In this document: positions 1 through 64,000 of the stretch, piece after piece | How the letters are laid out: each line of letters starts with the position of its first letter | Numbering within the stretch: the stretch's first letter is position 1 | NCBI RefSeq assembly: GCF_004354985.1 | Contig: NZ_SMSK01000021.1 | Coordinates: forward strand, 1 to 64,000 | Direction: 5' to 3' | Source: Segetibacter sp. 3557_3 | GTDB taxonomy: Bacteria > Bacteroidota > Bacteroidia > Chitinophagales > Chitinophagaceae | Length of the DNA: 64,000 bases | Position numbers and translations under genes: made by a program | The notes under the pieces: model-generated | Seen by the model: only the letters and a program-made list of their open reading frames with translations | Databases searched by the model: none | What the model was told of the DNA's origin: nothing

Positions 1-600
1 AAAGCAAGAAGCAGCATGATAACAAATAGCAGTCCTGTCAAGCTCAAACAGCCGATGACTATTGGCAATCCTCTTGAGCTTTCGAGAGGAGTTGCATAGA
101 AGTGCGACGCAACGATGTCGCCAAATGTTCCTCAGCTCGTTACCAAAAAAATCCTGGTATCGAACTCCATTGTGTATGGCAATTACCTCGATGTTGATTT
201 ATTGCCCTACTTGCCGGAGAGCATTGCTTGTAGAAAATGAACCATCTGGTGCAGGGTGGAGAACAGCGCCTCCTTTTGTCTATTTATTACAACGCATGTG
301 AACATTTAAACCTTGTTGGCCGTCTGCATGGATCGTTTTAGATCAACATGCAACCGGTGATCCAAGGCCTTACATGCACTAAGGCGGTTCGATACAATTA
401 AGTTTGGTTGGCCGCATTATACTATAGGCACAAACAGGTACCTATTGGTCACACGAACCCAACCTTGATTAACAACCTTTTTAATCAAGCCACCCAGAGA
501 GGTGTTTACTTGGTTGCATATGCCACGCAATTGCAAACAAAGTTGATCAACGGTTGGAATGTAAGTGATTGTATGGTATCTTTTGTGTTAAACTCAGCTG
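1..600. other. Intergenic region with one dispersed-repeat copy
   Basis: No convincing gene is seen in the first 600 bases on either strand. The open frames here have no recognisable protein features. The only structure noted is a copy of the dispersed repeat at about 98-152. The upstream gene lies outside the window. Confidence 0.6.
98..152 (+). repeat. Dispersed intergenic repeat, copy 1 (divergent)
   Basis: The left part AGTGCGACGCAACGAT matches the copy at 25357, and the right part CGTTACCAAAAAAAT corresponds to the GTTGGTCCCCAAAA end of the better copies. It sits in a gap without genes, like the other members. Confidence 0.55.
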
Positions 601-2364
601 ATGTCAACCAACTTAAATGCAAAGTTCTCGCTACGTGTTGCATCAGAAAACGACCGCCAGCAGATATATCGTATCCGACACCAGATTTATGCAAAAGAAT
701 TAAAGCAACATGCCGTAAACACAGAAAGTGAACTTAAAGATACACTTGACTTAAGCAATCACTATATCGTTGCCATGGAAGCTACAGCGGTGATCGGATT
801 TATTAGTATTACCACACCGGTATCCCCGACCTATTCAGTTGACAAGTACTTTACCCGTTCTTCGATACCCTATGCTTTTGATGAATATCTGTACGAGATC
901 CGCCTGCTTACCATAGTTGCATCGAAACGCAGGAACTCGCTGGCATTCGCGCTGATGTTTGCGGCCTTTCGCTGGGTACAGTCGCACGGCGGAAAGTATA
1001 TCGTTGCTATATGCCGATCCGACATCCTGAGCATGTATACAAAAGCAGGACTTGTGCCCCTATACTTACAGGCTGCATCCGGTGCGGTATCTTATGATTT
1101 GTGTACCGCCGAGGTTGCAAAGCTTGACCAACAGGTTCGATTACATTTAAGCTCCTATCGGGCATTAGCACGTAGGGTTGACTGGCAACTTCCGTTTAAA
1201 TTCTTCTCACCGCCTCCGTGTTATCATGGTGGATCATTTTTTGAGGCCATTGGTGAGGACTTGCAGAACATTGGAAATGCCGGCAGCATTATCAATGCAG
1301 ATGTGCTTGACGCGTGGTTCAATCCCTCTCCAATGGTACTCGGGATGTTGGGTGCACATTTACCATGGCTATTGAAAACGTCTCCTCCAACCCATGCTGG
1401 TGGACTAATTAAGGTGATTTCGGAGGAGCGTGGCGTAAGGGTTGAATCCCTGTTACCAGGCGCCGGATCGTCCAACCTGATATTTGCTGGTCTTAAGAGC
1501 TTTTTGAATGCAACATCCAAGGTATTGATACTCGATCCTTGTTATGGAGAGTATATTCATGTGCTGGAAAAAGTAATCGGATGCGAGGTTACCCCTTTCA
1601 CCTTAAGTAAAAGACAGGGATTTGTTGTAGACACTTCTGCTTTGCGAACCGAAATGCAGAAAGCGTATGACATGGTGGTATTGGTGAATCCAAATAGTCC
1701 AACTGGTTTACATACTCCAAGAGAAGAAATGGTAAACTTGTTAAAGTCCATTCCGTCAACTACACTTGTATGGGTCGACGAAACTTATGTTGAATATGCG
1801 GGTCCTAACCAGTCGTTGGAGGTGTTTGCGAGTAGTACAGAAAACGTGATTGTATGCAAATCGATGAGTAAAGTTTACGCCCTTAGCGGGGTCAGGGCTG
1901 CATACCTTTGTTGTTCTCCTCACCTGATCGAAAGTTTAAAAGTACTTACTCCACCATGGTCTATAAGTTTACCCGCTCAGGCTGCAGCGATAATGGCCTT
2001 AAAGGATAAGGACTACTATTCGGCAAGGTATGTGGAGACGAAGCACCTGCGCGAAAATTTGAGACAGCAGCTATGGGAGATCGGCATTCGTGAGGTTATA
2101 CCTGGAGTAGCCAACTTCCTGTTGTTTTATTTACCAGTTGGCATTTCAGGAAGTAGATTTTTGCACCTCTGCAAAGCACAGGGACTTTACTTACGGGATG
2201 TAAGCAATATGGGAAAAAGCCTTGCCGCAAACGCCGTTCGCATTGCGGTAAAAGATGCAGAAACCAACAACAAGATGGTTGGGATTATTAAAAGTACGCT
2301 ACAACAGTTGATGGAAACGCAGCTAGGCGAAATGGAAACTAGTGCGGGGTATGACAAAGTATAG
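601..2364 (+). CDS. GNAT acetyltransferase-aminotransferase fusion protein
   Basis: A 587-residue two-domain protein. Residues about 10-155 resemble a GNAT N-acyltransferase or autoinducer-synthase-like fold (RHQIYAKEL near the start, EIRLLTIVASKRRNSLAFAL in the acetyl-CoA-binding region). Residues about 220-570 are a fold-type I PLP aminotransferase of the HisC/class I-II group. NPNSPTG at 363-369, DETY at 393-396 and SMSKVYALSGVR with the likely PLP lysine K424 are the expected motifs. Family knowledge suggests transamination of an amino acid or amino alcohol plus N-acylation of the same or a related compound; the substrate is unknown. No signal peptide is seen, so it is cytosolic. It stands alone, with a convergent histidine kinase gene downstream. 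The ATG at 601 is used because the GNAT domain begins soon after it; no clear ribosome binding site is visible. Confidence 0.85.
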   Translation: MSTNLNAKFSLRVASENDRQQIYRIRHQIYAKELKQHAVNTESELKDTLDLSNHYIVAMEATAVIGFISITTPVSPTYSVDKYFTRSSIPYAFDEYLYEIRLLTIVASKRRNSLAFALMFAAFRWVQSHGGKYIVAICRSDILSMYTKAGLVPLYLQAASGAVSYDLCTAEVAKLDQQVRLHLSSYRALARRVDWQLPFKFFSPPPCYHGGSFFEAIGEDLQNIGNAGSIINADVLDAWFNPSPMVLGMLGAHLPWLLKTSPPTHAGGLIKVISEERGVRVESLLPGAGSSNLIFAGLKSFLNATSKVLILDPCYGEYIHVLEKVIGCEVTPFTLSKRQGFVVDTSALRTEMQKAYDMVVLVNPNSPTGLHTPREEMVNLLKSIPSTTLVWVDETYVEYAGPNQSLEVFASSTENVIVCKSMSKVYALSGVRAAYLCCSPHLIESLKVLTPPWSISLPAQAAAIMALKDKDYYSARYVETKHLRENLRQQLWEIGIREVIPGVANFLLFYLPVGISGSRFLHLCKAQGLYLRDVSNMGKSLAANAVRIAVKDAETNNKMVGIIKSTLQQLMETQLGEMETSAGYDKV

Positions 2365-2665
2365 CTGTCTGTTCTCCTGCTTGCATGTACCTCGTTCAGC
2401 ATACATCTAAATGTCGCATTAATGTAGCAGAAAGAACAAAACGAGTTCAACGGACATGCCTACTATAAATAGGGTGGAAGCCCAGGCTAAATACTCGCTT
2501 TCCAGGATGTGGTAGAGGCCAATTGTTATGAGAAAAAGATTCTCTGTTACTTCAGGGCGCCACAGAAACTTTGGGCAAAACAGCTCCTTCAACCAGACAT
2601 CGGTAAATCGTCCTGTACTGACACCGCAGCATTTCAACAACGCCGGTGGAACACACAACATATTT
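2365..2665. other. Convergent intergenic gap
   Basis: This 300-base gap lies between two convergent genes. No gene, strong hairpin or repeat was recognised. Confidence 0.5.
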
Positions 2666-3793
2666 TTACGCCATATTTTTTGGGAATAACAACGTGAAAG
2701 TTGCCCCGAAGCCTTCCTCACTACTTGCACGGATGGTTCCATTGTGCCTGTCCATGATAGTTCTGCAAAGGGATAAGCCGAGACCAGTACCTTCAAAATC
2801 ATTGAAACTGTTTAATCTTCGGAAGGCTTTAAAAATTGACTCCGAAAATTCTTCCTTAAAACCAATGCCGTTGTCTTGAACCGTGATTTCGAAGTAGCTG
2901 TTATTTGTATAACTCGTGCCTGCTTCCGGGGTTGAAGCGTTAGTATAGCTTATTTGAATCATTGGTTGTATACCGACTTTCGAGAATTTTAATGAATTGC
3001 TGATTAAGTTGTAAAAAAGTTGGTGGATTAACAAGTCGGTCCCGTAAACATCAGGTAAAAAATCGATATGTATGATTGCATTCTTTTCGCTTATAAGAAC
3101 TTCCAGGTCAACCAGTACCTGGCCCAACAGATGATTTAAGCTGATGAGTTCGAAAGTGCTTTCAATCCTGGTTGCAGTTGAATACTCCAAAATGCCTTCA
3201 ATCATAGTTTTAAGCCTTTCTGAAGCATTGATAATCTTTGAAAGGTATAATTCCGCTGACGGCGATCTGTTGGGCCCAAGTTCATCTTTGAGCTTATCAG
3301 CAAAGATCATGATTTTTCGGACTGGCTCTTTGATATCGTGGCTGGCGACATGGGCAAATTGTTCCAGTTGCTTGTTAGAGCTTTCCAGTAACGCTTGTTT
3401 TTTCTGCAACTCAAGTTCGTTTATTTTCTGCTGGCGGATATCCCTGATAAAGGAAATGAATGCATTACGACCATCAAGCATAGTGCTGGATATGGTAAGC
3501 GATATAAAGAACTCCTCACCCTTTCTGTTTAACGCTGTAATTTCAACTGTTTTATTTAGGGGATGGGCCTGACTTGCACCAAGATATCTTTTCATGCCCT
3601 GGTAATGTGCCTCGCGGTGCTGCTCAGGAATGATTGTCTTAGATAGCGGTTGGTTAACTATCTCTTCCGCGGTCCAACCAAACAGCTTTTCCGCAGCCGG
3701 GTTCCAGAATATGATGTCGCTATCTTGATTGATAACGATTATAGCGTCGGGAGCATTTAAGAACAGTTGCTGTAAATTGAGTTCACTTGCCAT
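2666..3793 (-). CDS. Soluble PAS-domain sensor histidine kinase
   Basis: From the ATG at 3793 the protein has 375 residues. A PAS domain spans residues about 8-118 (NAPDAIIVINQD, FWNPAAEKLFGW). A coiled-coil linker follows, then a HisKA domain with phospho-acceptor H152 in SHDIKEPVR. The ATPase domain has an N box around N262/N266 (YNLISNSLKFSK), a G1 box DNGIG at 307-311 and a G2 box EGTGLGLSL at 334-342. No transmembrane segment or signal peptide is present, so it should sense a cytoplasmic cue through PAS. No response regulator lies beside it, so it is an orphan. An in-frame TTG at 3958 would add 55 residues of low-complexity, non-domain sequence; I prefer the ATG next to the PAS domain. 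Confidence 0.88.
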   Translation of the reverse strand: MASELNLQQLFLNAPDAIIVINQDSDIIFWNPAAEKLFGWTAEEIVNQPLSKTIIPEQHREAHYQGMKRYLGASQAHPLNKTVEITALNRKGEEFFISLTISSTMLDGRNAFISFIRDIRQQKINELELQKKQALLESSNKQLEQFAHVASHDIKEPVRKIMIFADKLKDELGPNRSPSAELYLSKIINASERLKTMIEGILEYSTATRIESTFELISLNHLLGQVLVDLEVLISEKNAIIHIDFLPDVYGTDLLIHQLFYNLISNSLKFSKVGIQPMIQISYTNASTPEAGTSYTNNSYFEITVQDNGIGFKEEFSESIFKAFRRLNSFNDFEGTGLGLSLCRTIMDRHNGTIRASSEEGFGATFTLLFPKNMA

Positions 3794-4428
3794 GATAGTT
3801 TGAAGGAAGGTGTCGTTCCTGGTTGAGCTTTCGCTGTCATTTACCAGATTATTCAAAAATACGCCCTTCGTTGGTGGGACCGGGAGTTTATATCTTCGAA
3901 GCGTATTTGAATACTTTTCAGGGTGCCGGATTGTACTCCGGTGACTCAAACATATCAAGATCTAAGCTTGTTTATAAAACGAAGCTACCCTTTACAGACG
4001 TTAAAGGAACATTGTTGTGGAGCGGTCGACTTGTTTTTGACACCCTCGACCAACACGTATTGAATTGCACACATAATTGGAATCTTCCTTAATTAATAAA
4101 GGTTCCTCCTATCCACTAAAACGAAACTCAGGTAGGTCAGAGCAATGGGGAAAGCGCTTTGGCCCATCCTGGATGATCCTGGTTCGGTTGAACGACTCTT
4201 CTGTGTTTGTATAGATGCAAGGACCATTCTCGCTAATGATGCCGAGGTACAAAACATCGGCATCTCACGAGATACTATCTGTCGACAACAGCGACTCAAT
4301 TGGATCCCGATGTAATGACTGACGGGTATTCCGTTTGTAACGCAATATCACTTCGAGGGCACCGGGAGAAAGGGGCGCTCCCAGGTGCGCGGTCAGCTAC
4401 TTTATAATATATGGCATAGGTTTTACAT
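3794..4428. other. Intergenic region without a recognised gene
   Basis: Nothing convincing is seen. A 56-codon frame at 4145-4315 on the plus strand starts with ATG and stops cleanly, but its product matches nothing I know. Confidence 0.45.
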
Positions 4429-4707
4429 GTGTCTCACCAAAACTTCTGCAGTATGCCGGTATTACTCTTGTTTCTGATACTCACCGAACTTTGTACAATA
4501 GGAATTGTGTTTTTCGGAATTCACCTGTTCCGGGAGTGGTACTTGTGGAAGGATACCCTTGATGACGAATATGCCCTTCGCTGCCTTTACGGCGCTCTTG
4601 CACTGACCGCTTATTCTTTGTTGGGAAAATTTCCTGTTTCCTGGATATTGAGCAAGTCGCATAAAGATGAAGATGAGCCTACCCAGGAACATAGTAAGAA
4701 TAGTTAA
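4429..4707 (+). CDS. Membrane-anchor part of an interrupted alpha/beta hydrolase gene
   Basis: This 92-codon frame opens with GTG; an ATG at 4453 is an alternative start. It encodes two hydrophobic helices (VLLLFLILTELCTIGIVFF and CLYGALALTAYSLLG) followed by a charged, Glu/Lys-rich tail. It ends at TAA 4705-4707. The hydrolase frame resumes immediately in the same reading frame with LKRPDGSLIHIEF, which reads like the natural start of the hydrolase fold. The most economical view is that 4429-5577 was one gene for a membrane-anchored alpha/beta hydrolase, now split by one stop codon. Alternatives are a real separate small membrane protein, stop readthrough, or a sequencing error. Confidence 0.55.
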   Translation: MSHQNFCSMPVLLLFLILTELCTIGIVFFGIHLFREWYLWKDTLDDEYALRCLYGALALTAYSLLGKFPVSWILSKSHKDEDEPTQEHSKNS

Positions 4708-4731
4708 CAGCTTAAACGGCCGGATGGCTCC

Positions 4732-5577
4732 TTGATCCATATCGAGTTCATGGGTGACAATAAATTGCAGCCCATTCTTTTCGTGCATGGATGGAATGAA
4801 AACAGTACCGCCTGGTATTACCAAAAAAAACAGTTTAGTAAGAATAATTATGTTATCCTGATCGACCTGCCAGGTTTGGGTAAGTCGAAAAGACCGGATA
4901 ACAAAGATTTTTCGTTGCAAAAAATGGCTGCAGACTTAGAAGCCGTCATAGAGCATTTAAAGCTTTCTAAAGCCATCTTGTGGGGGCATAGTATCGGAGG
5001 GATGATTATACTTACTTATCTCACCCAAACAGCTAAAGACGTCGGGCAAAAAGTTAAGGGTATCATTTTGCAACACACTACGTTTACCAACCCTACTTAT
5101 ACCAGCATTGCCAGCACCTTACTACCGAAAATCCAAAAAGGGGTCCTTTATCCTATTTGTTATATTATGATCGCACTTTCCCCTGTGTTTTGGCTTAGCA
5201 AGTGGATGAGTTACTTAAATGGTAATATGCTTATCTCAACCCGGTTCTTAACCTTTGCCGGAACCCAAACACCTGCGCAACTGGATTTTATCTCGCGGCT
5301 TTCGGCTATGGCACCGCCTGCCGTTTTTGCACGCGGTATGCTTGGTATGATGAAAACCTATGATGTGAGCCAGGATTTACTTAAAGTTACCGTACCTACC
5401 CTAATCTTGGGCGCTGAACATGACCGGCTTACCAAACCTGTAGCAAGTGAGTATATGAATAAAAACATCCGCAACAATGAGCTTGTTATGTTATCACCAG
5501 CCGGGCACCAGGGCCTGATTGAAAGACATGTTGAAACGAATGATGCGGTTGAGAAGTTTATCAAAGGCTTGCGGTAA
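4732..5577 (+). CDS. Alpha/beta hydrolase (catalytic part, possibly split from its anchor)
   Basis: The product is an alpha/beta-hydrolase fold enzyme of about 281 residues from TTG 4732, or 275 from ATG 4750. FVHGWNENS at about 17-25 forms the oxyanion-hole HG motif. GHSIGG holds the nucleophile S87, AEHDRL supplies the likely acid D231, and AGHQGL the histidine H259. Substrate cannot be read from sequence; members include esterases, lipases and haloperoxidase-like enzymes. The open frame continues upstream to 4708 without a start codon, and the extra residues (RPDGS) look like hydrolase sequence. This supports the idea that the gene formerly began at 4429 or 4453. A good rho-independent terminator follows 20 bases after the stop. 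Confidence 0.85.
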   Translation: MIHIEFMGDNKLQPILFVHGWNENSTAWYYQKKQFSKNNYVILIDLPGLGKSKRPDNKDFSLQKMAADLEAVIEHLKLSKAILWGHSIGGMIILTYLTQTAKDVGQKVKGIILQHTTFTNPTYTSIASTLLPKIQKGVLYPICYIMIALSPVFWLSKWMSYLNGNMLISTRFLTFAGTQTPAQLDFISRLSAMAPPAVFARGMLGMMKTYDVSQDLLKVTVPTLILGAEHDRLTKPVASEYMNKNIRNNELVMLSPAGHQGLIERHVETNDAVEKFIKGLR

Positions 5578-5598
5578 TAGCCATGATGATTGTTGAAA

Positions 5599-5627
5599 GG
5601 CTCCTTTAACTGAAGGAGCTTTTTTTT
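5599..5627 (+). terminator. Rho-independent terminator after the alpha/beta hydrolase
   Basis: GCTCCTT pairs with AAGGAGC around a short loop and is followed directly by eight T residues. It lies just downstream of the hydrolase stop codon on the same strand. Confidence 0.9.
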
Positions 5628-6421
5628 GTAAGGACCCCGAGCCCGCCTTGAAGCACCCGGCAAGTAGTAACAGCTTTGGTTTGCGAGTGTATTCGAGCCG
5701 AACCTGCCTAACAGAAGTGGAGCTCGGAAATGGGATCTCCCCCTCAAAATTGGGTTTAACGACCTACGCAAGTATGGCACAAACTAATATATTTAAGTCA
5801 GCGCCGGTAGACTAACGTTTGCAGCATGGACCCCACTTATTGCTTATTGAAATCTCGGAGACTCCCGGTCTTAATCTTTTCTGAAGTTATCCAGGTAGCT
5901 GCAACAGTGCGCAACAAGAAAGCCTTGTATAGCACCGATGAATATTTAAGCGCCCCGTTGGCGATATCTGCACTTCTGGTGGAACTCACCAGGCAATAAG
6001 CAGTTTCCAGGATTGCTTAACACAATACTTTCTGCAAGAAGGATAAGGCGGGAAGTATCAGCCCTATGTTCCCTGTTAGGTTTTTCAACATCGGAATCTT
6101 CGCTACCCATCTAAAAACAGGGCACAAGCTTACCACCCCGGAGGCATGAGTAGGTTCCGCAAACAACAAAAAGCATAGGGGCTGTTGCACGTAACACCTT
6201 CCAGAGCTTAACGCCTTGTCCATCAAGGCGGAACATGTCATGAAAAGTGAGGGTTTTTGCTACTGTTTGAAAGAAGTTTTTTGGCACAAACAAGCAATAA
6301 TGTAGAAAAGCGGCTAAAAACATGACTGGATTCAATCATTTTAACACATTTTAGATAACTTCATCGTTTTAGTATATACGCTTAAACAGTTCGCTCACCT
6401 CTTAACGATTAACGTAACGCC
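5628..6421. other. Long intergenic region
   Basis: Nearly 800 bases separate the terminator from the next gene. Short open frames on the minus strand lack protein-like features. No repeat-family copy or RNA gene was recognised. Confidence 0.5.
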
Positions 6422-9400
6422 ATGATCATTGCAAAACGTATTTTCATTTGGTTCATTTGCCTCTTTTCTGTTTGTTTTATTGGTGCTACCTGGAAAATCG
6501 CGGATGCGCCCCGGCGGCTTGAGATCTTATTCCTGGGTCATAAAAGCAAGCACCACGACTCGCAACTTCTTGCAGACATCTTGAACAAGGAGTACTTCAA
6601 AGACGGTATTAACATTACCTACACCAACGATCCAAACGACATGAACGATGCATACCTCAAGCATTTCGACGGCTTGGTGTTGTATGCCAATCACGATCAA
6701 ATCACAAAAGACCAGGAAAAAGCCCTGCTGGGTTTTGTAAGAGGAGGAAAAGGATTTATACCCCTTCATTCCGCGTCGTATTGCTTCCGGAACTCACCCG
6801 AAGTCGTGGAAATGATTGGCGGCCAATTTGCGAATCACAAAACCGACTCTTTCCCAGCCGTTGTGGTAAAACCAGACCACCCTGTTATGAAGGGAATCAA
6901 TGCATTTACTACCTGGGATGAGACCTATGTGCATACAAAAATCAGTAAGAATATAGAAGTGCTTTCGGAAAGGGTAGAGGGTGACCATCATGAACCTTAT
7001 ACATGGGTAAGGCCCTTTGGCGATGGTAGGGTTTTCTATACTGCCTATGGCCATAATGAAAAAACATTCAATAATCCTGGTTTCTTAAACCTTGTAAAAA
7101 ACGGGATACTTTGGGCTGTAGGAGAAAAAGCAAGTGCAAACCTTGCTGCATACAAAATCGCCCAGCCGAGCTATAGTGAGGCCCAGATCCCGAACTACGA
7201 AAATCGTAATCCTGCTCCAAAGTTGCAGGCTGCGTTAACACCAGAGCAGTCCATGTCGTTAATGCAGGTACCTCCGGGATTTGAACTTCAGTTATTTGCT
7301 TCCGAGCCCGACATCGTTAACCCGGTCTTTATGAACTGGGATGAGCGTGGAAGATTGTGGGTAATTGAAACGGTAGACTATCCAAACGAAGTAAAAGAAG
7401 GGGATGTCGGAGACGATCGCATTAAAATACTGGAGGACACGAACGGGGACGGTAAGGCAGATAAGTTTACCGTTTTCGCCGACAAGCTGAATATCCCTAC
7501 AAGCTTTGCCTTTGTTAACGGTGGTATTGTTGTAAGTATCGCCCCTTCATTTCTATTCTTAAAAGATACAAATGGAGATGATAAGGCTGATATCAGACAA
7601 CCAGTTATCAGCGGCTGGGGTAAATCGGATACACATGCCCAGGCATCTAACCTTCGATATGGGGTCGACAATAAAATATGGGGTGTTGTAGGTTATTCCG
7701 GGTTTAATGGCAAAGTAGGGGATAGTACCATGAGGTTCAGTTCGGGTGTTTACCGGTTTACACCGGATGGCAAAAAACTTGAATACCTGTCGAACACCAG
7801 CAACAACACCTGGGGATTGGGCTTTTCTGAAGATTTTGATGTATTTATTTCAACCGCAAATAATACACATACAGCCTTCTATGGTATGGACAGGAAGTAT
7901 CTGGCTATGGCTAAAATTGATGAGTCTGGCGTAGAAAAATTAGATGCGCACTACGAAATGCATGTGGCAACGAAAAATCTTCGGCAGGTCGATGTATTTG
8001 GCGGGTTTACCGCAGCTGCAGGTCATAGCCTGTATACCGCCAGAAATTTTCCTAAAGAATATTGGAACAGGGTTGCCTTTGTAAACGAGCCAACGGGCCG
8101 TGTGGTTCACCGCGCGTTCCTGAAGCAAAATGGTGCCGGTTTTATAGAAGATGGCGACGGGTGGAACATGCTTACAAGTGCAGATGAATGGGCCGGGCCG
8201 GTACAAACAGAAGTGGGTCCAGACGGAGCTGTCTGGGTAGTTGACTGGTACGACTTTATCATTCAGCATAACCCGACTCCTTCACCTCAGCGCGGTGGAT
8301 ACCAGGCAGAAAACGGGAAAGGTAATGCCTATATCAATCCTTTAAGGGACCATGAACGTGGACGCATTTACCGGATCGTTAATAAAGAAAACGATGCGCG
8401 TAATACGCTTAGTTTAAATAAAAATGACAGCAAAGGACTAATCAGCGCCCTTTCAAATAACAATATGTTCTGGCGTTTACATGCCCAACGCTTACTTGTT
8501 GAGAACAAAGACAAGACTGTTTTACCGGAGTTATACAAGCTGGTTCGAAACGAAAAAGCTGATGAAGCGGGTCTAAATCCAGCTGCAATTCATGCACTTT
8601 GGACCATGCATGGCCTACAGGTTTTGGATGGCACTAATAAAGAAGCATTCGATGTTGCTACAAAAGCGTTGTCACATCCTATTGGCGGGGTACGCCGTGC
8701 AGCCATCCAGGTTTTACCGCGCACAGCTGCTACATTCCAGGCCATCCAGAGATCAAAGGTGTTGGATGATTCCGATGGAAGGGTTAAGCTGGCTGCAATT
8801 CTTGCACTGACAGATATGAATGGGACTCCTGAAGTAGGGGAAGCATTGGTTGACGTCGCTCTAAAGCCGGAGAATGAAAAAGACAACTGGTTGAAGTACG
8901 CAATAACAGCGGCTGCAACCAAACACCAAACACATTTTGCGGCAGCTTATGCAAAAAAAGGTGCTGGTACTGCGGCAAGCAATATCGGTTCCGCCTCTTT
9001 TGCTCAACGCCTTTCCGTATTAAATCGCATTACAGCCATTCCCCTTCAGGCACGCAGGTTTCCCGGCGCAGCTCCATTAGAAGCTCCTGATGTAATCAAT
9101 AAGGAGATCAACATTACAGGAGAACTGTCAAAAACCAGGGATCTTCCTTATGACGGTTTAATAGTAGCGCATGGGGATATTGTAAACGGCTACGGCTTAT
9201 TCATGAAAGAAAACAAATTGTTCTTCCAGGTAAACCAGGGTGGTAAACAGTTTGTGGTTAATAGTGAACCGTTGTCGTCTGCTGCTAAAGTTACTTTTAG
9301 CGCGTCCCTGTTAAAAGAAGGTGCAATGACCCTTTCCGTTAACAACAAACAGGTTGCAAATACACTTGCGTCAGGATTGTTTAGCCAGACTTTTAAATCC

Positions 9401-9934
9401 GGTCTTAGGGTTGGATTAGAGGACAAACAAGGTAAGGACAAGGTTGCTGAATATCCGGATACCTTTAGGTTGCGGAGCCAGCTGGCAAAAGGGCGGTTAG
9501 AAGTCTTTACACCGGGTTCGCCAAAAAGCCTGGCAGCTGCTCCTAAGGCAGCCGTTGCAAAAACCATTTTAATGGGTGTGATCAAGGATGTGATGAAGTT
9601 TGACAAAGCAGTCATCACCGCAAAAGCCGGCACAGTAGTTAGCCTCGTATTCCGTAACCCGGATCATATGCAGCATAATTTTGTTTTAATCAGACCCGGA
9701 ACAACGGAAAAAGTAGGTGCAGCAGCTGATAAACTTGCAACAGATCCCAACGGTACAAAGCTTAATTATGTTCCAAGAATGGCGGAAGTATTAGCTGCAA
9801 CCCCGCTTGTGAACCCCGGCGGCAAAGTCACCATCACATTTACCGTACCCGATAAGCCCGGCGATTATCCGTATGTCTGTACATTCCCCGGACACTGGAG
9901 GATCATGAAGGGTGTCATGAAGGTTACAAAATAA
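6422..9934 (+). CDS. ThuA / PVC-type dehydrogenase / cupredoxin multidomain secreted protein
   Basis: A 1170-residue exported protein. Residues 1-29 are a signal peptide. Residues about 33-235 form a ThuA-like (trehalose-utilisation, glutamine-amidotransferase fold) domain. Residues about 275-630 resemble the sorbosone-dehydrogenase or PVC 'membrane-bound dehydrogenase' beta-propeller (PPGFELQLFASEPDIVNPV, GRLWVIETVDYPNE). Alpha-helical HEAT-like repeats follow to about 860, then a beta-rich, possibly LamG-like segment. The last 100 residues form a cupredoxin with the full type-1 copper ligand set: H1085 (MQHNF), C1153 (CTFPGHW), H1158 and M1162. No CXXCH heme motif is present, unlike many PVC homologues. 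I infer periplasmic oxidation of a sugar or polyol with electrons leaving through bound copper. The neighbouring MFS, epimerase, oxidoreductase, cytochrome c and TonB receptor genes fit this role. Confidence 0.85.
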   Translation: MIIAKRIFIWFICLFSVCFIGATWKIADAPRRLEILFLGHKSKHHDSQLLADILNKEYFKDGINITYTNDPNDMNDAYLKHFDGLVLYANHDQITKDQEKALLGFVRGGKGFIPLHSASYCFRNSPEVVEMIGGQFANHKTDSFPAVVVKPDHPVMKGINAFTTWDETYVHTKISKNIEVLSERVEGDHHEPYTWVRPFGDGRVFYTAYGHNEKTFNNPGFLNLVKNGILWAVGEKASANLAAYKIAQPSYSEAQIPNYENRNPAPKLQAALTPEQSMSLMQVPPGFELQLFASEPDIVNPVFMNWDERGRLWVIETVDYPNEVKEGDVGDDRIKILEDTNGDGKADKFTVFADKLNIPTSFAFVNGGIVVSIAPSFLFLKDTNGDDKADIRQPVISGWGKSDTHAQASNLRYGVDNKIWGVVGYSGFNGKVGDSTMRFSSGVYRFTPDGKKLEYLSNTSNNTWGLGFSEDFDVFISTANNTHTAFYGMDRKYLAMAKIDESGVEKLDAHYEMHVATKNLRQVDVFGGFTAAAGHSLYTARNFPKEYWNRVAFVNEPTGRVVHRAFLKQNGAGFIEDGDGWNMLTSADEWAGPVQTEVGPDGAVWVVDWYDFIIQHNPTPSPQRGGYQAENGKGNAYINPLRDHERGRIYRIVNKENDARNTLSLNKNDSKGLISALSNNNMFWRLHAQRLLVENKDKTVLPELYKLVRNEKADEAGLNPAAIHALWTMHGLQVLDGTNKEAFDVATKALSHPIGGVRRAAIQVLPRTAATFQAIQRSKVLDDSDGRVKLAAILALTDMNGTPEVGEALVDVALKPENEKDNWLKYAITAAATKHQTHFAAAYAKKGAGTAASNIGSASFAQRLSVLNRITAIPLQARRFPGAAPLEAPDVINKEINITGELSKTRDLPYDGLIVAHGDIVNGYGLFMKENKLFFQVNQGGKQFVVNSEPLSSAAKVTFSASLLKEGAMTLSVNNKQVANTLASGLFSQTFKSGLRVGLEDKQGKDKVAEYPDTFRLRSQLAKGRLEVFTPGSPKSLAAAPKAAVAKTILMGVIKDVMKFDKAVITAKAGTVVSLVFRNPDHMQHNFVLIRPGTTEKVGAAADKLATDPNGTKLNYVPRMAEVLAATPLVNPGGKVTITFTVPDKPGDYPYVCTFPGHWRIMKGVMKVTK

Positions 9935-10030
9935 GCCGGTATAAATAGATCGGATCAGCTAATGTTCCATTGCTGTAAAACACTGCCGTTAACACCAGCA
10001 GAACAAGCACCAATATGTTGTTTTCTCAAG

Positions 10031-10090
10031 AATTTTTTTGGGGACCAACAGCAATTGATTGCTCAACATCGTTGTGTCACTCACTTGTAC
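10031..10090 (-). repeat. Dispersed intergenic repeat, copy 2 (near-consensus)
   Basis: TTTTTTTGGGGACCAAC at the left and GTTGTGTCACTCACTTGTAC at the right give a nearly full copy, written in reverse orientation. It sits in the 220-base gap before the MFS gene. Confidence 0.75.
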
Positions 10091-10156
10091 GGCATACCCC
10101 TATTTACCAAATAATCACTACGTAAACAGTCAAACAATAAAAGACAAAAACGAAAA

Positions 10157-11701
10157 ATGCAAATACAAGAAACCGCTGTCGCGGCTCCATCAGGAAAGGA
10201 TATGAAGTTATTTTATGCCTGTTTTGTTGCATTGGTTACAACTGCTTTTGGGTTTATAACAAGAGCCGTCGTGTTACCTCAGTGGGGTGTTGAGTTTAAC
10301 CTTACGCAAACCCAGTTGGGCGAAATAGCGGGGGTGGGCTTGTGGCCATTCGCTATCAGTATTGTTTTGTTCAGTCTTATCATCGATAAGATCGGCTATA
10401 AAACAGCGATGATCTTTGCATTCGTCTGTCATCTTAGTGCAGCAATTATTACCATTTTCGCCGACGGTTACTGGATGTTGTATATCGGTACGTTTATCGT
10501 TGCGATTGGTAATGGTACGGTCGAAGCGGTAACAAACCCGGTTGTTGCTACCATGTTTCCCAGGGCTAAGGTGAAGTGGCTGAGCATCCTGCACGCCGGT
10601 TGGGCAGGCGGCCTTGTACTGGGTGGTGTCATGGCCCTGTTACTGGGAGAAGAAACAAAGTGGGAGTATAAAATAGCGCTGATTATATTACCTACGCTTA
10701 TCTATGCCATAATGATGATACCCCGGAAATTCCCTGTGAATGAAAGGGTAAAGGCAGGAGTATCCTATAAAGAGATGTTACAGGAAGTTGGCGCCGGCGG
10801 AGCTTTGATTATTGTGGGCCTCATCGTGTTCCAGTTGGGAGCTGTATTCGGATGGCCACTTGCAGCAAACATTGTTCTTACGCTGTTGATTACCGGTTTT
10901 TTCTGGATGTATACCAAAAGTTTTGGCCAGCCACTTTTTGTATTGCTTTTATTAATCATGATACCGCTCGCTACCACCGAACTGGGTACCGATAGTTGGA
11001 TCAGTGACCTGATGTCTCCTGAAATGGGCAAGTTAGGTTTACAGGGAGGTTGGGTGCTGGTTTATACATCTGCAATTATGTTTGTCCTTCGATTCTTTGC
11101 GGGCGATATAGCACACAAAATTTCCCCCTTGGGGCTACTTGCCACCTGTTCGGCCATTGCTGCAATTGGCTTGTATATGATGTCTTTTTCGTCGGGGGTA
11201 ATGATTTTACTCGCAGCCACCATTTATGGTTTGGGAAAAACCTTTTTCTGGCCAACTATGCTTGCGCTTGTTTCTGAACGCTTCCCCAAAGGCGGCGCGC
11301 TAACGCTTAATATAACCGGTGGATTGGGTATGATTGCAGCAGGTGTTATTGGTGCGGGTATCCTTGGCTTTATCCAGGACAAATCAGTGGACTCAAAAAT
11401 TGCAGATTACGATAGCCAAAACAATACTGCGATCCATAGTACTTATGTTACCGAAAAGAAAACCAGTTTGTTTGGCGACTACGGCGGCCTTGACCAGAAT
11501 AAACTTGCAACCGCAAGCGACGCTGATAAAGAAACTGTCGTAACCATACGCGAAACGGCAAAGAAAGAAGCGTTGCGTTACATTGTTATCTTCCCACTCA
11601 TTATGCTGGTAAGTTATCTTGCACTTATGGCGTATTTTAAATCGAGGGGCGGGTATAAACCTATTGTGCTTGAAGAAGAAGCCCCCGCAACACCTTATTA
11701 A
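10157..11701 (+). CDS. Major facilitator superfamily transporter
   Basis: A 514-residue integral membrane protein with about twelve hydrophobic helices, a central cytoplasmic loop near residue 200 (RKFPVNERVKAGVSYKEM) and an MFS-type loop IDKIGYKTAM after helix 2. A soluble insertion of about 70 residues (QDKSVDSKIADYDSQ onward, near 410-480) separates the last helices, which is unusual for a plain sugar porter. It likely moves a sugar, or a product of the upstream periplasmic dehydrogenase, across the inner membrane. The next gene starts 12 bases after its stop, so the transporter and the TIM-barrel epimerase are probably co-transcribed. The substrate is inferred only from neighbours. Confidence 0.87.
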   Translation: MQIQETAVAAPSGKDMKLFYACFVALVTTAFGFITRAVVLPQWGVEFNLTQTQLGEIAGVGLWPFAISIVLFSLIIDKIGYKTAMIFAFVCHLSAAIITIFADGYWMLYIGTFIVAIGNGTVEAVTNPVVATMFPRAKVKWLSILHAGWAGGLVLGGVMALLLGEETKWEYKIALIILPTLIYAIMMIPRKFPVNERVKAGVSYKEMLQEVGAGGALIIVGLIVFQLGAVFGWPLAANIVLTLLITGFFWMYTKSFGQPLFVLLLLIMIPLATTELGTDSWISDLMSPEMGKLGLQGGWVLVYTSAIMFVLRFFAGDIAHKISPLGLLATCSAIAAIGLYMMSFSSGVMILLAATIYGLGKTFFWPTMLALVSERFPKGGALTLNITGGLGMIAAGVIGAGILGFIQDKSVDSKIADYDSQNNTAIHSTYVTEKKTSLFGDYGGLDQNKLATASDADKETVVTIRETAKKEALRYIVIFPLIMLVSYLALMAYFKSRGGYKPIVLEEEAPATPY

Positions 11702-11712
11702 TTTTTTCAGCT

Positions 11713-12576
11713 ATGTCGTTACAAGTTAAGTTTGGTGTTTCTACCTGGCTCTGGACATCGCCTTTTACTACAGCATCAATTTCAACATTATTTCCAAAGA
11801 TCGCAGAACTGGGCTTTGATGTGGTGGAAATTGCGGTGGAAGATCCGATGCTGATAGATTCAAATGCGGTTGCAGCAGGACTGAAAGAATATGGCTTACA
11901 GGCAGTTGTTTGTGGTGCTTTTGGGCCTTCACGGGATCTTACGAACGACGATCCCGCTGTTCATGAGAATTGTTTTGCTTACCTGAGGTCATGTTTCGAC
12001 TTATGTAATACACTGGGTACTTCTTTTTTAGCCGGACCCATGTATTCAGCAGTAGGTAAAGCGCGAATGGTTCCGCCTGAACAACGAAAGCGGGAGTGGG
12101 ATCTGGCCGTTAAAAACCTTCGTATCGCCTGTGAAATGGCGGCAGCAAGAGACTTGCAGTTAGCTTTGGAACCGTTAAACAGGTTTGAGTCCGACCTGGT
12201 AAACACGTCGGCAGATGTATTGCGCCTGATAAACGATATCTCCCATCCGGCGGCCAAAGTTATTTTGGATGGTTTTCACATGAATATCGAAGAGCCCGAT
12301 GTGGAGCAAGCGATTATAAACGCGGGCGACAAGCTTATCCATTTCCAGGTATCTGAAAATTATAGGGGAACCCCCGGAACAGGTCAAACGCGGTGGGATG
12401 CTTATAAAAGGGGACTTGAAGCAATAAATTATAATGGTGTTGTATCAATCGAAAGTTTTACCCCCGATAACAAGGAGTTGGCAGGGGCAGTTTGTTTCTG
12501 GCATCCCATGGCGGAGAGCCAGGATGGATTTGCTTCTGAGGGGCTTAAATTTTTAAGGAATTTACTTGCTTCCTGA
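11713..12576 (+). CDS. Sugar phosphate isomerase/epimerase (tagatose 3-epimerase-like TIM barrel)
   Basis: A 287-residue AP-endonuclease-2-like TIM barrel. Motifs match the D-tagatose/D-psicose 3-epimerase group: LALEPLNRFE with E153, ILDGFHMNIEE with D186 and H189, LIHFQ with H210, and VVSIESF with E247. In the family the two glutamates, the aspartate and a histidine bind a divalent metal, and the glutamates shuttle the proton. No signal peptide is seen, so it acts in the cytosol. It is tightly linked to the MFS gene and followed by a Gfo/Idh/MocA oxidoreductase, a pairing common in keto-sugar, inositol and keto-glycoside catabolism. The exact substrate is unknown. Confidence 0.87.
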   Translation: MSLQVKFGVSTWLWTSPFTTASISTLFPKIAELGFDVVEIAVEDPMLIDSNAVAAGLKEYGLQAVVCGAFGPSRDLTNDDPAVHENCFAYLRSCFDLCNTLGTSFLAGPMYSAVGKARMVPPEQRKREWDLAVKNLRIACEMAAARDLQLALEPLNRFESDLVNTSADVLRLINDISHPAAKVILDGFHMNIEEPDVEQAIINAGDKLIHFQVSENYRGTPGTGQTRWDAYKRGLEAINYNGVVSIESFTPDNKELAGAVCFWHPMAESQDGFASEGLKFLRNLLAS

Positions 12577-12847
12577 TCTTTAGCGGGATATCACATAAGG
12601 GGGGTCAACCCGGATAACAAGACGGCCTTCCCGGATGATCAGCAGACGGGGTCAAAATCCGCCAGTCGCCAACATAGGGGAGTGGAAGAAGTAGGCCGGA
12701 ATCCTTAATGGTCTTCCATGACGGGAGGTACAGGCTGAGCAATTAGGAAAGGTTACCAACACAGGCAGTAAGCGTTTGATGTTGGGGTATTAGTATGGCA
12801 ATAACACGATCTTAAGATTAGAACCATCTTCAAAAAAATATATCATC

Positions 12848-13960
12848 ATGGAAAACGACAAATTCAACGTTGCAATCGTGGGCTTAGGTTTTGGCGCAGA
12901 GTTTATACCCATATACCAGCGTCATCCTTACGCCAACATGTATGCAATATGCCAGAGAAATACCGACAAGCTAAACGAAGTTGGGGATGCATTTGGAATT
13001 GATAAAAGGTATGATGACTATAGCAAATTGCTTGCAGACCCGGCAGTGGATATCGTTCATATCAATACCCCTATCCAGAGCCACGCAGAACAATCGATTG
13101 CTGCGTTAAGGGCTGGTAAGCATGTAGCCTGTACTGTTCCAATGGCCACCACAGTTGAGGAGTGCCGGCAGATCGTAGAAGCAGTAAAGGAAACAGGGCG
13201 TATGTATATGATGATGGAAACCGTGGTCTATAGCCGTGAATTCCTATTCGTAAAAGAGATGTATGAAAATGGCGATCTGGGTAAGCTTCAGTTTCTTCGC
13301 GCTTCACATCAACAGGAAATGGCGGGATGGCCAGGCTATTGGGAAGGGTTGCCTCCAATGCATTATGCAACCCACTGTGTAGGTCCTGTGGTTGCCCTGG
13401 CAAAGGCCGATGCTGAATACGTATCCTGCTTTGGCTCTGGGCGAATTGATGAAAATCTTATTGGTAAATATGGCTCTCCGTTTGCGATTGAAAGCTGTCA
13501 TATAAAGTTTCGCAATTCTGATCTGGCTGCCGAAGTCACCCGTTCCTTATTCAACACCGCGCGCCAGTACCGTGAAAGTTTTGATGTTTACGGTTCCAAA
13601 AAGTCGTTTGAATGGACCCTGGTTGAACATGAAGAGTCAGTTATACACACTGGTGAAACACCTGAAAAAGTAAAGATACCTGACTACGCACACCTATTGC
13701 CGCAAGAAATTCAAAGTTTTACAACAGGCGGGGTTTATGATGCCGACAGCAAACAGCACCTTTCGTTTATCCAGGGTTCGGGGCATGGCGGCTCGCATCC
13801 ACACCTTGTACACGAATTCCTTTCCGCCCTCAAAGACAAGCGGGAACCTTTTCCAAATGCAAGACAATCTGCAAATATTACCTGTGTTGGTATTTTGGCC
13901 CATGAGTCTGCCATGCAAGGTGGGGAGAAGAAATATTTGCCTGATTTCACATTGAGTTAA
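12848..13960 (+). CDS. Gfo/Idh/MocA family oxidoreductase
   Basis: A 370-residue NAD(P)-dependent oxidoreductase. An N-terminal Rossmann fold carries VGLGFGAEF at residues about 10-18. The segment GKHVACTVPMATT replaces the usual EKP catalytic motif, so the lysine that normally sits there is missing; I do not know whether this form is active. The C-terminal half is the usual alpha/beta dimer domain. No signal sequence is present. In sugar catabolism such enzymes oxidise or reduce a ring hydroxyl of sugars, inositols or glycosides. The nearby TIM-barrel epimerase and periplasmic dehydrogenase suggest a keto-sugar route. A 270-base gap without a gene separates it from the epimerase. Confidence 0.87.
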   Translation: MENDKFNVAIVGLGFGAEFIPIYQRHPYANMYAICQRNTDKLNEVGDAFGIDKRYDDYSKLLADPAVDIVHINTPIQSHAEQSIAALRAGKHVACTVPMATTVEECRQIVEAVKETGRMYMMMETVVYSREFLFVKEMYENGDLGKLQFLRASHQQEMAGWPGYWEGLPPMHYATHCVGPVVALAKADAEYVSCFGSGRIDENLIGKYGSPFAIESCHIKFRNSDLAAEVTRSLFNTARQYRESFDVYGSKKSFEWTLVEHEESVIHTGETPEKVKIPDYAHLLPQEIQSFTTGGVYDADSKQHLSFIQGSGHGGSHPHLVHEFLSALKDKREPFPNARQSANITCVGILAHESAMQGGEKKYLPDFTLS

Positions 13961-14048
13961 TCTGATTGAGACCAACAGTAAATTGTTTTAGATACAAGAA
14001 CAGATCGAAGATTAAGCAGCTTCGTTAATCTCACAAACAAACACCTTT

Positions 14049-14468
14049 ATGAAAAGTAAGCTGATTTATGTTTTAGCGTTGGTACTTTTTACCAACGCTT
14101 GCAGCGAGACAAAGAAAGACGCTGAGGCTACCAAAGCACCCGACACGCAAGCTGAAGCGCCACCACCACCACCTGCGGCACCCACCCGGAAAAATGGTTT
14201 AACCCAGGAGGACTATGATAAGGGACTGGCATTAGTAGTTAAGTCGGATTGCCTTAACTGCCATAAAGTTTCAGAAAAATTTGTCGGACCCGCTTATAGA
14301 GACGTATCCAATCGATACACGGCAAACCCCGACACTATCAACATGCTCGCAACCAAAATCATTAAGGGTGGTGTAGGACGCTGGGGACCGATACCGATGA
14401 CCCCTCACCCCACACTTCCAAAAGAAGACGCTGTTCAAATGGTTAAGTACGTGCTTTCCATCGAATAG
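14049..14468 (+). CDS. Cytochrome c lipoprotein
   Basis: A 139-residue lipoprotein. The signal peptide ends in the lipobox TNAC with C18. A proline/alanine-rich linker (residues about 35-47) is followed by a class I cytochrome c domain with heme motif CLNCH near residue 74 and a probable distal methionine in GPIPMTPHP near 119. The heme should lie in the periplasm, tethered to a membrane. Small cytochromes of this type commonly accompany PVC-type dehydrogenases in Bacteroidota; here it could accept electrons from the cupredoxin-bearing dehydrogenase upstream. It follows the Gfo/Idh/MocA gene by 88 bases on the same strand. Confidence 0.9.
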   Translation: MKSKLIYVLALVLFTNACSETKKDAEATKAPDTQAEAPPPPPAAPTRKNGLTQEDYDKGLALVVKSDCLNCHKVSEKFVGPAYRDVSNRYTANPDTINMLATKIIKGGVGRWGPIPMTPHPTLPKEDAVQMVKYVLSIE

Positions 14469-14599
14469 CACTATCACGTACGTTGCTAAATCTTACCCGA
14501 CATCAACTGCATCGCTGAAAAGTGATATGCTATTTGCTACCCGGTTTTTTCCGGGGGACTGGCAGGCGACAGTAATTTTGAGCGGGCAATTAACAGGCT

Positions 14600-14983
14600 A
14601 TGAAAGCAGTTAACATCTTTTTCATCATCATCTTTGTACTATCGGCTGCGCTGCAGTACAATGATCCGGACCCATATATCTGGATGCCGCTTTACTTATA
14701 TGGTGGATTGTTGTGTTATTGGGCGTACCAAAAAAAGTATAAGCCGGTATTGTATTATATCGGCTTTGCTGTGTATATACCCTATGCCCTATACCTCTTT
14801 TTTGATAAGACCGGCGTTTTGAATTGGGCCGAAGAACACCAGGCGGAAAACATAGCACAATCTATGAAGGCAACAAAGCCCTGGATTGAAGAAACACGTG
14901 AATTTTTCGGTTTACTTATCCTGATATTTGCATTGACTATTAACATGGTTTGGTTGAGAAAACTTAAGCGGGTCGTACCATAG
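14600..14983 (+). CDS. TMEM220-like four-helix membrane protein
   Basis: A 127-residue membrane protein with about four hydrophobic helices. The signature LQYNDPDPYIWMPLYLYGG near residues 18-36 is typical of the TMEM220 family, whose biochemical function is unknown. A soluble loop, NWAEEHQAENIAQSMKATKP, separates helices three and four. It lies between the cytochrome c and TonB receptor genes in the oxidative sugar cluster; whether it belongs to that pathway functionally is not clear. Confidence 0.8.
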   Translation: MKAVNIFFIIIFVLSAALQYNDPDPYIWMPLYLYGGLLCYWAYQKKYKPVLYYIGFAVYIPYALYLFFDKTGVLNWAEEHQAENIAQSMKATKPWIEETREFFGLLILIFALTINMVWLRKLKRVVP

Positions 14984-15044
14984 TATCGTTTTCGCAATCG
15001 GCTGAAACCAGTTAACCATCCTAAAGTTTGTTTAATAAAAGATT

Positions 15045-17417
15045 ATGTGTAAAAGGACAATCGTATGGCTCCTGTTGTTGGTTTTTTTTAACACAGGGCT
15101 AAACGCTCAAATAACATCCAGGTTAACGGGTAAAGTTCTGGATGAAAATTCAAACCCAATCAGGGGAGCCTCGATTCGTTTGCTGAATACGAATTCAGGT
15201 GTGGTTTCAGACAACGATGGATCGTTTACCATACCTGATGTTTTTAATGGAAAGTATCTCGTTCAGGTATCTGCCGTCGGGTATGCCACCATATCTAATG
15301 AAACGGTAGTTAACGGAACAGGTAGCAACCTGGTAGTGACTTTATACCCGAATGTTAAGCAGTTGGATGAAGTTGTCGTATCTGTTCAAAAAAGGGAAGA
15401 GCTTTTGCAGCGATCACCCCTGAGTGTTACCGCCCTTTCATCTAAGCAGGTACAGGATTATCGGTTATGGAATATCCGGGACGTAACTGCCATCTCTCCA
15501 AATATGTATGCAGCCGATCCTGGAGACAAGCGAAATGTTACTTCCATAAGAGGAATAACCACTACATCCTACGATCCCGCTGTGGCTACATATGTTGACG
15601 GTGTAAATCAGTTTAGCCTGGACACATATATTAGTCAGCTGTCGGATATCGAACGCATTGAGGTACTAAGAGGTCCGCAGGGAACCCTTTACGGCAGAAA
15701 CGCAATGGGCGGGGTTGTGAATATTATTACCAGGCAGCCAACAAACAAAACAGACGGCTTTGCTGAAGTTAACTTTGGTAATTACGGGCAACAGCGCTAT
15801 GCACTCGGTATCAGAACTCCCATCATAAAAGATAAATTATTCGTGGGCATCTCTGGTTTGTTCGACAAATTCAATGGATATTATACCAATAAATTCAATA
15901 ACTCGAAATACGATAAGCAACACAGTACCATCGGAAACTATTACGTTAAGTATTTGCCGGCGAAGCATTGGGATCTTACCCTTAACGTAAAGCACAACAG
16001 CAATCGAAATAATGGTCCGTTTCCATTAGTCGTTGGTGTTGCAGATGCCTTTAATGAGCCGTTCGTGCTGAGCCAAAATGCAACAACCAAACTTGTCGAT
16101 AACATTTTCAACACCTCTTTTTCAATTAACCATACTGGTCGCTATTTCAACTTTACTTCTCAGTCATCTTACCAATCAGATTACAGGTATTATACACGGC
16201 CGATAGATGCGGATTTTTCTCCTATTGACGGGATAGAACTTAATTACAATTTCGGGAGAGATTGGAATAATGTAAAGGTGTTAAGCCAGGAGTTTCGGTT
16301 TACATCTTCTCCCGCGTCCACCTCACCAATCAGCTGGAGCGCAGGCACATACCTGTTTTACCAGGATAATCCCGTAAAACAAGCCACCCACTTTGGCAAA
16401 GATGCGCAGCTCGTGGGTTCCCCTGATGTTAACTATTCTCTTATTAATACTACCAGGGCGAAGGGTTCGGGTGTTGCGGTCTACGGGCAGGCAACTTACC
16501 GTATCAGTGATAAACTGGACATTACGGGTGGACTGCGATACGATAGGGAACACAAAAAGCAAAGTGTATTGGGTGAATACCAAAAGGACCCCAATCCGGT
16601 AACCTTGTTTGACTATCGACCCGATACATCGGCGAATGCCAATTTCAGCGCATTTAGCCCGAAGCTTGGCTTCAATTTCAAAGTAAATCAGCAAACGATT
16701 GTTTTTGCAAATTATACGAAGGGGTTCAGGGCCGGCGGCCTTACCCCGCTTGCCTCTGATCCTTCGCAACCTGCGCTATTTGCTTTTGAACCTGAACACA
16801 GTAACAACATCGAACTCGGTATTAAAAACCAATTGATGGCCAATCGACTGAACATCAACGTAACGGCATTCTATACCCGCGTATCCAATACACAGGTTCC
16901 AACATTGGTTTTACCAGAAGCAGTTACCATTACACGAAACACCGGCCGGCTTAACAGTAAAGGTATCGAGGCTGAAGTTAATGCTAACCTCATCAAAGGT
17001 TTGGAAGTAAACTACAGCTTTGGATATACCAGTGCCAAATACCTGGATTTGAAATTATCTCAGAATGGCGGAGAGGTTAACCTAAAAGGAAATCGCCAGA
17101 TATTTACTCCCGAAACAACTTCTATGTTAGCGGCTCAATACACCCTTGCCCTGGATGCAAGACATGGAGTCAACCTGGTAGTAAGAGGAGAATGGAGATA
17201 TCTCGGCACCCAATTCTTCGACCTGGCAAACAATATTCGACAGTCTCCTTACAATATTTATAACACGCGTTTAGGCGTCACCGCGAAACACCTTTCCTTA
17301 TTCGTGTGGGGAAGGAACCTCGCAGACAAGAGGTACATCAGTTATGCATATGACTTTGGTGCTGTTCACCTGGGTGATCCGAGAACTTATGGAGTAACAA
17401 TAGCAACAAGGCTCTAA
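15045..17417 (+). CDS. TonB-dependent outer-membrane receptor
   Basis: A 790-residue receptor. The signal peptide ends around LNAQ. A carboxypeptidase-regulatory-like domain (residues about 25-105) precedes a plug domain (about 115-220) containing VEVLRGPQGTLYGRNAMGG, the classic plug signature. The remainder is the 22-strand barrel. It is shorter than SusC proteins (about 1000 residues), has no SusD partner, and resembles the siderophore/sugar FecA-type subgroup. It probably imports the substrate of the cluster at 6.4-15 kb. The gene ends near a 13-bp inverted repeat shared with the convergent downstream gene. Confidence 0.92.
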   Translation: MCKRTIVWLLLLVFFNTGLNAQITSRLTGKVLDENSNPIRGASIRLLNTNSGVVSDNDGSFTIPDVFNGKYLVQVSAVGYATISNETVVNGTGSNLVVTLYPNVKQLDEVVVSVQKREELLQRSPLSVTALSSKQVQDYRLWNIRDVTAISPNMYAADPGDKRNVTSIRGITTTSYDPAVATYVDGVNQFSLDTYISQLSDIERIEVLRGPQGTLYGRNAMGGVVNIITRQPTNKTDGFAEVNFGNYGQQRYALGIRTPIIKDKLFVGISGLFDKFNGYYTNKFNNSKYDKQHSTIGNYYVKYLPAKHWDLTLNVKHNSNRNNGPFPLVVGVADAFNEPFVLSQNATTKLVDNIFNTSFSINHTGRYFNFTSQSSYQSDYRYYTRPIDADFSPIDGIELNYNFGRDWNNVKVLSQEFRFTSSPASTSPISWSAGTYLFYQDNPVKQATHFGKDAQLVGSPDVNYSLINTTRAKGSGVAVYGQATYRISDKLDITGGLRYDREHKKQSVLGEYQKDPNPVTLFDYRPDTSANANFSAFSPKLGFNFKVNQQTIVFANYTKGFRAGGLTPLASDPSQPALFAFEPEHSNNIELGIKNQLMANRLNINVTAFYTRVSNTQVPTLVLPEAVTITRNTGRLNSKGIEAEVNANLIKGLEVNYSFGYTSAKYLDLKLSQNGGEVNLKGNRQIFTPETTSMLAAQYTLALDARHGVNLVVRGEWRYLGTQFFDLANNIRQSPYNIYNTRLGVTAKHLSLFVWGRNLADKRYISYAYDFGAVHLGDPRTYGVTIATRL

Positions 17418-17522
17418 GGCTTCCTGTGATAAGGTTAAAACCTCAGATGAAAAATGCTGTGAAGTCATCTTAGTAGCATATTGTCGAAATGTTTGCCTAC
17501 ATGAAGTCGATGTCTTTACGGC

Positions 17523-17570
17523 AGCAGAACCAGTTGCTTTGAACATTAAGTTGCTCTAACTGGTTCTGCT
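17523..17570. repeat. 13-bp perfect inverted repeat between convergent genes
   Basis: AGCAGAACCAGTT at 17523-17535 pairs exactly with AACTGGTTCTGCT at 17558-17570, leaving a 22-base loop. It lies between the TonB receptor and the convergent NTF2-like gene, so it may end transcription from one or both sides. There is no strong T tract. Confidence 0.65.
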
Positions 17571-17623
17571 ATAGTACAAAGAAATGCCACCATCATTCCC
17601 AACGGATAACAGGCTCATGTTGG

Positions 17624-18049
17624 TTAGTGATGGTTTTCTTGTGTATGCCAGTGAAACAATTTTTGTGAAATCTTCCAGCCCTCATCGGTTTTAATTAGGT
17701 TAAACAAGTCCGACATATGTACCCCGGAACCAACGTTTTTTCCGGACCATTGCTTTATCTCCAATCTTACAACAGCAATGGTGTCGAGAATCTCGATACT
17801 CGCAAATGTGGGTTCTATATCCGGAGCAGGCCCGTTTTCATCGATCCAGTCGAATAACACCTGGACCGGAGTAAACAGGAAGGACTCACCCGCGTATCCG
17901 ACGAGGGAAGCATCAGCATGAAAAGCAGGACGCATGATTTCACCTTTGCCCTGCCTGGATCCCTCAATGTAATACTGTAATTTCTCTACCACATCGTTAT
18001 ATTCGGTCAGGTAGTTATTTGCCGTAGCGAAATCGGTAGCTGCTTGCAT
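17624..18049 (-). CDS. NTF2/SnoaL-like (putative lumazine-binding) family protein
   Basis: A 141-residue cone-shaped NTF2-fold protein. It opens with the helix DVVEKLQYYIEGSRQGKGEI and contains AFHADASLVGYAG, typical of the putative lumazine-binding group, then strand-rich sequence ending WKISQKLFHWHTQE. Such proteins are small cytosolic, usually dimeric, binding proteins or enzymes of unknown substrate. No signal peptide is seen. It stands alone, convergent with the TonB receptor, with a 1.6 kb gap upstream of its start. Confidence 0.8.
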   Translation of the reverse strand: MQAATDFATANNYLTEYNDVVEKLQYYIEGSRQGKGEIMRPAFHADASLVGYAGESFLFTPVQVLFDWIDENGPAPDIEPTFASIEILDTIAVVRLEIKQWSGKNVGSGVHMSDLFNLIKTDEGWKISQKLFHWHTQENHH

Positions 18050-19668
18050 TTTTTTAAAGTTTATAGGGTTAAGGGTGATTTGGTTTGCAAGGAGTATTAT
18101 TGATGTTAGCTCATAAATGGATTTGTTTCAAGTGTATAAAAACTTTGCACTTCCTGTTGTACTTGTCTACCAATAAGCGTCAACCTGGTAAATGGTAAGT
18201 GTCATTTGAGATTAACACCGCTTACTACATTATAAATCCGTGTACAGGATAAAAATTCATCGATCGTAACTTCGGCAACTTGTAATACCTCTACCGCCCA
18301 AAGCAAATGAAAGAGGTCTTTATATCTTCCGGCGCTAACACAACAGTTTTTCGCAATACGAAACTGGTTAGCATATACCTGGCTATGGTATCAAAATGAT
18401 TATGGACTATTGCTCGTGTAAGCTGAAGAAGATTAGAACAGAACAGCTTTGCCCGGTGAAAAGCTTATCACATCCTGGCTGATGTTAAACTGACCTGGAG
18501 CCAAAGAAAATAAATTATAGGTGATGTTCAAAGCATTTTTGATTAAAAAGTATGAAGGTTAATTTGTCGCCCATAGCTCCTGGTTTTTACAAATGAAATC
18601 ATAACCTAAATGCGTGGGGATAGGTTGAACCAAGGGGATCTTCCGGTTGCGGTTGCCGGTATTATGGTAGATAGGGAAGATCCGCGGACGGCCTAACGAA
18701 GCAGAGACATTGGCGTCTGGTATTGTGAGATCATTCTTCCGCCCTGCAGCCGAAGTATAAGCGCAATCCCCATATCGCATCCCAATCATTACCGTTAACC
18801 TACGTGCTAGCCAGTTTTATGCGGCTGATGATGGTCTTAAATCTAATCACAGAAACACATCACCCGGAACTAATCAGGGGTCGGGTGCCGCCTGCCCTTT
18901 TGAGCTTGTATCAACTTATTCTATCCGCAACTTCTGGTGGCTGTTACCCGACGATAGTAGCGGGGGGGTATGTGGCAGGGCCTCACCGCATAACGCAACT
19001 TCCTGACTACGTTGTAATACCTGGGTGACATTGTCAAGCAAATGGAAGTTTATCATTTAAAGGTGAGTGCACGGCGAAAACAAACACAGTTGCCACGACT
19101 CTTTCCAATTGCTTGTTAGCCTGCAATTTCTGCGATTAGTTTGTTGTGTTAAACCCCGGATACCTGTTGTTTTTAAGCAGATAGACACCACCTTTGGGAA
19201 ACTAGTTACGACCAAATGGAAATAAGCCATTGCAATAATAATTTCAGCAGTTTACCTTTACTGAATATCCGGTGTCCTTCTTAATTATTAGTCGCACTCG
19301 CAATCATTTCAAGGATTTGATCATCAGCCCGGTTATTGGTGCGCCCGGAATGTTCACGCCGTTTTAAAGATGATACTAATGCTACTTTCATTATTTAGGA
19401 ATTGACCAATATTTTGGCACATAGGGTTAGGCATAACTTTAGAAAGATCCTTACTTACACGCAACGTCAGCTATATATTTATTAATTCATACTTCGCTAA
19501 TCTATCAAGAAAGAAAAGGTTTGATCTTGTTTTAATCTCAGCTTAATTATTCTGTTTATTTTATTTTAATTAGTCAGGTAAATTTCTTGTCAGCATTAAA
19601 AGCTCGCAGACCAGCGTGTGTTTTAATTTATAATCCAATCAATTTTTGCTAAAGCCATAAATTATCCA
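18050..19668. other. 1.6 kb gap without a recognised gene
   Basis: No gene could be supported. Frames at 18559-18789 (minus) and 18804-19028 (plus) lack recognisable domains and may be chance. The last 250 bases are strongly AT-rich and probably hold the promoter for the LytTR gene, but no clear -33/-7 pair was located. Confidence 0.5.
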
Positions 19669-20205
19669 ATGATGGAGCCTGTAAAATCCGGGAGTACTCA
19701 AGAGGCTCCCATCGAGGGCATGGAGAACGAATTTGGTTTTTCTTGTCAGCTTTTAACGGACAATTCCGAAACTATAAATTCTTTAGATTCAAGCAATTCA
19801 GCTTCGAAGCACCTCAATGCCAGGTCTGGAAACAATCAATCTATTAAGGATGAAAATAACATCCAATCAAACAGCCTCCTGCGCTTATCTGTCAAGGATG
19901 GAGAATATACTTATGCAAAGGCCGACGATATAATCATGATTGAGAGCAGTGATCATTTAACAATTGTACATGTTGCGCGACAGTCCGGAAAGGTGAAAAG
20001 AACAATACGCAATACTTGCTTAAAAGATTTTATAGCTGAATTACCTGTGAATTATTTTTTAAGGGTAAATCGTTTTTGCGCAATTAATTTAAAACGTCTC
20101 TCCGGGGGAAGTTACCATGGTCAATATTTTGAATTTGATCATTGTATAGTAATTAAACCCAAACGGCCGATTGCCCACGCTATATTTAATTCAATTGGTA
20201 AGTGA
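19669..20205 (+). CDS. LytTR-domain DNA-binding protein
   Basis: A 178-residue protein. Residues about 1-70 are Ser/Asn/Glu-rich and unrecognised. Residues about 73-178 form a LytTR DNA-binding domain (YTYAKADDIIMIESSDHLT, FLRVNRFCAINL, a pattern typical of the fold). There is no receiver domain, so it would be controlled by something other than direct phosphorylation. LytTR regulators in other bacteria often control secreted factors, bacteriocins or autolysis. The gene lies directly upstream of, and on the same strand as, the repetitive protease polyprotein; I infer it regulates that gene. Two adjacent ATG codons open the frame. Confidence 0.82.
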   Translation: MMEPVKSGSTQEAPIEGMENEFGFSCQLLTDNSETINSLDSSNSASKHLNARSGNNQSIKDENNIQSNSLLRLSVKDGEYTYAKADDIIMIESSDHLTIVHVARQSGKVKRTIRNTCLKDFIAELPVNYFLRVNRFCAINLKRLSGGSYHGQYFEFDHCIVIKPKRPIAHAIFNSIGK

Positions 20206-20556
20206 TGATTTACTCACGTGATTATTGCTGCTGTTCACGGTTTCAAAAAGCCAGTTCACGTGGTTTCGATTTCTAAAGCAAAATCTTCCGTCTAGTTTCA
20301 AGGTGCGATTAATGATGTCTGACTATCTCAATCGATTGTTACGCATATTTAAATTTTACAGTCTTTTAAACAGTTTATTATGATAGAAGATGTTCACTTC
20401 CACAAACGCTACCTCACCCCAATCTGAGTTTTAGTTTAGTTCAAGTTTAATCACTTCACGTTCAATTCCTTCTATTATTGAATTGTACCAAATCTTTTAC
20501 TCCAGCTACCAATCTATTTGCCGGTTTATATTTCAAATTTCTAAATCCTTATTATC
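20206..20556 (+). promoter_or_regulatory. AT-rich gap ahead of the repetitive protease gene
   Basis: This 350-base AT-rich gap separates the LytTR gene from the repetitive protein gene. It is the natural place for a promoter and LytTR binding sites, but no site could be identified with confidence. Confidence 0.3.
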
Positions 20557-23500
20557 ATGGAAACAAAATCCAAAGTAACACAACGTAGCCTCCGTCATGC
20601 GCACAATGAGCTGCCGAATGGTAACGGCGGCAGGCAGCCGCTTGCAGACCAGCTGACGGATGAGTCAGACTTTTCTGACCAGGTGGTTGAAGAAGTGCCA
20701 GGCACTACAGACGAAGCCATGCCTGCAGAGTCAGGTACTGAACTAACCCTGGCAGACGGGCACCGCCCCGTAATCAGCCCGGCAATCAGGCCGGGGAGAA
20801 AACGCGAATTTGCGGAGTCTGCAGCTGAAGCCGACCCCGTAGTTGAAGCTTCCCTTGCAAATATTAACTCCTCACAGGACGAGCAGGAGTTTTGGGGAAC
20901 ATTCGCCAGTGCGATAGCACCCTTACTGGTGAAAACCGTAAAACAAACCGGTACAACTGTGGTAAAAGCGGGCATAAAGAAGCTTAGTCCCACACTTGCT
21001 AATATGCTAAAGCAAGAGGGCTTCAGCGAAAGTGCCATTCGGCAGCTGGAGTCCATGCAGCAGGAGTCTGGCATCGATCAGTCTGCTGTACTTGGCCGGG
21101 AGTTTTGGCAAAAGCTCGCTAATGCATGTATGCCTGTTTTGAGGAAACGACCCGGAATGTATCCAGGCCTTTATCCGGGTTCATACATGCAAAAGGGTAT
21201 TGCTAACAAGCAGTCAGATGGAAACCAGAACGAAGCAGGTACAGGCGAACGTGAATTCTGGGGAGCCATAGCCAGCGCCGTTGTGCCTGCGCTAATGCCC
21301 GTTGCAAAAAAAGCAGTTGGCGTAGCAATTAAATCCGGCACTTCCATCGTCAAAAGTGGAATGAAAAAGATTTTTGAGTCCAGCGAGCAGGAGTCAGATG
21401 GCGGTACAGAAGCAGGTGTTCAGCACCTTGAAGAACTGTTCCTGGGGCACCTTGATTTAAACCAGCAGGAGTCGCAGTCGGATACCGCCCAGGGCGAGCG
21501 GGAGTTTTTTGGCTCTTTGGCGAAGAAACTGGTACCGGCGCTTATGCCTATCGCGCAAAACCTCGCCGGTACAGCCATTAAAACTGCCACTTCCGCAGTT
21601 AAAGGTGGTATCAAAAAACTTAGTCCTACGCTCTCTAACATGTTGAAACAGGAGGGCTTTAGTGAAGCCGCCATACAGCAACTTGAAGCAAACAAGAAGC
21701 CAGGTGGCGCTACCCAGGCTGTGGGTGACCGTGAATTCTGGGGTGCAATCGCCAGTGCGCTGGTGCCTGTATTGACGCCTGTAGCTACAAAAGTTGCAGG
21801 AATGGCAATTAAGTCGGGCACATCTATGGTTAAAAGCGGTATCAAGAAAATATTTGAGTCCAGCGAGCAGGAAGCCGGAACAGCAACAAATGCTATCAGT
21901 GAACAAGTGGAGGCCATGTTCCTTGAAGAACTGGAGAATGGACAGCAGGAATTTGGCAGTGACACTGGGCAGGGAGAACGGGAGTTCTTCGGTGCGCTAG
22001 CCAAAAAGCTTGTTCCCGTATTGATGCCAGTTGCGAAATCGGTGGCAGGCTCGGCCGTCAAAGCCGGAACCTCGTGGGTGAAGAAAGTGTTTGAGTCCAG
22101 CGAACAGGAGTTTGATGGCAGTGACGAAGTAACCAGCCAATTGGAAGCTATGTTCCTTGAACAATATGAAGCTAACCAGCAGGAGTCAGCTACAGAAACA
22201 GCCTCTGCCCAGCGTGAATTTATTAGTGCCTTCGCAAAGAAGATTGTTCCCATCTTCAATCCTATAGCGAAAAGTTTGTCCGGTATAGTCCAGACCGGGG
22301 CTAAAAAGTTCAGTCCCATCCTGATGAACATGATGCGCCAGGAAGGTATCAGTGAATCTGCTATCCGCCAGCTGCAGGCAAGCCAGGAGAAAGCAGGTGC
22401 TCAGGCCTCTACCGGTGAACGGGAGTTCTGGGGAGCCATTGCGAGTGCACTCGTGCCAGTGCTAACACCCGTTGCAAAGCAAGTTGCCGGGGCAGCCATT
22501 AAGTCGGGTACAGCCCTGGTTAAAGGTGGTATTAAAAAGATTTTCGAGTCGCAACAGGAGTCCGGAACCAATGCGCAATCTGCAGCCCGGCAATTGGAAA
22601 CCTTATTTATGCAAGAGCTGGAGTCCAGCGAGCAAGAAACAGGCGCCGGGTCTGCTTCAGGCGAGCGGGAGTTCTTTGGTGCATTGGCCAAAAAGCTGGT
22701 GCCTGTATTGATGCCGGTAGCACAAAGCCTGGCAGGCACTGCAGCCAAGGCCGGCACCGCAATAGTGAAAAAAGTCAGTCCTAAGCTTGCAAACATACTC
22801 CGCACGGAAGGCTTTAGCGAAAGCGCTATCCAACAATTGGAGTCAGGCCACGCCGAGTCCGGAATGGGTGAACGGGAGTTTTGGGGTTCTATAGCAAGTG
22901 CTATTGTTCCTGCACTGGCGCCTGTTGCAAAAAAACTGGCCGGAGCAGCGGTTAAATCAGGCACATCGTTCGTAAAAAGTGGTATTAAAAAGATCTTCGA
23001 GTCTTCTGAGCAAGAAGATGATTATGAAGTTGAAATGCTGGTACAGGAACTTGAGTCCCACTTTCTGGAGGAGACAGAAACCATTCAGCAGGAGTCCAGT
23101 AATGGTGTTGAATCAACTGAAAATGAGCGTGAATTTTGGGGATCCCTGGCAAGCGCACTTGTGCCTGTATTGAAGCCAATAGCAGGAGCCGCGGTAAAAA
23201 AGGGTACCTCCTTTGTAAAAGGCAGTATAAAGAAAATGTTTGAGTCCTCCGAACAGGAGGATGGTGAAGAGTCTGCATCAAGTGACCGTGAGTTTTGGGG
23301 ATCGCTGGCCAAGGTGCTTGTGCCAGTTTTGAAACCAGTTGCAAAAAATGCTGCCGGGGCAGCAATAAAGGCAGGCACCTCTTTCGTGAGCGGCGGTATC
23401 AAGAAGATATTTGAGTCCAGCGAGCAGGAAGCAGGAGATTTAGCGGTGGCGGAAGCGACAGCAATTTTACAGCAGTTTGAGGCGATGGAAGTAATCATAG

Positions 23501-24159
23501 ATACGGACGAAAGAATACAGATTACGAATACAACAGATGTTCCTTTCAGAAGAATCTGTCACCTGAGCATTAAAGCAGCCGATGGTACCTCTTACCTGGG
23601 TACCGGGTTCTTTATCGGGCCGCGCACCATTATAACCGCTGGGCACTGTGTCTATATTCATGAGCACGGAGGATGGCCACAGCAGATCATTGTTTCACCA
23701 GGCCGCAACCTCGCCAACCGGCCTTACGGGCAGATTGTAGCAACCAGCTTTGCTTCTGTTAAAGGCTGGGTAGACAACCAATCGAGAAACCATGATTACG
23801 GGGTAATACACCTGGCTAAAACCGACAAGGTATCTCCCGCAATTGGATCTTTTGGATTTGGCAAGTTCTCCGACGATTCAATAATGGCCAAGGAACTGAG
23901 CACTGCCGGCTACCCTGGCGATAAACCATCGGGTACCATGATGTTCAATAGTCGTCGGGCAACAGCAGTAGACGCCAACACCATCGTTTACGAAATTGAT
24001 ACAGTAGGTGGACAAAGTGGATCACCGGTTTACGATGAGAACAATGTTGTGGTGGGCATTCATACAAACGGGGCCTCATCCGGCAATTCGGCCACACGCA
24101 TCAACCAATCTGTTTTTAACAACCTGAATAAATGGCGCTTACAAGGCGGAGCCATTTGA
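20557..24159 (+). CDS. Repetitive amphipathic-helix polyprotein with C-terminal glutamyl-endopeptidase-like protease
   Basis: A 1200-residue protein in three parts. Residues 1-110 are polar and acidic, with no signal peptide. Residues 111-958 hold about twelve repeats that begin (R)EF(W/F)G, run through an Ala/Val/Pro-rich segment (AIASALVPVLTPVA), then a Lys-rich amphipathic helix, and end in acidic linkers such as KKIFESSEQE. Residues about 995-1195 are an S1B-type serine protease. H1030 (TAGHC), D1080 (NHDYG) and S1154 (GGQSGSPV) form the triad, and VVGIHTNG holds H1169 in the position of the histidine that gives V8 protease its preference for Glu. The linkers between repeats are Glu-rich, so the enzyme may cut its own linkers and release cationic peptides. 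Alternatively, the repeats could be a scaffold or membrane anchor. I know of no described homologue. Confidence 0.85.
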   Translation: METKSKVTQRSLRHAHNELPNGNGGRQPLADQLTDESDFSDQVVEEVPGTTDEAMPAESGTELTLADGHRPVISPAIRPGRKREFAESAAEADPVVEASLANINSSQDEQEFWGTFASAIAPLLVKTVKQTGTTVVKAGIKKLSPTLANMLKQEGFSESAIRQLESMQQESGIDQSAVLGREFWQKLANACMPVLRKRPGMYPGLYPGSYMQKGIANKQSDGNQNEAGTGEREFWGAIASAVVPALMPVAKKAVGVAIKSGTSIVKSGMKKIFESSEQESDGGTEAGVQHLEELFLGHLDLNQQESQSDTAQGEREFFGSLAKKLVPALMPIAQNLAGTAIKTATSAVKGGIKKLSPTLSNMLKQEGFSEAAIQQLEANKKPGGATQAVGDREFWGAIASALVPVLTPVATKVAGMAIKSGTSMVKSGIKKIFESSEQEAGTATNAISEQVEAMFLEELENGQQEFGSDTGQGEREFFGALAKKLVPVLMPVAKSVAGSAVKAGTSWVKKVFESSEQEFDGSDEVTSQLEAMFLEQYEANQQESATETASAQREFISAFAKKIVPIFNPIAKSLSGIVQTGAKKFSPILMNMMRQEGISESAIRQLQASQEKAGAQASTGEREFWGAIASALVPVLTPVAKQVAGAAIKSGTALVKGGIKKIFESQQESGTNAQSAARQLETLFMQELESSEQETGAGSASGEREFFGALAKKLVPVLMPVAQSLAGTAAKAGTAIVKKVSPKLANILRTEGFSESAIQQLESGHAESGMGEREFWGSIASAIVPALAPVAKKLAGAAVKSGTSFVKSGIKKIFESSEQEDDYEVEMLVQELESHFLEETETIQQESSNGVESTENEREFWGSLASALVPVLKPIAGAAVKKGTSFVKGSIKKMFESSEQEDGEESASSDREFWGSLAKVLVPVLKPVAKNAAGAAIKAGTSFVSGGIKKIFESSEQEAGDLAVAEATAILQQFEAMEVIIDTDERIQITNTTDVPFRRICHLSIKAADGTSYLGTGFFIGPRTIITAGHCVYIHEHGGWPQQIIVSPGRNLANRPYGQIVATSFASVKGWVDNQSRNHDYGVIHLAKTDKVSPAIGSFGFGKFSDDSIMAKELSTAGYPGDKPSGTMMFNSRRATAVDANTIVYEIDTVGGQSGSPVYDENNVVVGIHTNGASSGNSATRINQSVFNNLNKWRLQGGAI
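20887..23430 (+). repeat. Twelve in-frame repeats within the polyprotein gene
   Basis: Repeat starts, by residue, are 111, 181 (degenerate), 232, 315, 392, 475, 553, 622, 704, 783, 858 and 911. Two forms partly alternate: an A form (EREFWGAIASALVP...KKIFESSEQE) and a B form (EREFFGALAKKLVPVLMPVA). Some copies carry an added helix ending EGFSESAIQQLE. A-to-A and B-to-B spacing is often 160 residues, indicating duplication of an A+B pair. Confidence 0.9.
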
Positions 24160-24277
24160 TCACGTGAATGAAGTTGGTAAAGGTGGGCTGGATAGTAGCA
24201 GTACGCTCCGGCCCAACATTGTTATCAGCTTTCTTCAAACGAGAAGCTTTATACATTGTTTACCAGTAAAGCAGAAT

Positions 24278-24556
24278 ATGATGGGATCAATAACCGGTAT
24301 CATTCGGAACGCTAATGACGTTCCCCTCGAGGATGTAAATGTACTCATCGTGTCGGGCCCAAACCACAATGATGTTGCCGTTATAACGGGTGCTGATGGG
24401 CAATTTAGCATTAACAACATTCAGCCTGGCAATTATGTACTAAAAGCATACGGTCAGGTGGAGAGCGATGAGGTGCCGGTTCAGGTTCAAACGGAGCAAG
24501 TGCCTTTCGTAGAGATCTGGCTCGACGCAGATGTTGCCAGCGGAACAACCAGGTAG
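24278..24556 (+). CDS. Small carboxypeptidase-regulatory-like (CnaB-type) domain protein
   Basis: From the tandem ATG codons at 24278 the protein has 92 residues. It is a single carboxypeptidase-regulatory-like beta-sandwich: MGSITGIIRNANDVPLEDVN at the start, then GADGQFSINNIQPGNYVLKA, the typical pattern of the fold. No signal peptide or transmembrane segment is seen, so it resembles its neighbour in lacking an export signal. The frame is open back to a GTG at 24164, five bases after the protease gene stop; that longer start would add 38 unlikely residues. The close spacing suggests co-transcription with the polyprotein. It may be a binding partner or accessory protein. Confidence 0.7.
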   Translation: MMGSITGIIRNANDVPLEDVNVLIVSGPNHNDVAVITGADGQFSINNIQPGNYVLKAYGQVESDEVPVQVQTEQVPFVEIWLDADVASGTTR

Positions 24557-24757
24557 CCAATGTACGATTCTCAGGCAGGCTAAGTAAACATGTTTTTACA
24601 CAAAGGCCAAGCTTCCCTTTTGAAGGCACCTATGAAAGCTGCGGTTATCACAAACCTGTTTCCTGGTAGTCATAAAGGCTAATATTTACTCGCGAAAATT
24701 GTTAGGTGGGTACAGCGCCCGGTCTCGTGTTTTCGAAGCGTTCACAATTAACAATGC

Positions 24758-24785
24758 GAACCCCGCTTATGCGGGGTTCCCTATT
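24758..24785 (+). terminator. Terminator-like hairpin after the protease/CnaB genes
   Basis: GAACCCCGC at 24758-24766 pairs perfectly with GCGGGGTTC at 24771-24779 around a 4-base loop. Only a short pyrimidine-rich CCTATTTTC tract follows. It closes the LytTR-protease-CnaB island on the plus strand. Confidence 0.7.
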
Positions 24786-25356
24786 TTCTGCCTGTTCTTG
24801 TTTCGGGGATTGAACGGGCGAATACCATAGCCGGAGTCACAGGTCGTACTCGAATGGGACGATATTGTATGGATCGTCGGCACAAGAAAAAGGTTAAGCA
24901 GCTCGTGCAGGATCGGCAACGTACAGTTGGGAGATTGAGGAACCGGGAACAGGTTAAAACTATTACGCTAAATGAACATTAGAATAGGATCAAGAGAAAG
25001 CTTTAGATAACAATTGTAATCATCCACTAACTACACATCCATCGAATAGGAGTTGCCCTTGCATAGTATTATGGGTTTATTCAAATTATTCATGGTTTAT
25101 ATATCCAATTCGATAATTAAATTCATTAATCCATTCTATGACCTGGCTTTTATGTTTTTAAATAGTATGAGCTGGAAATGAAAATTCCTTTGTAAAATGC
25201 AGCACTAAAATGGTGGTAAATTGTGCTTTTAATTTGCCTCGCACAATATATTTTCTTTTGTCGTCATCGTATTTGTTCGAACCACTTCGGTTATTGGTAA
25301 TTCAATATCATATGGTCAGGCCGCCTGTTAATTGATTTGCTCAATAATGCTATGCA

Positions 25357-25418
25357 GTACAAGAGTGCGACGCAACGATTTACAATTGAAGTACTGCAGT
25401 TGGGTCCACAAAAAAATT
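25357..25418 (+). repeat. Dispersed intergenic repeat, copy 3
   Basis: GTACAAGAGTGCGACGCAAC at the left and GTTGGGTCCACAAAAAAATT at the right give a complete copy in forward orientation. GCAGTAC and GTACTGC near its edges form an extra inverted pair. Confidence 0.7.
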
Positions 25419-25834
25419 GCAATGAAGCCGAATTTATGTTTAATCGGGAAGGCTAATAACAGTAGCTAACAATGGTGTTACATTTGTATTTGTGTTCAGA
25501 AACAATGCCAGGGGCAATGAATAAAGTTCTAATATAATTCTAATTTCTCGTGAAAGAAAGGTACTAATGCATAATTTTAGTTAGCAGGTTTTAACTGTGC
25601 CTTCATTCACCAATCCTAATTCGTAATACGTCCACACCTTTTATCCAACCAATGATTATTAACTTCATCGGCATCCCAGAGCGCTGCTTGCCAAACTTAA
25701 ATTTTCTTTAAAAAGGGGATAAAACTATCTTGTGCCGCCACAACGTTGATGTTAGTGGAATTTACTGACACGCAATAAACAGCACAGTACGCTATTACAA
25801 GGATTGCTGCTTTGCGGGATTAAAAGCATCCAAC

Positions 25835-27925
25835 ATGTTATTAGCTGTACTGTCTGGATTTATTGTTGCTTCAATTATCCCTTTAATCGGTAAATGGCTG
25901 AAAGGAAAGTGGTCGGTCGTTATGACAATGCTTCCCCTGACCTTGTTTGTCTACTTCCTTTCGCTTATACCATCCCTCCCGGCAGATCAGCACCTTCTTG
26001 CTTCCTACAACTGGGTTTTGACCATGGGCATTAATCTCAGCTTTTTAGTTGATGGATTGTCCCTGTTGTTCGCCCTGATGATAACCGGGATAGGGGTCCT
26101 GGTATTCCTTTATACCTCGGCTTACATGAAAGGCGATGCTTATCTCGACAGGTTCTACGGCTACCTTAGCCTGTTTATGGGTGCGATGCTTGGGATGGTG
26201 CTTTCGGATAATATCTTCACCTTGTTCGTATTCTGGGAGTTGACAAGCATCAGTTCTTTTTTCCTAATCGGGTATAAAAATGAAAGTACAGCTTCACGCA
26301 AGTCCGCTTTGATAGCGCTTGCTGTTACAGGTTTAGGCGGATTTTTTTTGCTGGCTGCTTTTGCTATGTTGGGCACAATCGCCGGAACCTATTCAATACA
26401 GGAGATGATAGGTTCCGGTGATCAGTTAAAGGAACATCCGGCTTACCTGCCCATAATGGTCTGTTTGTTTTTTGCTGCATTTTCTAAGTCGGCCCAGTTT
26501 CCACTCCATTTTTGGTTGCCTGGCGCCATGAAAGCACCCACTCCCGTCTCCACTTACCTTCACTCTGCTACAATGGTTAAGGCAGGTATATACCTGCTGG
26601 CGAGGTTTACCCCGGTATTGGGTAATGTACCCGAGTGGAACAATACGTTACTGATAGTGGGCGGCTTCACCATGTTGTATGCAGCCTTTCACGCTATTTT
26701 TAAAAAGGACCTCAAAGAGATACTGGCTTACTCGACAATATCTGCGCTGGGTATGCTGGTGTTTTTATTGGGCCTGGGAACATCGGAAGCGTTGCTCGCT
26801 ATGCTGGTATTTATCGTTGTGCATGCGTTGTATAAAGCCACTTTGTTCCTGGTAACGGGCATTATCGACCATCAAACAGGAACCCGGGACACCACGGTAT
26901 TATCCGGGTTGCGAAAGGTAATGTTGCCTGTAGCAATAGCAGGTGGGTTGGCAATGTTGTCTAATTCAGGTATACCGCCAACGATTGGTTTTGTAGGCAA
27001 AGACCTGGTTTATGCATCTACCCTAAGTTCTGAAGGATTTGCAATCATCATGACGGTTGTTGCGGTCATAACCAATATACTGCTGCTGTATGCCAGTGTT
27101 TTGGCAGGAATAAAACCTTTTGCAGGCAAACTGCCTTCAACCTTAGAAAATACCCGCTTGCCCGAATGGCGATTATGGCTGCCACCTTTAGTCTTAGGCA
27201 TTGCCGGCCTGGTGCTGGGCTTTTTTCCTCATATACTGGAAGGCGGGATTCTAGGGCCCGCACTCAATGCACTAGTGCCTTCAGCTGCCGAATTCCATTT
27301 GCAGTTATGGCACGGCTTTAATTTTGTATTAGCCCTGAGCGCAATCACCATTGCAGGTGGTTTGTTATTATACCGGTTCTTTAAGCCCGGTACAGGGGCA
27401 TCAGCAATACTGGCAAAGCTTCATAAAACATCGCCCGAAAATATTGCCCATCTTTTCAATCGAAATTTCAGGGTTTTTGCTACCCGCTGGACCAGCGTGC
27501 TGCAGAATGGATATTTAAGGATCTACATACTCACCATCGTTTTTTTTCTTACCGCCTTAATGGCATATAAATCGATGACGAAGGTTGTCGTGTCAGTTAA
27601 CCTGAATAAGGTATCACCGCTGACATCCACCGAACTGGTTGTGATGTCTATCCTGATTATCGCGATAATCTATGCGGTTTATACACCGTCGCGGCTGTCT
27701 GCAATAGCAGCTATGGGCGTTATCGGGTATTGCGTGTGTTTGATCTATGTTTTTTATAGTGCACCTGACCTGGCCATGACCCAGTTTGCTATCGACACCT
27801 TAACCGTGATCCTTTTTGTTTTAGTACTGTATAGGTTCCCAAATACATCAACCATTCAAGTTGGCCGATCAGGATACGTGACGGTTTGGTTTCATTGGTT
27901 TTTGGATCGCTGGTTACCATCTTAA
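25835..27925 (+). CDS. mrpA: Na+/H+ antiporter subunit A, MrpA/MnhA (frame broken near its 3' end)
   Basis: The 696 residues cover the NuoL-like transporter core and part of the C-terminal extension of MrpA. HFWLPGAMKAPTPVSTYLHS is the canonical membrane-transporter signature. The region PDLAMTQFAIDTLTVILFVLVLYRFP corresponds to the MrpA C-terminal domain. After QVGRSGY the frame degenerates and stops at 27925, while the expected continuation (NVVNVILVDFRGIDTM) lies in the -1 frame at 27886-28143. Joined, the gene would have about 769 codons, the normal MrpA size. The shift point is about 27860-27885. It could be real, a programmed shift or a one-base sequencing error. MrpA is the large proton-channel-like subunit of the Mrp complex in the inner membrane, which exchanges Na+ or K+ for protons. 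Confidence 0.88.
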   Translation: MLLAVLSGFIVASIIPLIGKWLKGKWSVVMTMLPLTLFVYFLSLIPSLPADQHLLASYNWVLTMGINLSFLVDGLSLLFALMITGIGVLVFLYTSAYMKGDAYLDRFYGYLSLFMGAMLGMVLSDNIFTLFVFWELTSISSFFLIGYKNESTASRKSALIALAVTGLGGFFLLAAFAMLGTIAGTYSIQEMIGSGDQLKEHPAYLPIMVCLFFAAFSKSAQFPLHFWLPGAMKAPTPVSTYLHSATMVKAGIYLLARFTPVLGNVPEWNNTLLIVGGFTMLYAAFHAIFKKDLKEILAYSTISALGMLVFLLGLGTSEALLAMLVFIVVHALYKATLFLVTGIIDHQTGTRDTTVLSGLRKVMLPVAIAGGLAMLSNSGIPPTIGFVGKDLVYASTLSSEGFAIIMTVVAVITNILLLYASVLAGIKPFAGKLPSTLENTRLPEWRLWLPPLVLGIAGLVLGFFPHILEGGILGPALNALVPSAAEFHLQLWHGFNFVLALSAITIAGGLLLYRFFKPGTGASAILAKLHKTSPENIAHLFNRNFRVFATRWTSVLQNGYLRIYILTIVFFLTALMAYKSMTKVVVSVNLNKVSPLTSTELVVMSILIIAIIYAVYTPSRLSAIAAMGVIGYCVCLIYVFYSAPDLAMTQFAIDTLTVILFVLVLYRFPNTSTIQVGRSGYVTVWFHWFLDRWLPS

Positions 27926-28143
27926 GCCTGGAGGCATTTTATGAGGTCACCAATAAAGAAACCGCAAGATTTGTTGCAGAGAACGCTTACACACTGGCCA
28001 AAGGAAAAAACGTAGTAAATGTGATCCTAGTGGACTTTCGGGGAATAGATACCATGGTTGAAACAACAGTATTAACCATTGCAGCATTAGGTGTATTTGC
28101 ACTTCTGAAGTTGCAATTAAATAAATACGACCAGGAATTATGA
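27886..28143 (+). pseudogene. mrpA: Displaced C-terminal part of MrpA
   Basis: The 85 codons encode the MrpA C-terminal signature KNVVNVILVDFRGIDTMVET followed by a hydrophobic helix VLTIAALGVFALLKL. It overlaps the end of the main mrpA frame in the -1 frame and starts with a TTG only by convention. Reading one frame back, RDGLVSLVFGS precedes it, as expected in MrpA. The fragment ends ATGA, overlapping the mrpB start codon, as in an intact operon. Confidence 0.8.
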
Positions 28144-28550
28144 AACTATTGATATTAAGAACCACCGCAAACTTTCTACTTCCGCTATTGCTGTTGTTTT
28201 CGCTCTTTCTTTTATTACGAGGGCATTACCTGCCTGGAGGCGGCTTTGTGGGCGGGATCATTGCAGCCATAGCTTTCGTATTGCATGCATTTGCCTTTGG
28301 ATTAAGAAGTACCCGAAAGCTACTCAGGGTGCATCCGATATCATTTATGCCCGTGGGGCTTGGTTTAGCCGTATTCAGTGCTCTACTGCCGTTATTAAAG
28401 GGCCTGCCCGTGATGACAGGGTTATGGCTGGATGAGCCTTTCCCGGTGGTAGGTTTGGTAGGCAGCGCACTGTTATTCGACGTGGGAGTTTACCTGGTTG
28501 TTCTGGGTGTGGCGCTAACAATTATTTTCACCATTTCAGAATCTGTGTAA
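28140..28550 (+). CDS. mrpB: Na+/H+ antiporter subunit B, MrpB/MnhB
   Basis: A 136-residue membrane protein with four hydrophobic helices. [20 protein letters not shown] near residues 26-45 is the MrpB hallmark. It forms part of the Mrp complex beside MrpA. The start overlaps the mrpA C-terminal stop by ATGA, and mrpC begins two bases after its stop, indicating translational coupling. Confidence 0.95.
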
Positions 28551-28551
28551 A

Positions 28552-28908
28552 ATGGAGATCATCTTAGCGATCATTGTCGGACTGCTGTATGCATCCGGAA
28601 TTTACCTGATGCTCAGACGAAGCCTGGTGAAACTTGTTGTGGGACTGGTGCTGTTGGGTAATGGGGTAAACCTTTTAATTTTCTTATTGGGAGGGCTTGT
28701 GAGGGGGAAACCGCCGATCATTCCTGCTATGGATCGTGTGTTAGGTGAAATTTATGCTGATCCGGTGCCCCAGGCCCTGATCCTTACCGCCATCGTAATC
28801 AGTTTTGGCATGCAGTCCTTTGCCATTGTTCTTATAAAGCGCACTTATATCGTATTGGGTACCGACGACATGGACGAAATACACACAACAGAGGAAGAAG
28901 ATGACTAA
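28552..28908 (+). CDS. mrpC: Na+/H+ antiporter subunit C, MrpC/MnhC
   Basis: A 118-residue NuoK-like subunit with three helices. [20 protein letters not shown] and [20 protein letters not shown] are the characteristic segments. A polar acidic tail ([14 protein letters not shown]) follows the last helix. Its end overlaps the start of mrpD by eight bases. Confidence 0.95.
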
Positions 28909-30430
28909 TAACCTGATCATATTACCAGTAATGCTTCAGTTTACGCTGGCAATTGTTTTATTATTCTTCTGTAAAAGAATAGCGGCGCAAAAAATAATTA
29001 GTATAGCAGGAAGCATTGTTGCAGTTGTTATCGCTGTTGGTTTATTTCGCCAGGTTTACGAAAAGAGCATACTAACGATGCAGGCTGGTAATTGGAAGGC
29101 GCCTTTCGGGATAACTTTCGTAGCCGATACGTTTAGCACCACAATGATTTTGCTGGCATCGTTATCAGCCCTTGCCGTTGCGGTGTTTTCCACGGTGAGC
29201 ATAAAAAGAGCGAGGATGAAATTTGGTTATTTTCCAAGTTTTCATTTCTTGATCATGGGTTTGAACGGCGCATTTCTTACCGGGGATATCTTTAATTTAT
29301 ACGTATGGTTCGAAGTCATCATCATCTCGTCGTTCGTATTCATCACCCTTGGGGGTAAGAAAGTTCAGATTGAAGGAGCCGTAAAATACTTTACGCTCAA
29401 CTTCCTGGCCTCCATGATTTTTCTTACAGCAATTGCGGTACTTTATGGGCTTGCAGGAAGCTTAAACATGGCTGACTTATCGGGCAAAATTCAAACCATC
29501 AAAAACCAGGGAGTGGTTCAGGTAATCGCTATTTTGTTCCTGGTAGGTTTCGGAATAAAGTCAGCTATCTTTCCCTTGTATTTCTGGTTGCCGGACTCTT
29601 ATCACACCCCTCAGGCAGCTATATCTTCCATCTTTGCGGGATTACTCACCAAGGTAGGAATTTACGCCCTTCTCCGGGTTTTCAGCCTGGTATTTATCCC
29701 TGATGATTTTATGAAAACCCTGGTGGTAATCCTGGGCGGACTAACCCTTTTCAGCGGCGGCCTGGGCGCACTTGTTCAAACGAATATGCGTAAGATGTTT
29801 TCTTATATGATCGTCTGCCACATAGGTTACATGATTGGTGGTATTGGGATGTTCACTGCTGCCGCATTATCAGGCGCAGTATTCTACCTTATTCATGACA
29901 TCATTGTTAAAACAAATCTTTTTCTCGCAGGAGGGCTGATCTATAAAATAAATGGGGAGGTTAATATGAAACGGATGGGGAGCATGTATGAACAGTATCC
30001 GGCATTATCGCTCCTGGTTGCCGTACCACTGTTTTCGTTAATTGGTGTGCCGCCATTATCAGGTTTTTGGCCGAAAATCAATCTTATGAGCGAGAGTTTT
30101 GTTACGGGTAATTACTATCTGTTGGGCTGTATTATATTCGGGAGCTTCATTACTTTATTCGTGATTACCCGGTTTTGGTCTGAAGTATTCTGGAAAAAAA
30201 GGGAAGCACTTGCCAGGAAGCCATACATCAGGTATTTTGATCAAATGTCGCGGTCACAGAAGACGTTCCTGATTACGCCAATTGTATTCCTCAGTATCAT
30301 TTCCCTGTACATAGGCCTGGGTGCAGAAAACATCTTCAGGCTTTCGAATCATATAGCAGCTGAATTGGTTGATACATCAACTTATATCGATGCCGTCCTG
30401 GGAGCTGCAACAACCAATGTAACGCCATGA
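28901..30430 (+). CDS. mrpD: Na+/H+ antiporter subunit D, MrpD/MnhD
   Basis: A 509-residue NuoN/NuoM-like proton-pumping subunit with about fourteen helices. [20 protein letters not shown] is the conserved transporter motif, and [14 protein letters not shown] carries the conserved membrane glutamate. It pairs with MrpA as one of the two antiporter-like subunits. It overlaps mrpC by eight bases and mrpE by four. Confidence 0.95.
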
Positions 30431-30906
30431 TGCAAAAGCGGTTTTTACTAAACATATTACTTACGCTGGTGTGGATAGCACTAACGGGCTCCTTTACTTA
30501 TATCAATTTGTTCTTCGGTTTTGTGATCAGCTTTTTTGTGCTTTGGATCATCAGCAGGGGGAACCCCGACAAACGCTACTTTACCATCCTTTTTAAAGTG
30601 ATAGGGTTCTTCTTTTACTTTCTGTATGAAATGCTCAAGGCGAATTTCCAGGTAGCTTACGAAGTCATGACTTTCAACCTGCATATGAAACCCGGGATCG
30701 TTAAAATGGAGCTGGATGCGCGAACAGATCTTGAAATTACATTACTCGCAAGCCTGATTTCCCTTACACCTGGCACATTGGTTATCGATGTTTCGGATGA
30801 CAAAAAGGTCATGTACGTTCATGGCATGTACCTCGAGGATCGTGCCCGATTTATTGAGTCCATCAAGATGGGGCTCGAGAGGCCGCTGCTTAATATTATG
30901 CGTTAA
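30427..30906 (+). CDS. mrpE: Na+/H+ antiporter subunit E, MrpE/MnhE
   Basis: A 159-residue subunit. Two N-terminal helices are followed by a cytoplasmic domain with LISLTPGTLVIDVSDDKKVM, the family signature. It overlaps mrpD by ATGA. MrpE is required for full complex activity in characterised systems. Confidence 0.95.
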   Translation: MMQKRFLLNILLTLVWIALTGSFTYINLFFGFVISFFVLWIISRGNPDKRYFTILFKVIGFFFYFLYEMLKANFQVAYEVMTFNLHMKPGIVKMELDARTDLEITLLASLISLTPGTLVIDVSDDKKVMYVHGMYLEDRARFIESIKMGLERPLLNIMR

Positions 30907-30908
30907 CA

Positions 30909-31184
30909 ATGACATTACAGAATTTTATATCATATGGTATTCTACCGGCTTTGTCGTTAGCGACTCTTTTGGTATTTATCCGTTTCCTGAAAGGACCAAG
31001 CATTATAGACCGGGTAATCTCTTTTGATTTGATGGTTATCATTGGCATAGGTGCCATTGTCGCTTACAGCATTTTAACCGACCAGCCAACCTTCCTGGAT
31101 ATTGCTATGGTTGTAGCACTGATCGGATTTTTGTCTACGGTCGCATTTGCTTATTACCTTGAAAAAAGAAACCGAAATGATTAA
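30909..31184 (+). CDS. mrpF: Na+/H+ antiporter subunit F, MrpF/MnhF
   Basis: A 91-residue three-helix subunit. FLKGPSIIDRVISFDLM is the conserved stretch with the buried aspartate and arginine. It begins two bases after mrpE and overlaps mrpG by eight bases. Confidence 0.94.
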   Translation: MTLQNFISYGILPALSLATLLVFIRFLKGPSIIDRVISFDLMVIIGIGAIVAYSILTDQPTFLDIAMVVALIGFLSTVAFAYYLEKRNRND

Positions 31185-31563
31185 TATACTTATCGCCCTT
31201 TGCACAGGTGCTGGAGCAGTTGCAATTTTGCTAGCCGCAATTGGCCTGTTGCGCATGCCGGACCTCTATTTACGGTTATCGGTAACAACAAAAGCAGCAA
31301 CGCTCGGTATTGGGTTAATACTCGTTGGCGGGGCTTTTCATTTCCAGGAAGTGGGTGTCACATCCCGGGTACTGGCGATTATCTTTTTCATCACCTTAAC
31401 CGGTCCTGTTAGTGCGCAGCTGATAGGACGCGTAGCTTATTTAGTAAAGGCAAAGATGTGGGAACATACTATTACAGATGAATTGGATGGCAGGTACGAT
31501 AGTGAGTCTCATACCCTTGAAAGCGACCTGAAGTCAGACGAAAATGATACGCCCAAACCTTAG
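31177..31563 (+). CDS. mrpG: Na+/H+ antiporter subunit G, MrpG/MnhG
   Basis: From ATG 31177 the protein has 128 residues with three helices: an N-terminal one, GLLRMPDLYLRLSVTTKAAT as the family signature, and FFITLTGPVSAQLIGRVAYL. A soluble acidic tail of about 35 residues ends it. A TTG at 31147 would extend it by ten residues into mrpF and is less likely. This closes a complete seven-gene mrpA-G operon, which in other bacteria supports alkaline pH and sodium tolerance. Confidence 0.93.
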   Translation: MINILIALCTGAGAVAILLAAIGLLRMPDLYLRLSVTTKAATLGIGLILVGGAFHFQEVGVTSRVLAIIFFITLTGPVSAQLIGRVAYLVKAKMWEHTITDELDGRYDSESHTLESDLKSDENDTPKP

Positions 31564-32116
31564 AAACGGTCTACCAGCTTTGCAGGTACAAAGGCTTTGC
31601 ACACCGTTAAGCCGGGGAAATTACTTGTGTCCGAAACAATGGCGTTTATCTAAGGCCCTTGCTGGCTTGATTTGCCCCGCAATGGTAAACGGTACAAGCC
31701 GGGAGTGTAATTCACCAAAAATTGGCGCAATCATCTACAATTAAAAAACCGGGGCCTGGTTCAAAGAAGATGGCCTGAATGACCTGGTTTCCCGTTGATC
31801 AATACACAACATTCTTAAACATGCCTCTGCCCGCCTCTGAAGGCCAGGTATAAAAGAAGGTTACGTAAAACGATTACGCAAACAGTAGTACCGGCTTTAC
31901 CGCCTGGTTCCCCGGCAACCTGTTGGGCTTGTGTGGGAACAAAGTATTAACATCAAATTGTCACTTACTTGTACTTTCTGTTGTTGTTTTACAAATCAAT
32001 CTAGTATGCGCAAAATCCGGAAGTTAGAATAATATTTCCGGCAGATTAAATCCGGTTACCAATTACGGTACCGGATGTGCAAAACAGTCTTTTATCACCA
32101 GCAAGCAGCAATCACA
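31564..32116. other. Gap after the mrp operon
   Basis: No gene is recognised. A degenerate dispersed-repeat copy lies at about 31934-31974. Confidence 0.5.
31934..31974 (-). repeat. Dispersed intergenic repeat, copy 4 (degenerate)
   Basis: TTGTCACTTACTTGTAC at the right matches the family end with one change, and GTGGGAACAAAG at the left is a weak match to the other end. Confidence 0.45.
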
Positions 32117-32539
32117 ATGAAAGTAATATATACGGCGACGGCAACAGCAACCGGTGGCAGAAACGGGCAGGTAAAATCCGATAATGGTGTATTGAATGTA
32201 CAGGTTAAACCACCCCGGGCAATGGGTGGCGCTAACGACGATCACACCAACCCGGAACAACTGTTTGCAGCGGGTTATTCCGCCTGTTTTGACAGCGCCC
32301 TTAACCTTGTTATCAGGCAGGAAAAAGCAAAAACTGGTGAGACTTCGGTGACCGCCAGGGTATCAATTGGTTCAAACGATAATGGTGGTTTTGGCTTAGC
32401 GGTAGAGCTGGCCGTCAACATCCCGGGCGTCTCTATGGAAGAGGCACAGCGACTAACTGAACGAGCACACCAGGTATGCCCTTATTCAAATGCAACCCGC
32501 AATAATGTCGAGGTAAAACTTACAACTACGAACAATTAG
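32117..32539 (+). CDS. ohr: Organic hydroperoxide resistance protein (Ohr/OsmC family)
   Basis: From ATG 32117 the protein has 140 residues. YSACFDSAL and HQVCPYSNATRNN carry the two redox cysteines typical of Ohr, and TGGRNGQVKSDNGVL is the family's N-terminal hairpin. It reduces organic hydroperoxides through a Cys-Cys pair, normally recycled by lipoylated proteins. It is cytosolic and apparently monocistronic. An OhrR regulator gene is not adjacent. The start at 32075 would add 14 unlikely residues. Confidence 0.92.
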   Translation: MKVIYTATATATGGRNGQVKSDNGVLNVQVKPPRAMGGANDDHTNPEQLFAAGYSACFDSALNLVIRQEKAKTGETSVTARVSIGSNDNGGFGLAVELAVNIPGVSMEEAQRLTERAHQVCPYSNATRNNVEVKLTTTNN

Positions 32540-32809
32540 CGCGCCTAGCAGGGAACTTTACACAACTGAGCAACCTCAGTGTAGGGGAGTGTGTAGCCGC
32601 CATTATAGGGACGCTGATGCCGGACATCATCTTCCAAATTCTACGGCTTTACATCATTAGTTTAGCCTTTTGCTGGTGTTACCTGTTACCAATGCCCATA
32701 TTGTTTTGTCAGTGGCGCGCCTTAATAATAATCAATCCGGTTTAAGCGATTGCCTGAAGAACAAGCATTGAACTTTAGCCAAATACATAGACCAACAGTA
32801 CCAGATCTT

Positions 32810-33823
32810 ATGAACAATCAAAACATCGCCTATTCTATTTTGGAGCTTGCCATTGTTTCGCAAGGTGATACCATCCAAAAAACACTCCACAACTCACTGG
32901 CATTAGCTAGGGAAGCAGAGGCAAAAATTTACAAACGCATTTGGTTCGCCGAACATCATAATTCGGATAGCATAGGCAGTAGCGCCACATCTATATTGAT
33001 CGGGTTTGTGGCGGAAAACACGAGTACCATCAGGGTTGGTTCTGGTGGTATTATGTTGCCAAATCATTCTCCGCTTATTGTAGCAGAACAGTTCGGAACC
33101 CTTGCCCATTTATACCCGGATCGAATTGATTTGGGTCTCGGAAGAGCACCAGGCACCGATCAGCCCACTGCCCAGGCCATACGTTCAGACTTTATGATTG
33201 CTGCGCAGTCGTTTCCTGATGAGGTGGCGAAAATACAGCAGTACTTTTCTCTAGAAAACAAACGAGCCAACGTAAGGGCTACCGTGGCGGAAGGCACAAA
33301 CGTACCATTGTACATATTAGGTTCGAGTACCGACAGTGCTCATCTGGCAGCAAAGAAGGGTTTGCCATATGCTTTTGCCAGCCACTTTGCATCGGCACAT
33401 TTGCTCACTGCATTGCGGATTTATAAAAATGAATTTCAGCCTTCCCCTTTCCTGGATCGCCCGTATACGATGGCGGGTATCAATGTGTATGTCGCTGATA
33501 CCGATGAGGAGGCTGAAAGCCTATTTACCAGCTTAATCAGGATGTTTGTGGGTGTTTTAACGGGTGCAAGAGATCCCTTACATCCGCCAACAGAGATGAC
33601 CGAAGACCTAAAGGAGCTCTTCCAACATCCGGCGGTTAACCAAATGCTTAAGTACTCCTTTGTAGGCAGTAAGCAAACCGTAAAGAAAAAAATACAGGCT
33701 TTTCTAACAGAGACTGGAGTGGATGAATTAATCATGGTCTCAGCCATGTACGACATCAACGACCGGTTGAAGTCGGCGCGATTATTCGCAGAGATCATGA
33801 CGGAAATCAACGAACAAGGTTAA
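32810..33823 (+). CDS. LLM-class flavin-dependent oxidoreductase (luciferase-like)
   Basis: From ATG 32810 the protein has 337 residues and begins IAYSILELAIVSQGDT, the usual start of this group. RIWFAEHHN, GSGGIMLPNHSPLIVAEQFG and RIDLGLGRAPGTDQ are the luciferase-like monooxygenase motifs, which form the F/FMN pocket of a TIM barrel. Substrate is unknown; these enzymes oxidise small organics using reduced flavin supplied by another protein. A TTG-type start 20 codons upstream is possible but adds non-family sequence. Confidence 0.9.
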   Translation: MNNQNIAYSILELAIVSQGDTIQKTLHNSLALAREAEAKIYKRIWFAEHHNSDSIGSSATSILIGFVAENTSTIRVGSGGIMLPNHSPLIVAEQFGTLAHLYPDRIDLGLGRAPGTDQPTAQAIRSDFMIAAQSFPDEVAKIQQYFSLENKRANVRATVAEGTNVPLYILGSSTDSAHLAAKKGLPYAFASHFASAHLLTALRIYKNEFQPSPFLDRPYTMAGINVYVADTDEEAESLFTSLIRMFVGVLTGARDPLHPPTEMTEDLKELFQHPAVNQMLKYSFVGSKQTVKKKIQAFLTETGVDELIMVSAMYDINDRLKSARLFAEIMTEINEQG

Positions 33824-34436
33824 CCAGGATAGCTATACACCTTGCTATCACTTCCTGGCCACCTGTCTGGTCACGGGCACCCTGTTAACCTTTTTCTTAC
33901 GCGCAATGCGGGTACCAACGGCGAATTATCATACGGGAAGTATACCTTATTCCGGCTGCCCGGTTAACTGGCTAACGTAGTTAACTTTTGGTTTACCCGA
34001 AGAAGCTGGCGGATATCTTCCAGGGCTGATGGATTCTTTACAAGTACTTTACATCGACAAATTACCTGGCTGATACATGCTGTTCACTGGTAAGGAAAGT
34101 GCTCCGGGCATTTCCCATTCGATTAAGTTGTGCTGGTAGATTACTGGGACGCCCTCCAAACCTGTTCAACTAGCCGGGCTAAAATGATGCCCTGAGAAAC
34201 TACAGCTTATACTCCAATAACGGCAGTTAAACTCCACATAGCCGCATTAACAAAATATTTCCTGGGACACGATAGTACTTCATGTCCTTTGGAAGGTTTA
34301 ATCAGCAGTCAGGTACAGGTAAGACATCCCACCATAATTATGCTTCCGGTATCAACTACGGGCTGGCTTGTACATTTAAAAGCATAACACACAAAATACA
34401 GTAAGCGCTCGAATAGTAATCGATCCATTCATCAAT
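33824..34436. other. 600-base gap without a gene
   Basis: No gene, repeat copy or hairpin of note was seen in this stretch. Confidence 0.45.
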
Positions 34437-34766
34437 ATGAAAAAAACACTATTGCTCCTTCTTTTTGTAACAACCATGCTCATGGGAAACGCACATATGC
34501 AAAATCCTGTTATGTGGAAATATGGCGCGCGGAAGATTGATGCTATAACGTCTGTGCAACTGAAAGCCACTGTTGATGCGGGCTGGCATGTTTACAGCCA
34601 AACTACCCTCAAAGGTGGCCTTGTTCCTACTTTCATCAAATTCAATGAAGACTCGTTGGCTTCATTTTCGTTAACAACCAAAGAAGTCGGAAAGTTTCCG
34701 GGGGGTGATACGAAAGTTGGTTTGAAAATCAGGCCAAATGTTTCGCCTGGTATAACAGTATATTAG
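34437..34766 (+). CDS. Short DsbD N-terminal-domain-like secreted protein
   Basis: A 109-residue protein with a signal peptide (MKKTLLLLLFVTTMLMGNA). Residues about 22-95 resemble the N-terminal domain of DsbD-type thiol:disulfide reductases (NPVMWKYGARKIDAI, ATVDAGWHVYSQTT, KEVGKFPGG). The usual downstream part of the domain, including its cysteine region, is missing, and no DsbD membrane segment follows. It is probably a truncated or stand-alone remnant. The next clear gene is the M16 peptidase 206 bases downstream. Confidence 0.6.
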   Translation: MKKTLLLLLFVTTMLMGNAHMQNPVMWKYGARKIDAITSVQLKATVDAGWHVYSQTTLKGGLVPTFIKFNEDSLASFSLTTKEVGKFPGGDTKVGLKIRPNVSPGITVY

Positions 34767-34795
34767 CTTTAAACATTCGAAGAGAACATGGAGAT

Positions 34796-34954
34796 ATGCA
34801 GGTACGAAATTCGGTGCAAATACAGCCTTACTACTTTTTCCAGACGCTAAGAAAACAAACGTTTCCGGAAGGTTGCGGTGATGATCCGGATATAAACAAA
34901 TTTTTTCAGCTTCTTGATGGTGTAACAGGAGCGTATAACAAAAAAGATCTTTAA
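34796..34954 (+). other. Possible small ORF, 52 codons
   Basis: An ATG frame ending in GDDPDINKFFQLLDGVTGAY reads like plausible protein sequence and stops 18 bases before the M16 gene. I do not recognise it. It may be part of a decayed gene together with the upstream DsbD-like fragment. Confidence 0.2.
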
Positions 34955-34972
34955 GCATTAAATAACAAATAA

Positions 34973-37912
34973 ATGAGTATTCTAAAAGCTTTCCTGCTGC
35001 TTACTTATGTTTCCTTTTCTGTTACGACCTTTTCACAGGATCGATATGAATGGAAGCAGGCGTCATCAAATGGATACACGTACCGGTATGTAACTAACGA
35101 CCCGATGGCTACCCGGTTTTATACGCTGAAGAACGGGCTTTCGGTTATTTTATCTAAAAACACCAAAGAGCCCCGGGTAGCGGTTAAGATTGCCGTAAGA
35201 GCAGGAAGCAATAACGATCCGAAGGAACATACGGGTCTTGCACACTATTTAGAGCATCTCTTATTTAAAGGAACGGATAAATTTGGTTCCCTTGATTGGA
35301 CCAAAGAGAAACCTTTGCTGGACAAAATCGAATCTTTATACGAGCAGTACAACGGTACTAAAGACGAGGCAAAACGCCGTGAAGTGTATAAGGAGATCGA
35401 TCGGGTTTCGGGTGAAGCAGCAAAGTTTGCCATTGCCGGTGAATACGATCACCTCATGAAAGCCTTAGGGTCGCAAGGAACAAACGCGCACACTTCTGTA
35501 GAGGAAACGGTTTATCACGAAGATATTCCGGCTAACGCTATGGATAAATTTCTTGCTATACAGGCCGAACGGTTTCGCAACCCAATCATGAGGATTTTTC
35601 ATACTGAGCTGGAAGCGGTGTATGAAGAAAAGAACAGGGGCTTAGATAACGACGGAAATAAAATGCAGGAAGCGATGTTTTCTACTGTTTTCCCGACGCA
35701 TAACTATGGACTTCAAACGACTATCGGTACCATAGAACACCTGAAAAATCCCTCAATTACAGCAATCCGTGATTTTTACAACAAGTATTATGTGCCGAAC
35801 AACATGGCGGTGCTCATGGCCGGAGATTTTAACCCTGATGAACTGATTAAAAAGATAGATAATCATTTCAGCTTCATGAAAGCTAAGCCCGTGGTAGAAT
35901 ATAAGGGAACTAAAGAGAAGCCCATCGAAGGGCCGGTTGTGAAGGAAGTTTACGGACCAACGGCTGAAAGCATCAGGATTCTGTATCGTTCAGCTCCGGC
36001 AGGTACAAGGGAGGCAATGCTTGCTGATCTTGCAAGCGATATCCTGGCAAACGGCAAAGCCGGTTTGATTGACCTGAACTTAAACAAGCAGCAAAAGGTA
36101 CTCGGAGCGGGGGCGGCTTTGTGGCAGTTTAAAGATTACGGCATTTTCTTCTTATTAGCATCACCCAAACAGGGTCAAAGTGCTGATGATGTGAAGGATC
36201 TTTTACGAAGTCAGATTGCACATTTAAAGAACGGAGACTTCGATGAAACTTTGGTTAAAGCAACTGCAGCGAATTACAAATTGAGCCGTTTACAATCTCT
36301 TGAAAGTAACGCTGCACGGGTAAATAGTATAATGGATCAGTTTATCAAAAACAGGGGCAACGAGTGGAACAAAGAAGTTGCCCTGATTGATGAAATGAGC
36401 AGGATCACTAAAAAGGAGTTGGTAGCATTTGCTAACCGGTTTTTCACCGATAATAATTATGTTGTCTTATACAAAAGAAAAGGAGAAGATAAAAGCATCA
36501 CAAAGGTTGAAAAACCCCCAATCACTCCTGTGGAAACTAATGCCGGAAAAAGTTCTCCTTTTGTAAAGGCAATTATCGAAACCCCGCTTCCATCTTTAAA
36601 GCCTGTTTTTGTTGACTATAACAAAGATCTCCAGAGAGGAAAGGTTGGAAACGCAGAAGTGCTTTATGTTCAAAATGAAGACAACAGCTTATTCAGATTG
36701 TCTTATCGCTTCGATATGGGAAGCTGGAATAATAAAAAACTGCCTTTGGCTGCACAATACCTGCAGTATCTTGGAACCGATAAGTACACCTCAGAAGAAA
36801 TCAGCAAGCAATTTTACAACCTGGCCTGCAATTTCAATGTGTTTCCAGGTGATGAACAGACAACCATTACGGTATCAGGATTACAGGAAAACTTTGATAA
36901 AGCGGTGAGCCTGTTTGAAGAGCTCCTGAAAAACTGTAAACCCGATGAAGCTGCTTTGGAAGGCTTAAAGAACCTGCTCACCAAGGCACGGGCGAATAAC
37001 AAATTGAATAAAGGAGCAATTGCTTCCGCCATGCAATCATACGCAATGTATGGCCCCAAAAATCCGTACAACTATACCCTCACGGATGAAGAACTTAAGA
37101 ATTTAAAGGCTAATGATCTAACCGATCTGCTGCATGGCTTAACAAACAATCAGCACAGGATAGGTTACTACGGCCCCCAGCCGATTAACCAATTAACTAC
37201 CAATCTTCAAAAGCTGCATTCGTTGCCGGCATCATGGGCCACTAATTCGGATGCTGTAAAGTTTGAACGCGTAAAACAAACCGCCAATAAAGTTTTGTTT
37301 GCAAATTACGATGCGGTTCAGTCGGAGATCTTTTGGGTTAAAAATCTTTCGGTATATGATCCAAAAAATGAAGCTATGATCAACCTGTTCAATAGCTATT
37401 TCGGTGGAGGCATGGGTTCAATTGTTTTCTCAACAATTCGTGAGTCAAAAGCCCTGGCATATGCAACAAACGCCAGGGTGATAACCCCTGGTAAAAAGGA
37501 CGACTATTTTTCAATTGTGGCATACGTGGGCAGTCAGTCAGATAAAATGAATGATGCTGTAACAAGTATGAATGAATTGCTGAATGAACTTCCAAGAACA
37601 GAGCAGAGTTTTGAAAATGCGCGCACAAGCCTGATGAAAAATATAGAAACTGACCGGATTACCCAGGATGGAATTATTACCAGTTACCTGAACGCACAAC
37701 GTAAGGGTTTAGATCGTGACCTCCGGCAGGAAAACTATGCCCTTTACAGCACACTTAAGTTGGATGACATTTATAAGTTCCACCAGGAAACGTTAGCCAA
37801 ACAGCCCTATACCTACTGTGTAGTTGCATCGGATAAACGGATTAGTATGGATGACTTAAAGAAATATGGTGAGTTGCAGGTCTTAAACCTCGAAGAATTG
37901 TTTGGCTATTAA
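34973..37912 (+). CDS. M16 family zinc metallopeptidase, two-domain (insulinase-like)
   Basis: A 979-residue exported protease with a signal peptide ending near TTFSQD. The inverted zinc motif HYLEH at 91-95 (H91, E94, H95), with EAVYEEKNR about 75 residues later, is complete. The second half (from about residue 540) is the catalytically inactive partner domain (SEEISKQFYNLACNFNVFPG, MGSIVFSTIRESKALAY). Members degrade peptides in the periplasm or cell envelope. The length matches Bacteroidota pitrilysin-like proteins. It appears monocistronic. Confidence 0.93.
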   Translation: MSILKAFLLLTYVSFSVTTFSQDRYEWKQASSNGYTYRYVTNDPMATRFYTLKNGLSVILSKNTKEPRVAVKIAVRAGSNNDPKEHTGLAHYLEHLLFKGTDKFGSLDWTKEKPLLDKIESLYEQYNGTKDEAKRREVYKEIDRVSGEAAKFAIAGEYDHLMKALGSQGTNAHTSVEETVYHEDIPANAMDKFLAIQAERFRNPIMRIFHTELEAVYEEKNRGLDNDGNKMQEAMFSTVFPTHNYGLQTTIGTIEHLKNPSITAIRDFYNKYYVPNNMAVLMAGDFNPDELIKKIDNHFSFMKAKPVVEYKGTKEKPIEGPVVKEVYGPTAESIRILYRSAPAGTREAMLADLASDILANGKAGLIDLNLNKQQKVLGAGAALWQFKDYGIFFLLASPKQGQSADDVKDLLRSQIAHLKNGDFDETLVKATAANYKLSRLQSLESNAARVNSIMDQFIKNRGNEWNKEVALIDEMSRITKKELVAFANRFFTDNNYVVLYKRKGEDKSITKVEKPPITPVETNAGKSSPFVKAIIETPLPSLKPVFVDYNKDLQRGKVGNAEVLYVQNEDNSLFRLSYRFDMGSWNNKKLPLAAQYLQYLGTDKYTSEEISKQFYNLACNFNVFPGDEQTTITVSGLQENFDKAVSLFEELLKNCKPDEAALEGLKNLLTKARANNKLNKGAIASAMQSYAMYGPKNPYNYTLTDEELKNLKANDLTDLLHGLTNNQHRIGYYGPQPINQLTTNLQKLHSLPASWATNSDAVKFERVKQTANKVLFANYDAVQSEIFWVKNLSVYDPKNEAMINLFNSYFGGGMGSIVFSTIRESKALAYATNARVITPGKKDDYFSIVAYVGSQSDKMNDAVTSMNELLNELPRTEQSFENARTSLMKNIETDRITQDGIITSYLNAQRKGLDRDLRQENYALYSTLKLDDIYKFHQETLAKQPYTYCVVASDKRISMDDLKKYGELQVLNLEELFGY

Positions 37913-38311
37913 CATTCGGTGACACAGGGGAACACTGTTTTTACTTCAGTTTTTTGGATTCTTGGGGACCAACCGGGTATTTTCAATGGAGCTCCGGTTG
38001 CCCGCCCGCTGCGCCTGTCGGACGGGTGTCACTCACTTGTACAATATCTTTTCATGCTGCCTTTTCGAAGGAGAGCTTTGGGCCGAAATGCACATATCAG
38101 GTTAGACCGGATGTAATTTCATCCCTGGTAAATTGCGATCCACTTTTTGTAAAAGATGGGAAAGGCCGAATAACATAGCTGCAAATACAAGTGTGTGAGC
38201 CGCCAGAAATTGGGGGCACGCACATCTATGCGCAACGAGCATTGTGCCGTTTGTACCAAAAGAAAAAAAATTAAGCGTTAACCAGGTGTCATAATTAGAT
38301 AATCAATAAAT
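37913..38311. other. Gap holding a dispersed repeat copy
   Basis: No gene is seen in these 400 bases; they include the repeat at 37961-38042. Confidence 0.5.
37961..38042 (-). repeat. Dispersed intergenic repeat, copy 5
   Basis: CTTGGGGACCAAC at the left and GGGTGTCACTCACTTGTAC at the right. The middle contains a CCCGCCCG segment shared with the copy at 48684, so these two form a subfamily. Confidence 0.7.
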
Positions 38312-39406
38312 ATGGAATTGGAAATGATGACCGGTATTACGAATGTCGATGATTGCGGTTGTTATGAAACCGGGCTACCCGCAAATACAGAATCAAAGCT
38401 TACCAACAAGCTTGAGCACTTATGGCATATGGTAGGTAATACACCCATGCTCGAAATATCTTATCGCTACAAGCGGGAGTGCCGGAAATTGTATGTGAAA
38501 TGTGAGAACTATAATTTAACCGGTAGTATTAAAGACCGTATGGCTTTGTATATACTTCAGAAAGCTTATCAACTGGGAACAATAAAGCCGGATGATGTTA
38601 TTGTAGAAGCTACGAGCGGCAATACCGGTATCTCGTTTAGTGCCATCGGGAAAGCGTTAGGACATGATGTAAAAATCATTATGCCTAACTGGCTAAGTAA
38701 AGAAAGGATTGATATCATTCGGAGTTTAGGTGCAGAGGTAATATTAATAAGTAAAGAAGAAGGTGGATTTTTAGGCAGCATCGCACTCAGCCAGAAAATG
38801 GCGCTGGAAAACGGCAAGGTTTTTCTTCCAAAACAATTTGAAAACCTGTTTAACGCCGAGGCGCATGAGAAGACAACCGCCAGGGAGATATGGATGCAAT
38901 TGCAATCCTTAGATCTTAGTCCTGAAGCCTTCGTTGCCGGAGTAGGCACCGGTGGAACGGTAATGGGTATTGGTAATTATCTTAAGAAACGGGATGCGTC
39001 GATAAAAATCCATCCCCTGGAACCCTTAGAATCGCCAACCCTGTCAACCGGGTACAAAGTTGGTTCGCATAGAATACAGGGTATTTCAGACGAGTTTATC
39101 CCCGCTATCGTTGACCTTAGTAAATTGGACAGGGTAGTAAAGGCTTCGGATGGGGATAGCATCATCATGGCGCAAAAACTTGCAAAACAGCTGGGCCTGG
39201 CCGTAGGTATATCATCAGGTGCAAATATCGTAGGCGCTATACAGTTGCAAAATGAACTTGGTGCAAAATCGGTTGTCGTTACCGTATTCAGCGATAGCAA
39301 TAAAAAATACCTGAGCACAGACCTGATGAAGGAAGAACGGGTTTGTGACAACTACTACTGTTGCGACGTTGACTTCCTGGATTACAGAGCCGTTAACCGC
39401 CTGTAA
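38312..39406 (+). CDS. Cysteine synthase-like PLP enzyme
   Basis: A 364-residue fold-type II PLP enzyme of the O-acetylserine sulfhydrylase/cystathionine beta-synthase group. [13 protein letters not shown] supplies the PLP lysine K74, [10 protein letters not shown] binds the substrate carboxylate, and [12 protein letters not shown] binds PLP phosphate. A 30-residue N-terminal extension and a cysteine-rich C-terminus ([11 protein letters not shown]) differ from plain CysK, so it may be a specialised paralogue; the product could be cysteine or a related beta-substituted alanine. It is convergent with the HTCS gene. Confidence 0.88.
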
Positions 39407-39569
39407 TTGGCGGCGGGACTAGCGTAAACGGCCAGCCTTTCAAACAACACTCGCGGCAACAAAACCCGGCATACCGGGTATTCAAATTCCGGCACAATCG
39501 CAGCACCCCGGACTACCAATATTACCTGGCCCATGCTTAGAGAAGTATACCCCGGCTTTCCTGCTTGCA

Positions 39570-42500
39570 CTACTTTTTTAGTTCCTGCAGAAATTGGGTA
39601 GGCGTTTTGCCAAATTCTTTTTTAAACGCTTTCGTAAAATACGATTGCGTTTGCATGCCCACCCGGTATATCACTTCCGTAATCAGCACATCTTCTTGTG
39701 TCATAATCTGCATGGCTTTGCGTAGCCTGACAGTGCGGATAAAATCGCCAATAGGCTGGCCTACTATCGCCTTTGCATGCTGGTAAAGTTTGGTGCGACT
39801 CATGCCCATCTCTTTACATATGTAGTCCACATCCAGATCAGGGTTACTCAGGTTTGTTTCAACAACAGCAAGCAAGTGGTCGATAAAAGCCTTGTCTTTA
39901 ACCGAATGTGCCAGCTCTTTTGTTTCCTGGTGAACGTCTTTCGTGTAATGTTCTTTAATGGTTTGTTGATGACTAAAAATATTCCGGATAGTGAGCAATA
40001 AAACTTCGATGTTGACCGGTTTGGAAAAGTAAAAATCCGCGCCTGATTGTACGCCTTCAATCTTTGCTTTTTCTGCTGCTTTCGCCGTTAGCATAATAAC
40101 AGGCACATGACTCGTTTCCGGTTTTTCTTTTATCGTTTTACAGAACTGTGTACCACTCATCCCAGGCATCATTACATCGGTAATAATCAAATCGGGCAGT
40201 CTTTCAGTTGCGATTTCTATGCCCTTCAGCCCGTCTTCAGCCTCCCATACGTGGTAGTCCACACACAAGCTTTCTCTCAAGAATTCGCGTAGCTCCTCGT
40301 TGTCGTCTACAACCAAAATGTGTTTTGTTCGTTCCAGTTTGTTAGCGGGGATTTGTGCATTTTCGGCTTGGCTGGTTGCCGTTTCCTGATATTTGTAATC
40401 CATGCTTTCGATGTCCACCTTTTCTTTTTTGCTTTGAAGCCATTTTTCATCGTTCGCATAATCATCACTGTTGACGGGCAGCGCGATAATAAATTCAGTT
40501 CCCCGATGCCTTTCACTATACACCATAATGCTCCCCTTGTGTAAAAAGGTCAGGCTTTTCACAAAAGCCAGCCCCACCCCCGAACCAATATGGGAGTCGG
40601 AAAGCCGGTAATATTGCTCAAAGATGTGTTTAAGTGAATCTGCTGGTATTCCAATTCCCGTATCCGCAACCTGGATGAAAATACAGTCTTTGGCCAGGTA
40701 GTCGCTTTTTAAAACAAGTTCGTGTTGAAAAGCCGGCGACAATTGCTGTACGGATTTGGCGACCCTGACGGCCACACATCCACCATTCCCGGTGTATTTG
40801 AAAGCATTGCTGAGAAGGTTAATCAGGATTTTTTCCAAAACCTGCCTGTCAAACCAAAGCTGGGGAAAGTCGTCCAGCAACTGTATGCCAAACCGGATGT
40901 CTTTTTCTTCCGCGAGGCCATGAAACTCGTCACCAATTTCTTCCAGGAACAGTTGAATACTACCAGGCATTACCTTCAGCTTAAGCACCCCGGATTCAAC
41001 TTTCCGGAAGTCCATCAGTTCGTTTACCAGTCCCAGCAACCTGCTTGCGTTGCGGTGCATAATGTGGTATTGATGGCGAACCCCGGTGCGGCTTTCTTCC
41101 TTTTCCAATCGTTCCAGCGGGCCCAAAATCAGCGATAGCGGTGTTCGGAATTCATGTGAGATGTTGGTGAAGAACTGCAGTTGCATCTGGTGTATTTCCG
41201 CTCTTTTGCTTTCTTCCATTCGTTGTATCTCCAGCCGGCGTTTAAATAAAATAAAAACTCCCGCCGTTCCCACCAGTAGCAGAACGACCAGTGTTTTAAA
41301 CCACCAGGTATTCCAGAAGGGGGGTGTGATGATAATCTTCACGGATGCCGGGGTTTCGTTCCAAATCCCGTCGTTATTGGCAGCTTTCACTTCAAATACA
41401 TAGGTCCCTGCCGGAAGGTTGGAGTAGGTGGCCTTGTGTTCGTTGTTAACATAGTTCCAGTTGTCGTTCAAGCCCTTAAGCCGGTAAGCGTACTGGTTAT
41501 TTTCAGGAATAATAAAGTTTAAAGCCGCATAAGAGAAAGAAAATGAAGATTGCGTATACGACAGCTCTACCACGTCGGTATAACTGATGGTGTACGGTAA
41601 AATAGCAGGTTTGTCGCCCGGTGAAACTGTTCCATTCAACAGTTGAAAATCCGTAATTACCACGGGCGGGATAAAGGTATTTGGCTGAATGTCTTTGGGG
41701 TAAAATGCATTAAAGCCATTGAGTCCCCCGAAAAACATCCGTCCTTTCCGGGTCTTGAGGTATGCGTTTGCCTCAAACTCAAGGCCCTGCAATCCATCGG
41801 CAGAATTATACTTTTTAAACGCTTTGGTTTGCGGATTGATTTTGGTCAAGCCATTTGAGGTGGAGATCCAAAGGTTTCCATGATCATCTTCAGCAATACC
41901 TTTGATGAACTCCGAAGCCAGGCCTGCCCGATTGGTAAACAGCGAAAAGGACTGTTTTGCTTCGTCAAACAGGTATAGCCCGGAATGGCCTACCCATAAT
42001 CGCGCTTTGCTGTCGATATACAATACCCGCAGGTCGGGCATCTTTTCGTCGTTAACAAAATAATGCAGAAATTTTTGGGTGCTGCTTTGCAAGCAGTTCA
42101 AGCCGCCGTCGTCAGTTCCAAACCACAGATTTCCCCTGGTATCCTGGCAGATGGATACAATATTCGTCCCCGTCAGATGGGTCAGGTGTTTGTCGTCGCT
42201 TTCTACCCGCTGAAAACGTTTTGTCTTTCGATCAAAAAGATTTAAACCGCCATAATAGGTGGCTACCCATAACCGCTTTTGATGGTCTTCAAAAACCTGT
42301 TGAACATAGTCGGAGCTGATAGAACTGTTGTCGCCGGGCTTGTGGATAAACCGGGTGAACGTGCCGGCATTCCTGTCGAACAGATTCAATCCCCCTCCCC
42401 ACGTGCTTACCCATAAGTTCCCCTGGCTGTCTTCTGTTACATGCAGCACTTCATCACTGCCAAGGCTGTTTGTATTAAAAGGGTTGTAGCGGTAATGTTT

Positions 42501-43691
42501 AAATTGTTCTGTGTTGGGATCAAATGCGTTGAGACCCCCGCCGTCGGTACCGATCCATATCTTCCCAGCCCGGTCTTCAAAGAAGCACTTTACATCATTA
42601 TAACTAAGGCTATTTTTATTAGCGTCTTTCTGGTACAACCCAAAGTTTTGCCGATTCGGAATGTATAAATTGATGCCGCCCCGGTGTGTTCCGATCCAGA
42701 TATTGCCTTGTTTATCTTCAAACAGCGCAGAGACGGTACGTTGGGAAAGACTTGCAGCATTTGCCGGTTCGTTTTGAAAATGCAGGAAGGCATCGCTTTC
42801 CGGCATAAACAGGTTTAAGCCACCATTAACGGTGCCTACCCATAGCTTACCCTTTTTATCGCTTAGAATACTTTTTACCAGGTTGCTGCCTAAACTGCCC
42901 GCTTCCTGCTCTCCATGTTTGTATTGTTTAACCCTGTTTGTTGCGGGATCAAACAAAAAGAGTCCATCCTCTTTAATCGCCATCCACATTTTACCATCCG
43001 AACCCGGATGTATAATCCGGATTGCTTTTTCAAGGTGAACGTCAAGGGTTGATATGGGCCGGAAAAAAGGGGTAACCTTTTCTTGGAAGAGGTACAAGCC
43101 TTTTTCGGAACCAACCCAGAATTTCCCTTGCGCATCTTCATAAAGGCAATTCACCTGGTTGCCCGCAGCTGCTGAAGACGCATCGATATAATAGCGTTGA
43201 AAGCTTTGACTCTCTGGTTCAAACCTGTTCAGTGCATTGCCCGTTCCTGCCCAAAGCTCACCGTTTTTTGTCTCAAGTACACTGGTCACCAGGTTGTGAC
43301 TGATTGACCTTTCGGATCGGACCTGATTTTTGAACCGGGTAAAACGTCCCGTTTTGGCATCAAACCGGTTCAGACCGTTGCTGGTACCAATCCAAAGTAC
43401 CCCGGCCTTGTCCTGGGTAATACAGCGGATGTAGTTATCGCTGATACTATTGGAGTCTGAAGCATTATACCGGTACACCTGCATCTGGTGCCCGTCGAAC
43501 CGGTTTAGTCCATCCCTTGTGCCGATCCAGATAAATTGGGTTCGATCCTGGAAAATGCATTCAATGGTGCTGTTAGAAAGCCCCTGCTCGTTGGAGATAT
43601 GTTTGAAGCGAATATTTGCCGGTTGCGTAAACCCCAATCCTGCCCGAAAAAGCAAAACAAACAGGAGAAAGTAGAAATGGCATCGATTCAC
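39570..43691 (-). CDS. Hybrid two-component system sensor/regulator (HTCS)
   Basis: A 1373-residue protein that joins sensing and transcription control. Signal peptide 1-22; about twelve two-component-regulator propeller repeats (WIGT-type, e.g. LWIGTSNGLNRF) to about 665 form the periplasmic sensor; a Y_Y_Y domain follows to about 790; one transmembrane helix spans about 797-816. HisKA has H846 in ISHEFRTPL; the ATPase has LINLLSNAFKYTG and DTGIG at 1010-1014. A receiver domain has D1172 (ITDVMMPGMSG), and an AraC-type HTH fills about 1265-1373. HTCS proteins bind a specific oligosaccharide and activate their own PUL. It is divergent from susC, as is typical. Confidence 0.96.
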   Translation of the reverse strand: MNRCHFYFLLFVLLFRAGLGFTQPANIRFKHISNEQGLSNSTIECIFQDRTQFIWIGTRDGLNRFDGHQMQVYRYNASDSNSISDNYIRCITQDKAGVLWIGTSNGLNRFDAKTGRFTRFKNQVRSERSISHNLVTSVLETKNGELWAGTGNALNRFEPESQSFQRYYIDASSAAAGNQVNCLYEDAQGKFWVGSEKGLYLFQEKVTPFFRPISTLDVHLEKAIRIIHPGSDGKMWMAIKEDGLFLFDPATNRVKQYKHGEQEAGSLGSNLVKSILSDKKGKLWVGTVNGGLNLFMPESDAFLHFQNEPANAASLSQRTVSALFEDKQGNIWIGTHRGGINLYIPNRQNFGLYQKDANKNSLSYNDVKCFFEDRAGKIWIGTDGGGLNAFDPNTEQFKHYRYNPFNTNSLGSDEVLHVTEDSQGNLWVSTWGGGLNLFDRNAGTFTRFIHKPGDNSSISSDYVQQVFEDHQKRLWVATYYGGLNLFDRKTKRFQRVESDDKHLTHLTGTNIVSICQDTRGNLWFGTDDGGLNCLQSSTQKFLHYFVNDEKMPDLRVLYIDSKARLWVGHSGLYLFDEAKQSFSLFTNRAGLASEFIKGIAEDDHGNLWISTSNGLTKINPQTKAFKKYNSADGLQGLEFEANAYLKTRKGRMFFGGLNGFNAFYPKDIQPNTFIPPVVITDFQLLNGTVSPGDKPAILPYTISYTDVVELSYTQSSFSFSYAALNFIIPENNQYAYRLKGLNDNWNYVNNEHKATYSNLPAGTYVFEVKAANNDGIWNETPASVKIIITPPFWNTWWFKTLVVLLLVGTAGVFILFKRRLEIQRMEESKRAEIHQMQLQFFTNISHEFRTPLSLILGPLERLEKEESRTGVRHQYHIMHRNASRLLGLVNELMDFRKVESGVLKLKVMPGSIQLFLEEIGDEFHGLAEEKDIRFGIQLLDDFPQLWFDRQVLEKILINLLSNAFKYTGNGGCVAVRVAKSVQQLSPAFQHELVLKSDYLAKDCIFIQVADTGIGIPADSLKHIFEQYYRLSDSHIGSGVGLAFVKSLTFLHKGSIMVYSERHRGTEFIIALPVNSDDYANDEKWLQSKKEKVDIESMDYKYQETATSQAENAQIPANKLERTKHILVVDDNEELREFLRESLCVDYHVWEAEDGLKGIEIATERLPDLIITDVMMPGMSGTQFCKTIKEKPETSHVPVIMLTAKAAEKAKIEGVQSGADFYFSKPVNIEVLLLTIRNIFSHQQTIKEHYTKDVHQETKELAHSVKDKAFIDHLLAVVETNLSNPDLDVDYICKEMGMSRTKLYQHAKAIVGQPIGDFIRTVRLRKAMQIMTQEDVLITEVIYRVGMQTQSYFTKAFKKEFGKTPTQFLQELKK

Positions 43692-43939
43692 TATGGCGGC
43701 GATTGTAACTGAACAGGTTGACTGGCGCTAATATAAAAGAAAGCCCTTGCACTCTACGAAAAGCCAAAACATTTGAACGTTAGAACCAAAGAAATGGACA
43801 ATCGAACCAATGCTAACACCCGGTATAGGATAGTTTAGCACTGCCTGATTCAAAGATTGCTTGCTGCTCATATGCAGTATAATAAACGGCCCTGTACGGG
43901 AGAATGTGAATCAGTTTCTTTCACCTATTAAACTGCAAG
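43692..43939. promoter_or_regulatory. Divergent regulatory region between HTCS and susC
   Basis: This 248-base AT-rich region must hold the promoters of both the HTCS gene and the susC-led operon and probably the HTCS binding site. No site could be assigned by eye. Confidence 0.4.
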
Positions 43940-46900
43940 ATGAAAATGAACACACGATTACTTCGCTTTTCGCTTTTCCTGCTGGTTTTATTTGCTGCTT
44001 TTACCTCAGTTGCCCAAAAGGTCTTCACCGGGAAGGTGACAGACGTGGGTAATCAGCCGCTGGCGGGCGTAACTGTAAGTATCAAAGGGCGGCCGGCTGC
44101 AACCACCAATACCAATGAAAGTGGCCAGTTTAGCATTACGGGCGCTTCGGGCGAAACACTTCAATTTAGTTCTATTGGATTCCTGCCAAGGGATATCAAA
44201 CTTGGCGAAGACGGTGTGGTGTCGGTTGTTATGAACTCGAATCCTGCCAGTATGGACGAGGTGGTTGTGATTGGATATGGCAGTACCTCCCGCCGGAACC
44301 TGACCACCTCTGTAGCCAAAATCGACCCGAAGGTCGTTCCGCAGGCAGCAAATAACTCTGTAGCACAACTGATATTTGGCCGTGCACCAGGTACCGTTGC
44401 TGTGCAAAACAGTGCGGAGCCGGGCGGGAACATCAATGTTTCCATACGCGGCAGGGGTAATCCATTGGTGGTGGTAGACGGTGTGTTATTGCCATTTTCC
44501 GGCCTCGAGCCTGGTAGTGGTAACCGAACCATGAACGGAAACGTAAACCGGGGAGGCTTCGCCGGCATCAATCCAAATGACATTGAGTCGATCGAATTCC
44601 TAAAAGACGCCAGTGCCTCCATTTACGGCGTAAATGCGGAAAACGGTGTAATGATCATTACCACTAAAAAAGGCCGTGGAAGAAAAACCAGCGTCAGCTA
44701 CGATGGCAGTAAATCCATTGTTACAAACATGGATTATTTCCAGCCCCTTAACGCCACCGAATACATGAGCTACTACAACCAGTTAACCCTGGACAAGTAC
44801 CTGTTCGACAACAAAATGGCCCCGTTCGGATCTGCAGCGGTTAACCTTACCAATTATTACAGCAACCCCGCCATAAAGCCTTTCACCGAAGCTGAAATCA
44901 ATGGTGCCGGTGAAGGCACCGACTGGCTTAGTCACGTACTCCGTAGCGGCAGCATTGATAACCATAATATCAGCATCAGCGGCGCAACTGAAAAAGTAAA
45001 CTACTACTTTTCCGGCGGGTATTTCAACCAGCAGGGAACCGTGCAAAACTCCGGCATGAAACGTTATACCGGCCGGATGAACCTCACCTTCAACCTAACC
45101 TCTTTTCTTTCGCTTACCACAAACGTGAATTACGGCAGAAACGATTATATGAACTCTCAGGCCGGTGCACAAACCGCCAGTGTGGGTCCGGAAGGTTTTG
45201 GCGCGGTACAGGCTGCACTCGCTTACCCGGCCTATTTACCCTTATATGAGCCGGGCAGCGGAAGATATACCCAGTTTCGAATAATTGGCAACCCGCTTTC
45301 CCTATTGAATATACAGGACCGTTCAAACAATACGAGCCTGTTTGCAAACTTCTCGGCCGACATAAAGCTGATACCACGCGTACTGACCGCACGTTTGATC
45401 TATGGAAACAATACCGAAAATGCCGAACGCAACTTCTTTATTCCTTCTGCTACATACTTCGACCAGTTGAACCGTTCACGTGGCGGCCTATCCACTTCCA
45501 AACGCCAGAACCAAACCCTCGAAGCAACCGTGTCGTATAAGCAACGACTGCTGAAAATGGTGAATGTTGATGCACTTGTTGGTATCGGGCAATACCCGTC
45601 GAGCAGCTTTGGTTTTACGGCCACAGGTGCCGATATGATGGATGCTATTGGAACAGATGCATTGGGCACCGCATCGCTTAGCTCACAAACCGTTTCTTCA
45701 AATCGCAATGAAACCAAGTTGCGCTCCTACTTTGCACGTAGCTCCTTCGACTTCCTTGACCGCTATATCGTCGCGCTATCTGTTCGATACGACGGCTACA
45801 GCCAGTTTTTTCCACAGAACAAATATGCCGCTTTCCCAAGTGCTTCCCTCGGCTGGAAAATTTCGAACGAGTCGTTTCTAAAGAATTCAAAAGCCGTTAA
45901 TTTACTTAAGCTTAGGGCAAGTATCGGGGTTACCGGCAGCGCAGGTTCACAGGCTTATGGCACTTTCAGTCCCGATGGAAACATCATTACCTTCAACAAT
46001 GGTGGAGTGGCCTACGTGCCATATTTCCTTACCCAGCTGGATAACCCCGATCTGCAGTGGCCCAAAACCCTCAACAAAAATCTGGGTCTCGACTTTGCCT
46101 TTTTTGGCGAACGGATTTCGGGCTCAGTGGATGTCTTCAGGGATGACCTTACCCGGTTGATCACCAACGTAAATACCCCCTTACTATCGCAGATTTCTAC
46201 AGCCCCTGTAAACAGTGGTCACCGTGTACGCCAGGGTTGGGAGATGGGTATCAATACGGTAAACCTTCGCCGCGGTCCTTTTGAATGGACCAGCATGATC
46301 AACCTCTCCAGAACGAGGCTACGTTGGGAAGAACGTTTCCAAAACACATTTTTGCGGGGCTGGCAGAATGAGCGCGACCTGGTAAACTCATATTATGTGT
46401 TTAAAACCGATGGGATATACGATGGTATTAAAGCCATTTCCGATGCACAACCTACCAGTGCACGCCAACCCGGCTCACCTGTTTTTGTTGACCGCAATGG
46501 AGATAAAAAGATCGACACGCTGGATGTTTTCCGCATCGATCCAGATCCAAGGTTTACACTTGGTTTTGGCAACACTTTCCGGTATAAAGGGTTTGACCTT
46601 GCTGTAATGTTTTATGGCCAGGTAGGCGGCAAAGGCACAACACCGGCAATCGCCTGGAGCACCGCGGTTGATTTTGTGACAGGCGGGCAAAATGGGGTGC
46701 GCGAGCTTAATGAAGTCTGGACCACCTCTAATCCTACAGGGTTCCGTCCCGGGGTAGCTTACAACGAAAGCGCATTGGGTTTGCCTGTGGGTACCGATAT
46801 TGGTTTACAAAGCACCGACTTTGTTCGTTGCCGCAACATTACCCTGGGCTACACCTTCAATTCAGGTTCATTTAGCCGGCACGTATCCAATTTGCGCGTG

Positions 46901-47041
46901 TATGCTGATGTACAAAATGCGTTTATCATTACCGACTTCAAATATGTTGACCCTGAAGTTTCCGTTGCCAGTGTAAAAGGGGGGCCGGCACCATATCCCA
47001 TGGCCAGAACATTTTCAATCGGCCTAAGGGCAAATTTCTAA
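43940..47041 (+). CDS. SusC-family TonB-dependent outer-membrane transporter
   Basis: A 1033-residue glycan importer. Signal peptide to about 25, carboxypeptidase-regulatory domain about 27-100, then the SusC hallmark SMDEVVVIGYGSTSRRNLTT at 104-123. The plug includes VSIRGRGNPLVVVDGVLLP, and the rest is the barrel ending in RTFSIGLRANF with a terminal Phe. It forms the pair with the SusD-like lipoprotein that starts 21 bases after its stop. In this PUL it would import galactan oligosaccharides into the periplasm. Confidence 0.95.
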   Translation: MKMNTRLLRFSLFLLVLFAAFTSVAQKVFTGKVTDVGNQPLAGVTVSIKGRPAATTNTNESGQFSITGASGETLQFSSIGFLPRDIKLGEDGVVSVVMNSNPASMDEVVVIGYGSTSRRNLTTSVAKIDPKVVPQAANNSVAQLIFGRAPGTVAVQNSAEPGGNINVSIRGRGNPLVVVDGVLLPFSGLEPGSGNRTMNGNVNRGGFAGINPNDIESIEFLKDASASIYGVNAENGVMIITTKKGRGRKTSVSYDGSKSIVTNMDYFQPLNATEYMSYYNQLTLDKYLFDNKMAPFGSAAVNLTNYYSNPAIKPFTEAEINGAGEGTDWLSHVLRSGSIDNHNISISGATEKVNYYFSGGYFNQQGTVQNSGMKRYTGRMNLTFNLTSFLSLTTNVNYGRNDYMNSQAGAQTASVGPEGFGAVQAALAYPAYLPLYEPGSGRYTQFRIIGNPLSLLNIQDRSNNTSLFANFSADIKLIPRVLTARLIYGNNTENAERNFFIPSATYFDQLNRSRGGLSTSKRQNQTLEATVSYKQRLLKMVNVDALVGIGQYPSSSFGFTATGADMMDAIGTDALGTASLSSQTVSSNRNETKLRSYFARSSFDFLDRYIVALSVRYDGYSQFFPQNKYAAFPSASLGWKISNESFLKNSKAVNLLKLRASIGVTGSAGSQAYGTFSPDGNIITFNNGGVAYVPYFLTQLDNPDLQWPKTLNKNLGLDFAFFGERISGSVDVFRDDLTRLITNVNTPLLSQISTAPVNSGHRVRQGWEMGINTVNLRRGPFEWTSMINLSRTRLRWEERFQNTFLRGWQNERDLVNSYYVFKTDGIYDGIKAISDAQPTSARQPGSPVFVDRNGDKKIDTLDVFRIDPDPRFTLGFGNTFRYKGFDLAVMFYGQVGGKGTTPAIAWSTAVDFVTGGQNGVRELNEVWTTSNPTGFRPGVAYNESALGLPVGTDIGLQSTDFVRCRNITLGYTFNSGSFSRHVSNLRVYADVQNAFIITDFKYVDPEVSVASVKGGPAPYPMARTFSIGLRANF

Positions 47042-47062
47042 CGAACGCTTAAAACTTAATAA

Positions 47063-48586
47063 ATGAATAGAATACTATTAGCAACCCTGCTGAGTATTGT
47101 TGCCATCACCATCGGCTGTAAAAAGGGTCTTGATCGCACTTCTTTTGGTGTACTTTCTCCCGTAAACTTTCCAAAGACGGAGGCGGAATTTGAAACCTAT
47201 GCGCTTGAGGTGTATAAGCCTTTTGGTTCCAAATGGTCGTATAGCGACGGTAGCACGCAGTACCTATGGCATGGCATGGAGTGGAGCAATACCTTTATCA
47301 ACGACCTTCCGTCAGACCTTATTACCCCGTTTCCCGAATGGGGCGGTTATTGGACCGAGATGAGCAACGCCAATTTTCTTCCCCGCATCAACATGGGAAC
47401 GAATGGCCATTTTCAAAAAACGCGCTTTATTACCCGCATAACCAAGATCATTGATGATATAGAGAAATCGAGCATATCCGACACCAAGAAAAAAGCACTG
47501 ATCGCTGAAGCACGCATGTCGCGGGGCTGGCTGATGTACTACCTGTATACGCTTTATGGGGTGGTGCCGGTTGTGCTCGATCCTGCGAAGATTGGTACGG
47601 ATGCCGAAGCTGATTTAACCCGGCCCGATAAAGCCGTTTTTTTAAATGCTGCTTATGAAGACCTTCGGTATGCTGCCGATAATCTCGTAAAAGCGCCTGC
47701 CGAATATGGTCGCTTCAACAAGGGCATTGCATTAGGGGTGCTCTTACGCTTTTACCTGTTTGAAAAAGATTATAAAAAGGCGGAAACGGTCGGCAAAGAA
47801 ATCGGTGCGCTGGGCTACTCCCTTATTGCGAACTACCAGGATCTGTTTAGAACAGCTACCGAGAAAAACAACGAGACCATTTGGGCAGTTTCAGTTGATC
47901 CTGCAGGTGATGGGACAGGGGCCAAGTCTAATTTTAATGCCTGGGATTTTTATACTTATCCATCCGATTACCCCGGTCTGTTAACCACCGGACCTAAAAA
48001 AGGAGGCTATTCTAACCCCGCCTCATTTACCGCTACATGGGCCTTTTACGATTCCTTTGATCCTGCTGATAAGAGGAGGGCGCTTTTGATTGCGAATTAC
48101 AGCGCGGTAAACAGCGCTGGCAACCCAACCAACGTTACCAAAACAAGGGCAAACCTCCGCGGTCCCGTTATCGCAAAATACCCTGATGATGATGCAACCG
48201 CTTTCCAGGGCAATGATATACCGGTGCTCCGTTATGCCGACGTGTTACTGATGCTGGCAGAAGCGATTAATGGCGATGCTGGTCCGACAGCAGAAGCTGT
48301 GGGGCTTGTTAACCAGGTGCGTGCCCGTGCAGGTATCGGCAATCTTCCCGCTACAAGCACCGCTTCAAAAGAAGCATTTGCTACGGCGCTATTGCAGGAG
48401 CGGGCATGGGAGCTCTATTTTGAAGGGTTCCGCCGGATCGACCTGATGCGCTTTGGTAAGTGGAATGAGTATCTGCTGGCTGCGGGTAAAACACCAAACC
48501 CCGCCGGTGCAAATGGCTACTTCCCGATACCGCAATATGTGTTAAGCGCAAGCGGTGGCAAGATTCAGCAGAACTCAGGCTATTAA
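47063..48586 (+). CDS. SusD-family substrate-binding lipoprotein
   Basis: A 507-residue outer-membrane lipoprotein with lipobox cysteine C19 (ITIGC). The alpha-helical RagB/SusD core includes EARMSRGWLMYYLYTLYGVV and the C-terminal LRYADVLLMLAEAINGDAGP and ERAWELYFEGFRRIDLMRFG. It caps SusC and delivers glycan. It is adjacent to susC and followed by the paired repeat region before the glycosidases. Confidence 0.95.
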   Translation: MNRILLATLLSIVAITIGCKKGLDRTSFGVLSPVNFPKTEAEFETYALEVYKPFGSKWSYSDGSTQYLWHGMEWSNTFINDLPSDLITPFPEWGGYWTEMSNANFLPRINMGTNGHFQKTRFITRITKIIDDIEKSSISDTKKKALIAEARMSRGWLMYYLYTLYGVVPVVLDPAKIGTDAEADLTRPDKAVFLNAAYEDLRYAADNLVKAPAEYGRFNKGIALGVLLRFYLFEKDYKKAETVGKEIGALGYSLIANYQDLFRTATEKNNETIWAVSVDPAGDGTGAKSNFNAWDFYTYPSDYPGLLTTGPKKGGYSNPASFTATWAFYDSFDPADKRRALLIANYSAVNSAGNPTNVTKTRANLRGPVIAKYPDDDATAFQGNDIPVLRYADVLLMLAEAINGDAGPTAEAVGLVNQVRARAGIGNLPATSTASKEAFATALLQERAWELYFEGFRRIDLMRFGKWNEYLLAAGKTPNPAGANGYFPIPQYVLSASGGKIQQNSGY

Positions 48587-48683
48587 ACCGAAGTTGCGGG
48601 TGGATAGATTGTTTTGTGCCGATGAGATGGGAAAACAGTTTATAATAATTGAACTTCAACTAACTATGTTGTTTTAAAAGGCA

Positions 48684-48796
48684 TTTTTTGGGGATGGGCT
48701 TCGGGAATACGATTTGGCATCGTTGCCCGCCCGGATGAACCCCGCCAGAATGATTCTTTCGGGCTGGCGGTTCGGACGGGTGTCACTCACTTGTAC
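48684..48796 (-). repeat. Dispersed intergenic repeat, copy 6 (with internal hairpin)
   Basis: TTTTTTGGGGATGGGC at the left and GGGTGTCACTCACTTGTAC at the right. The middle holds a second palindrome, CCCGCCAG with CTGGCGG. It shares its middle segment with the copy at 37961. Confidence 0.7.
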
Positions 48797-48982
48797 CCTA
48801 ACTACGTTAATCAACAAGTGTTCGATGGCCGAAGAAGTATACAACATGCATTTGGCTGGTTTGCATAGAACAGCAATGATGCTCCATTATGCTGGTCCAC
48901 AAACTGTTTGGCCCTGCTTGTTCCTAATTCGTAACCGACGGTATTTTACCACCGCGGCCATGGCGCCGCCATGAAATATAGG

Positions 48983-49037
48983 GTACAAGTGAGTGACACA
49001 ACGGCCGCCGCCATAAAAAATGGGTGTTGGTCCCAAA
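48983..49037 (+). repeat. Dispersed intergenic repeat, copy 7
   Basis: GTACAAGTGAGTGACACAAC at the left and GTTGGTCCCAAA at the right, forward orientation. Its left end is an exact inverted match to the right end of the copy at 48684. Confidence 0.75.
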
Positions 49038-49177
49038 CAGAAGAATATGTAATACATGAGTTGGAGTGTAAATAGAAAAGAATAATTATCTATACCCGGT
49101 GGCGTGGGTATAAGGTCTGACTGGAATACCAACAACGGGTGATCCCGAACCAATCGCTGAATTTTACAACTTGTACT

Positions 49178-51757
49178 ATGGGCTGGAAATGTTTATTGTT
49201 TTTGTTACTCTTAGGAATACAAACTTGTTTACGGAGCCACGCACAAAAACCATCAAAAGACCACCTGGTATATGTCGACGGCAAGGGCGTGATCCGCTAC
49301 ACAAAGGGTGGAGGAGAGGCGGCATTTTTCGGGGTTAATTATACCGCTCCTTTTGCATATGGCTATCGGTCAATTAAAGCGCTGGGGCTCGATGTTAAAC
49401 AGGAAATTGATAAAGACGTTTACCACTTTGCCCGTCTTGGCATCGATGCCTTCCGGGTGCATGTTTGGGATGTGGAGATCTCCGACTCGGCCGGCAACCT
49501 GCTGCAAAACGATCACCTGGACCTTTTTGATTACCTGATTGCGGCGCTAAAACGGCGGGGGATTAAAACGATCATCACACCAATCGCTTTTTGGGGCAAC
49601 GGCTATCCCGAGCGGGACGAACGTACACCGGGTTTCTCAACCAAATGGGGCAAGGGCCGGGCTAATGTAAACGACTCAGCCATCCGCGCGCAGGAGGTTT
49701 ATCTTCAACAGTTTTTTACGCACGTTAATCCCTATACAAAAAGCACCTACCACAATGATGTGGATATAATTGCTGTTGAGATCAACAACGAACCAAGTCA
49801 CAGCGGGCCAAAGGCTGGTGTAACAAACTACATTAACCGCATGGTTGCGGCAGTAAAAGGGACCGGGTGGACAAAACCCGTGTTTTACAACATCAGCCAG
49901 AACCCGTTTTATGCTGATGCTGTTGCAGCATCGGATGTAAATGGCTTTAGCATGCAATGGTATCCCAGCGGGCTGGTGGCTAACCGCGAAGTGGAAGGCA
50001 ACTTTTTACCGCATGTTGACCGGTATGCGATCCCGTTTGATACCATTCCGGCATACCACAACAAGGCACGGATGGTTTACGAGTTTGATGCGGCAGATAT
50101 CTTACAGTCGAACATGTTGCCCGCGATGGCGCGCAGTTTCAAGACCGCGGGCTTTCAATGGGCAACCCAATTTGCATATGATCCACTGGCAACGGCCTAT
50201 GGTAATACAGAATACCAGACGCATTACCTTAACCTGGCATATACCCCGGCAAAGGCCATCAGCCTGTTGATCGCTTCAAAGGTTTTTCACCAGGTTCCGC
50301 GTTTGAAAACTTTCGGTAACTACCCTGCAGACAGCGCCTTTGATGTATTCCGGCTGAGCTATAAGAACAACCTGAGCGAAATGAACAGCAGCGATGAATA
50401 CTACCATTCGAATACTACTACAACTGCGCCCAAATCGGCTGCAAGCTTGCAGCACCTGGCGGGTGTAGGCAGCTCGCCGGTGGTACAATATGATGGCAGC
50501 GGTGCCTATTTCCTCGATAAACTTGAAAATGGCATTTGGCGGCTCGAGGTAATGCCTGATGCTATTCATATCCGTGATCCTTTCGAAAGGGCTTCGCCCA
50601 AAAAGGAAGTTACCCGTATTGAATGGAACAGGAGGGCAATGCAAATCGTTCTTCCCGACTTAACTGGCCAATTTTCTTTGCAGGCACTGGATAATGGTAA
50701 CAGCTATGCCGCTACAGCAACCGATGGTCGTTTTGATATTCAACCCGGAACCTACCTGGTAACCCGCTCCGGGAAAAACGCAGGCAAGTGGAACAAATCC
50801 GCACAATCGGGTTATATCGGACTAAGTGAATTTGTAGCACCAAAGGCGAAGGAAACGTCACCCCTGATTCGCTATGAACCAGTAGGGCAAGCTGTCGCGG
50901 GCACACCATTAACCCTGCACCTGCAAGCAGTTGGGTTGAACCCCACTAACCGGATCACGCTACAACCGCAGGGGATGGGTCGGGCTGGTGCGGGCCCAAT
51001 TACCTTCAAACGGACCGTTGGCAATACCTATACAACCCAACTTCCCGCCCAGCTACTTACCCCCGGGCTGCTGAACTACCGTATTGTGCTGCAAAATGAC
51101 AGCGATTATTATGTGTATCCCGGCAATGTAAAAGGAAATCCAATGGCCTGGGACTATTACAATACCGGGGCATACGAGCTTATGGTGCTACCGGAGGGCA
51201 GTGGGGTATCTTTATTTGATGCAGAACGCGATAAACAGCTATTGACGTATTCCTCATCGCGCCGCGCCAATGAAAACCGGCTCCTTGCGGGAGAACGGCC
51301 GGGAAATTTTGTATATCGAATGGCTGCAGCTGAGTTGACCGGGGCTCATGTTATGGGTTTTCAAACCCATGTCGGCGATAAACTCAATCCCGAAGCTTTA
51401 TCGGTGGCTGCCCTGCAAACACTGTTGGTAAGGGGTCGCACCACCAACCCACAACCCATAACGGCAAAACTAATCCTGGTATCAAAAGATGCCGTGTCTT
51501 TTTCGGCGACCTTTACGCTTCCGACAACCATACAGGATATAACCGTTCCGGTAAGCCGTTTACAAGCCGACTCAATGCTTTTACTGCCACGCCCTTACCC
51601 CGGTTTTATGCCGCTATGGTTTTCGGCCGCATCCCCAAAGCCGTTTTCACTTGTTGATGTGGAGAAACTCCAGGTGGTGCTTGGTGCAGACCTGCAGCCG
51701 GCTGATTATTTGAAACCCCATTCCATGGAAATTGAATCTGTTTGGATAAAAAAATAA
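49178..51757 (+). CDS. Secreted clan GH-A glycoside hydrolase (galactanase/GH5-like)
   Basis: From ATG 49178 the protein has 859 residues with a signal peptide (MGWKCLLFLLLLGIQTC). The N-terminal TIM barrel (about 25-380) has FFGVNYTAPFAYGYRS, the acid/base glutamate E205 in EINNEPSHSG and the nucleophile E302 in MVYEFDAAD, the clan GH-A arrangement. Beta-rich C-terminal domains follow. It could belong to GH5 or to a less known GH-A family such as GH147; the sequence alone does not decide. It lies between SusD and a GH2-GH53 fusion, so it probably acts on galactan or arabinogalactan side chains. The GTG at 49139 would add 13 residues ahead of a cleaner signal peptide. Confidence 0.8.
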   Translation: MGWKCLLFLLLLGIQTCLRSHAQKPSKDHLVYVDGKGVIRYTKGGGEAAFFGVNYTAPFAYGYRSIKALGLDVKQEIDKDVYHFARLGIDAFRVHVWDVEISDSAGNLLQNDHLDLFDYLIAALKRRGIKTIITPIAFWGNGYPERDERTPGFSTKWGKGRANVNDSAIRAQEVYLQQFFTHVNPYTKSTYHNDVDIIAVEINNEPSHSGPKAGVTNYINRMVAAVKGTGWTKPVFYNISQNPFYADAVAASDVNGFSMQWYPSGLVANREVEGNFLPHVDRYAIPFDTIPAYHNKARMVYEFDAADILQSNMLPAMARSFKTAGFQWATQFAYDPLATAYGNTEYQTHYLNLAYTPAKAISLLIASKVFHQVPRLKTFGNYPADSAFDVFRLSYKNNLSEMNSSDEYYHSNTTTTAPKSAASLQHLAGVGSSPVVQYDGSGAYFLDKLENGIWRLEVMPDAIHIRDPFERASPKKEVTRIEWNRRAMQIVLPDLTGQFSLQALDNGNSYAATATDGRFDIQPGTYLVTRSGKNAGKWNKSAQSGYIGLSEFVAPKAKETSPLIRYEPVGQAVAGTPLTLHLQAVGLNPTNRITLQPQGMGRAGAGPITFKRTVGNTYTTQLPAQLLTPGLLNYRIVLQNDSDYYVYPGNVKGNPMAWDYYNTGAYELMVLPEGSGVSLFDAERDKQLLTYSSSRRANENRLLAGERPGNFVYRMAAAELTGAHVMGFQTHVGDKLNPEALSVAALQTLLVRGRTTNPQPITAKLILVSKDAVSFSATFTLPTTIQDITVPVSRLQADSMLLLPRPYPGFMPLWFSAASPKPFSLVDVEKLQVVLGADLQPADYLKPHSMEIESVWIKK

Positions 51758-51763
51758 CTGTGC

Positions 51764-54700
51764 ATGTTTAAACGCGATTTACCCTTTCTTATCTGTTTTA
51801 TTCTTCTCTTTTCAACGTTTGGGGCTGAGGCCCGGGATGGATCCTTACGGCGCCGGACCAGCCTCGATGAAGACTGGCGTTTTCACCTTGGCCATGCTGC
51901 AGATCCTGTAAAAGATTTCAATTATAGCATAGCCACCATTTTTGCTAAAAGCGGTGGCACAGCCGGTACAGCCATCGATCCCAAATTCAAGGACTCAGCC
52001 TGGCGAAAACTAAGCATACCACACGATTGGGCGGTGGAACTACCCTTTGTAAACTCGCCCAACTTTGATGTGATGGCGCATGGTTATAAACCGGTTGGCG
52101 GACTGTTTCCCGAAACCACGATCGGCTGGTACCGCAAACAGTTTACGGTTGCTAAAAACGACTCCAGCCAGCGTTTTCAATTACAGTTCGACGGGGTGTT
52201 CAGGGACGCCCAGTTTTGGCTCAACGGATTTTACCTGGGCAACAATAAAAGTGGCTACGTGGGTGTGGCCTACGATGTAACGGATTACATGTTGTACGGC
52301 AAGCCCAACACCCTCGTGGTAAGGGTTGATGCCAGCCAATACGAGGGCTGGTTTTATGAAGGGGCCGGAATATATCGCCACGTATGGCTAAATCAATATC
52401 ACCCCGTGCAGATCGTGAACGATGGCATATTTGCGTATTCAACGGTGAAAGGCAACAGTGCCGCGGTTACCATTGAAACCGAGCTGCAGAACCAGCTGGG
52501 GTCACCGGCAAGAGCTACCGTGGCTTCGTTTATGACCGACAGAGCGGGCAGAAGAATAGCGATTTCGCCGGAACAACCGGTTAGCCTCGCTATCAATGGA
52601 AAATCAACCGTAAAGCATAACCTTAAAGTCACCAATCCAAAGCTTTGGTCGCTTGAGGATCCTTACCTCTACCGTGTTGTATCCATTATCAAACAAGGCG
52701 GCAAAGTGGTTGACAGTGTCTCGCAACGTTTTGGCATTCGAACTGTTGAAATCAAACCCAATGGCGTTTTCCTAAATGGCCGGCATATCAAGATAAAGGG
52801 TACAAACAACCACCAGGATCATGCAGGGGTAGGCGCAGCATTGCCCGACTACCTGCAATACTACCGGGTTCGTTTACTAAAGCAGTGGGGCAGCAACGCC
52901 TACCGCACCAGTCATAATGCACCAACACCCGAGCTGCTCGACGCCTGCGATAGCCTGGGCATGCTGGTGATGGACGAACAACGGCTGCTGAACAGCTCGC
53001 CCGAATACATGGACCAGTTTGAACGTTTGCTCAAAAGAGACCGTAGCAGGGCATCGGTGTTCATGTGGTCCATTGGTAACGAAGAAGGCTGGATTCAGGG
53101 CAATGAGACCGGTCGTGCCATTGCGAAGACCTTACTGGCCAAACAACGCGAGCTCGACCCCACCCGGGTGAGCACCTATGCAGCCGATATGGCGAATGTA
53201 TACCGCGGCGTTAACGAAGCAATCCCGGTGCGAGGCTTCAATTATCGCCAGTTTGCCGTTGCCGATTACAACCGCGATCATCCTATGCAGCCCATCATTG
53301 GAACTGAAATGGGTAGTACGGTTACCACCAGGGGCATTTATGAAAAGGACTCCATTCGGGCATATGTTCCCGATCAGGACATTACCGCGCCCTGGTGGGC
53401 AAGCACCGCCGAAACCTGGTGGAAACTTGCCGCTGAAAACGACTTCTGGCTAGGTGGTTTTATTTGGACCGGTTTTGACTACCGTGGCGAACCCACACCC
53501 TACAAATGGCCAAACATTTCTTCGCATTTTGGTGCAATGGACGCGTGTGGCTTTCCGAAAAACATTTATTACTACTACCAAAGCTGGTGGACAGATAAGG
53601 ATGTACTCCACATCTCCCCGCACTGGAACTGGAAGGGCAAAGAGGGCCAGCCCATCGATGTATGGGTGAATACCAATGCCGACAATGTAGAGCTGTTCCT
53701 GAATGGGAAGTCGTTGGGTAAAAAAGATATGCCCCGTAATTCCCACCTGAAATGGGCGGTTCCTTATGCGCCGGGAACACTGGAAGCGGTAGCCTACAAA
53801 CGGGGACGTAAACTTACCAGCAAGGTGGAAACCACCGGTGATCCATATGAGATTGTATTGTCGCCTTATAAAACCACGATGCTGGGTGATGGCAAAGACG
53901 TGGCCGTGATTAACATAAGCGTAATAGACCGGCAGGGTAGGGAAGTGCCCGAGGCGGGACACCTGGTTCGGTTTAAGCTAAAAGGTGATGGAAAAATCAT
54001 TGGGGTTGGTAATGGTGATCCCAGCAGCCATGAGCCGGATAAATACCTGGTGGATACAGCCTGGCAGCGCAGTTTGTTCAATGGCAAAGCACAGGTGATC
54101 CTGCAGGCAGGTAAAACGGCCGGTACCATTTCGTTCGAGGCAACTAGTGCAGGGCTCCAAAAGGGGTCAACTGATATCATCACCATCCACCCCGGAACAC
54201 CAACAGCAGTGACAACAGTAAAGCACACTTTTCCTGTGAGCAAAGGCGCTGGGCGAACGGCAGATAAAATGCTGGGTGCCGACATCTCGTTTTTGCCACA
54301 ACTGGAATCGCGGGGTATAAAGTTTTCGGATAACGGCAAAGAAGGGGATGCGATTGAAATCCTGAAGCACCACGGTTTTAATTACATCAGGCTGCGCATC
54401 TTTCATAATCCTGCTGCAGACAGTGGCTATTCACCCGGCCGCGGCTTTTGTGATCTCGAGCACACCAAACAAATGGCAAAGCGGGTGAAAGCGGCAGGTA
54501 TGAAATTCCTGCTTGATTTTCACTACAGCGACACCTGGGCCGATCCGGGAAAACAATTTAAACCGGCGGCATGGAAGGGGAAAGCATTCCCGGAGTTGAA
54601 GCAGGCGGTGTATGATCATACCATAGAAGTGATGCGGGCCTTGAAGGACCAGGGAACCCCGCCCGACATGGTGCAGGTAGGTAACGAGATCAACCATGGT

Positions 54701-55204
54701 ATGATCTGGCCCGAGGGCAAAATTGGCAACCTCGACAGCCTCGCGCAACTCATCTATGCCGGTATCAACGGGGTGAAGGCAGTAGCACCAGCAACCACCA
54801 TTATGTTGCATGTGGCACTGGGTGGCCAAAACGACGAATGTATTTTATTCTACGATGCTATGCAGCAGCGCCAGGTGCCCTATGATGTGATCGGGCTCTC
54901 GTATTACCCGAAATGGCACTGCACCCTCGAAGATCTGCAATACAACATGAATGATCTTGCCCGCCGCTACGATAAAGACGTGATTGTAGTGGAGTACTCA
55001 CATTTGAAGAACCAGGTCAATGAGCTGGCCTTTAATGTTGAGAACGGCCGCGGAAAGGGTTCCGCTATCTGGGAGCCATTGAACACCTGGGAGTCGGTTT
55101 TCGACAGGCAGGGAAAATCTAACGACCTATTGAAAGTGTACGACGACATTAACAAGCGTTTTATCAACAGCACTGAAGCGGTGGGAGTTAAAAGTTTAAA
55201 GTGA
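51764..55204 (+). CDS. GH2 beta-galactosidase / GH53 endo-beta-1,4-galactanase fusion
   Basis: A 1146-residue secreted enzyme with a signal peptide to about 23. Residues 30-800 form GH2: sugar-binding jelly-roll, Ig-like and TIM domains, acid/base E440 (WSIGNEEGW) and nucleophile E515 (IIGTEMG), then Ig-like domains. Residues about 832-1135 are a GH53 barrel: MLGADISFLPQLESRGIKF at its start, acid/base E975 in QVGNEINHGM and nucleophile E1077 in VVEYSH. GH53 cuts beta-1,4-galactan internally; GH2 can release galactose from the ends, so the fused enzyme could degrade galactan on one chain. It starts 6 bases after the upstream glycosidase, in a clear operon. In Bacteroides thetaiotaomicron these activities are separate genes. 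Confidence 0.92.
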   Translation: MFKRDLPFLICFILLFSTFGAEARDGSLRRRTSLDEDWRFHLGHAADPVKDFNYSIATIFAKSGGTAGTAIDPKFKDSAWRKLSIPHDWAVELPFVNSPNFDVMAHGYKPVGGLFPETTIGWYRKQFTVAKNDSSQRFQLQFDGVFRDAQFWLNGFYLGNNKSGYVGVAYDVTDYMLYGKPNTLVVRVDASQYEGWFYEGAGIYRHVWLNQYHPVQIVNDGIFAYSTVKGNSAAVTIETELQNQLGSPARATVASFMTDRAGRRIAISPEQPVSLAINGKSTVKHNLKVTNPKLWSLEDPYLYRVVSIIKQGGKVVDSVSQRFGIRTVEIKPNGVFLNGRHIKIKGTNNHQDHAGVGAALPDYLQYYRVRLLKQWGSNAYRTSHNAPTPELLDACDSLGMLVMDEQRLLNSSPEYMDQFERLLKRDRSRASVFMWSIGNEEGWIQGNETGRAIAKTLLAKQRELDPTRVSTYAADMANVYRGVNEAIPVRGFNYRQFAVADYNRDHPMQPIIGTEMGSTVTTRGIYEKDSIRAYVPDQDITAPWWASTAETWWKLAAENDFWLGGFIWTGFDYRGEPTPYKWPNISSHFGAMDACGFPKNIYYYYQSWWTDKDVLHISPHWNWKGKEGQPIDVWVNTNADNVELFLNGKSLGKKDMPRNSHLKWAVPYAPGTLEAVAYKRGRKLTSKVETTGDPYEIVLSPYKTTMLGDGKDVAVINISVIDRQGREVPEAGHLVRFKLKGDGKIIGVGNGDPSSHEPDKYLVDTAWQRSLFNGKAQVILQAGKTAGTISFEATSAGLQKGSTDIITIHPGTPTAVTTVKHTFPVSKGAGRTADKMLGADISFLPQLESRGIKFSDNGKEGDAIEILKHHGFNYIRLRIFHNPAADSGYSPGRGFCDLEHTKQMAKRVKAAGMKFLLDFHYSDTWADPGKQFKPAAWKGKAFPELKQAVYDHTIEVMRALKDQGTPPDMVQVGNEINHGMIWPEGKIGNLDSLAQLIYAGINGVKAVAPATTIMLHVALGGQNDECILFYDAMQQRQVPYDVIGLSYYPKWHCTLEDLQYNMNDLARRYDKDVIVVEYSHLKNQVNELAFNVENGRGKGSAIWEPLNTWESVFDRQGKSNDLLKVYDDINKRFINSTEAVGVKSLK

Positions 55205-55340
55205 GGAGTTATGAATAGTTAAGAGTGTAGAATTAAGAGTTATGAGTGAAGCGTTATGAGTTTAGAGTTATGAGTTTAGAGTAGAGCGAAATAATGTGGG
55301 AGTGCTGAATTATGAATATTTGAAATCGATAAGTTAAAAG
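55205..55340 (+). repeat. Short low-complexity direct repeats
   Basis: Repeats of GAGTTATGAGTTTAGA and near variants fill this gap before the alpha/beta hydrolase. They look like slippage products and have no obvious function. Confidence 0.7.
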
Positions 55341-55343
55341 CAT

Positions 55344-56336
55344 ATGAGTACAGGCAACAATCGGGTAGTAAAAGGAACTATGAACATGACTGTATTATTA
55401 TTCCTATTATGCTCTACTGTGCTGCATGCACAAGGGGTGAAAATACCGGAGGGCTGGTCGGACGGTTATGTATATGCCAATGGCATTCGCATACACTACT
55501 ACCGCGCTGTGCCTGCACCGGGTAAACCGGTGATGGTAATGGTGCATGGTGTAACGGATATCGGCCTTTGCTGGACGACCCTTGCATTAAAGCTTCAGAA
55601 CGCATACGACATTTATATGCCTGATGCACGCGGGCACGGCCTTACCGATCCGTTTACGACAGCAGACAATGGTGAGACCATGATAAAAGATGTGGTAGGG
55701 GTTGTGCAGGCAATGAAATGGGAGAAACCCATTTTGATGGGGCATTCCATGGGTGCCGCCACCGTCATGCGTTTAGGTGCGGAGTATCCTGGTGTGGCAA
55801 AAGCGATCATCATGTTAGATCCATTTGTGGGTAGCCGGCCAGCCAGGTCGGTGGCCACAACAGCGGATACCACTGCCCGGAACAGGCCTGTTGCTTCCGC
55901 GCCGCCCCAGCAACCAACCGCACCCAACCGGCTTTCGGTAGCGATGTTTGGTACGGCTGAAACGCTGGTGGCTCAAAACAACTATCGTTTCGAGGACCTG
56001 GTAGCTACGGGACGTCGCCAGTTTCCGAAGTGGGACGACCTGGATGTGCAATATTGGGCGCTCTCTAAAAAACAATATCATGGGGCATACAGCAGCGAAA
56101 CCTCGGGAGCGATGGGTGGAGCGATGAACACGGCAAATTCGCTTGCAAAGATTGCTGTACCCGCGCTTATCCTGAAAGCCGATGCAACACCTGAGGTGCG
56201 CAAAGCCAACGAGGAAGCAGCCCGTGTAATGCAAAAGGGTAAGCTGGTACACATCGATGGTGCGGGCCACAATCTTCACCACGATCAATTGCCAAAAACG
56301 GTAGAGGTATTGAACGGGTTTTTGTCGACGCTTTAG
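55344..56336 (+). CDS. Secreted alpha/beta hydrolase
   Basis: A 330-residue exported enzyme. NNRVVKGTMNMTVLLFLLCS forms the n- and h-regions of a signal peptide that ends at HAQ. VMVHGV at 65-70, GHSMGAA with nucleophile S135, a likely acid in KADATPEV and histidine in GAGHNLHH make a full triad. It may act as an esterase on acetylated or feruloylated glycans in the PUL, but substrate is not readable. It lies in the glycosidase run with no intervening promoter seen; ATG at 55380 is an alternative start. Confidence 0.85.
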   Translation: MSTGNNRVVKGTMNMTVLLFLLCSTVLHAQGVKIPEGWSDGYVYANGIRIHYYRAVPAPGKPVMVMVHGVTDIGLCWTTLALKLQNAYDIYMPDARGHGLTDPFTTADNGETMIKDVVGVVQAMKWEKPILMGHSMGAATVMRLGAEYPGVAKAIIMLDPFVGSRPARSVATTADTTARNRPVASAPPQQPTAPNRLSVAMFGTAETLVAQNNYRFEDLVATGRRQFPKWDDLDVQYWALSKKQYHGAYSSETSGAMGGAMNTANSLAKIAVPALILKADATPEVRKANEEAARVMQKGKLVHIDGAGHNLHHDQLPKTVEVLNGFLSTL

Positions 56337-57490
56337 TTGGAACACGGATGACAGGGATGCAATGGATTGATAATGGATTTTTTTTTAGAACACGGATAAC
56401 ACGGATGGGATGGATAGATAATGGGATTTGTATTGGAATTCGGATGGGATGGATAGATAATGGGATTTGCCTTGGAACACGGATGGGATGGATAGCTAAT
56501 GGGATTTTCCTCGGAACACGGATGACACGGATTGGATGGATGCCGTGGAGATGAAAGCCGGTTTTCTAAAGACAATTGTTTCTGGCCAATTTCATTCCAG
56601 GTCGTTAATCCGTGAATATCCATTCGATCCTTACCATCCTTGTGCTATAGATCAAAATCAGCGTGTTCGAAGTATTCCAACATCCATCTTTTGTTATCCA
56701 TTAAACCCGTGTCATCCGTGTTCTATTGTTCAGCATCGAACATCAATCTCTAATTATCCATGGAACCCGGGTCAACCGTGTTCCATTCTCAGCGTGTTCG
56801 AAGTATTACAACATCCATCTTTTATTATCCATTTAACCTGTGTCATCCGTGTTCTATTGTTCAGCATCAAACATCCATCTTTTATTATCCGTTAAACCCG
56901 TGTCATCCGTGTTCTATTGTTCAGCATCGAACATCCATCTTTTGTTATCCATTAAACCCGTGTCATCCATGTTCTATTGTTCAGCATCGAACATCAATCT
57001 CTAATTATCCATGAAACCCGGGTCATCCGTGTTCCATTCTCAGCGTGTTCGAAGTATTACAACATCCATCTTTTATTATCCATTTAACCTGTGTCATCCG
57101 TGTTCTATTGTTCAGCATCAAACATCCATCTTTTGTTATCCATTAAACCCGTGTCATCCGTGTTCTATTGTTCAGCACCGAACATCGATCTCTTATTATC
57201 CATGGAACCCCTGTCATCCGTGTTCCATTCTCAGCGTGTTCGATAAATCACAACATCCATCTTTTGTTATCCATTAAACCCGTGTCATCCGTGTTCCACT
57301 GTTCAGCATCGAACATCGATCTCTTATTATCCATTAAACCAGTGTCAACCGTGTTCCATTCTCAGCGTGTTCGATAAATCACAACATCCATCTTTTGTTA
57401 TCCATTAAACCCGTGTCATCCGTGTTCTATTGTTCAGCATCGAACATCGACTCTTATTATCCCTTAAACCCGTGTCATCCGTGTTCCATA
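56337..57490. repeat. Tandem array of 60-71 bp intergenic repeats in two orientations
   Basis: The left part (56337-56545) repeats GGAACACGGATGACACGGAT and variants such as GGGATGGATAGATAATGGGA. The right part (about 56660-57490) has about thirteen units in the opposite orientation, each containing GTGTCATCCGTGTTC(T/C)ATT. Two unit forms occur, one about 60 bp (GTTCAGCATCGAACATCCAT) and one about 71 bp (CTCAGCGTGTTCGAAGTATT). Short open frames within it are repeat translations, not genes. The array ends 33 bases before the GH2 start codon. Confidence 0.9.
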
Positions 57491-57522
57491 TTCCTGCTCC
57501 CAGAACACATTTAAACTTTGCC

Positions 57523-60012
57523 ATGAAACCATTTTTACTCCTGTTCACTGCCATTTTCCTGATCCCATCAAACAACACCAGCTTCGCCCAAAATAGTCGC
57601 CAGCGGTTGCTGATGGACAAGGGCTGGAAATTTTCTCAAACGGATACGGTTGGTGCCGACAAGACCGCATTTAGTGATAACAAGTGGAGAACCCTCGATC
57701 TTCCGCACGACTGGAGTATCGAAAGCGCATTTGTTCAGAATGCTCCCACAGGCGGAGGGGGTGGTTATTTGCCAACGGGAATCGGCTGGTATCGCAAACG
57801 ATTCAATATGCCGAAGTCAGCCTTGTCGAAAGCGGTTTGGATTGAGTTCGACGGGGTTTATCAAAACAGCGACGTATGGATCAACGGGCATCATCTGGGG
57901 CACTATCCCAATGGGTACATGAGTTTCTATTACGACCTAAGTGGCCAACTTAAATCCGGTGAAAATATTATCACGGTTCGGGTCGACAATTCACTGCAGC
58001 CCAATACACGTTGGTATTCCGGTTCGGGTATCTACCGCCATGTATGGCTGAGCATGGCGGATCCCGTGCACATTGCACAATGGGGCACCTATGTGACCAC
58101 ACCAAAGGTAGACTCTGCTTCAGCTACGGTAAGCATCAAAACCCAAATCGATAATCAACATGCTGCTGCTAAAAATGTAATCATCCGTTCCCTTGTTGTT
58201 GATGCGACCGGAAAGGAGGTGGGGAGATCAGAATCGCCAATTGGGGTAGCGGCAAAAGACAGTGGAGTTAGCGACCAAAAGATCACAGTAACCTCACCTG
58301 CACTGTGGTCGGTGGAAACACCCAACATGTATAACCTTCGCACCCAGGTTATAGATCGCGGTAAAGTTGTTGATGAAGTAACCACCCCATTTGGTATTCG
58401 CGACATTCAATATGATGCGAATAAGGGATTCTTGCTCAACGGAAAAAGGGTCAAGATGAATGGAGTTTGTTTACACCACGACGCGGGCAGTGTTGGCGCA
58501 GCCGTGCCTGAAGCTATGTGGGTTCGCCGCTTGCAGATATTAAAAGAGATGGGTTGCAATGCTATCCGTACATCGCACAACCCGGTAGCACCTGAGTTTC
58601 TTGACCTTTGCGATCGCATGGGTTTTTTGGTGCAGAACGAAATTTTCGATGTTTGGAAAGCCGGGAAAGTGAAGTATGATTATTCGGTATATTTTGATAA
58701 GTGGTCGCAGCATGATCTCCGGAAATTTATTCACCGCGACCGCAATCATCCGTCTGTAGTAATGTGGAGCGCAGGCAATGAGATTGGTGAACAAAGCCAG
58801 CCACAAGGTTTTAACGTGCTTCGCCCGCTGATCGAAACTTTTCACCGCGAAGATCCCACCCGGCCCGTAACAACAGGTAACGATCATATCGCTGCCGACG
58901 GCAGATCGGCGACACCAGACTTTTTGAAATTACTCGATATTGTCGGCTACAATTATGTCGACCGTTGGCGCGACCGCAGGGAGTTGTTCTATGATATTGA
59001 TAAGCGTAGTCATCCCGAATGGAAAATGGTGGGAACAGAAAATGTTTCTATATCCGGTGTTCGTGGCAGTTATCATGGTGGAGGTTTTGGATCAGTCGAC
59101 TCTTCGCAGATTCGTGCTGCAAATATGCCCGGTGTTATCAGGGCCGAACAGCTTTGGAAATTTACTTCACTTCACGATTATGTGATCGGCGATTTTATGT
59201 GGACGGGTATCGACTATATCGGCGAAGCGAGATGGCCGGCAAAAAATGCAAGCTCAGGTGTGATTGACCTGTGTGGTTTTCCAAAAGATGCCTACTATTT
59301 CTACCAGAGCCAATGGACCACAAAACCAATGATCCATTTGGCCCCGCACTGGAACTGGCGCGGCAAACAAGGGAAGGTAATTCCCGTGATGGCTTATACG
59401 AACTGCGATACGGTTGAACTTTTTCTAAATGGTAGATCATGGGGCGCAAAAGCCATGCAGTTTCCACGACCCGGCAACAGCGGAGCCTGGAACCGTTACG
59501 ATGTTGCACCAGTGGGTATTACAACAGCTGATCTACACCTGGCGTGGGATGTGCCTTATGAGCCAGGTGTATTAAAAGCAATTGGGAGAAAAGGCGGGAA
59601 GGTGGTGGTTGAAGAGGTCATACATACCAGCGGTGCACCTGCAGCAATTCGTGTGTCGGTTGACCGTGCGACAATCGAGGCCCAGCCGGGCGATGTAGCG
59701 CATGTAACCATTAAAGTGGTGGATGCAGATGGCCATGTCGTTCCTGATGCAGCCGAACCGGTGCAGGTGCGGGTTGAAGGTGCAGGAAAGTTAATTGGTT
59801 TAGATAACGGTAATCCCGTTGATCATACGTCCATGAAAAGTGATCAACGAAATACATTTAATGGTTTGGCCCTTGCGGTTATTCAATCCAACAACAAAGC
59901 GGGATCGATCCGGGTTAACGTCAACTCGTCGAAGCTAAAGGGAGGCTCAATAACAATCACGGTAAATAAGCCGGGAGTGCAAATTGCCGAGGTGCAAAGT
60001 TCCAAACAGTAA
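57523..60012 (+). CDS. GH2 beta-galactosidase
   Basis: From ATG 57523 the protein has 829 residues with a signal peptide to about 23. GH2 domains follow in order: jelly-roll (RWYSGSGIYRHVWL at 163-176), Ig-like, TIM barrel with acid/base E420 (WSAGNEIGE) and nucleophile E506 (MVGTENVS), then Ig-like domains. The likely role is releasing galactose from galactan oligosaccharides in the periplasm. Upstream of this ATG the frame is open only through repeat sequence, so the start is firm. The repeat array separates it from the rest of the PUL, so it may have its own promoter. Confidence 0.92.
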   Translation: MKPFLLLFTAIFLIPSNNTSFAQNSRQRLLMDKGWKFSQTDTVGADKTAFSDNKWRTLDLPHDWSIESAFVQNAPTGGGGGYLPTGIGWYRKRFNMPKSALSKAVWIEFDGVYQNSDVWINGHHLGHYPNGYMSFYYDLSGQLKSGENIITVRVDNSLQPNTRWYSGSGIYRHVWLSMADPVHIAQWGTYVTTPKVDSASATVSIKTQIDNQHAAAKNVIIRSLVVDATGKEVGRSESPIGVAAKDSGVSDQKITVTSPALWSVETPNMYNLRTQVIDRGKVVDEVTTPFGIRDIQYDANKGFLLNGKRVKMNGVCLHHDAGSVGAAVPEAMWVRRLQILKEMGCNAIRTSHNPVAPEFLDLCDRMGFLVQNEIFDVWKAGKVKYDYSVYFDKWSQHDLRKFIHRDRNHPSVVMWSAGNEIGEQSQPQGFNVLRPLIETFHREDPTRPVTTGNDHIAADGRSATPDFLKLLDIVGYNYVDRWRDRRELFYDIDKRSHPEWKMVGTENVSISGVRGSYHGGGFGSVDSSQIRAANMPGVIRAEQLWKFTSLHDYVIGDFMWTGIDYIGEARWPAKNASSGVIDLCGFPKDAYYFYQSQWTTKPMIHLAPHWNWRGKQGKVIPVMAYTNCDTVELFLNGRSWGAKAMQFPRPGNSGAWNRYDVAPVGITTADLHLAWDVPYEPGVLKAIGRKGGKVVVEEVIHTSGAPAAIRVSVDRATIEAQPGDVAHVTIKVVDADGHVVPDAAEPVQVRVEGAGKLIGLDNGNPVDHTSMKSDQRNTFNGLALAVIQSNNKAGSIRVNVNSSKLKGGSITITVNKPGVQIAEVQSSKQ

Positions 60013-60108
60013 TTGCATATGGGTGTAAGGTTCACCTAAAAATCAACGGCTGTTAATTCAAGCTGCAATACTGGTGTAGTCAGGGATATCAAGCGTTAAA
60101 ACATACAA

Positions 60109-60146
60109 CAAAAAAAACTGTAGTACTGCATGGGCAGTACTACAGT
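60109..60146 (-). terminator. Rho-independent terminator of the DUF4142 gene
   Basis: ACTGTAGTACTGC at 60117-60129 pairs perfectly with GCAGTACTACAGT at 60134-60146. On the minus strand the stem is followed by a T run (the plus-strand A run at 60110-60116). Confidence 0.85.
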
Positions 60147-60165
60147 CAGTAAGGCGATATACGTA

Positions 60166-60738
60166 TTATTTCAACCCGTTATGGATCGTCTCCGCCATTT
60201 GATGATGTTGCTTCAATGTTGGTAACGTTTTAGCGGCAAATGCTTTTATTTCGGGGTCTTTTGCATTGTTTGCTGCTTCCTCAAAATTTCGTACGTCTTC
60301 TTCATGATCCTTCACCATCATGCTCATATAATCTTTGTCAAACTCGGCTCCCTTTTTTGCTTTCAGTTCATCAATGTGTTTCTGATGGTCTGAACCAGGT
60401 GTTGGTGGTATAGTGATATTTTTCTTTGCAGCCAGCGCCTTTAATTCTTCATTCGCCTTGGTATGATCCTTAACCATTGTTTGTCCGAACTGTTTTACTT
60501 TAGCAGATGCGGCATTTTGCGATGCCAGGGTTCCTAACTGAACTTCCATCAAACCGCCACTTGCTGCCTCAACCATAAATTCATGGTCGTCTTCCATTTT
60601 GTCACCCATATTCGAACTGTCTGCTTTCTGTTCATTTTTTTCTTCGGCAACTTCTGTACTATCTGTTTTTTGCTCGCTATTACAGGCAACAGCAAACGAT
60701 AAGGTAAGTGCCATCAGGGGCATGAATATCTTTTTCAT
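60166..60738 (-). CDS. DUF4142 ferritin-like lipoprotein
   Basis: A 190-residue lipoprotein with lipobox cysteine C19 (AVAC). A charged linker (residues 20-45) leads to a helical DUF4142 domain: DHEFMVEAASGGLMEVQLGT, KQFGQTMVKDHTKANEEL and MMVKDHEEDVRNFE. The regularly spaced acids and histidines suggest a ferritin-like helical bundle, perhaps metal-binding or stress related; function is unknown. It stands alone with its own terminator. Confidence 0.92.
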   Translation of the reverse strand: MKKIFMPLMALTLSFAVACNSEQKTDSTEVAEEKNEQKADSSNMGDKMEDDHEFMVEAASGGLMEVQLGTLASQNAASAKVKQFGQTMVKDHTKANEELKALAAKKNITIPPTPGSDHQKHIDELKAKKGAEFDKDYMSMMVKDHEEDVRNFEEAANNAKDPEIKAFAAKTLPTLKQHHQMAETIHNGLK

Positions 60739-61252
60739 AAGTGATAAGTTTACAGTTCTTGTTTCAAAATTTATACCACCCTTGGTGTTTGACCTTCAGT
60801 AGCAAGAGGTTAGAGTACATTCAACAAACTTAGGCGTGCACTAAAGCGGTAGCCGACCGGGGTTCGAACCATTTACGCGGGCGGTATTAAGCTCTTTGGC
60901 ATGTTCGGGAATACTTTTGCTCACATTTCCTAATGATCATTCTGGTACGATAGACCTGTTTTTTCGGTGGCAAACAGCAGGCCATCAAAGTCATATGTCC
61001 TGTGGATATTATGATGTGCGACTATGATGCATTTCATGACCGGGCGAATGAGCAGTACCTGCCGGGTGTTGCGGAACAGGAAGAAGTTTTTTTTGGGACT
61101 GAGCGGTAGTGGTACTATTTAGCAGCCGTTGCCACGCTCGCTTGTACGGCAAATCATTATTCGGCTTTCCCAAGAGGATCTCAAAAGGCGCATAGCCACT
61201 TCGAAGATCCCCAAACAAATAAGAAACCTGGTTTTCGTATTTAAAAGTATAC
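60739..61252. other. Intergenic gap with a diverged repeat copy
   Basis: No gene is recognised. A weak member of the dispersed repeat family lies at 61087-61147. Confidence 0.5.
61087..61147 (-). repeat. Dispersed intergenic repeat, copy 8 (diverged)
   Basis: TTTTTTTTGGGACTGAGC at the left and CGTTGCCACGCTCGCTTGTA at the right match the family with several changes. Confidence 0.5.
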
Positions 61253-61732
61253 TTATACCACTTTTTGCCAGATGATAAAGTCTTGTTTATACCAATGATT
61301 GGGGATGGTTACCAGTTGGGTATACCCATGTGCATATAAGAGGTGTATGGAAGCGCTATTTTCTGTGCGACAATCACACCAGATCTTGTGGCATTTCCGT
61401 TGTTCGATCGTCTGATCCAATTCATTTAATAGTAAATGCGAAATCCCTTTAGCCCTGTAGTCTTCAACAATTCCAACCCATTCTAACCAAATTAAATAAT
61501 CATCAAACCTCGACAAACAAAAACCAACAATCTTATTGTCCACGGTTGCTATTATGATCGATAATTCATCTTCCCGTATTTTCACTTGCAATTGAGGTGG
61601 TTGATACTTCAGGATTTCTTCCTGCTTTGCCAATTCGTTATAATAGGGGATGTTTTGGATAACCGTGGTCATCGCGGTCGATAGCGCGTGGCAGTCTTTT
61701 TCTGATGCATACCTGATGACTACATTTGTCAT
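61253..61732 (-). CDS. GNAT family N-acetyltransferase
   Basis: From ATG 61732 the protein has 159 residues; a GTG at 61738 adds two. It has the GNAT core: a beta-strand/helix opening VVIRYASEKDCHALSTAM, DNKIVGFCLSRFDD, WVGIVEDYRAKGISHLLLNE as motif A for acetyl-CoA, and ENSASIHLLYAHGYTQL as the C-terminal signature. Substrate is unknown. It is the last gene of a minus-strand group with DUF2256 and DUF4385, but about 195 bases separate them. Confidence 0.88.
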   Translation of the reverse strand: MTNVVIRYASEKDCHALSTAMTTVIQNIPYYNELAKQEEILKYQPPQLQVKIREDELSIIIATVDNKIVGFCLSRFDDYLIWLEWVGIVEDYRAKGISHLLLNELDQTIEQRKCHKIWCDCRTENSASIHLLYAHGYTQLVTIPNHWYKQDFIIWQKVV

Positions 61733-61927
61733 GAACACTTTTAACTTAGCAGTCCTAAATTTTTAAAGAGAAGTTTGGTGTTCTAACGATCCTGATGGGT
61801 GAACTCAAGCCTATGGTAACAAGTTGGAAAACCACCAATGCTGCTATTTTCATTGCAGCTGTTTGGCCCTCTATCAATTCGGGCAACATAGATTGAATGG
61901 GATCAGGTCTTTGATTGTCTGCCCAAC

Positions 61928-62065
61928 TCAGTGCTTTTTTCTGCACTTATCTGAACAATACTTAACATCGTTCCACACCTTCTCCCATTTCTTTCTCCAG
62001 CTAAACGGACGGCCACACACAACACAGTTTTTCTCGGGCAAGTCCCTCTTCTTAACCCTTTTCAT
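61928..62065 (-). CDS. DUF2256 zinc-ribbon protein
   Basis: A 45-residue protein: [20 protein letters not shown] at the start, then a WRKKWEKVW helix and YCSDKC. The four cysteines in CVVC and CSDKC form a treble-clef or zinc-ribbon site. The family is small and widespread, of unknown function, often near photolyase/cryptochrome genes. Its start overlaps the end of the DUF4385 gene by 14 bases, indicating translational coupling. Confidence 0.9.
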
Positions 62066-62531
62066 GTTTCCATTCTTTTTTTAGGCGGTCGTATTGCTCA
62101 TTTGCCTCCGCTTTTTTCCATAAGCTAAAAAAGACGGCTGCCGCCTCCGCTTTTTCCGGTTCACCGGTGCCACGCTCCAATAGCGCGTAACCATTTGTAT
62201 CATCATACTTTTTTCCGCCTTTATAATTGGCATACCTCCGGGCACGGGTAAATCCCATTTGCAGGTATTTGCGGGCCATGTCGGCACCCACGAAATCATC
62301 CTGCTCCAGGTAGTTTAGAAATAGCTGGTAGATCTTCCCGCTGCTTTCTTCCGCGATCTCCCGGGTCTTGAACCGCCAGTGAACGCCGATTTCAGATTTG
62401 TAAGGTTCACAAATCAACACACCCTGTTCTCCTTTGCCAACACGATACAGTTGGGGCTGTTCGCGATAATTTATGCCGGCCTTCCACGCATACTCATCCA
62501 GGTTAAAGTTCAGGTAAGCTGGCTGCTTCAT
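62052..62531 (-). CDS. DUF4385 family protein
   Basis: A 159-residue cytosolic protein matching the DUF4385 family: [40 protein letters not shown] and [12 protein letters not shown]. Function is unknown. It is coupled to DUF2256 downstream. The TGA of an upstream decayed frame overlaps its ATG as ATGA, which suggests it was once the second gene of an operon. Confidence 0.88.
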
Positions 62532-62831
62532 CGTAATCCTACCTGAAAAATCATGCCTTCGTTTTCGATCGAATTGGCTGCTACTCGGATGAGTTTATAA
62601 ACGGCTAAGCTATCGAACTCTTCTAATATCTGTATGTGCTTAATCCTTATTGGGTAAGCTGTGCATGGTAAGCGCCCCGGGCCAGGACTGTTCGTCAAGG
62701 CTGCGAACCACACCTAAGTTGGGATGCAATCCAAGGTGATATGATTTTTTCGTCCGGTTGAGTTCACGGATACTCCGGCCCACCAAACCCGGAATAACGG
62801 ATTTTTTTTCTAAGGTGGAGGAGTTAACCAA
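62528..62831 (-). pseudogene. Decayed gene upstream of DUF4385
   Basis: Two overlapping minus-strand frames give protein-like sequence: KKSYHLGLHPNLGVVRSLDE in one and IKHIQILEEFDSLAVYKLIR in the other. A frameshift near 62650 would join them. The second ends ATGA on the DUF4385 start codon, as expected for an operon partner. I do not recognise the family. Confidence 0.4.
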
Positions 62832-63160
62832 GGGGGTAAGGTTGACGTATGCTGCTGCTGTGTTACGGCTGCAAAAGCTCCCGTATTCGTATCCAGTGTG
62901 CCCTTTTACTAAGCCGGATTCGCTCCAATTTTTATGTTTAAAAAAAGACGATAAAAAATTTGATTCGAAAATTTATTCAACTACATTTGAATTCAACAAG
63001 GTTGAATGATAGTAAACCTTGGTTGTTGTTGCCAATTGCTGATACTTTGAATGGATAGGTTATATCCTTTTTTAAACGGGAAGGTTTTGCAGCATTGTCC
63101 TGCATTTCTACCGTATGCGCCTGTGCACTTCAAAGTTCCAGCAAAGGACCATTGCCTGAT
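62832..63160. other. Gap without a recognised gene
   Basis: Nothing could be supported in this stretch. Confidence 0.4.
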
Positions 63161-63493
63161 ATGAAATCTAATAACATGATGTGTTGGTTATCCGCTTGTA
63201 TCATCATACTATGTACTTCTTGTACCCGTCTGTCCGGCCTGGTAACTACAACTGCAAATCGCGCCTTAAAAGTTAACAACAATCTTTCAATAAGTGCCCG
63301 CACTTTAAACCCTTTTGCCTGCCTTCGCATGGCAACAATGGACGCTTTACCAAATGTTATAGATCAGTGGATCGATCGATTTAAAATAAGGTTGGGAAGT
63401 TCAAACCAGGTGAATACGCGTTTTCCGGGATCGGCGCACTTCGTTGTTGCCGGTCTTTCTGCAATGCCTGCGGCATGGCATTCGGACCAATAA
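63161..63493 (+). CDS. Possible small lipoprotein
   Basis: From ATG 63161 a 110-residue product begins with a hydrophobic signal and a lipobox-like LCTSC (C20). The remainder has no recognised domain. The frame could be chance; the signal sequence is the only support. Confidence 0.3.
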   Translation: MKSNNMMCWLSACIIILCTSCTRLSGLVTTTANRALKVNNNLSISARTLNPFACLRMATMDALPNVIDQWIDRFKIRLGSSNQVNTRFPGSAHFVVAGLSAMPAAWHSDQ

Positions 63494-63687
63494 GAAAAAG
63501 TTTTATCGTGAGTGCTGATGAGTTGGCTTGCAGGTTTATGGTTGGAACAACGCAATTAGTCAATGGCTAATCCCAATAGGATTCGCGTAAATGGTAGCAC
63601 GGGAGTTATCCAAATAAGCATTGTTGATTTTATAAATAAGTACTTGCCAGTTGTCATTATAACTTTTCCACCAAAACAATACTTGCC

Positions 63688-64000
63688 ATGAAAACCCGGT
63701 TATTTAAGCAACCCATCACCTCATCAGTCTGCCGGCAACTTCACTTCCCTCATGAACATTTTAAACCTGTATTGACCTTTTTAATTGCTGTTTTACTTTG
63801 TGCAACAGCCTTCGCGCAAAAGAAAACCGTTACAGGAAAAGTTACCCGGGGCGACTCTGCGCTTGCAGGCATTACAGTTGGTGTAAAAAACACCAATGAC
63901 GCTACCACTACCAATGATGCAGGCACCTATACCTTAAGGGTTGATCCAAATGCCACATTAGTGTTTACTTCCATTGGATTTGAAACACGGGAATTAAAGG
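63688..64000 (+). CDS. SusC-family TonB-dependent transporter, N-terminal part (runs off the window)
   Basis: The ATG at 63688 opens a frame that stays open to the window edge. A signal peptide (VLTFLIAVLLCATAFAQ) is followed by a carboxypeptidase-regulatory domain: KKTVTGKVTRGDSALAGITV, TTNDAGTYTL and TLVFTSIGFETREL. This is the standard start of a SusC protein, so a second glycan-uptake locus probably continues to the right. Confidence 0.85.
   Translation, partial: MKTRLFKQPITSSVCRQLHFPHEHFKPVLTFLIAVLLCATAFAQKKTVTGKVTRGDSALAGITVGVKNTNDATTTNDAGTYTLRVDPNATLVFTSIGFETRELK

What the first reader, a model, noticed from the sequence alone, without database searches (positions are those of the whole stretch)
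20557..24159. Repetitive cationic-helix polyprotein fused to a Glu-specific-type protease
Seen: about twelve repeats of an amphipathic, Lys-rich 35-50 residue unit joined by Glu-rich linkers (FESSEQE), then a complete chymotrypsin-fold protease with triad H1030, D1080 and S1154 and the GIH histidine (H1169) that marks V8-type glutamyl endopeptidases. Known: such enzymes cut after Glu. Inference: the protease cuts its own linkers and releases membrane-active peptides, making a self-processing toxin or antimicrobial polyprotein. No export signal is present, so release by lysis or an unusual export route would be needed. I know of no described system of this design.
Basis: partly seen in the sequence, partly recalled or inferred. 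Interest (0 to 1): 0.88.

Follow-up and report, generated by a model that had tools for sequence, protein, structure and literature searches.

The report
Self-cutting chain of cationic peptides
A soil bacterium carries one long protein that looks like a string of twelve membrane-active-looking peptides fused to the enzyme that could cut them apart; the layout fits a self-processing peptide weapon but needs a direct laboratory test.

Summary
Confirmed: ORF 20557-24159 (1200 aa) holds twelve cationic (+5 to +7) cores of 37-50 residues, Glu-free but for the cut end, in Glu-rich linkers, then an intact V8-like glutamyl-endopeptidase domain. New: (i) the mature start of solved glutamyl endopeptidases aligns to V979, right after E978; Glu holds that place in 52 of 59 rows, so self-activation is plausible. 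(ii) The mostly signal-less family spans many phyla; 49 of 60 relatives analysed have a small transthyretin-like gene downstream (window 24164-24556) with a loop acid in 50 of 50, 0 of 28 generic rows: a candidate inhibitor. (iii) The protease clusters with exactly the four relatives (of 59 scanned) that carry ONE cationic hydrophobic Glu-free core. (iv) The array was found only here (1 of 394 family, 1 of 395 phylum genomes); five type-A cores show high to saturated dS, low dN. The self-processing reading is strengthened, but cleavage and membrane activity are untested, homology of window cores to single cores is only suggestive, and known V8-type enzymes usually need a second protease for final activation.

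The parts
20557..20889 (+). N-terminal acidic leader, residues 1-111, no hydrophobic signal; loosely alignable with the leader of repeat-free genus relatives
20890..21018 (+). core 1, residues 112-154, +6, SPxLxN tail
21103..21234 (+). core 2, residues 183-226, degenerate, +5
21256..21378 (+). core 3, residues 234-274, +6
21505..21654 (+). core 4, residues 317-366, +7, SPxLxN tail
21736..21858 (+). core 5, residues 394-434, +5
21985..22095 (+). core 6, residues 477-513, +6
22219..22344 (+). core 7, residues 555-596, +6, SPxLxN tail
22426..22548 (+). core 8, residues 624-664, +5
22672..22809 (+). core 9, residues 706-751, +7, SPxLxN tail
22879..23001 (+). core 10, residues 775-815, +6
23134..23244 (+). 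core 11, residues 860-896, +6
23293..23415 (+). core 12, residues 913-953, +6
23488..23493 (+). predicted activation junction E978|V979
   Evidence: residue 1 of mature glutamyl endopeptidase chains aligns to V979; Glu at P1 in 52 of 59 rows, window included
23491..24156 (+). V8-like glutamyl-endopeptidase domain, residues 979-1200; H1030 (23644), D1080 (23794), S1154 (24016), S1 His H1169 (24061)
   Evidence: PF13365 44 bits against cut-off 27.6; PDB 1wcz E 4.1e-20; Foldseek 1p3c E 8.9e-18, TMt 0.89
24164..24556 (+). small transthyretin-like (CarboxypepD_reg) gene, probable true start 24278 or 24281 (inference from relatives); candidate inhibitor or partner; conserved loop acid is D70 of the long ORF
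   Evidence: PF13620 41.1 bits against cut-off 32.3; same gene downstream in 49 of 60 relatives; loop acid 50 of 50, 0 of 28 generic rows

Best explanation
The gene encodes a self-processing precursor. A V8-like protease, made as a signal-less zymogen, frees its own N-terminus by a cut at E978|V979, which completes its Glu-reading pocket; it then cuts the Glu-rich linkers and releases up to twelve cationic, mostly amphipathic peptides of 37-50 residues, which act on membranes (of competitors, or of the producer during lysis). The acidic linkers keep the cationic cores neutral until then. The small downstream transthyretin-like protein is the cognate inhibitor, offering its invariant loop Asp/Glu to the Glu pocket, and holds the enzyme in check in the producer. 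Shown: the architecture, intact active-site residues, Glu at the junction across most of the family, the partner gene and its special loop, purifying selection on the type-A cores. Inferred: Glu specificity, self-cleavage, inhibition, membrane activity, route of release.
For: Sequence and fold nearest to glutamyl endopeptidases (the fusion relative L084 likewise). Residue 1 of the mature chains aligns to V979 in three of the four alignments displayed (two enzymes: staphylococcal V8 twice, and Bacillus 1p3c); the fourth is a pro-form chain aligned from its residue 36; the table gives the same start for mature Esp 4jcn and 6pym. P1 Glu in 52 of 59 rows. Passages of the review PMC5508998: the Streptomyces enzyme self-processes at Glu(-1)-Val1, and V8-type enzymes complete their S1 pocket only with the freed N-terminus. 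Twelve Glu-bounded cores, rare in background; ten of ten pairs of five type-A cores show dS 1.2 to saturated and dN 0.08-0.22. Of 59 relatives scanned, four have one Glu-free stretch of 49-93 residues, +8 to +10, hydrophobic, starting after Glu with Phe, before the protease; these four are the nearest clade of the window protease (100/94 and, with L033, 97/86). In the alignment of these four with the last window unit plus protease, the only invariant residues before the protease are E138, F139, E204 and the junction E218 of L032. Partner gene; fused to the protease in one Polyangium protein.
Against: No cleavage or activity data. The same review says that native V8-like enzymes cut themselves only to inactive forms with 3-15 propeptide residues left and are finally activated by another protease; the Glu at P1 here may lift that need, but a second protease may be required. 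55 of 59 scanned relatives have no such core. Asp is nearly absent from the cores too (1 in 12 cores), so lack of Glu may reflect charge segregation alone. The window repeat profile finds the single cores only weakly (best E 0.038 for L034, 0.18 for L052, 1.5 for L033, L032 not listed); profile-profile gives 70% and E 4e-5 over 34 columns with borders that I chose. In the five-row alignment the window row was cut to its last unit by me. No export route is known. AlphaFold gives the units as helices only at low confidence. The model of the natural protease-partner fusion does not settle docking (pTM 0.68, no coordinates or PAE to inspect). The partner sequences were gathered with a profile made from themselves, and the loop alignment to generic domains is mostly gaps.
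Confidence: 0.4

Rival explanations
1. The helical units stay attached and act as a membrane-inserting, anchoring or translocating pro-region that carries the protease to or across a membrane; expansion to twelve raises avidity. The linkers only balance charge.
For: No hydrophobic N-terminal signal; single cores of relatives reach KD averages of 1.69-2.03 over 19 residues, near transmembrane level; position directly before the protease.
Against: Junction Glu in 52 of 59 rows argues that the pro-region is cut off; window cores are less hydrophobic, 0.12-1.49 over 19 residues.
Confidence: 0.22
2. The array is an enlarged inhibitory or folding-assistant propeptide with no function after removal.
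For: V8-type enzymes have a long folding-assistant propeptide removed by self-cutting (passages of PMC5508998); the relatives extracted have a leader too.
Against: 52 of 59 relatives have a leader of only about 60-160 residues and 55 of 59 no core; twelve cores, with selection on the five compared, seem more than one protease fold needs; units are not predicted to pack on the protease with confidence.
Confidence: 0.17
3. The protease and its partner form an intracellular toxin-antitoxin-like or abortive-infection pair; the cores are pore formers acting on the producer's own membrane when the protease is unleashed.
For: Both genes are adjacent or overlapping in most of the 49 loci that have both; mostly no export signal.
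Against: PADLOC models match only over the protease domain; no defence-type neighbour family was recognised by eye among shared neighbours of 60 loci (only clusters in 4 or more loci printed); in several Chitinophagaceae the partner has a hydrophobic or lipoprotein-like N-terminus (by reading), which suggests the cell envelope.
Confidence: 0.15
4. Neutral repeat growth of a low-complexity leader, no function.
For: Found in one genome of 394 and 395 examined.
Against: High to saturated synonymous but low non-synonymous change between the five type-A cores compared; reading frame intact over 12 copies.
Confidence: 0.06

Closest known systems
V8-like glutamyl endopeptidases (Bacillus intermedius 1p3c, staphylococcal 1wcz/1qy6, S. 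epidermidis Esp 4jcn/6q12)
   Same: Fold, triad, S1 His, place of the mature N-terminus
   Different: Those have a signal peptide and propeptide (PMC5508998 passages); here no signal, a 978-residue leader-and-array before the mature enzyme, and a linked transthyretin-like gene
Arterivirus nsp4 and other 3C-like polyprotein proteases (PMC5508998 passages)
   Same: A Glu-reading chymotrypsin-fold protease embedded in the polyprotein that it cuts
   Different: Viral replicase proteins, not repeated peptides; only a sub-threshold Pfam match to the arterivirus family (15.9 bits, cut-off 24.7)
Multi-copy antimicrobial peptide precursors with acidic spacers in animals (recalled; one search gave a search listing only)
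   Same: Cationic peptides with acidic spacers
   Different: Secreted and cut by separate host proteases (recalled); no fused protease
Multi-core bacterial peptide precursors such as cyanobactins (recalled)
   Same: Several products from one precursor, dedicated protease
   Different: Protease is a separate protein and cores are short and cyclised (recalled); here 37-50 residue cores fused to the protease

Membership tests
V8-like glutamyl endopeptidase | Chymotrypsin fold with His-Asp-Ser triad | tested here: met
   PF13365 over cut-off; aligned triad invariant in 29 of 29 rows; Foldseek 1p3c TMt 0.89
V8-like glutamyl endopeptidase | S1 His (GxH) C-terminal to the catalytic Ser | tested here: met
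   H1169; invariant in 29 of 29 rows. Of 61 sequences a strict pattern finds it in 52; seven more have it by reading, L080 is truncated, L085 lacks it
V8-like glutamyl endopeptidase | Hydrophobic first residue of the mature enzyme freed by processing | tested here: met
   V979 aligns to residue 1 of mature chains; the cut itself was not tested
V8-like glutamyl endopeptidase | Signal peptide before the propeptide | tested here: not met
   No hydrophobic N-terminus in the window, nor in 57 of 61 sequences, window included; simple hydrophobicity test, no signal predictor
V8-like glutamyl endopeptidase | Cleavage after Glu | not testable with these tools
   Inferred from S1 His and junction Glu
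Antimicrobial peptide polyprotein | Several cationic amphipathic cores with acidic spacers | tested here: met
   the degenerate core 2 is the weakest (moment 0.33, GRAVY -0.86)
Antimicrobial peptide polyprotein | Release of cores and antimicrobial activity | not testable with these tools
   needs protein or peptide work
Antimicrobial peptide polyprotein | Export signal | tested here: not met
Transthyretin-like protease inhibitor (proposed for the downstream gene) | CarboxypepD_reg/transthyretin-like fold | tested here: met
   PF13620 over cut-off for the window gene; beta strands at high confidence in the model of the L084 fusion; window gene itself not folded
Transthyretin-like protease inhibitor (proposed for the downstream gene) | Loop that binds the active site | tested here: inconclusive
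   Loop acid 50 of 50, absent in 28 generic rows; docking not shown by the fusion model

The most novel reading that the evidence does not exclude
A bacterial self-processing polyprotein: one gene carries twelve membrane-active peptides, the acidic spacers that silence them, and the Glu-specific protease that activates itself and then frees them, with a linked acid-loop protein as its inhibitor or immunity factor. A simpler one-peptide form of the same design exists in a cyanobacterium, two Acetobacteraceae and a member of Gemmatimonadota.
Probability: 0.36. Interest if true: 0.9.

Novelty: new variant of a known kind. Interest (0 to 1): 0.74.

Why it matters
If true, it would be a peptide weapon that needs no separate processing gene, with the release code (cut after Glu) written into its spacers, giving about twelve natural variants of one peptide from one gene. 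Independently of the cores, a widespread, mostly signal-less protease family with a dedicated partner gene in 49 of 60 relatives analysed is a testable protease-inhibitor pair candidate in bacteria and archaea.

Tried and rejected
Repeats elsewhere: none in the own genome outside this gene (E up to 1); 1 of 394 family and 1 of 395 phylum genomes, the own genome both times, both sets being samples of larger groups; in genome contigs 11 stretches matched a pattern, none confirmed; in viral contigs 58 and, for the protease with core, 12 stretches, none confirmed; no match in plasmids; nine phage records matched, all over the protease part. No Pfam or NCBIfam match over its cut-off in the array; TIGR04117 (30.1 bits, cut-off 50) and phrog_10957 (E 2e-7, 41 residues) touch the array and I judge them compositional without test. 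One core against PDB sequences: nothing up to E 10.

Neighbours: apart from the protease/partner group (55 loci, merged by the clustering), the largest shared neighbour group is in 10 loci and others in 7 or fewer, mostly shared Niastella/Longitalea surroundings but not only; the injection-system link that I had in mind found no support there and was not tested further. Two long ORFs among A9 matches (1570 and 1563 aa): the first was read and is a different multidomain protein without such cores, the second was not read. A first fold alignment misplaced the partner rows and was dropped.

Literature: searches found 0, 0, 0, 0 and 1 papers; some searches gave listings of which I saw titles and abstract starts; none of those seen describes this design. 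Only open-licence papers are held. Of PMC5508998 I saw passages only.

Limits: of 276 confirmed relatives the tool kept 80 loci; I extracted 60 and left out 20. L080 was cut short by my extraction. The tree had 59 rows, without L080 and L085; the core scan had 59, without L080. In one search, 30 loci gave 28 rows, one locus twice. On re-checking, confidence was lowered slightly (0.42 to 0.40; novel case 0.38 to 0.36) for the review's statement on second-protease activation.
Full report
What is there. The ORF at 20557-24159 encodes 1200 residues. Residues 1-111 are an acidic leader with no hydrophobic signal. Residues 112-953 hold twelve cores of 37-50 residues (the terminal Glu counted), Glu-free inside, +5 to +7 each, in Glu-rich linkers. 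Residues 979-1200 are a V8-like protease with H1030, D1080, S1154 and H1169.

More than chance. Shuffling the array gives 5.6 Glu-free runs of 25 or more on average and at most 11 in 5000, against 12. In 402 background proteins similar runs (Glu-free, 36-60 aa, charge at least +5, GRAVY at least 0.25) occur 27 times, never three in one protein, against 11 here. Among five type-A cores, ten of ten pairs have dS from 1.2 to saturated with dN 0.08-0.22: old copies held by purifying selection, not a recent or assembly-made duplication. A caution: Asp is as rare as Glu in the cores, so charge segregation alone could explain the lack of Glu.

The protease. Sequence search of solved structures puts staphylococcal and Bacillus glutamyl endopeptidases first, and so does fold search with the AlphaFold model (1p3c, E 8.9e-18, TMt 0.89). 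With the upstream residues included, residue 1 of the mature chains (1wcz, 1qy6, 1p3c in the alignments shown; 4jcn and 6pym in the table) aligns with V979, right after E978. In the 59 rows that could be read, window included, 52 have Glu at that exact place. Passages of a review (PMC5508998) say that the Streptomyces enzyme processes itself at Glu(-1)-Val1 and that V8-type enzymes complete their S1 pocket only when the N-terminus is free; but also that native V8-like enzymes usually need a second protease for the final cut. Self-activation at E978|V979 is therefore motivated, not shown.

The family. Three genus genomes that share the protease have contigs of the same lengths as three Segetibacter MAG contigs, so the window genome is taken as a Segetibacter-group member (Chitinophagaceae). 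Three of nine other genus genomes have the protease, without repeats. A scan of named genomes gave 276 relatives, 80 kept, whose titles include Bacteroidota, Pseudomonadota, Actinomycetota, Cyanobacteriota, Chloroflexota, Verrucomicrobiota, Myxococcota, Bacillota and archaea. Sixty were extracted: a leader, mostly acidic, and the protease; 57 of 61 sequences including the window lack a hydrophobic N-terminus.

The partner gene. Within 600 bp downstream, 49 of 60 relatives and the window have a small CarboxypepD_reg (transthyretin-like) gene, often overlapping the protease gene. In a Polyangium protein (L084) the same domain is fused behind the protease. Its loop carries an acid in 50 of 50 sequences, 38 Asp and 12 Glu. 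Of 28 generic CarboxypepD_reg rows from the own genome (30 loci supplied), none has an acid there; 22 have a gap and six another residue. An acid in an extended loop is what an inhibitor of a Glu-reading enzyme would offer; this is inference. The fold of the natural fusion was confident per domain but did not settle docking.

Single-core relatives. With the criterion of a Glu-free leader stretch of 30 or more residues, charge at least +4 and a 19-residue KD average of at least 1.0, four of 59 relatives qualify (L032 Leptolyngbyaceae, L033 Gemmatimonadaceae, L034 Paeniroseomonas, L052 Acetobacteraceae). Their stretches are 49-93 residues, +8 to +10, start after Glu with Phe, and lie between leader and protease. 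In the protease tree the window groups with exactly these four (100/94 for three of them, 97/86 with L033), and all four have the partner gene. In an alignment of the four with the last window unit plus protease, the only invariant residues before the protease are E138, F139, E204 and the junction E218 in L032 numbering; the window row was cut to one unit by me, so columns further upstream could not be invariant. Homology of the cores themselves is only suggestive: profile search weak (best E 0.038; L032 not listed), profile-profile 70% and E 4e-5 over 34 columns.

How rare. The array occurs in 1 of 394 family genomes and 1 of 395 phylum genomes, the own genome in both. The protease family itself occurs in 17 of 394 and 4 of 395 at E 1e-25, own genome included. 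Among the listed matches only the own ORF and two others exceed 420 aa; of those two, one was read and is a different multidomain protein.

Interpretation. The best reading is a self-processing peptide precursor with a linked inhibitor candidate; its strongest support is comparative (junction Glu, Glu-bounded cores in a clade, partner loop). The weakest links are the unknown release route, the possible need for a second activating protease, and the untested membrane activity. Rivals are a membrane-inserting pro-region, an enlarged propeptide, and an intracellular toxin-antitoxin-like pair.

Noticed in passing
19669-20205: LytTR-domain protein (PF04397) directly upstream of the polyprotein gene on the same strand; no receiver domain matched; possible regulator.
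   Followed up: no
18050-19668: About 1.6 kb with no ORF of 80 aa or more and no Rfam match, next to the locus.
   Followed up: partly
L084:1855-5010: Polyangium protein with an N-terminus that looks metallo-beta-lactamase-like (by reading), the V8-like protease, the transthyretin-like domain and a peptidoglycan-binding-like C-terminus (by reading).
   Followed up: partly
L066, L071, L074, L075, L079, L087, L088: Relatives with Ser instead of Val/Ile as first residue after the junction Glu, a change that weakens the staphylococcal enzyme strongly according to PMC5508998 passages; may mark altered specificity.
   Followed up: no
L159, L160, L078: Niastella-type relatives with an extra inserted segment inside the protease domain and no clear Glu junction.
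   Followed up: no
25835-30906: Genes that look like a multisubunit Na+/H+ antiporter (Mrp) cluster downstream of the locus (by reading, not searched).
   Followed up: no
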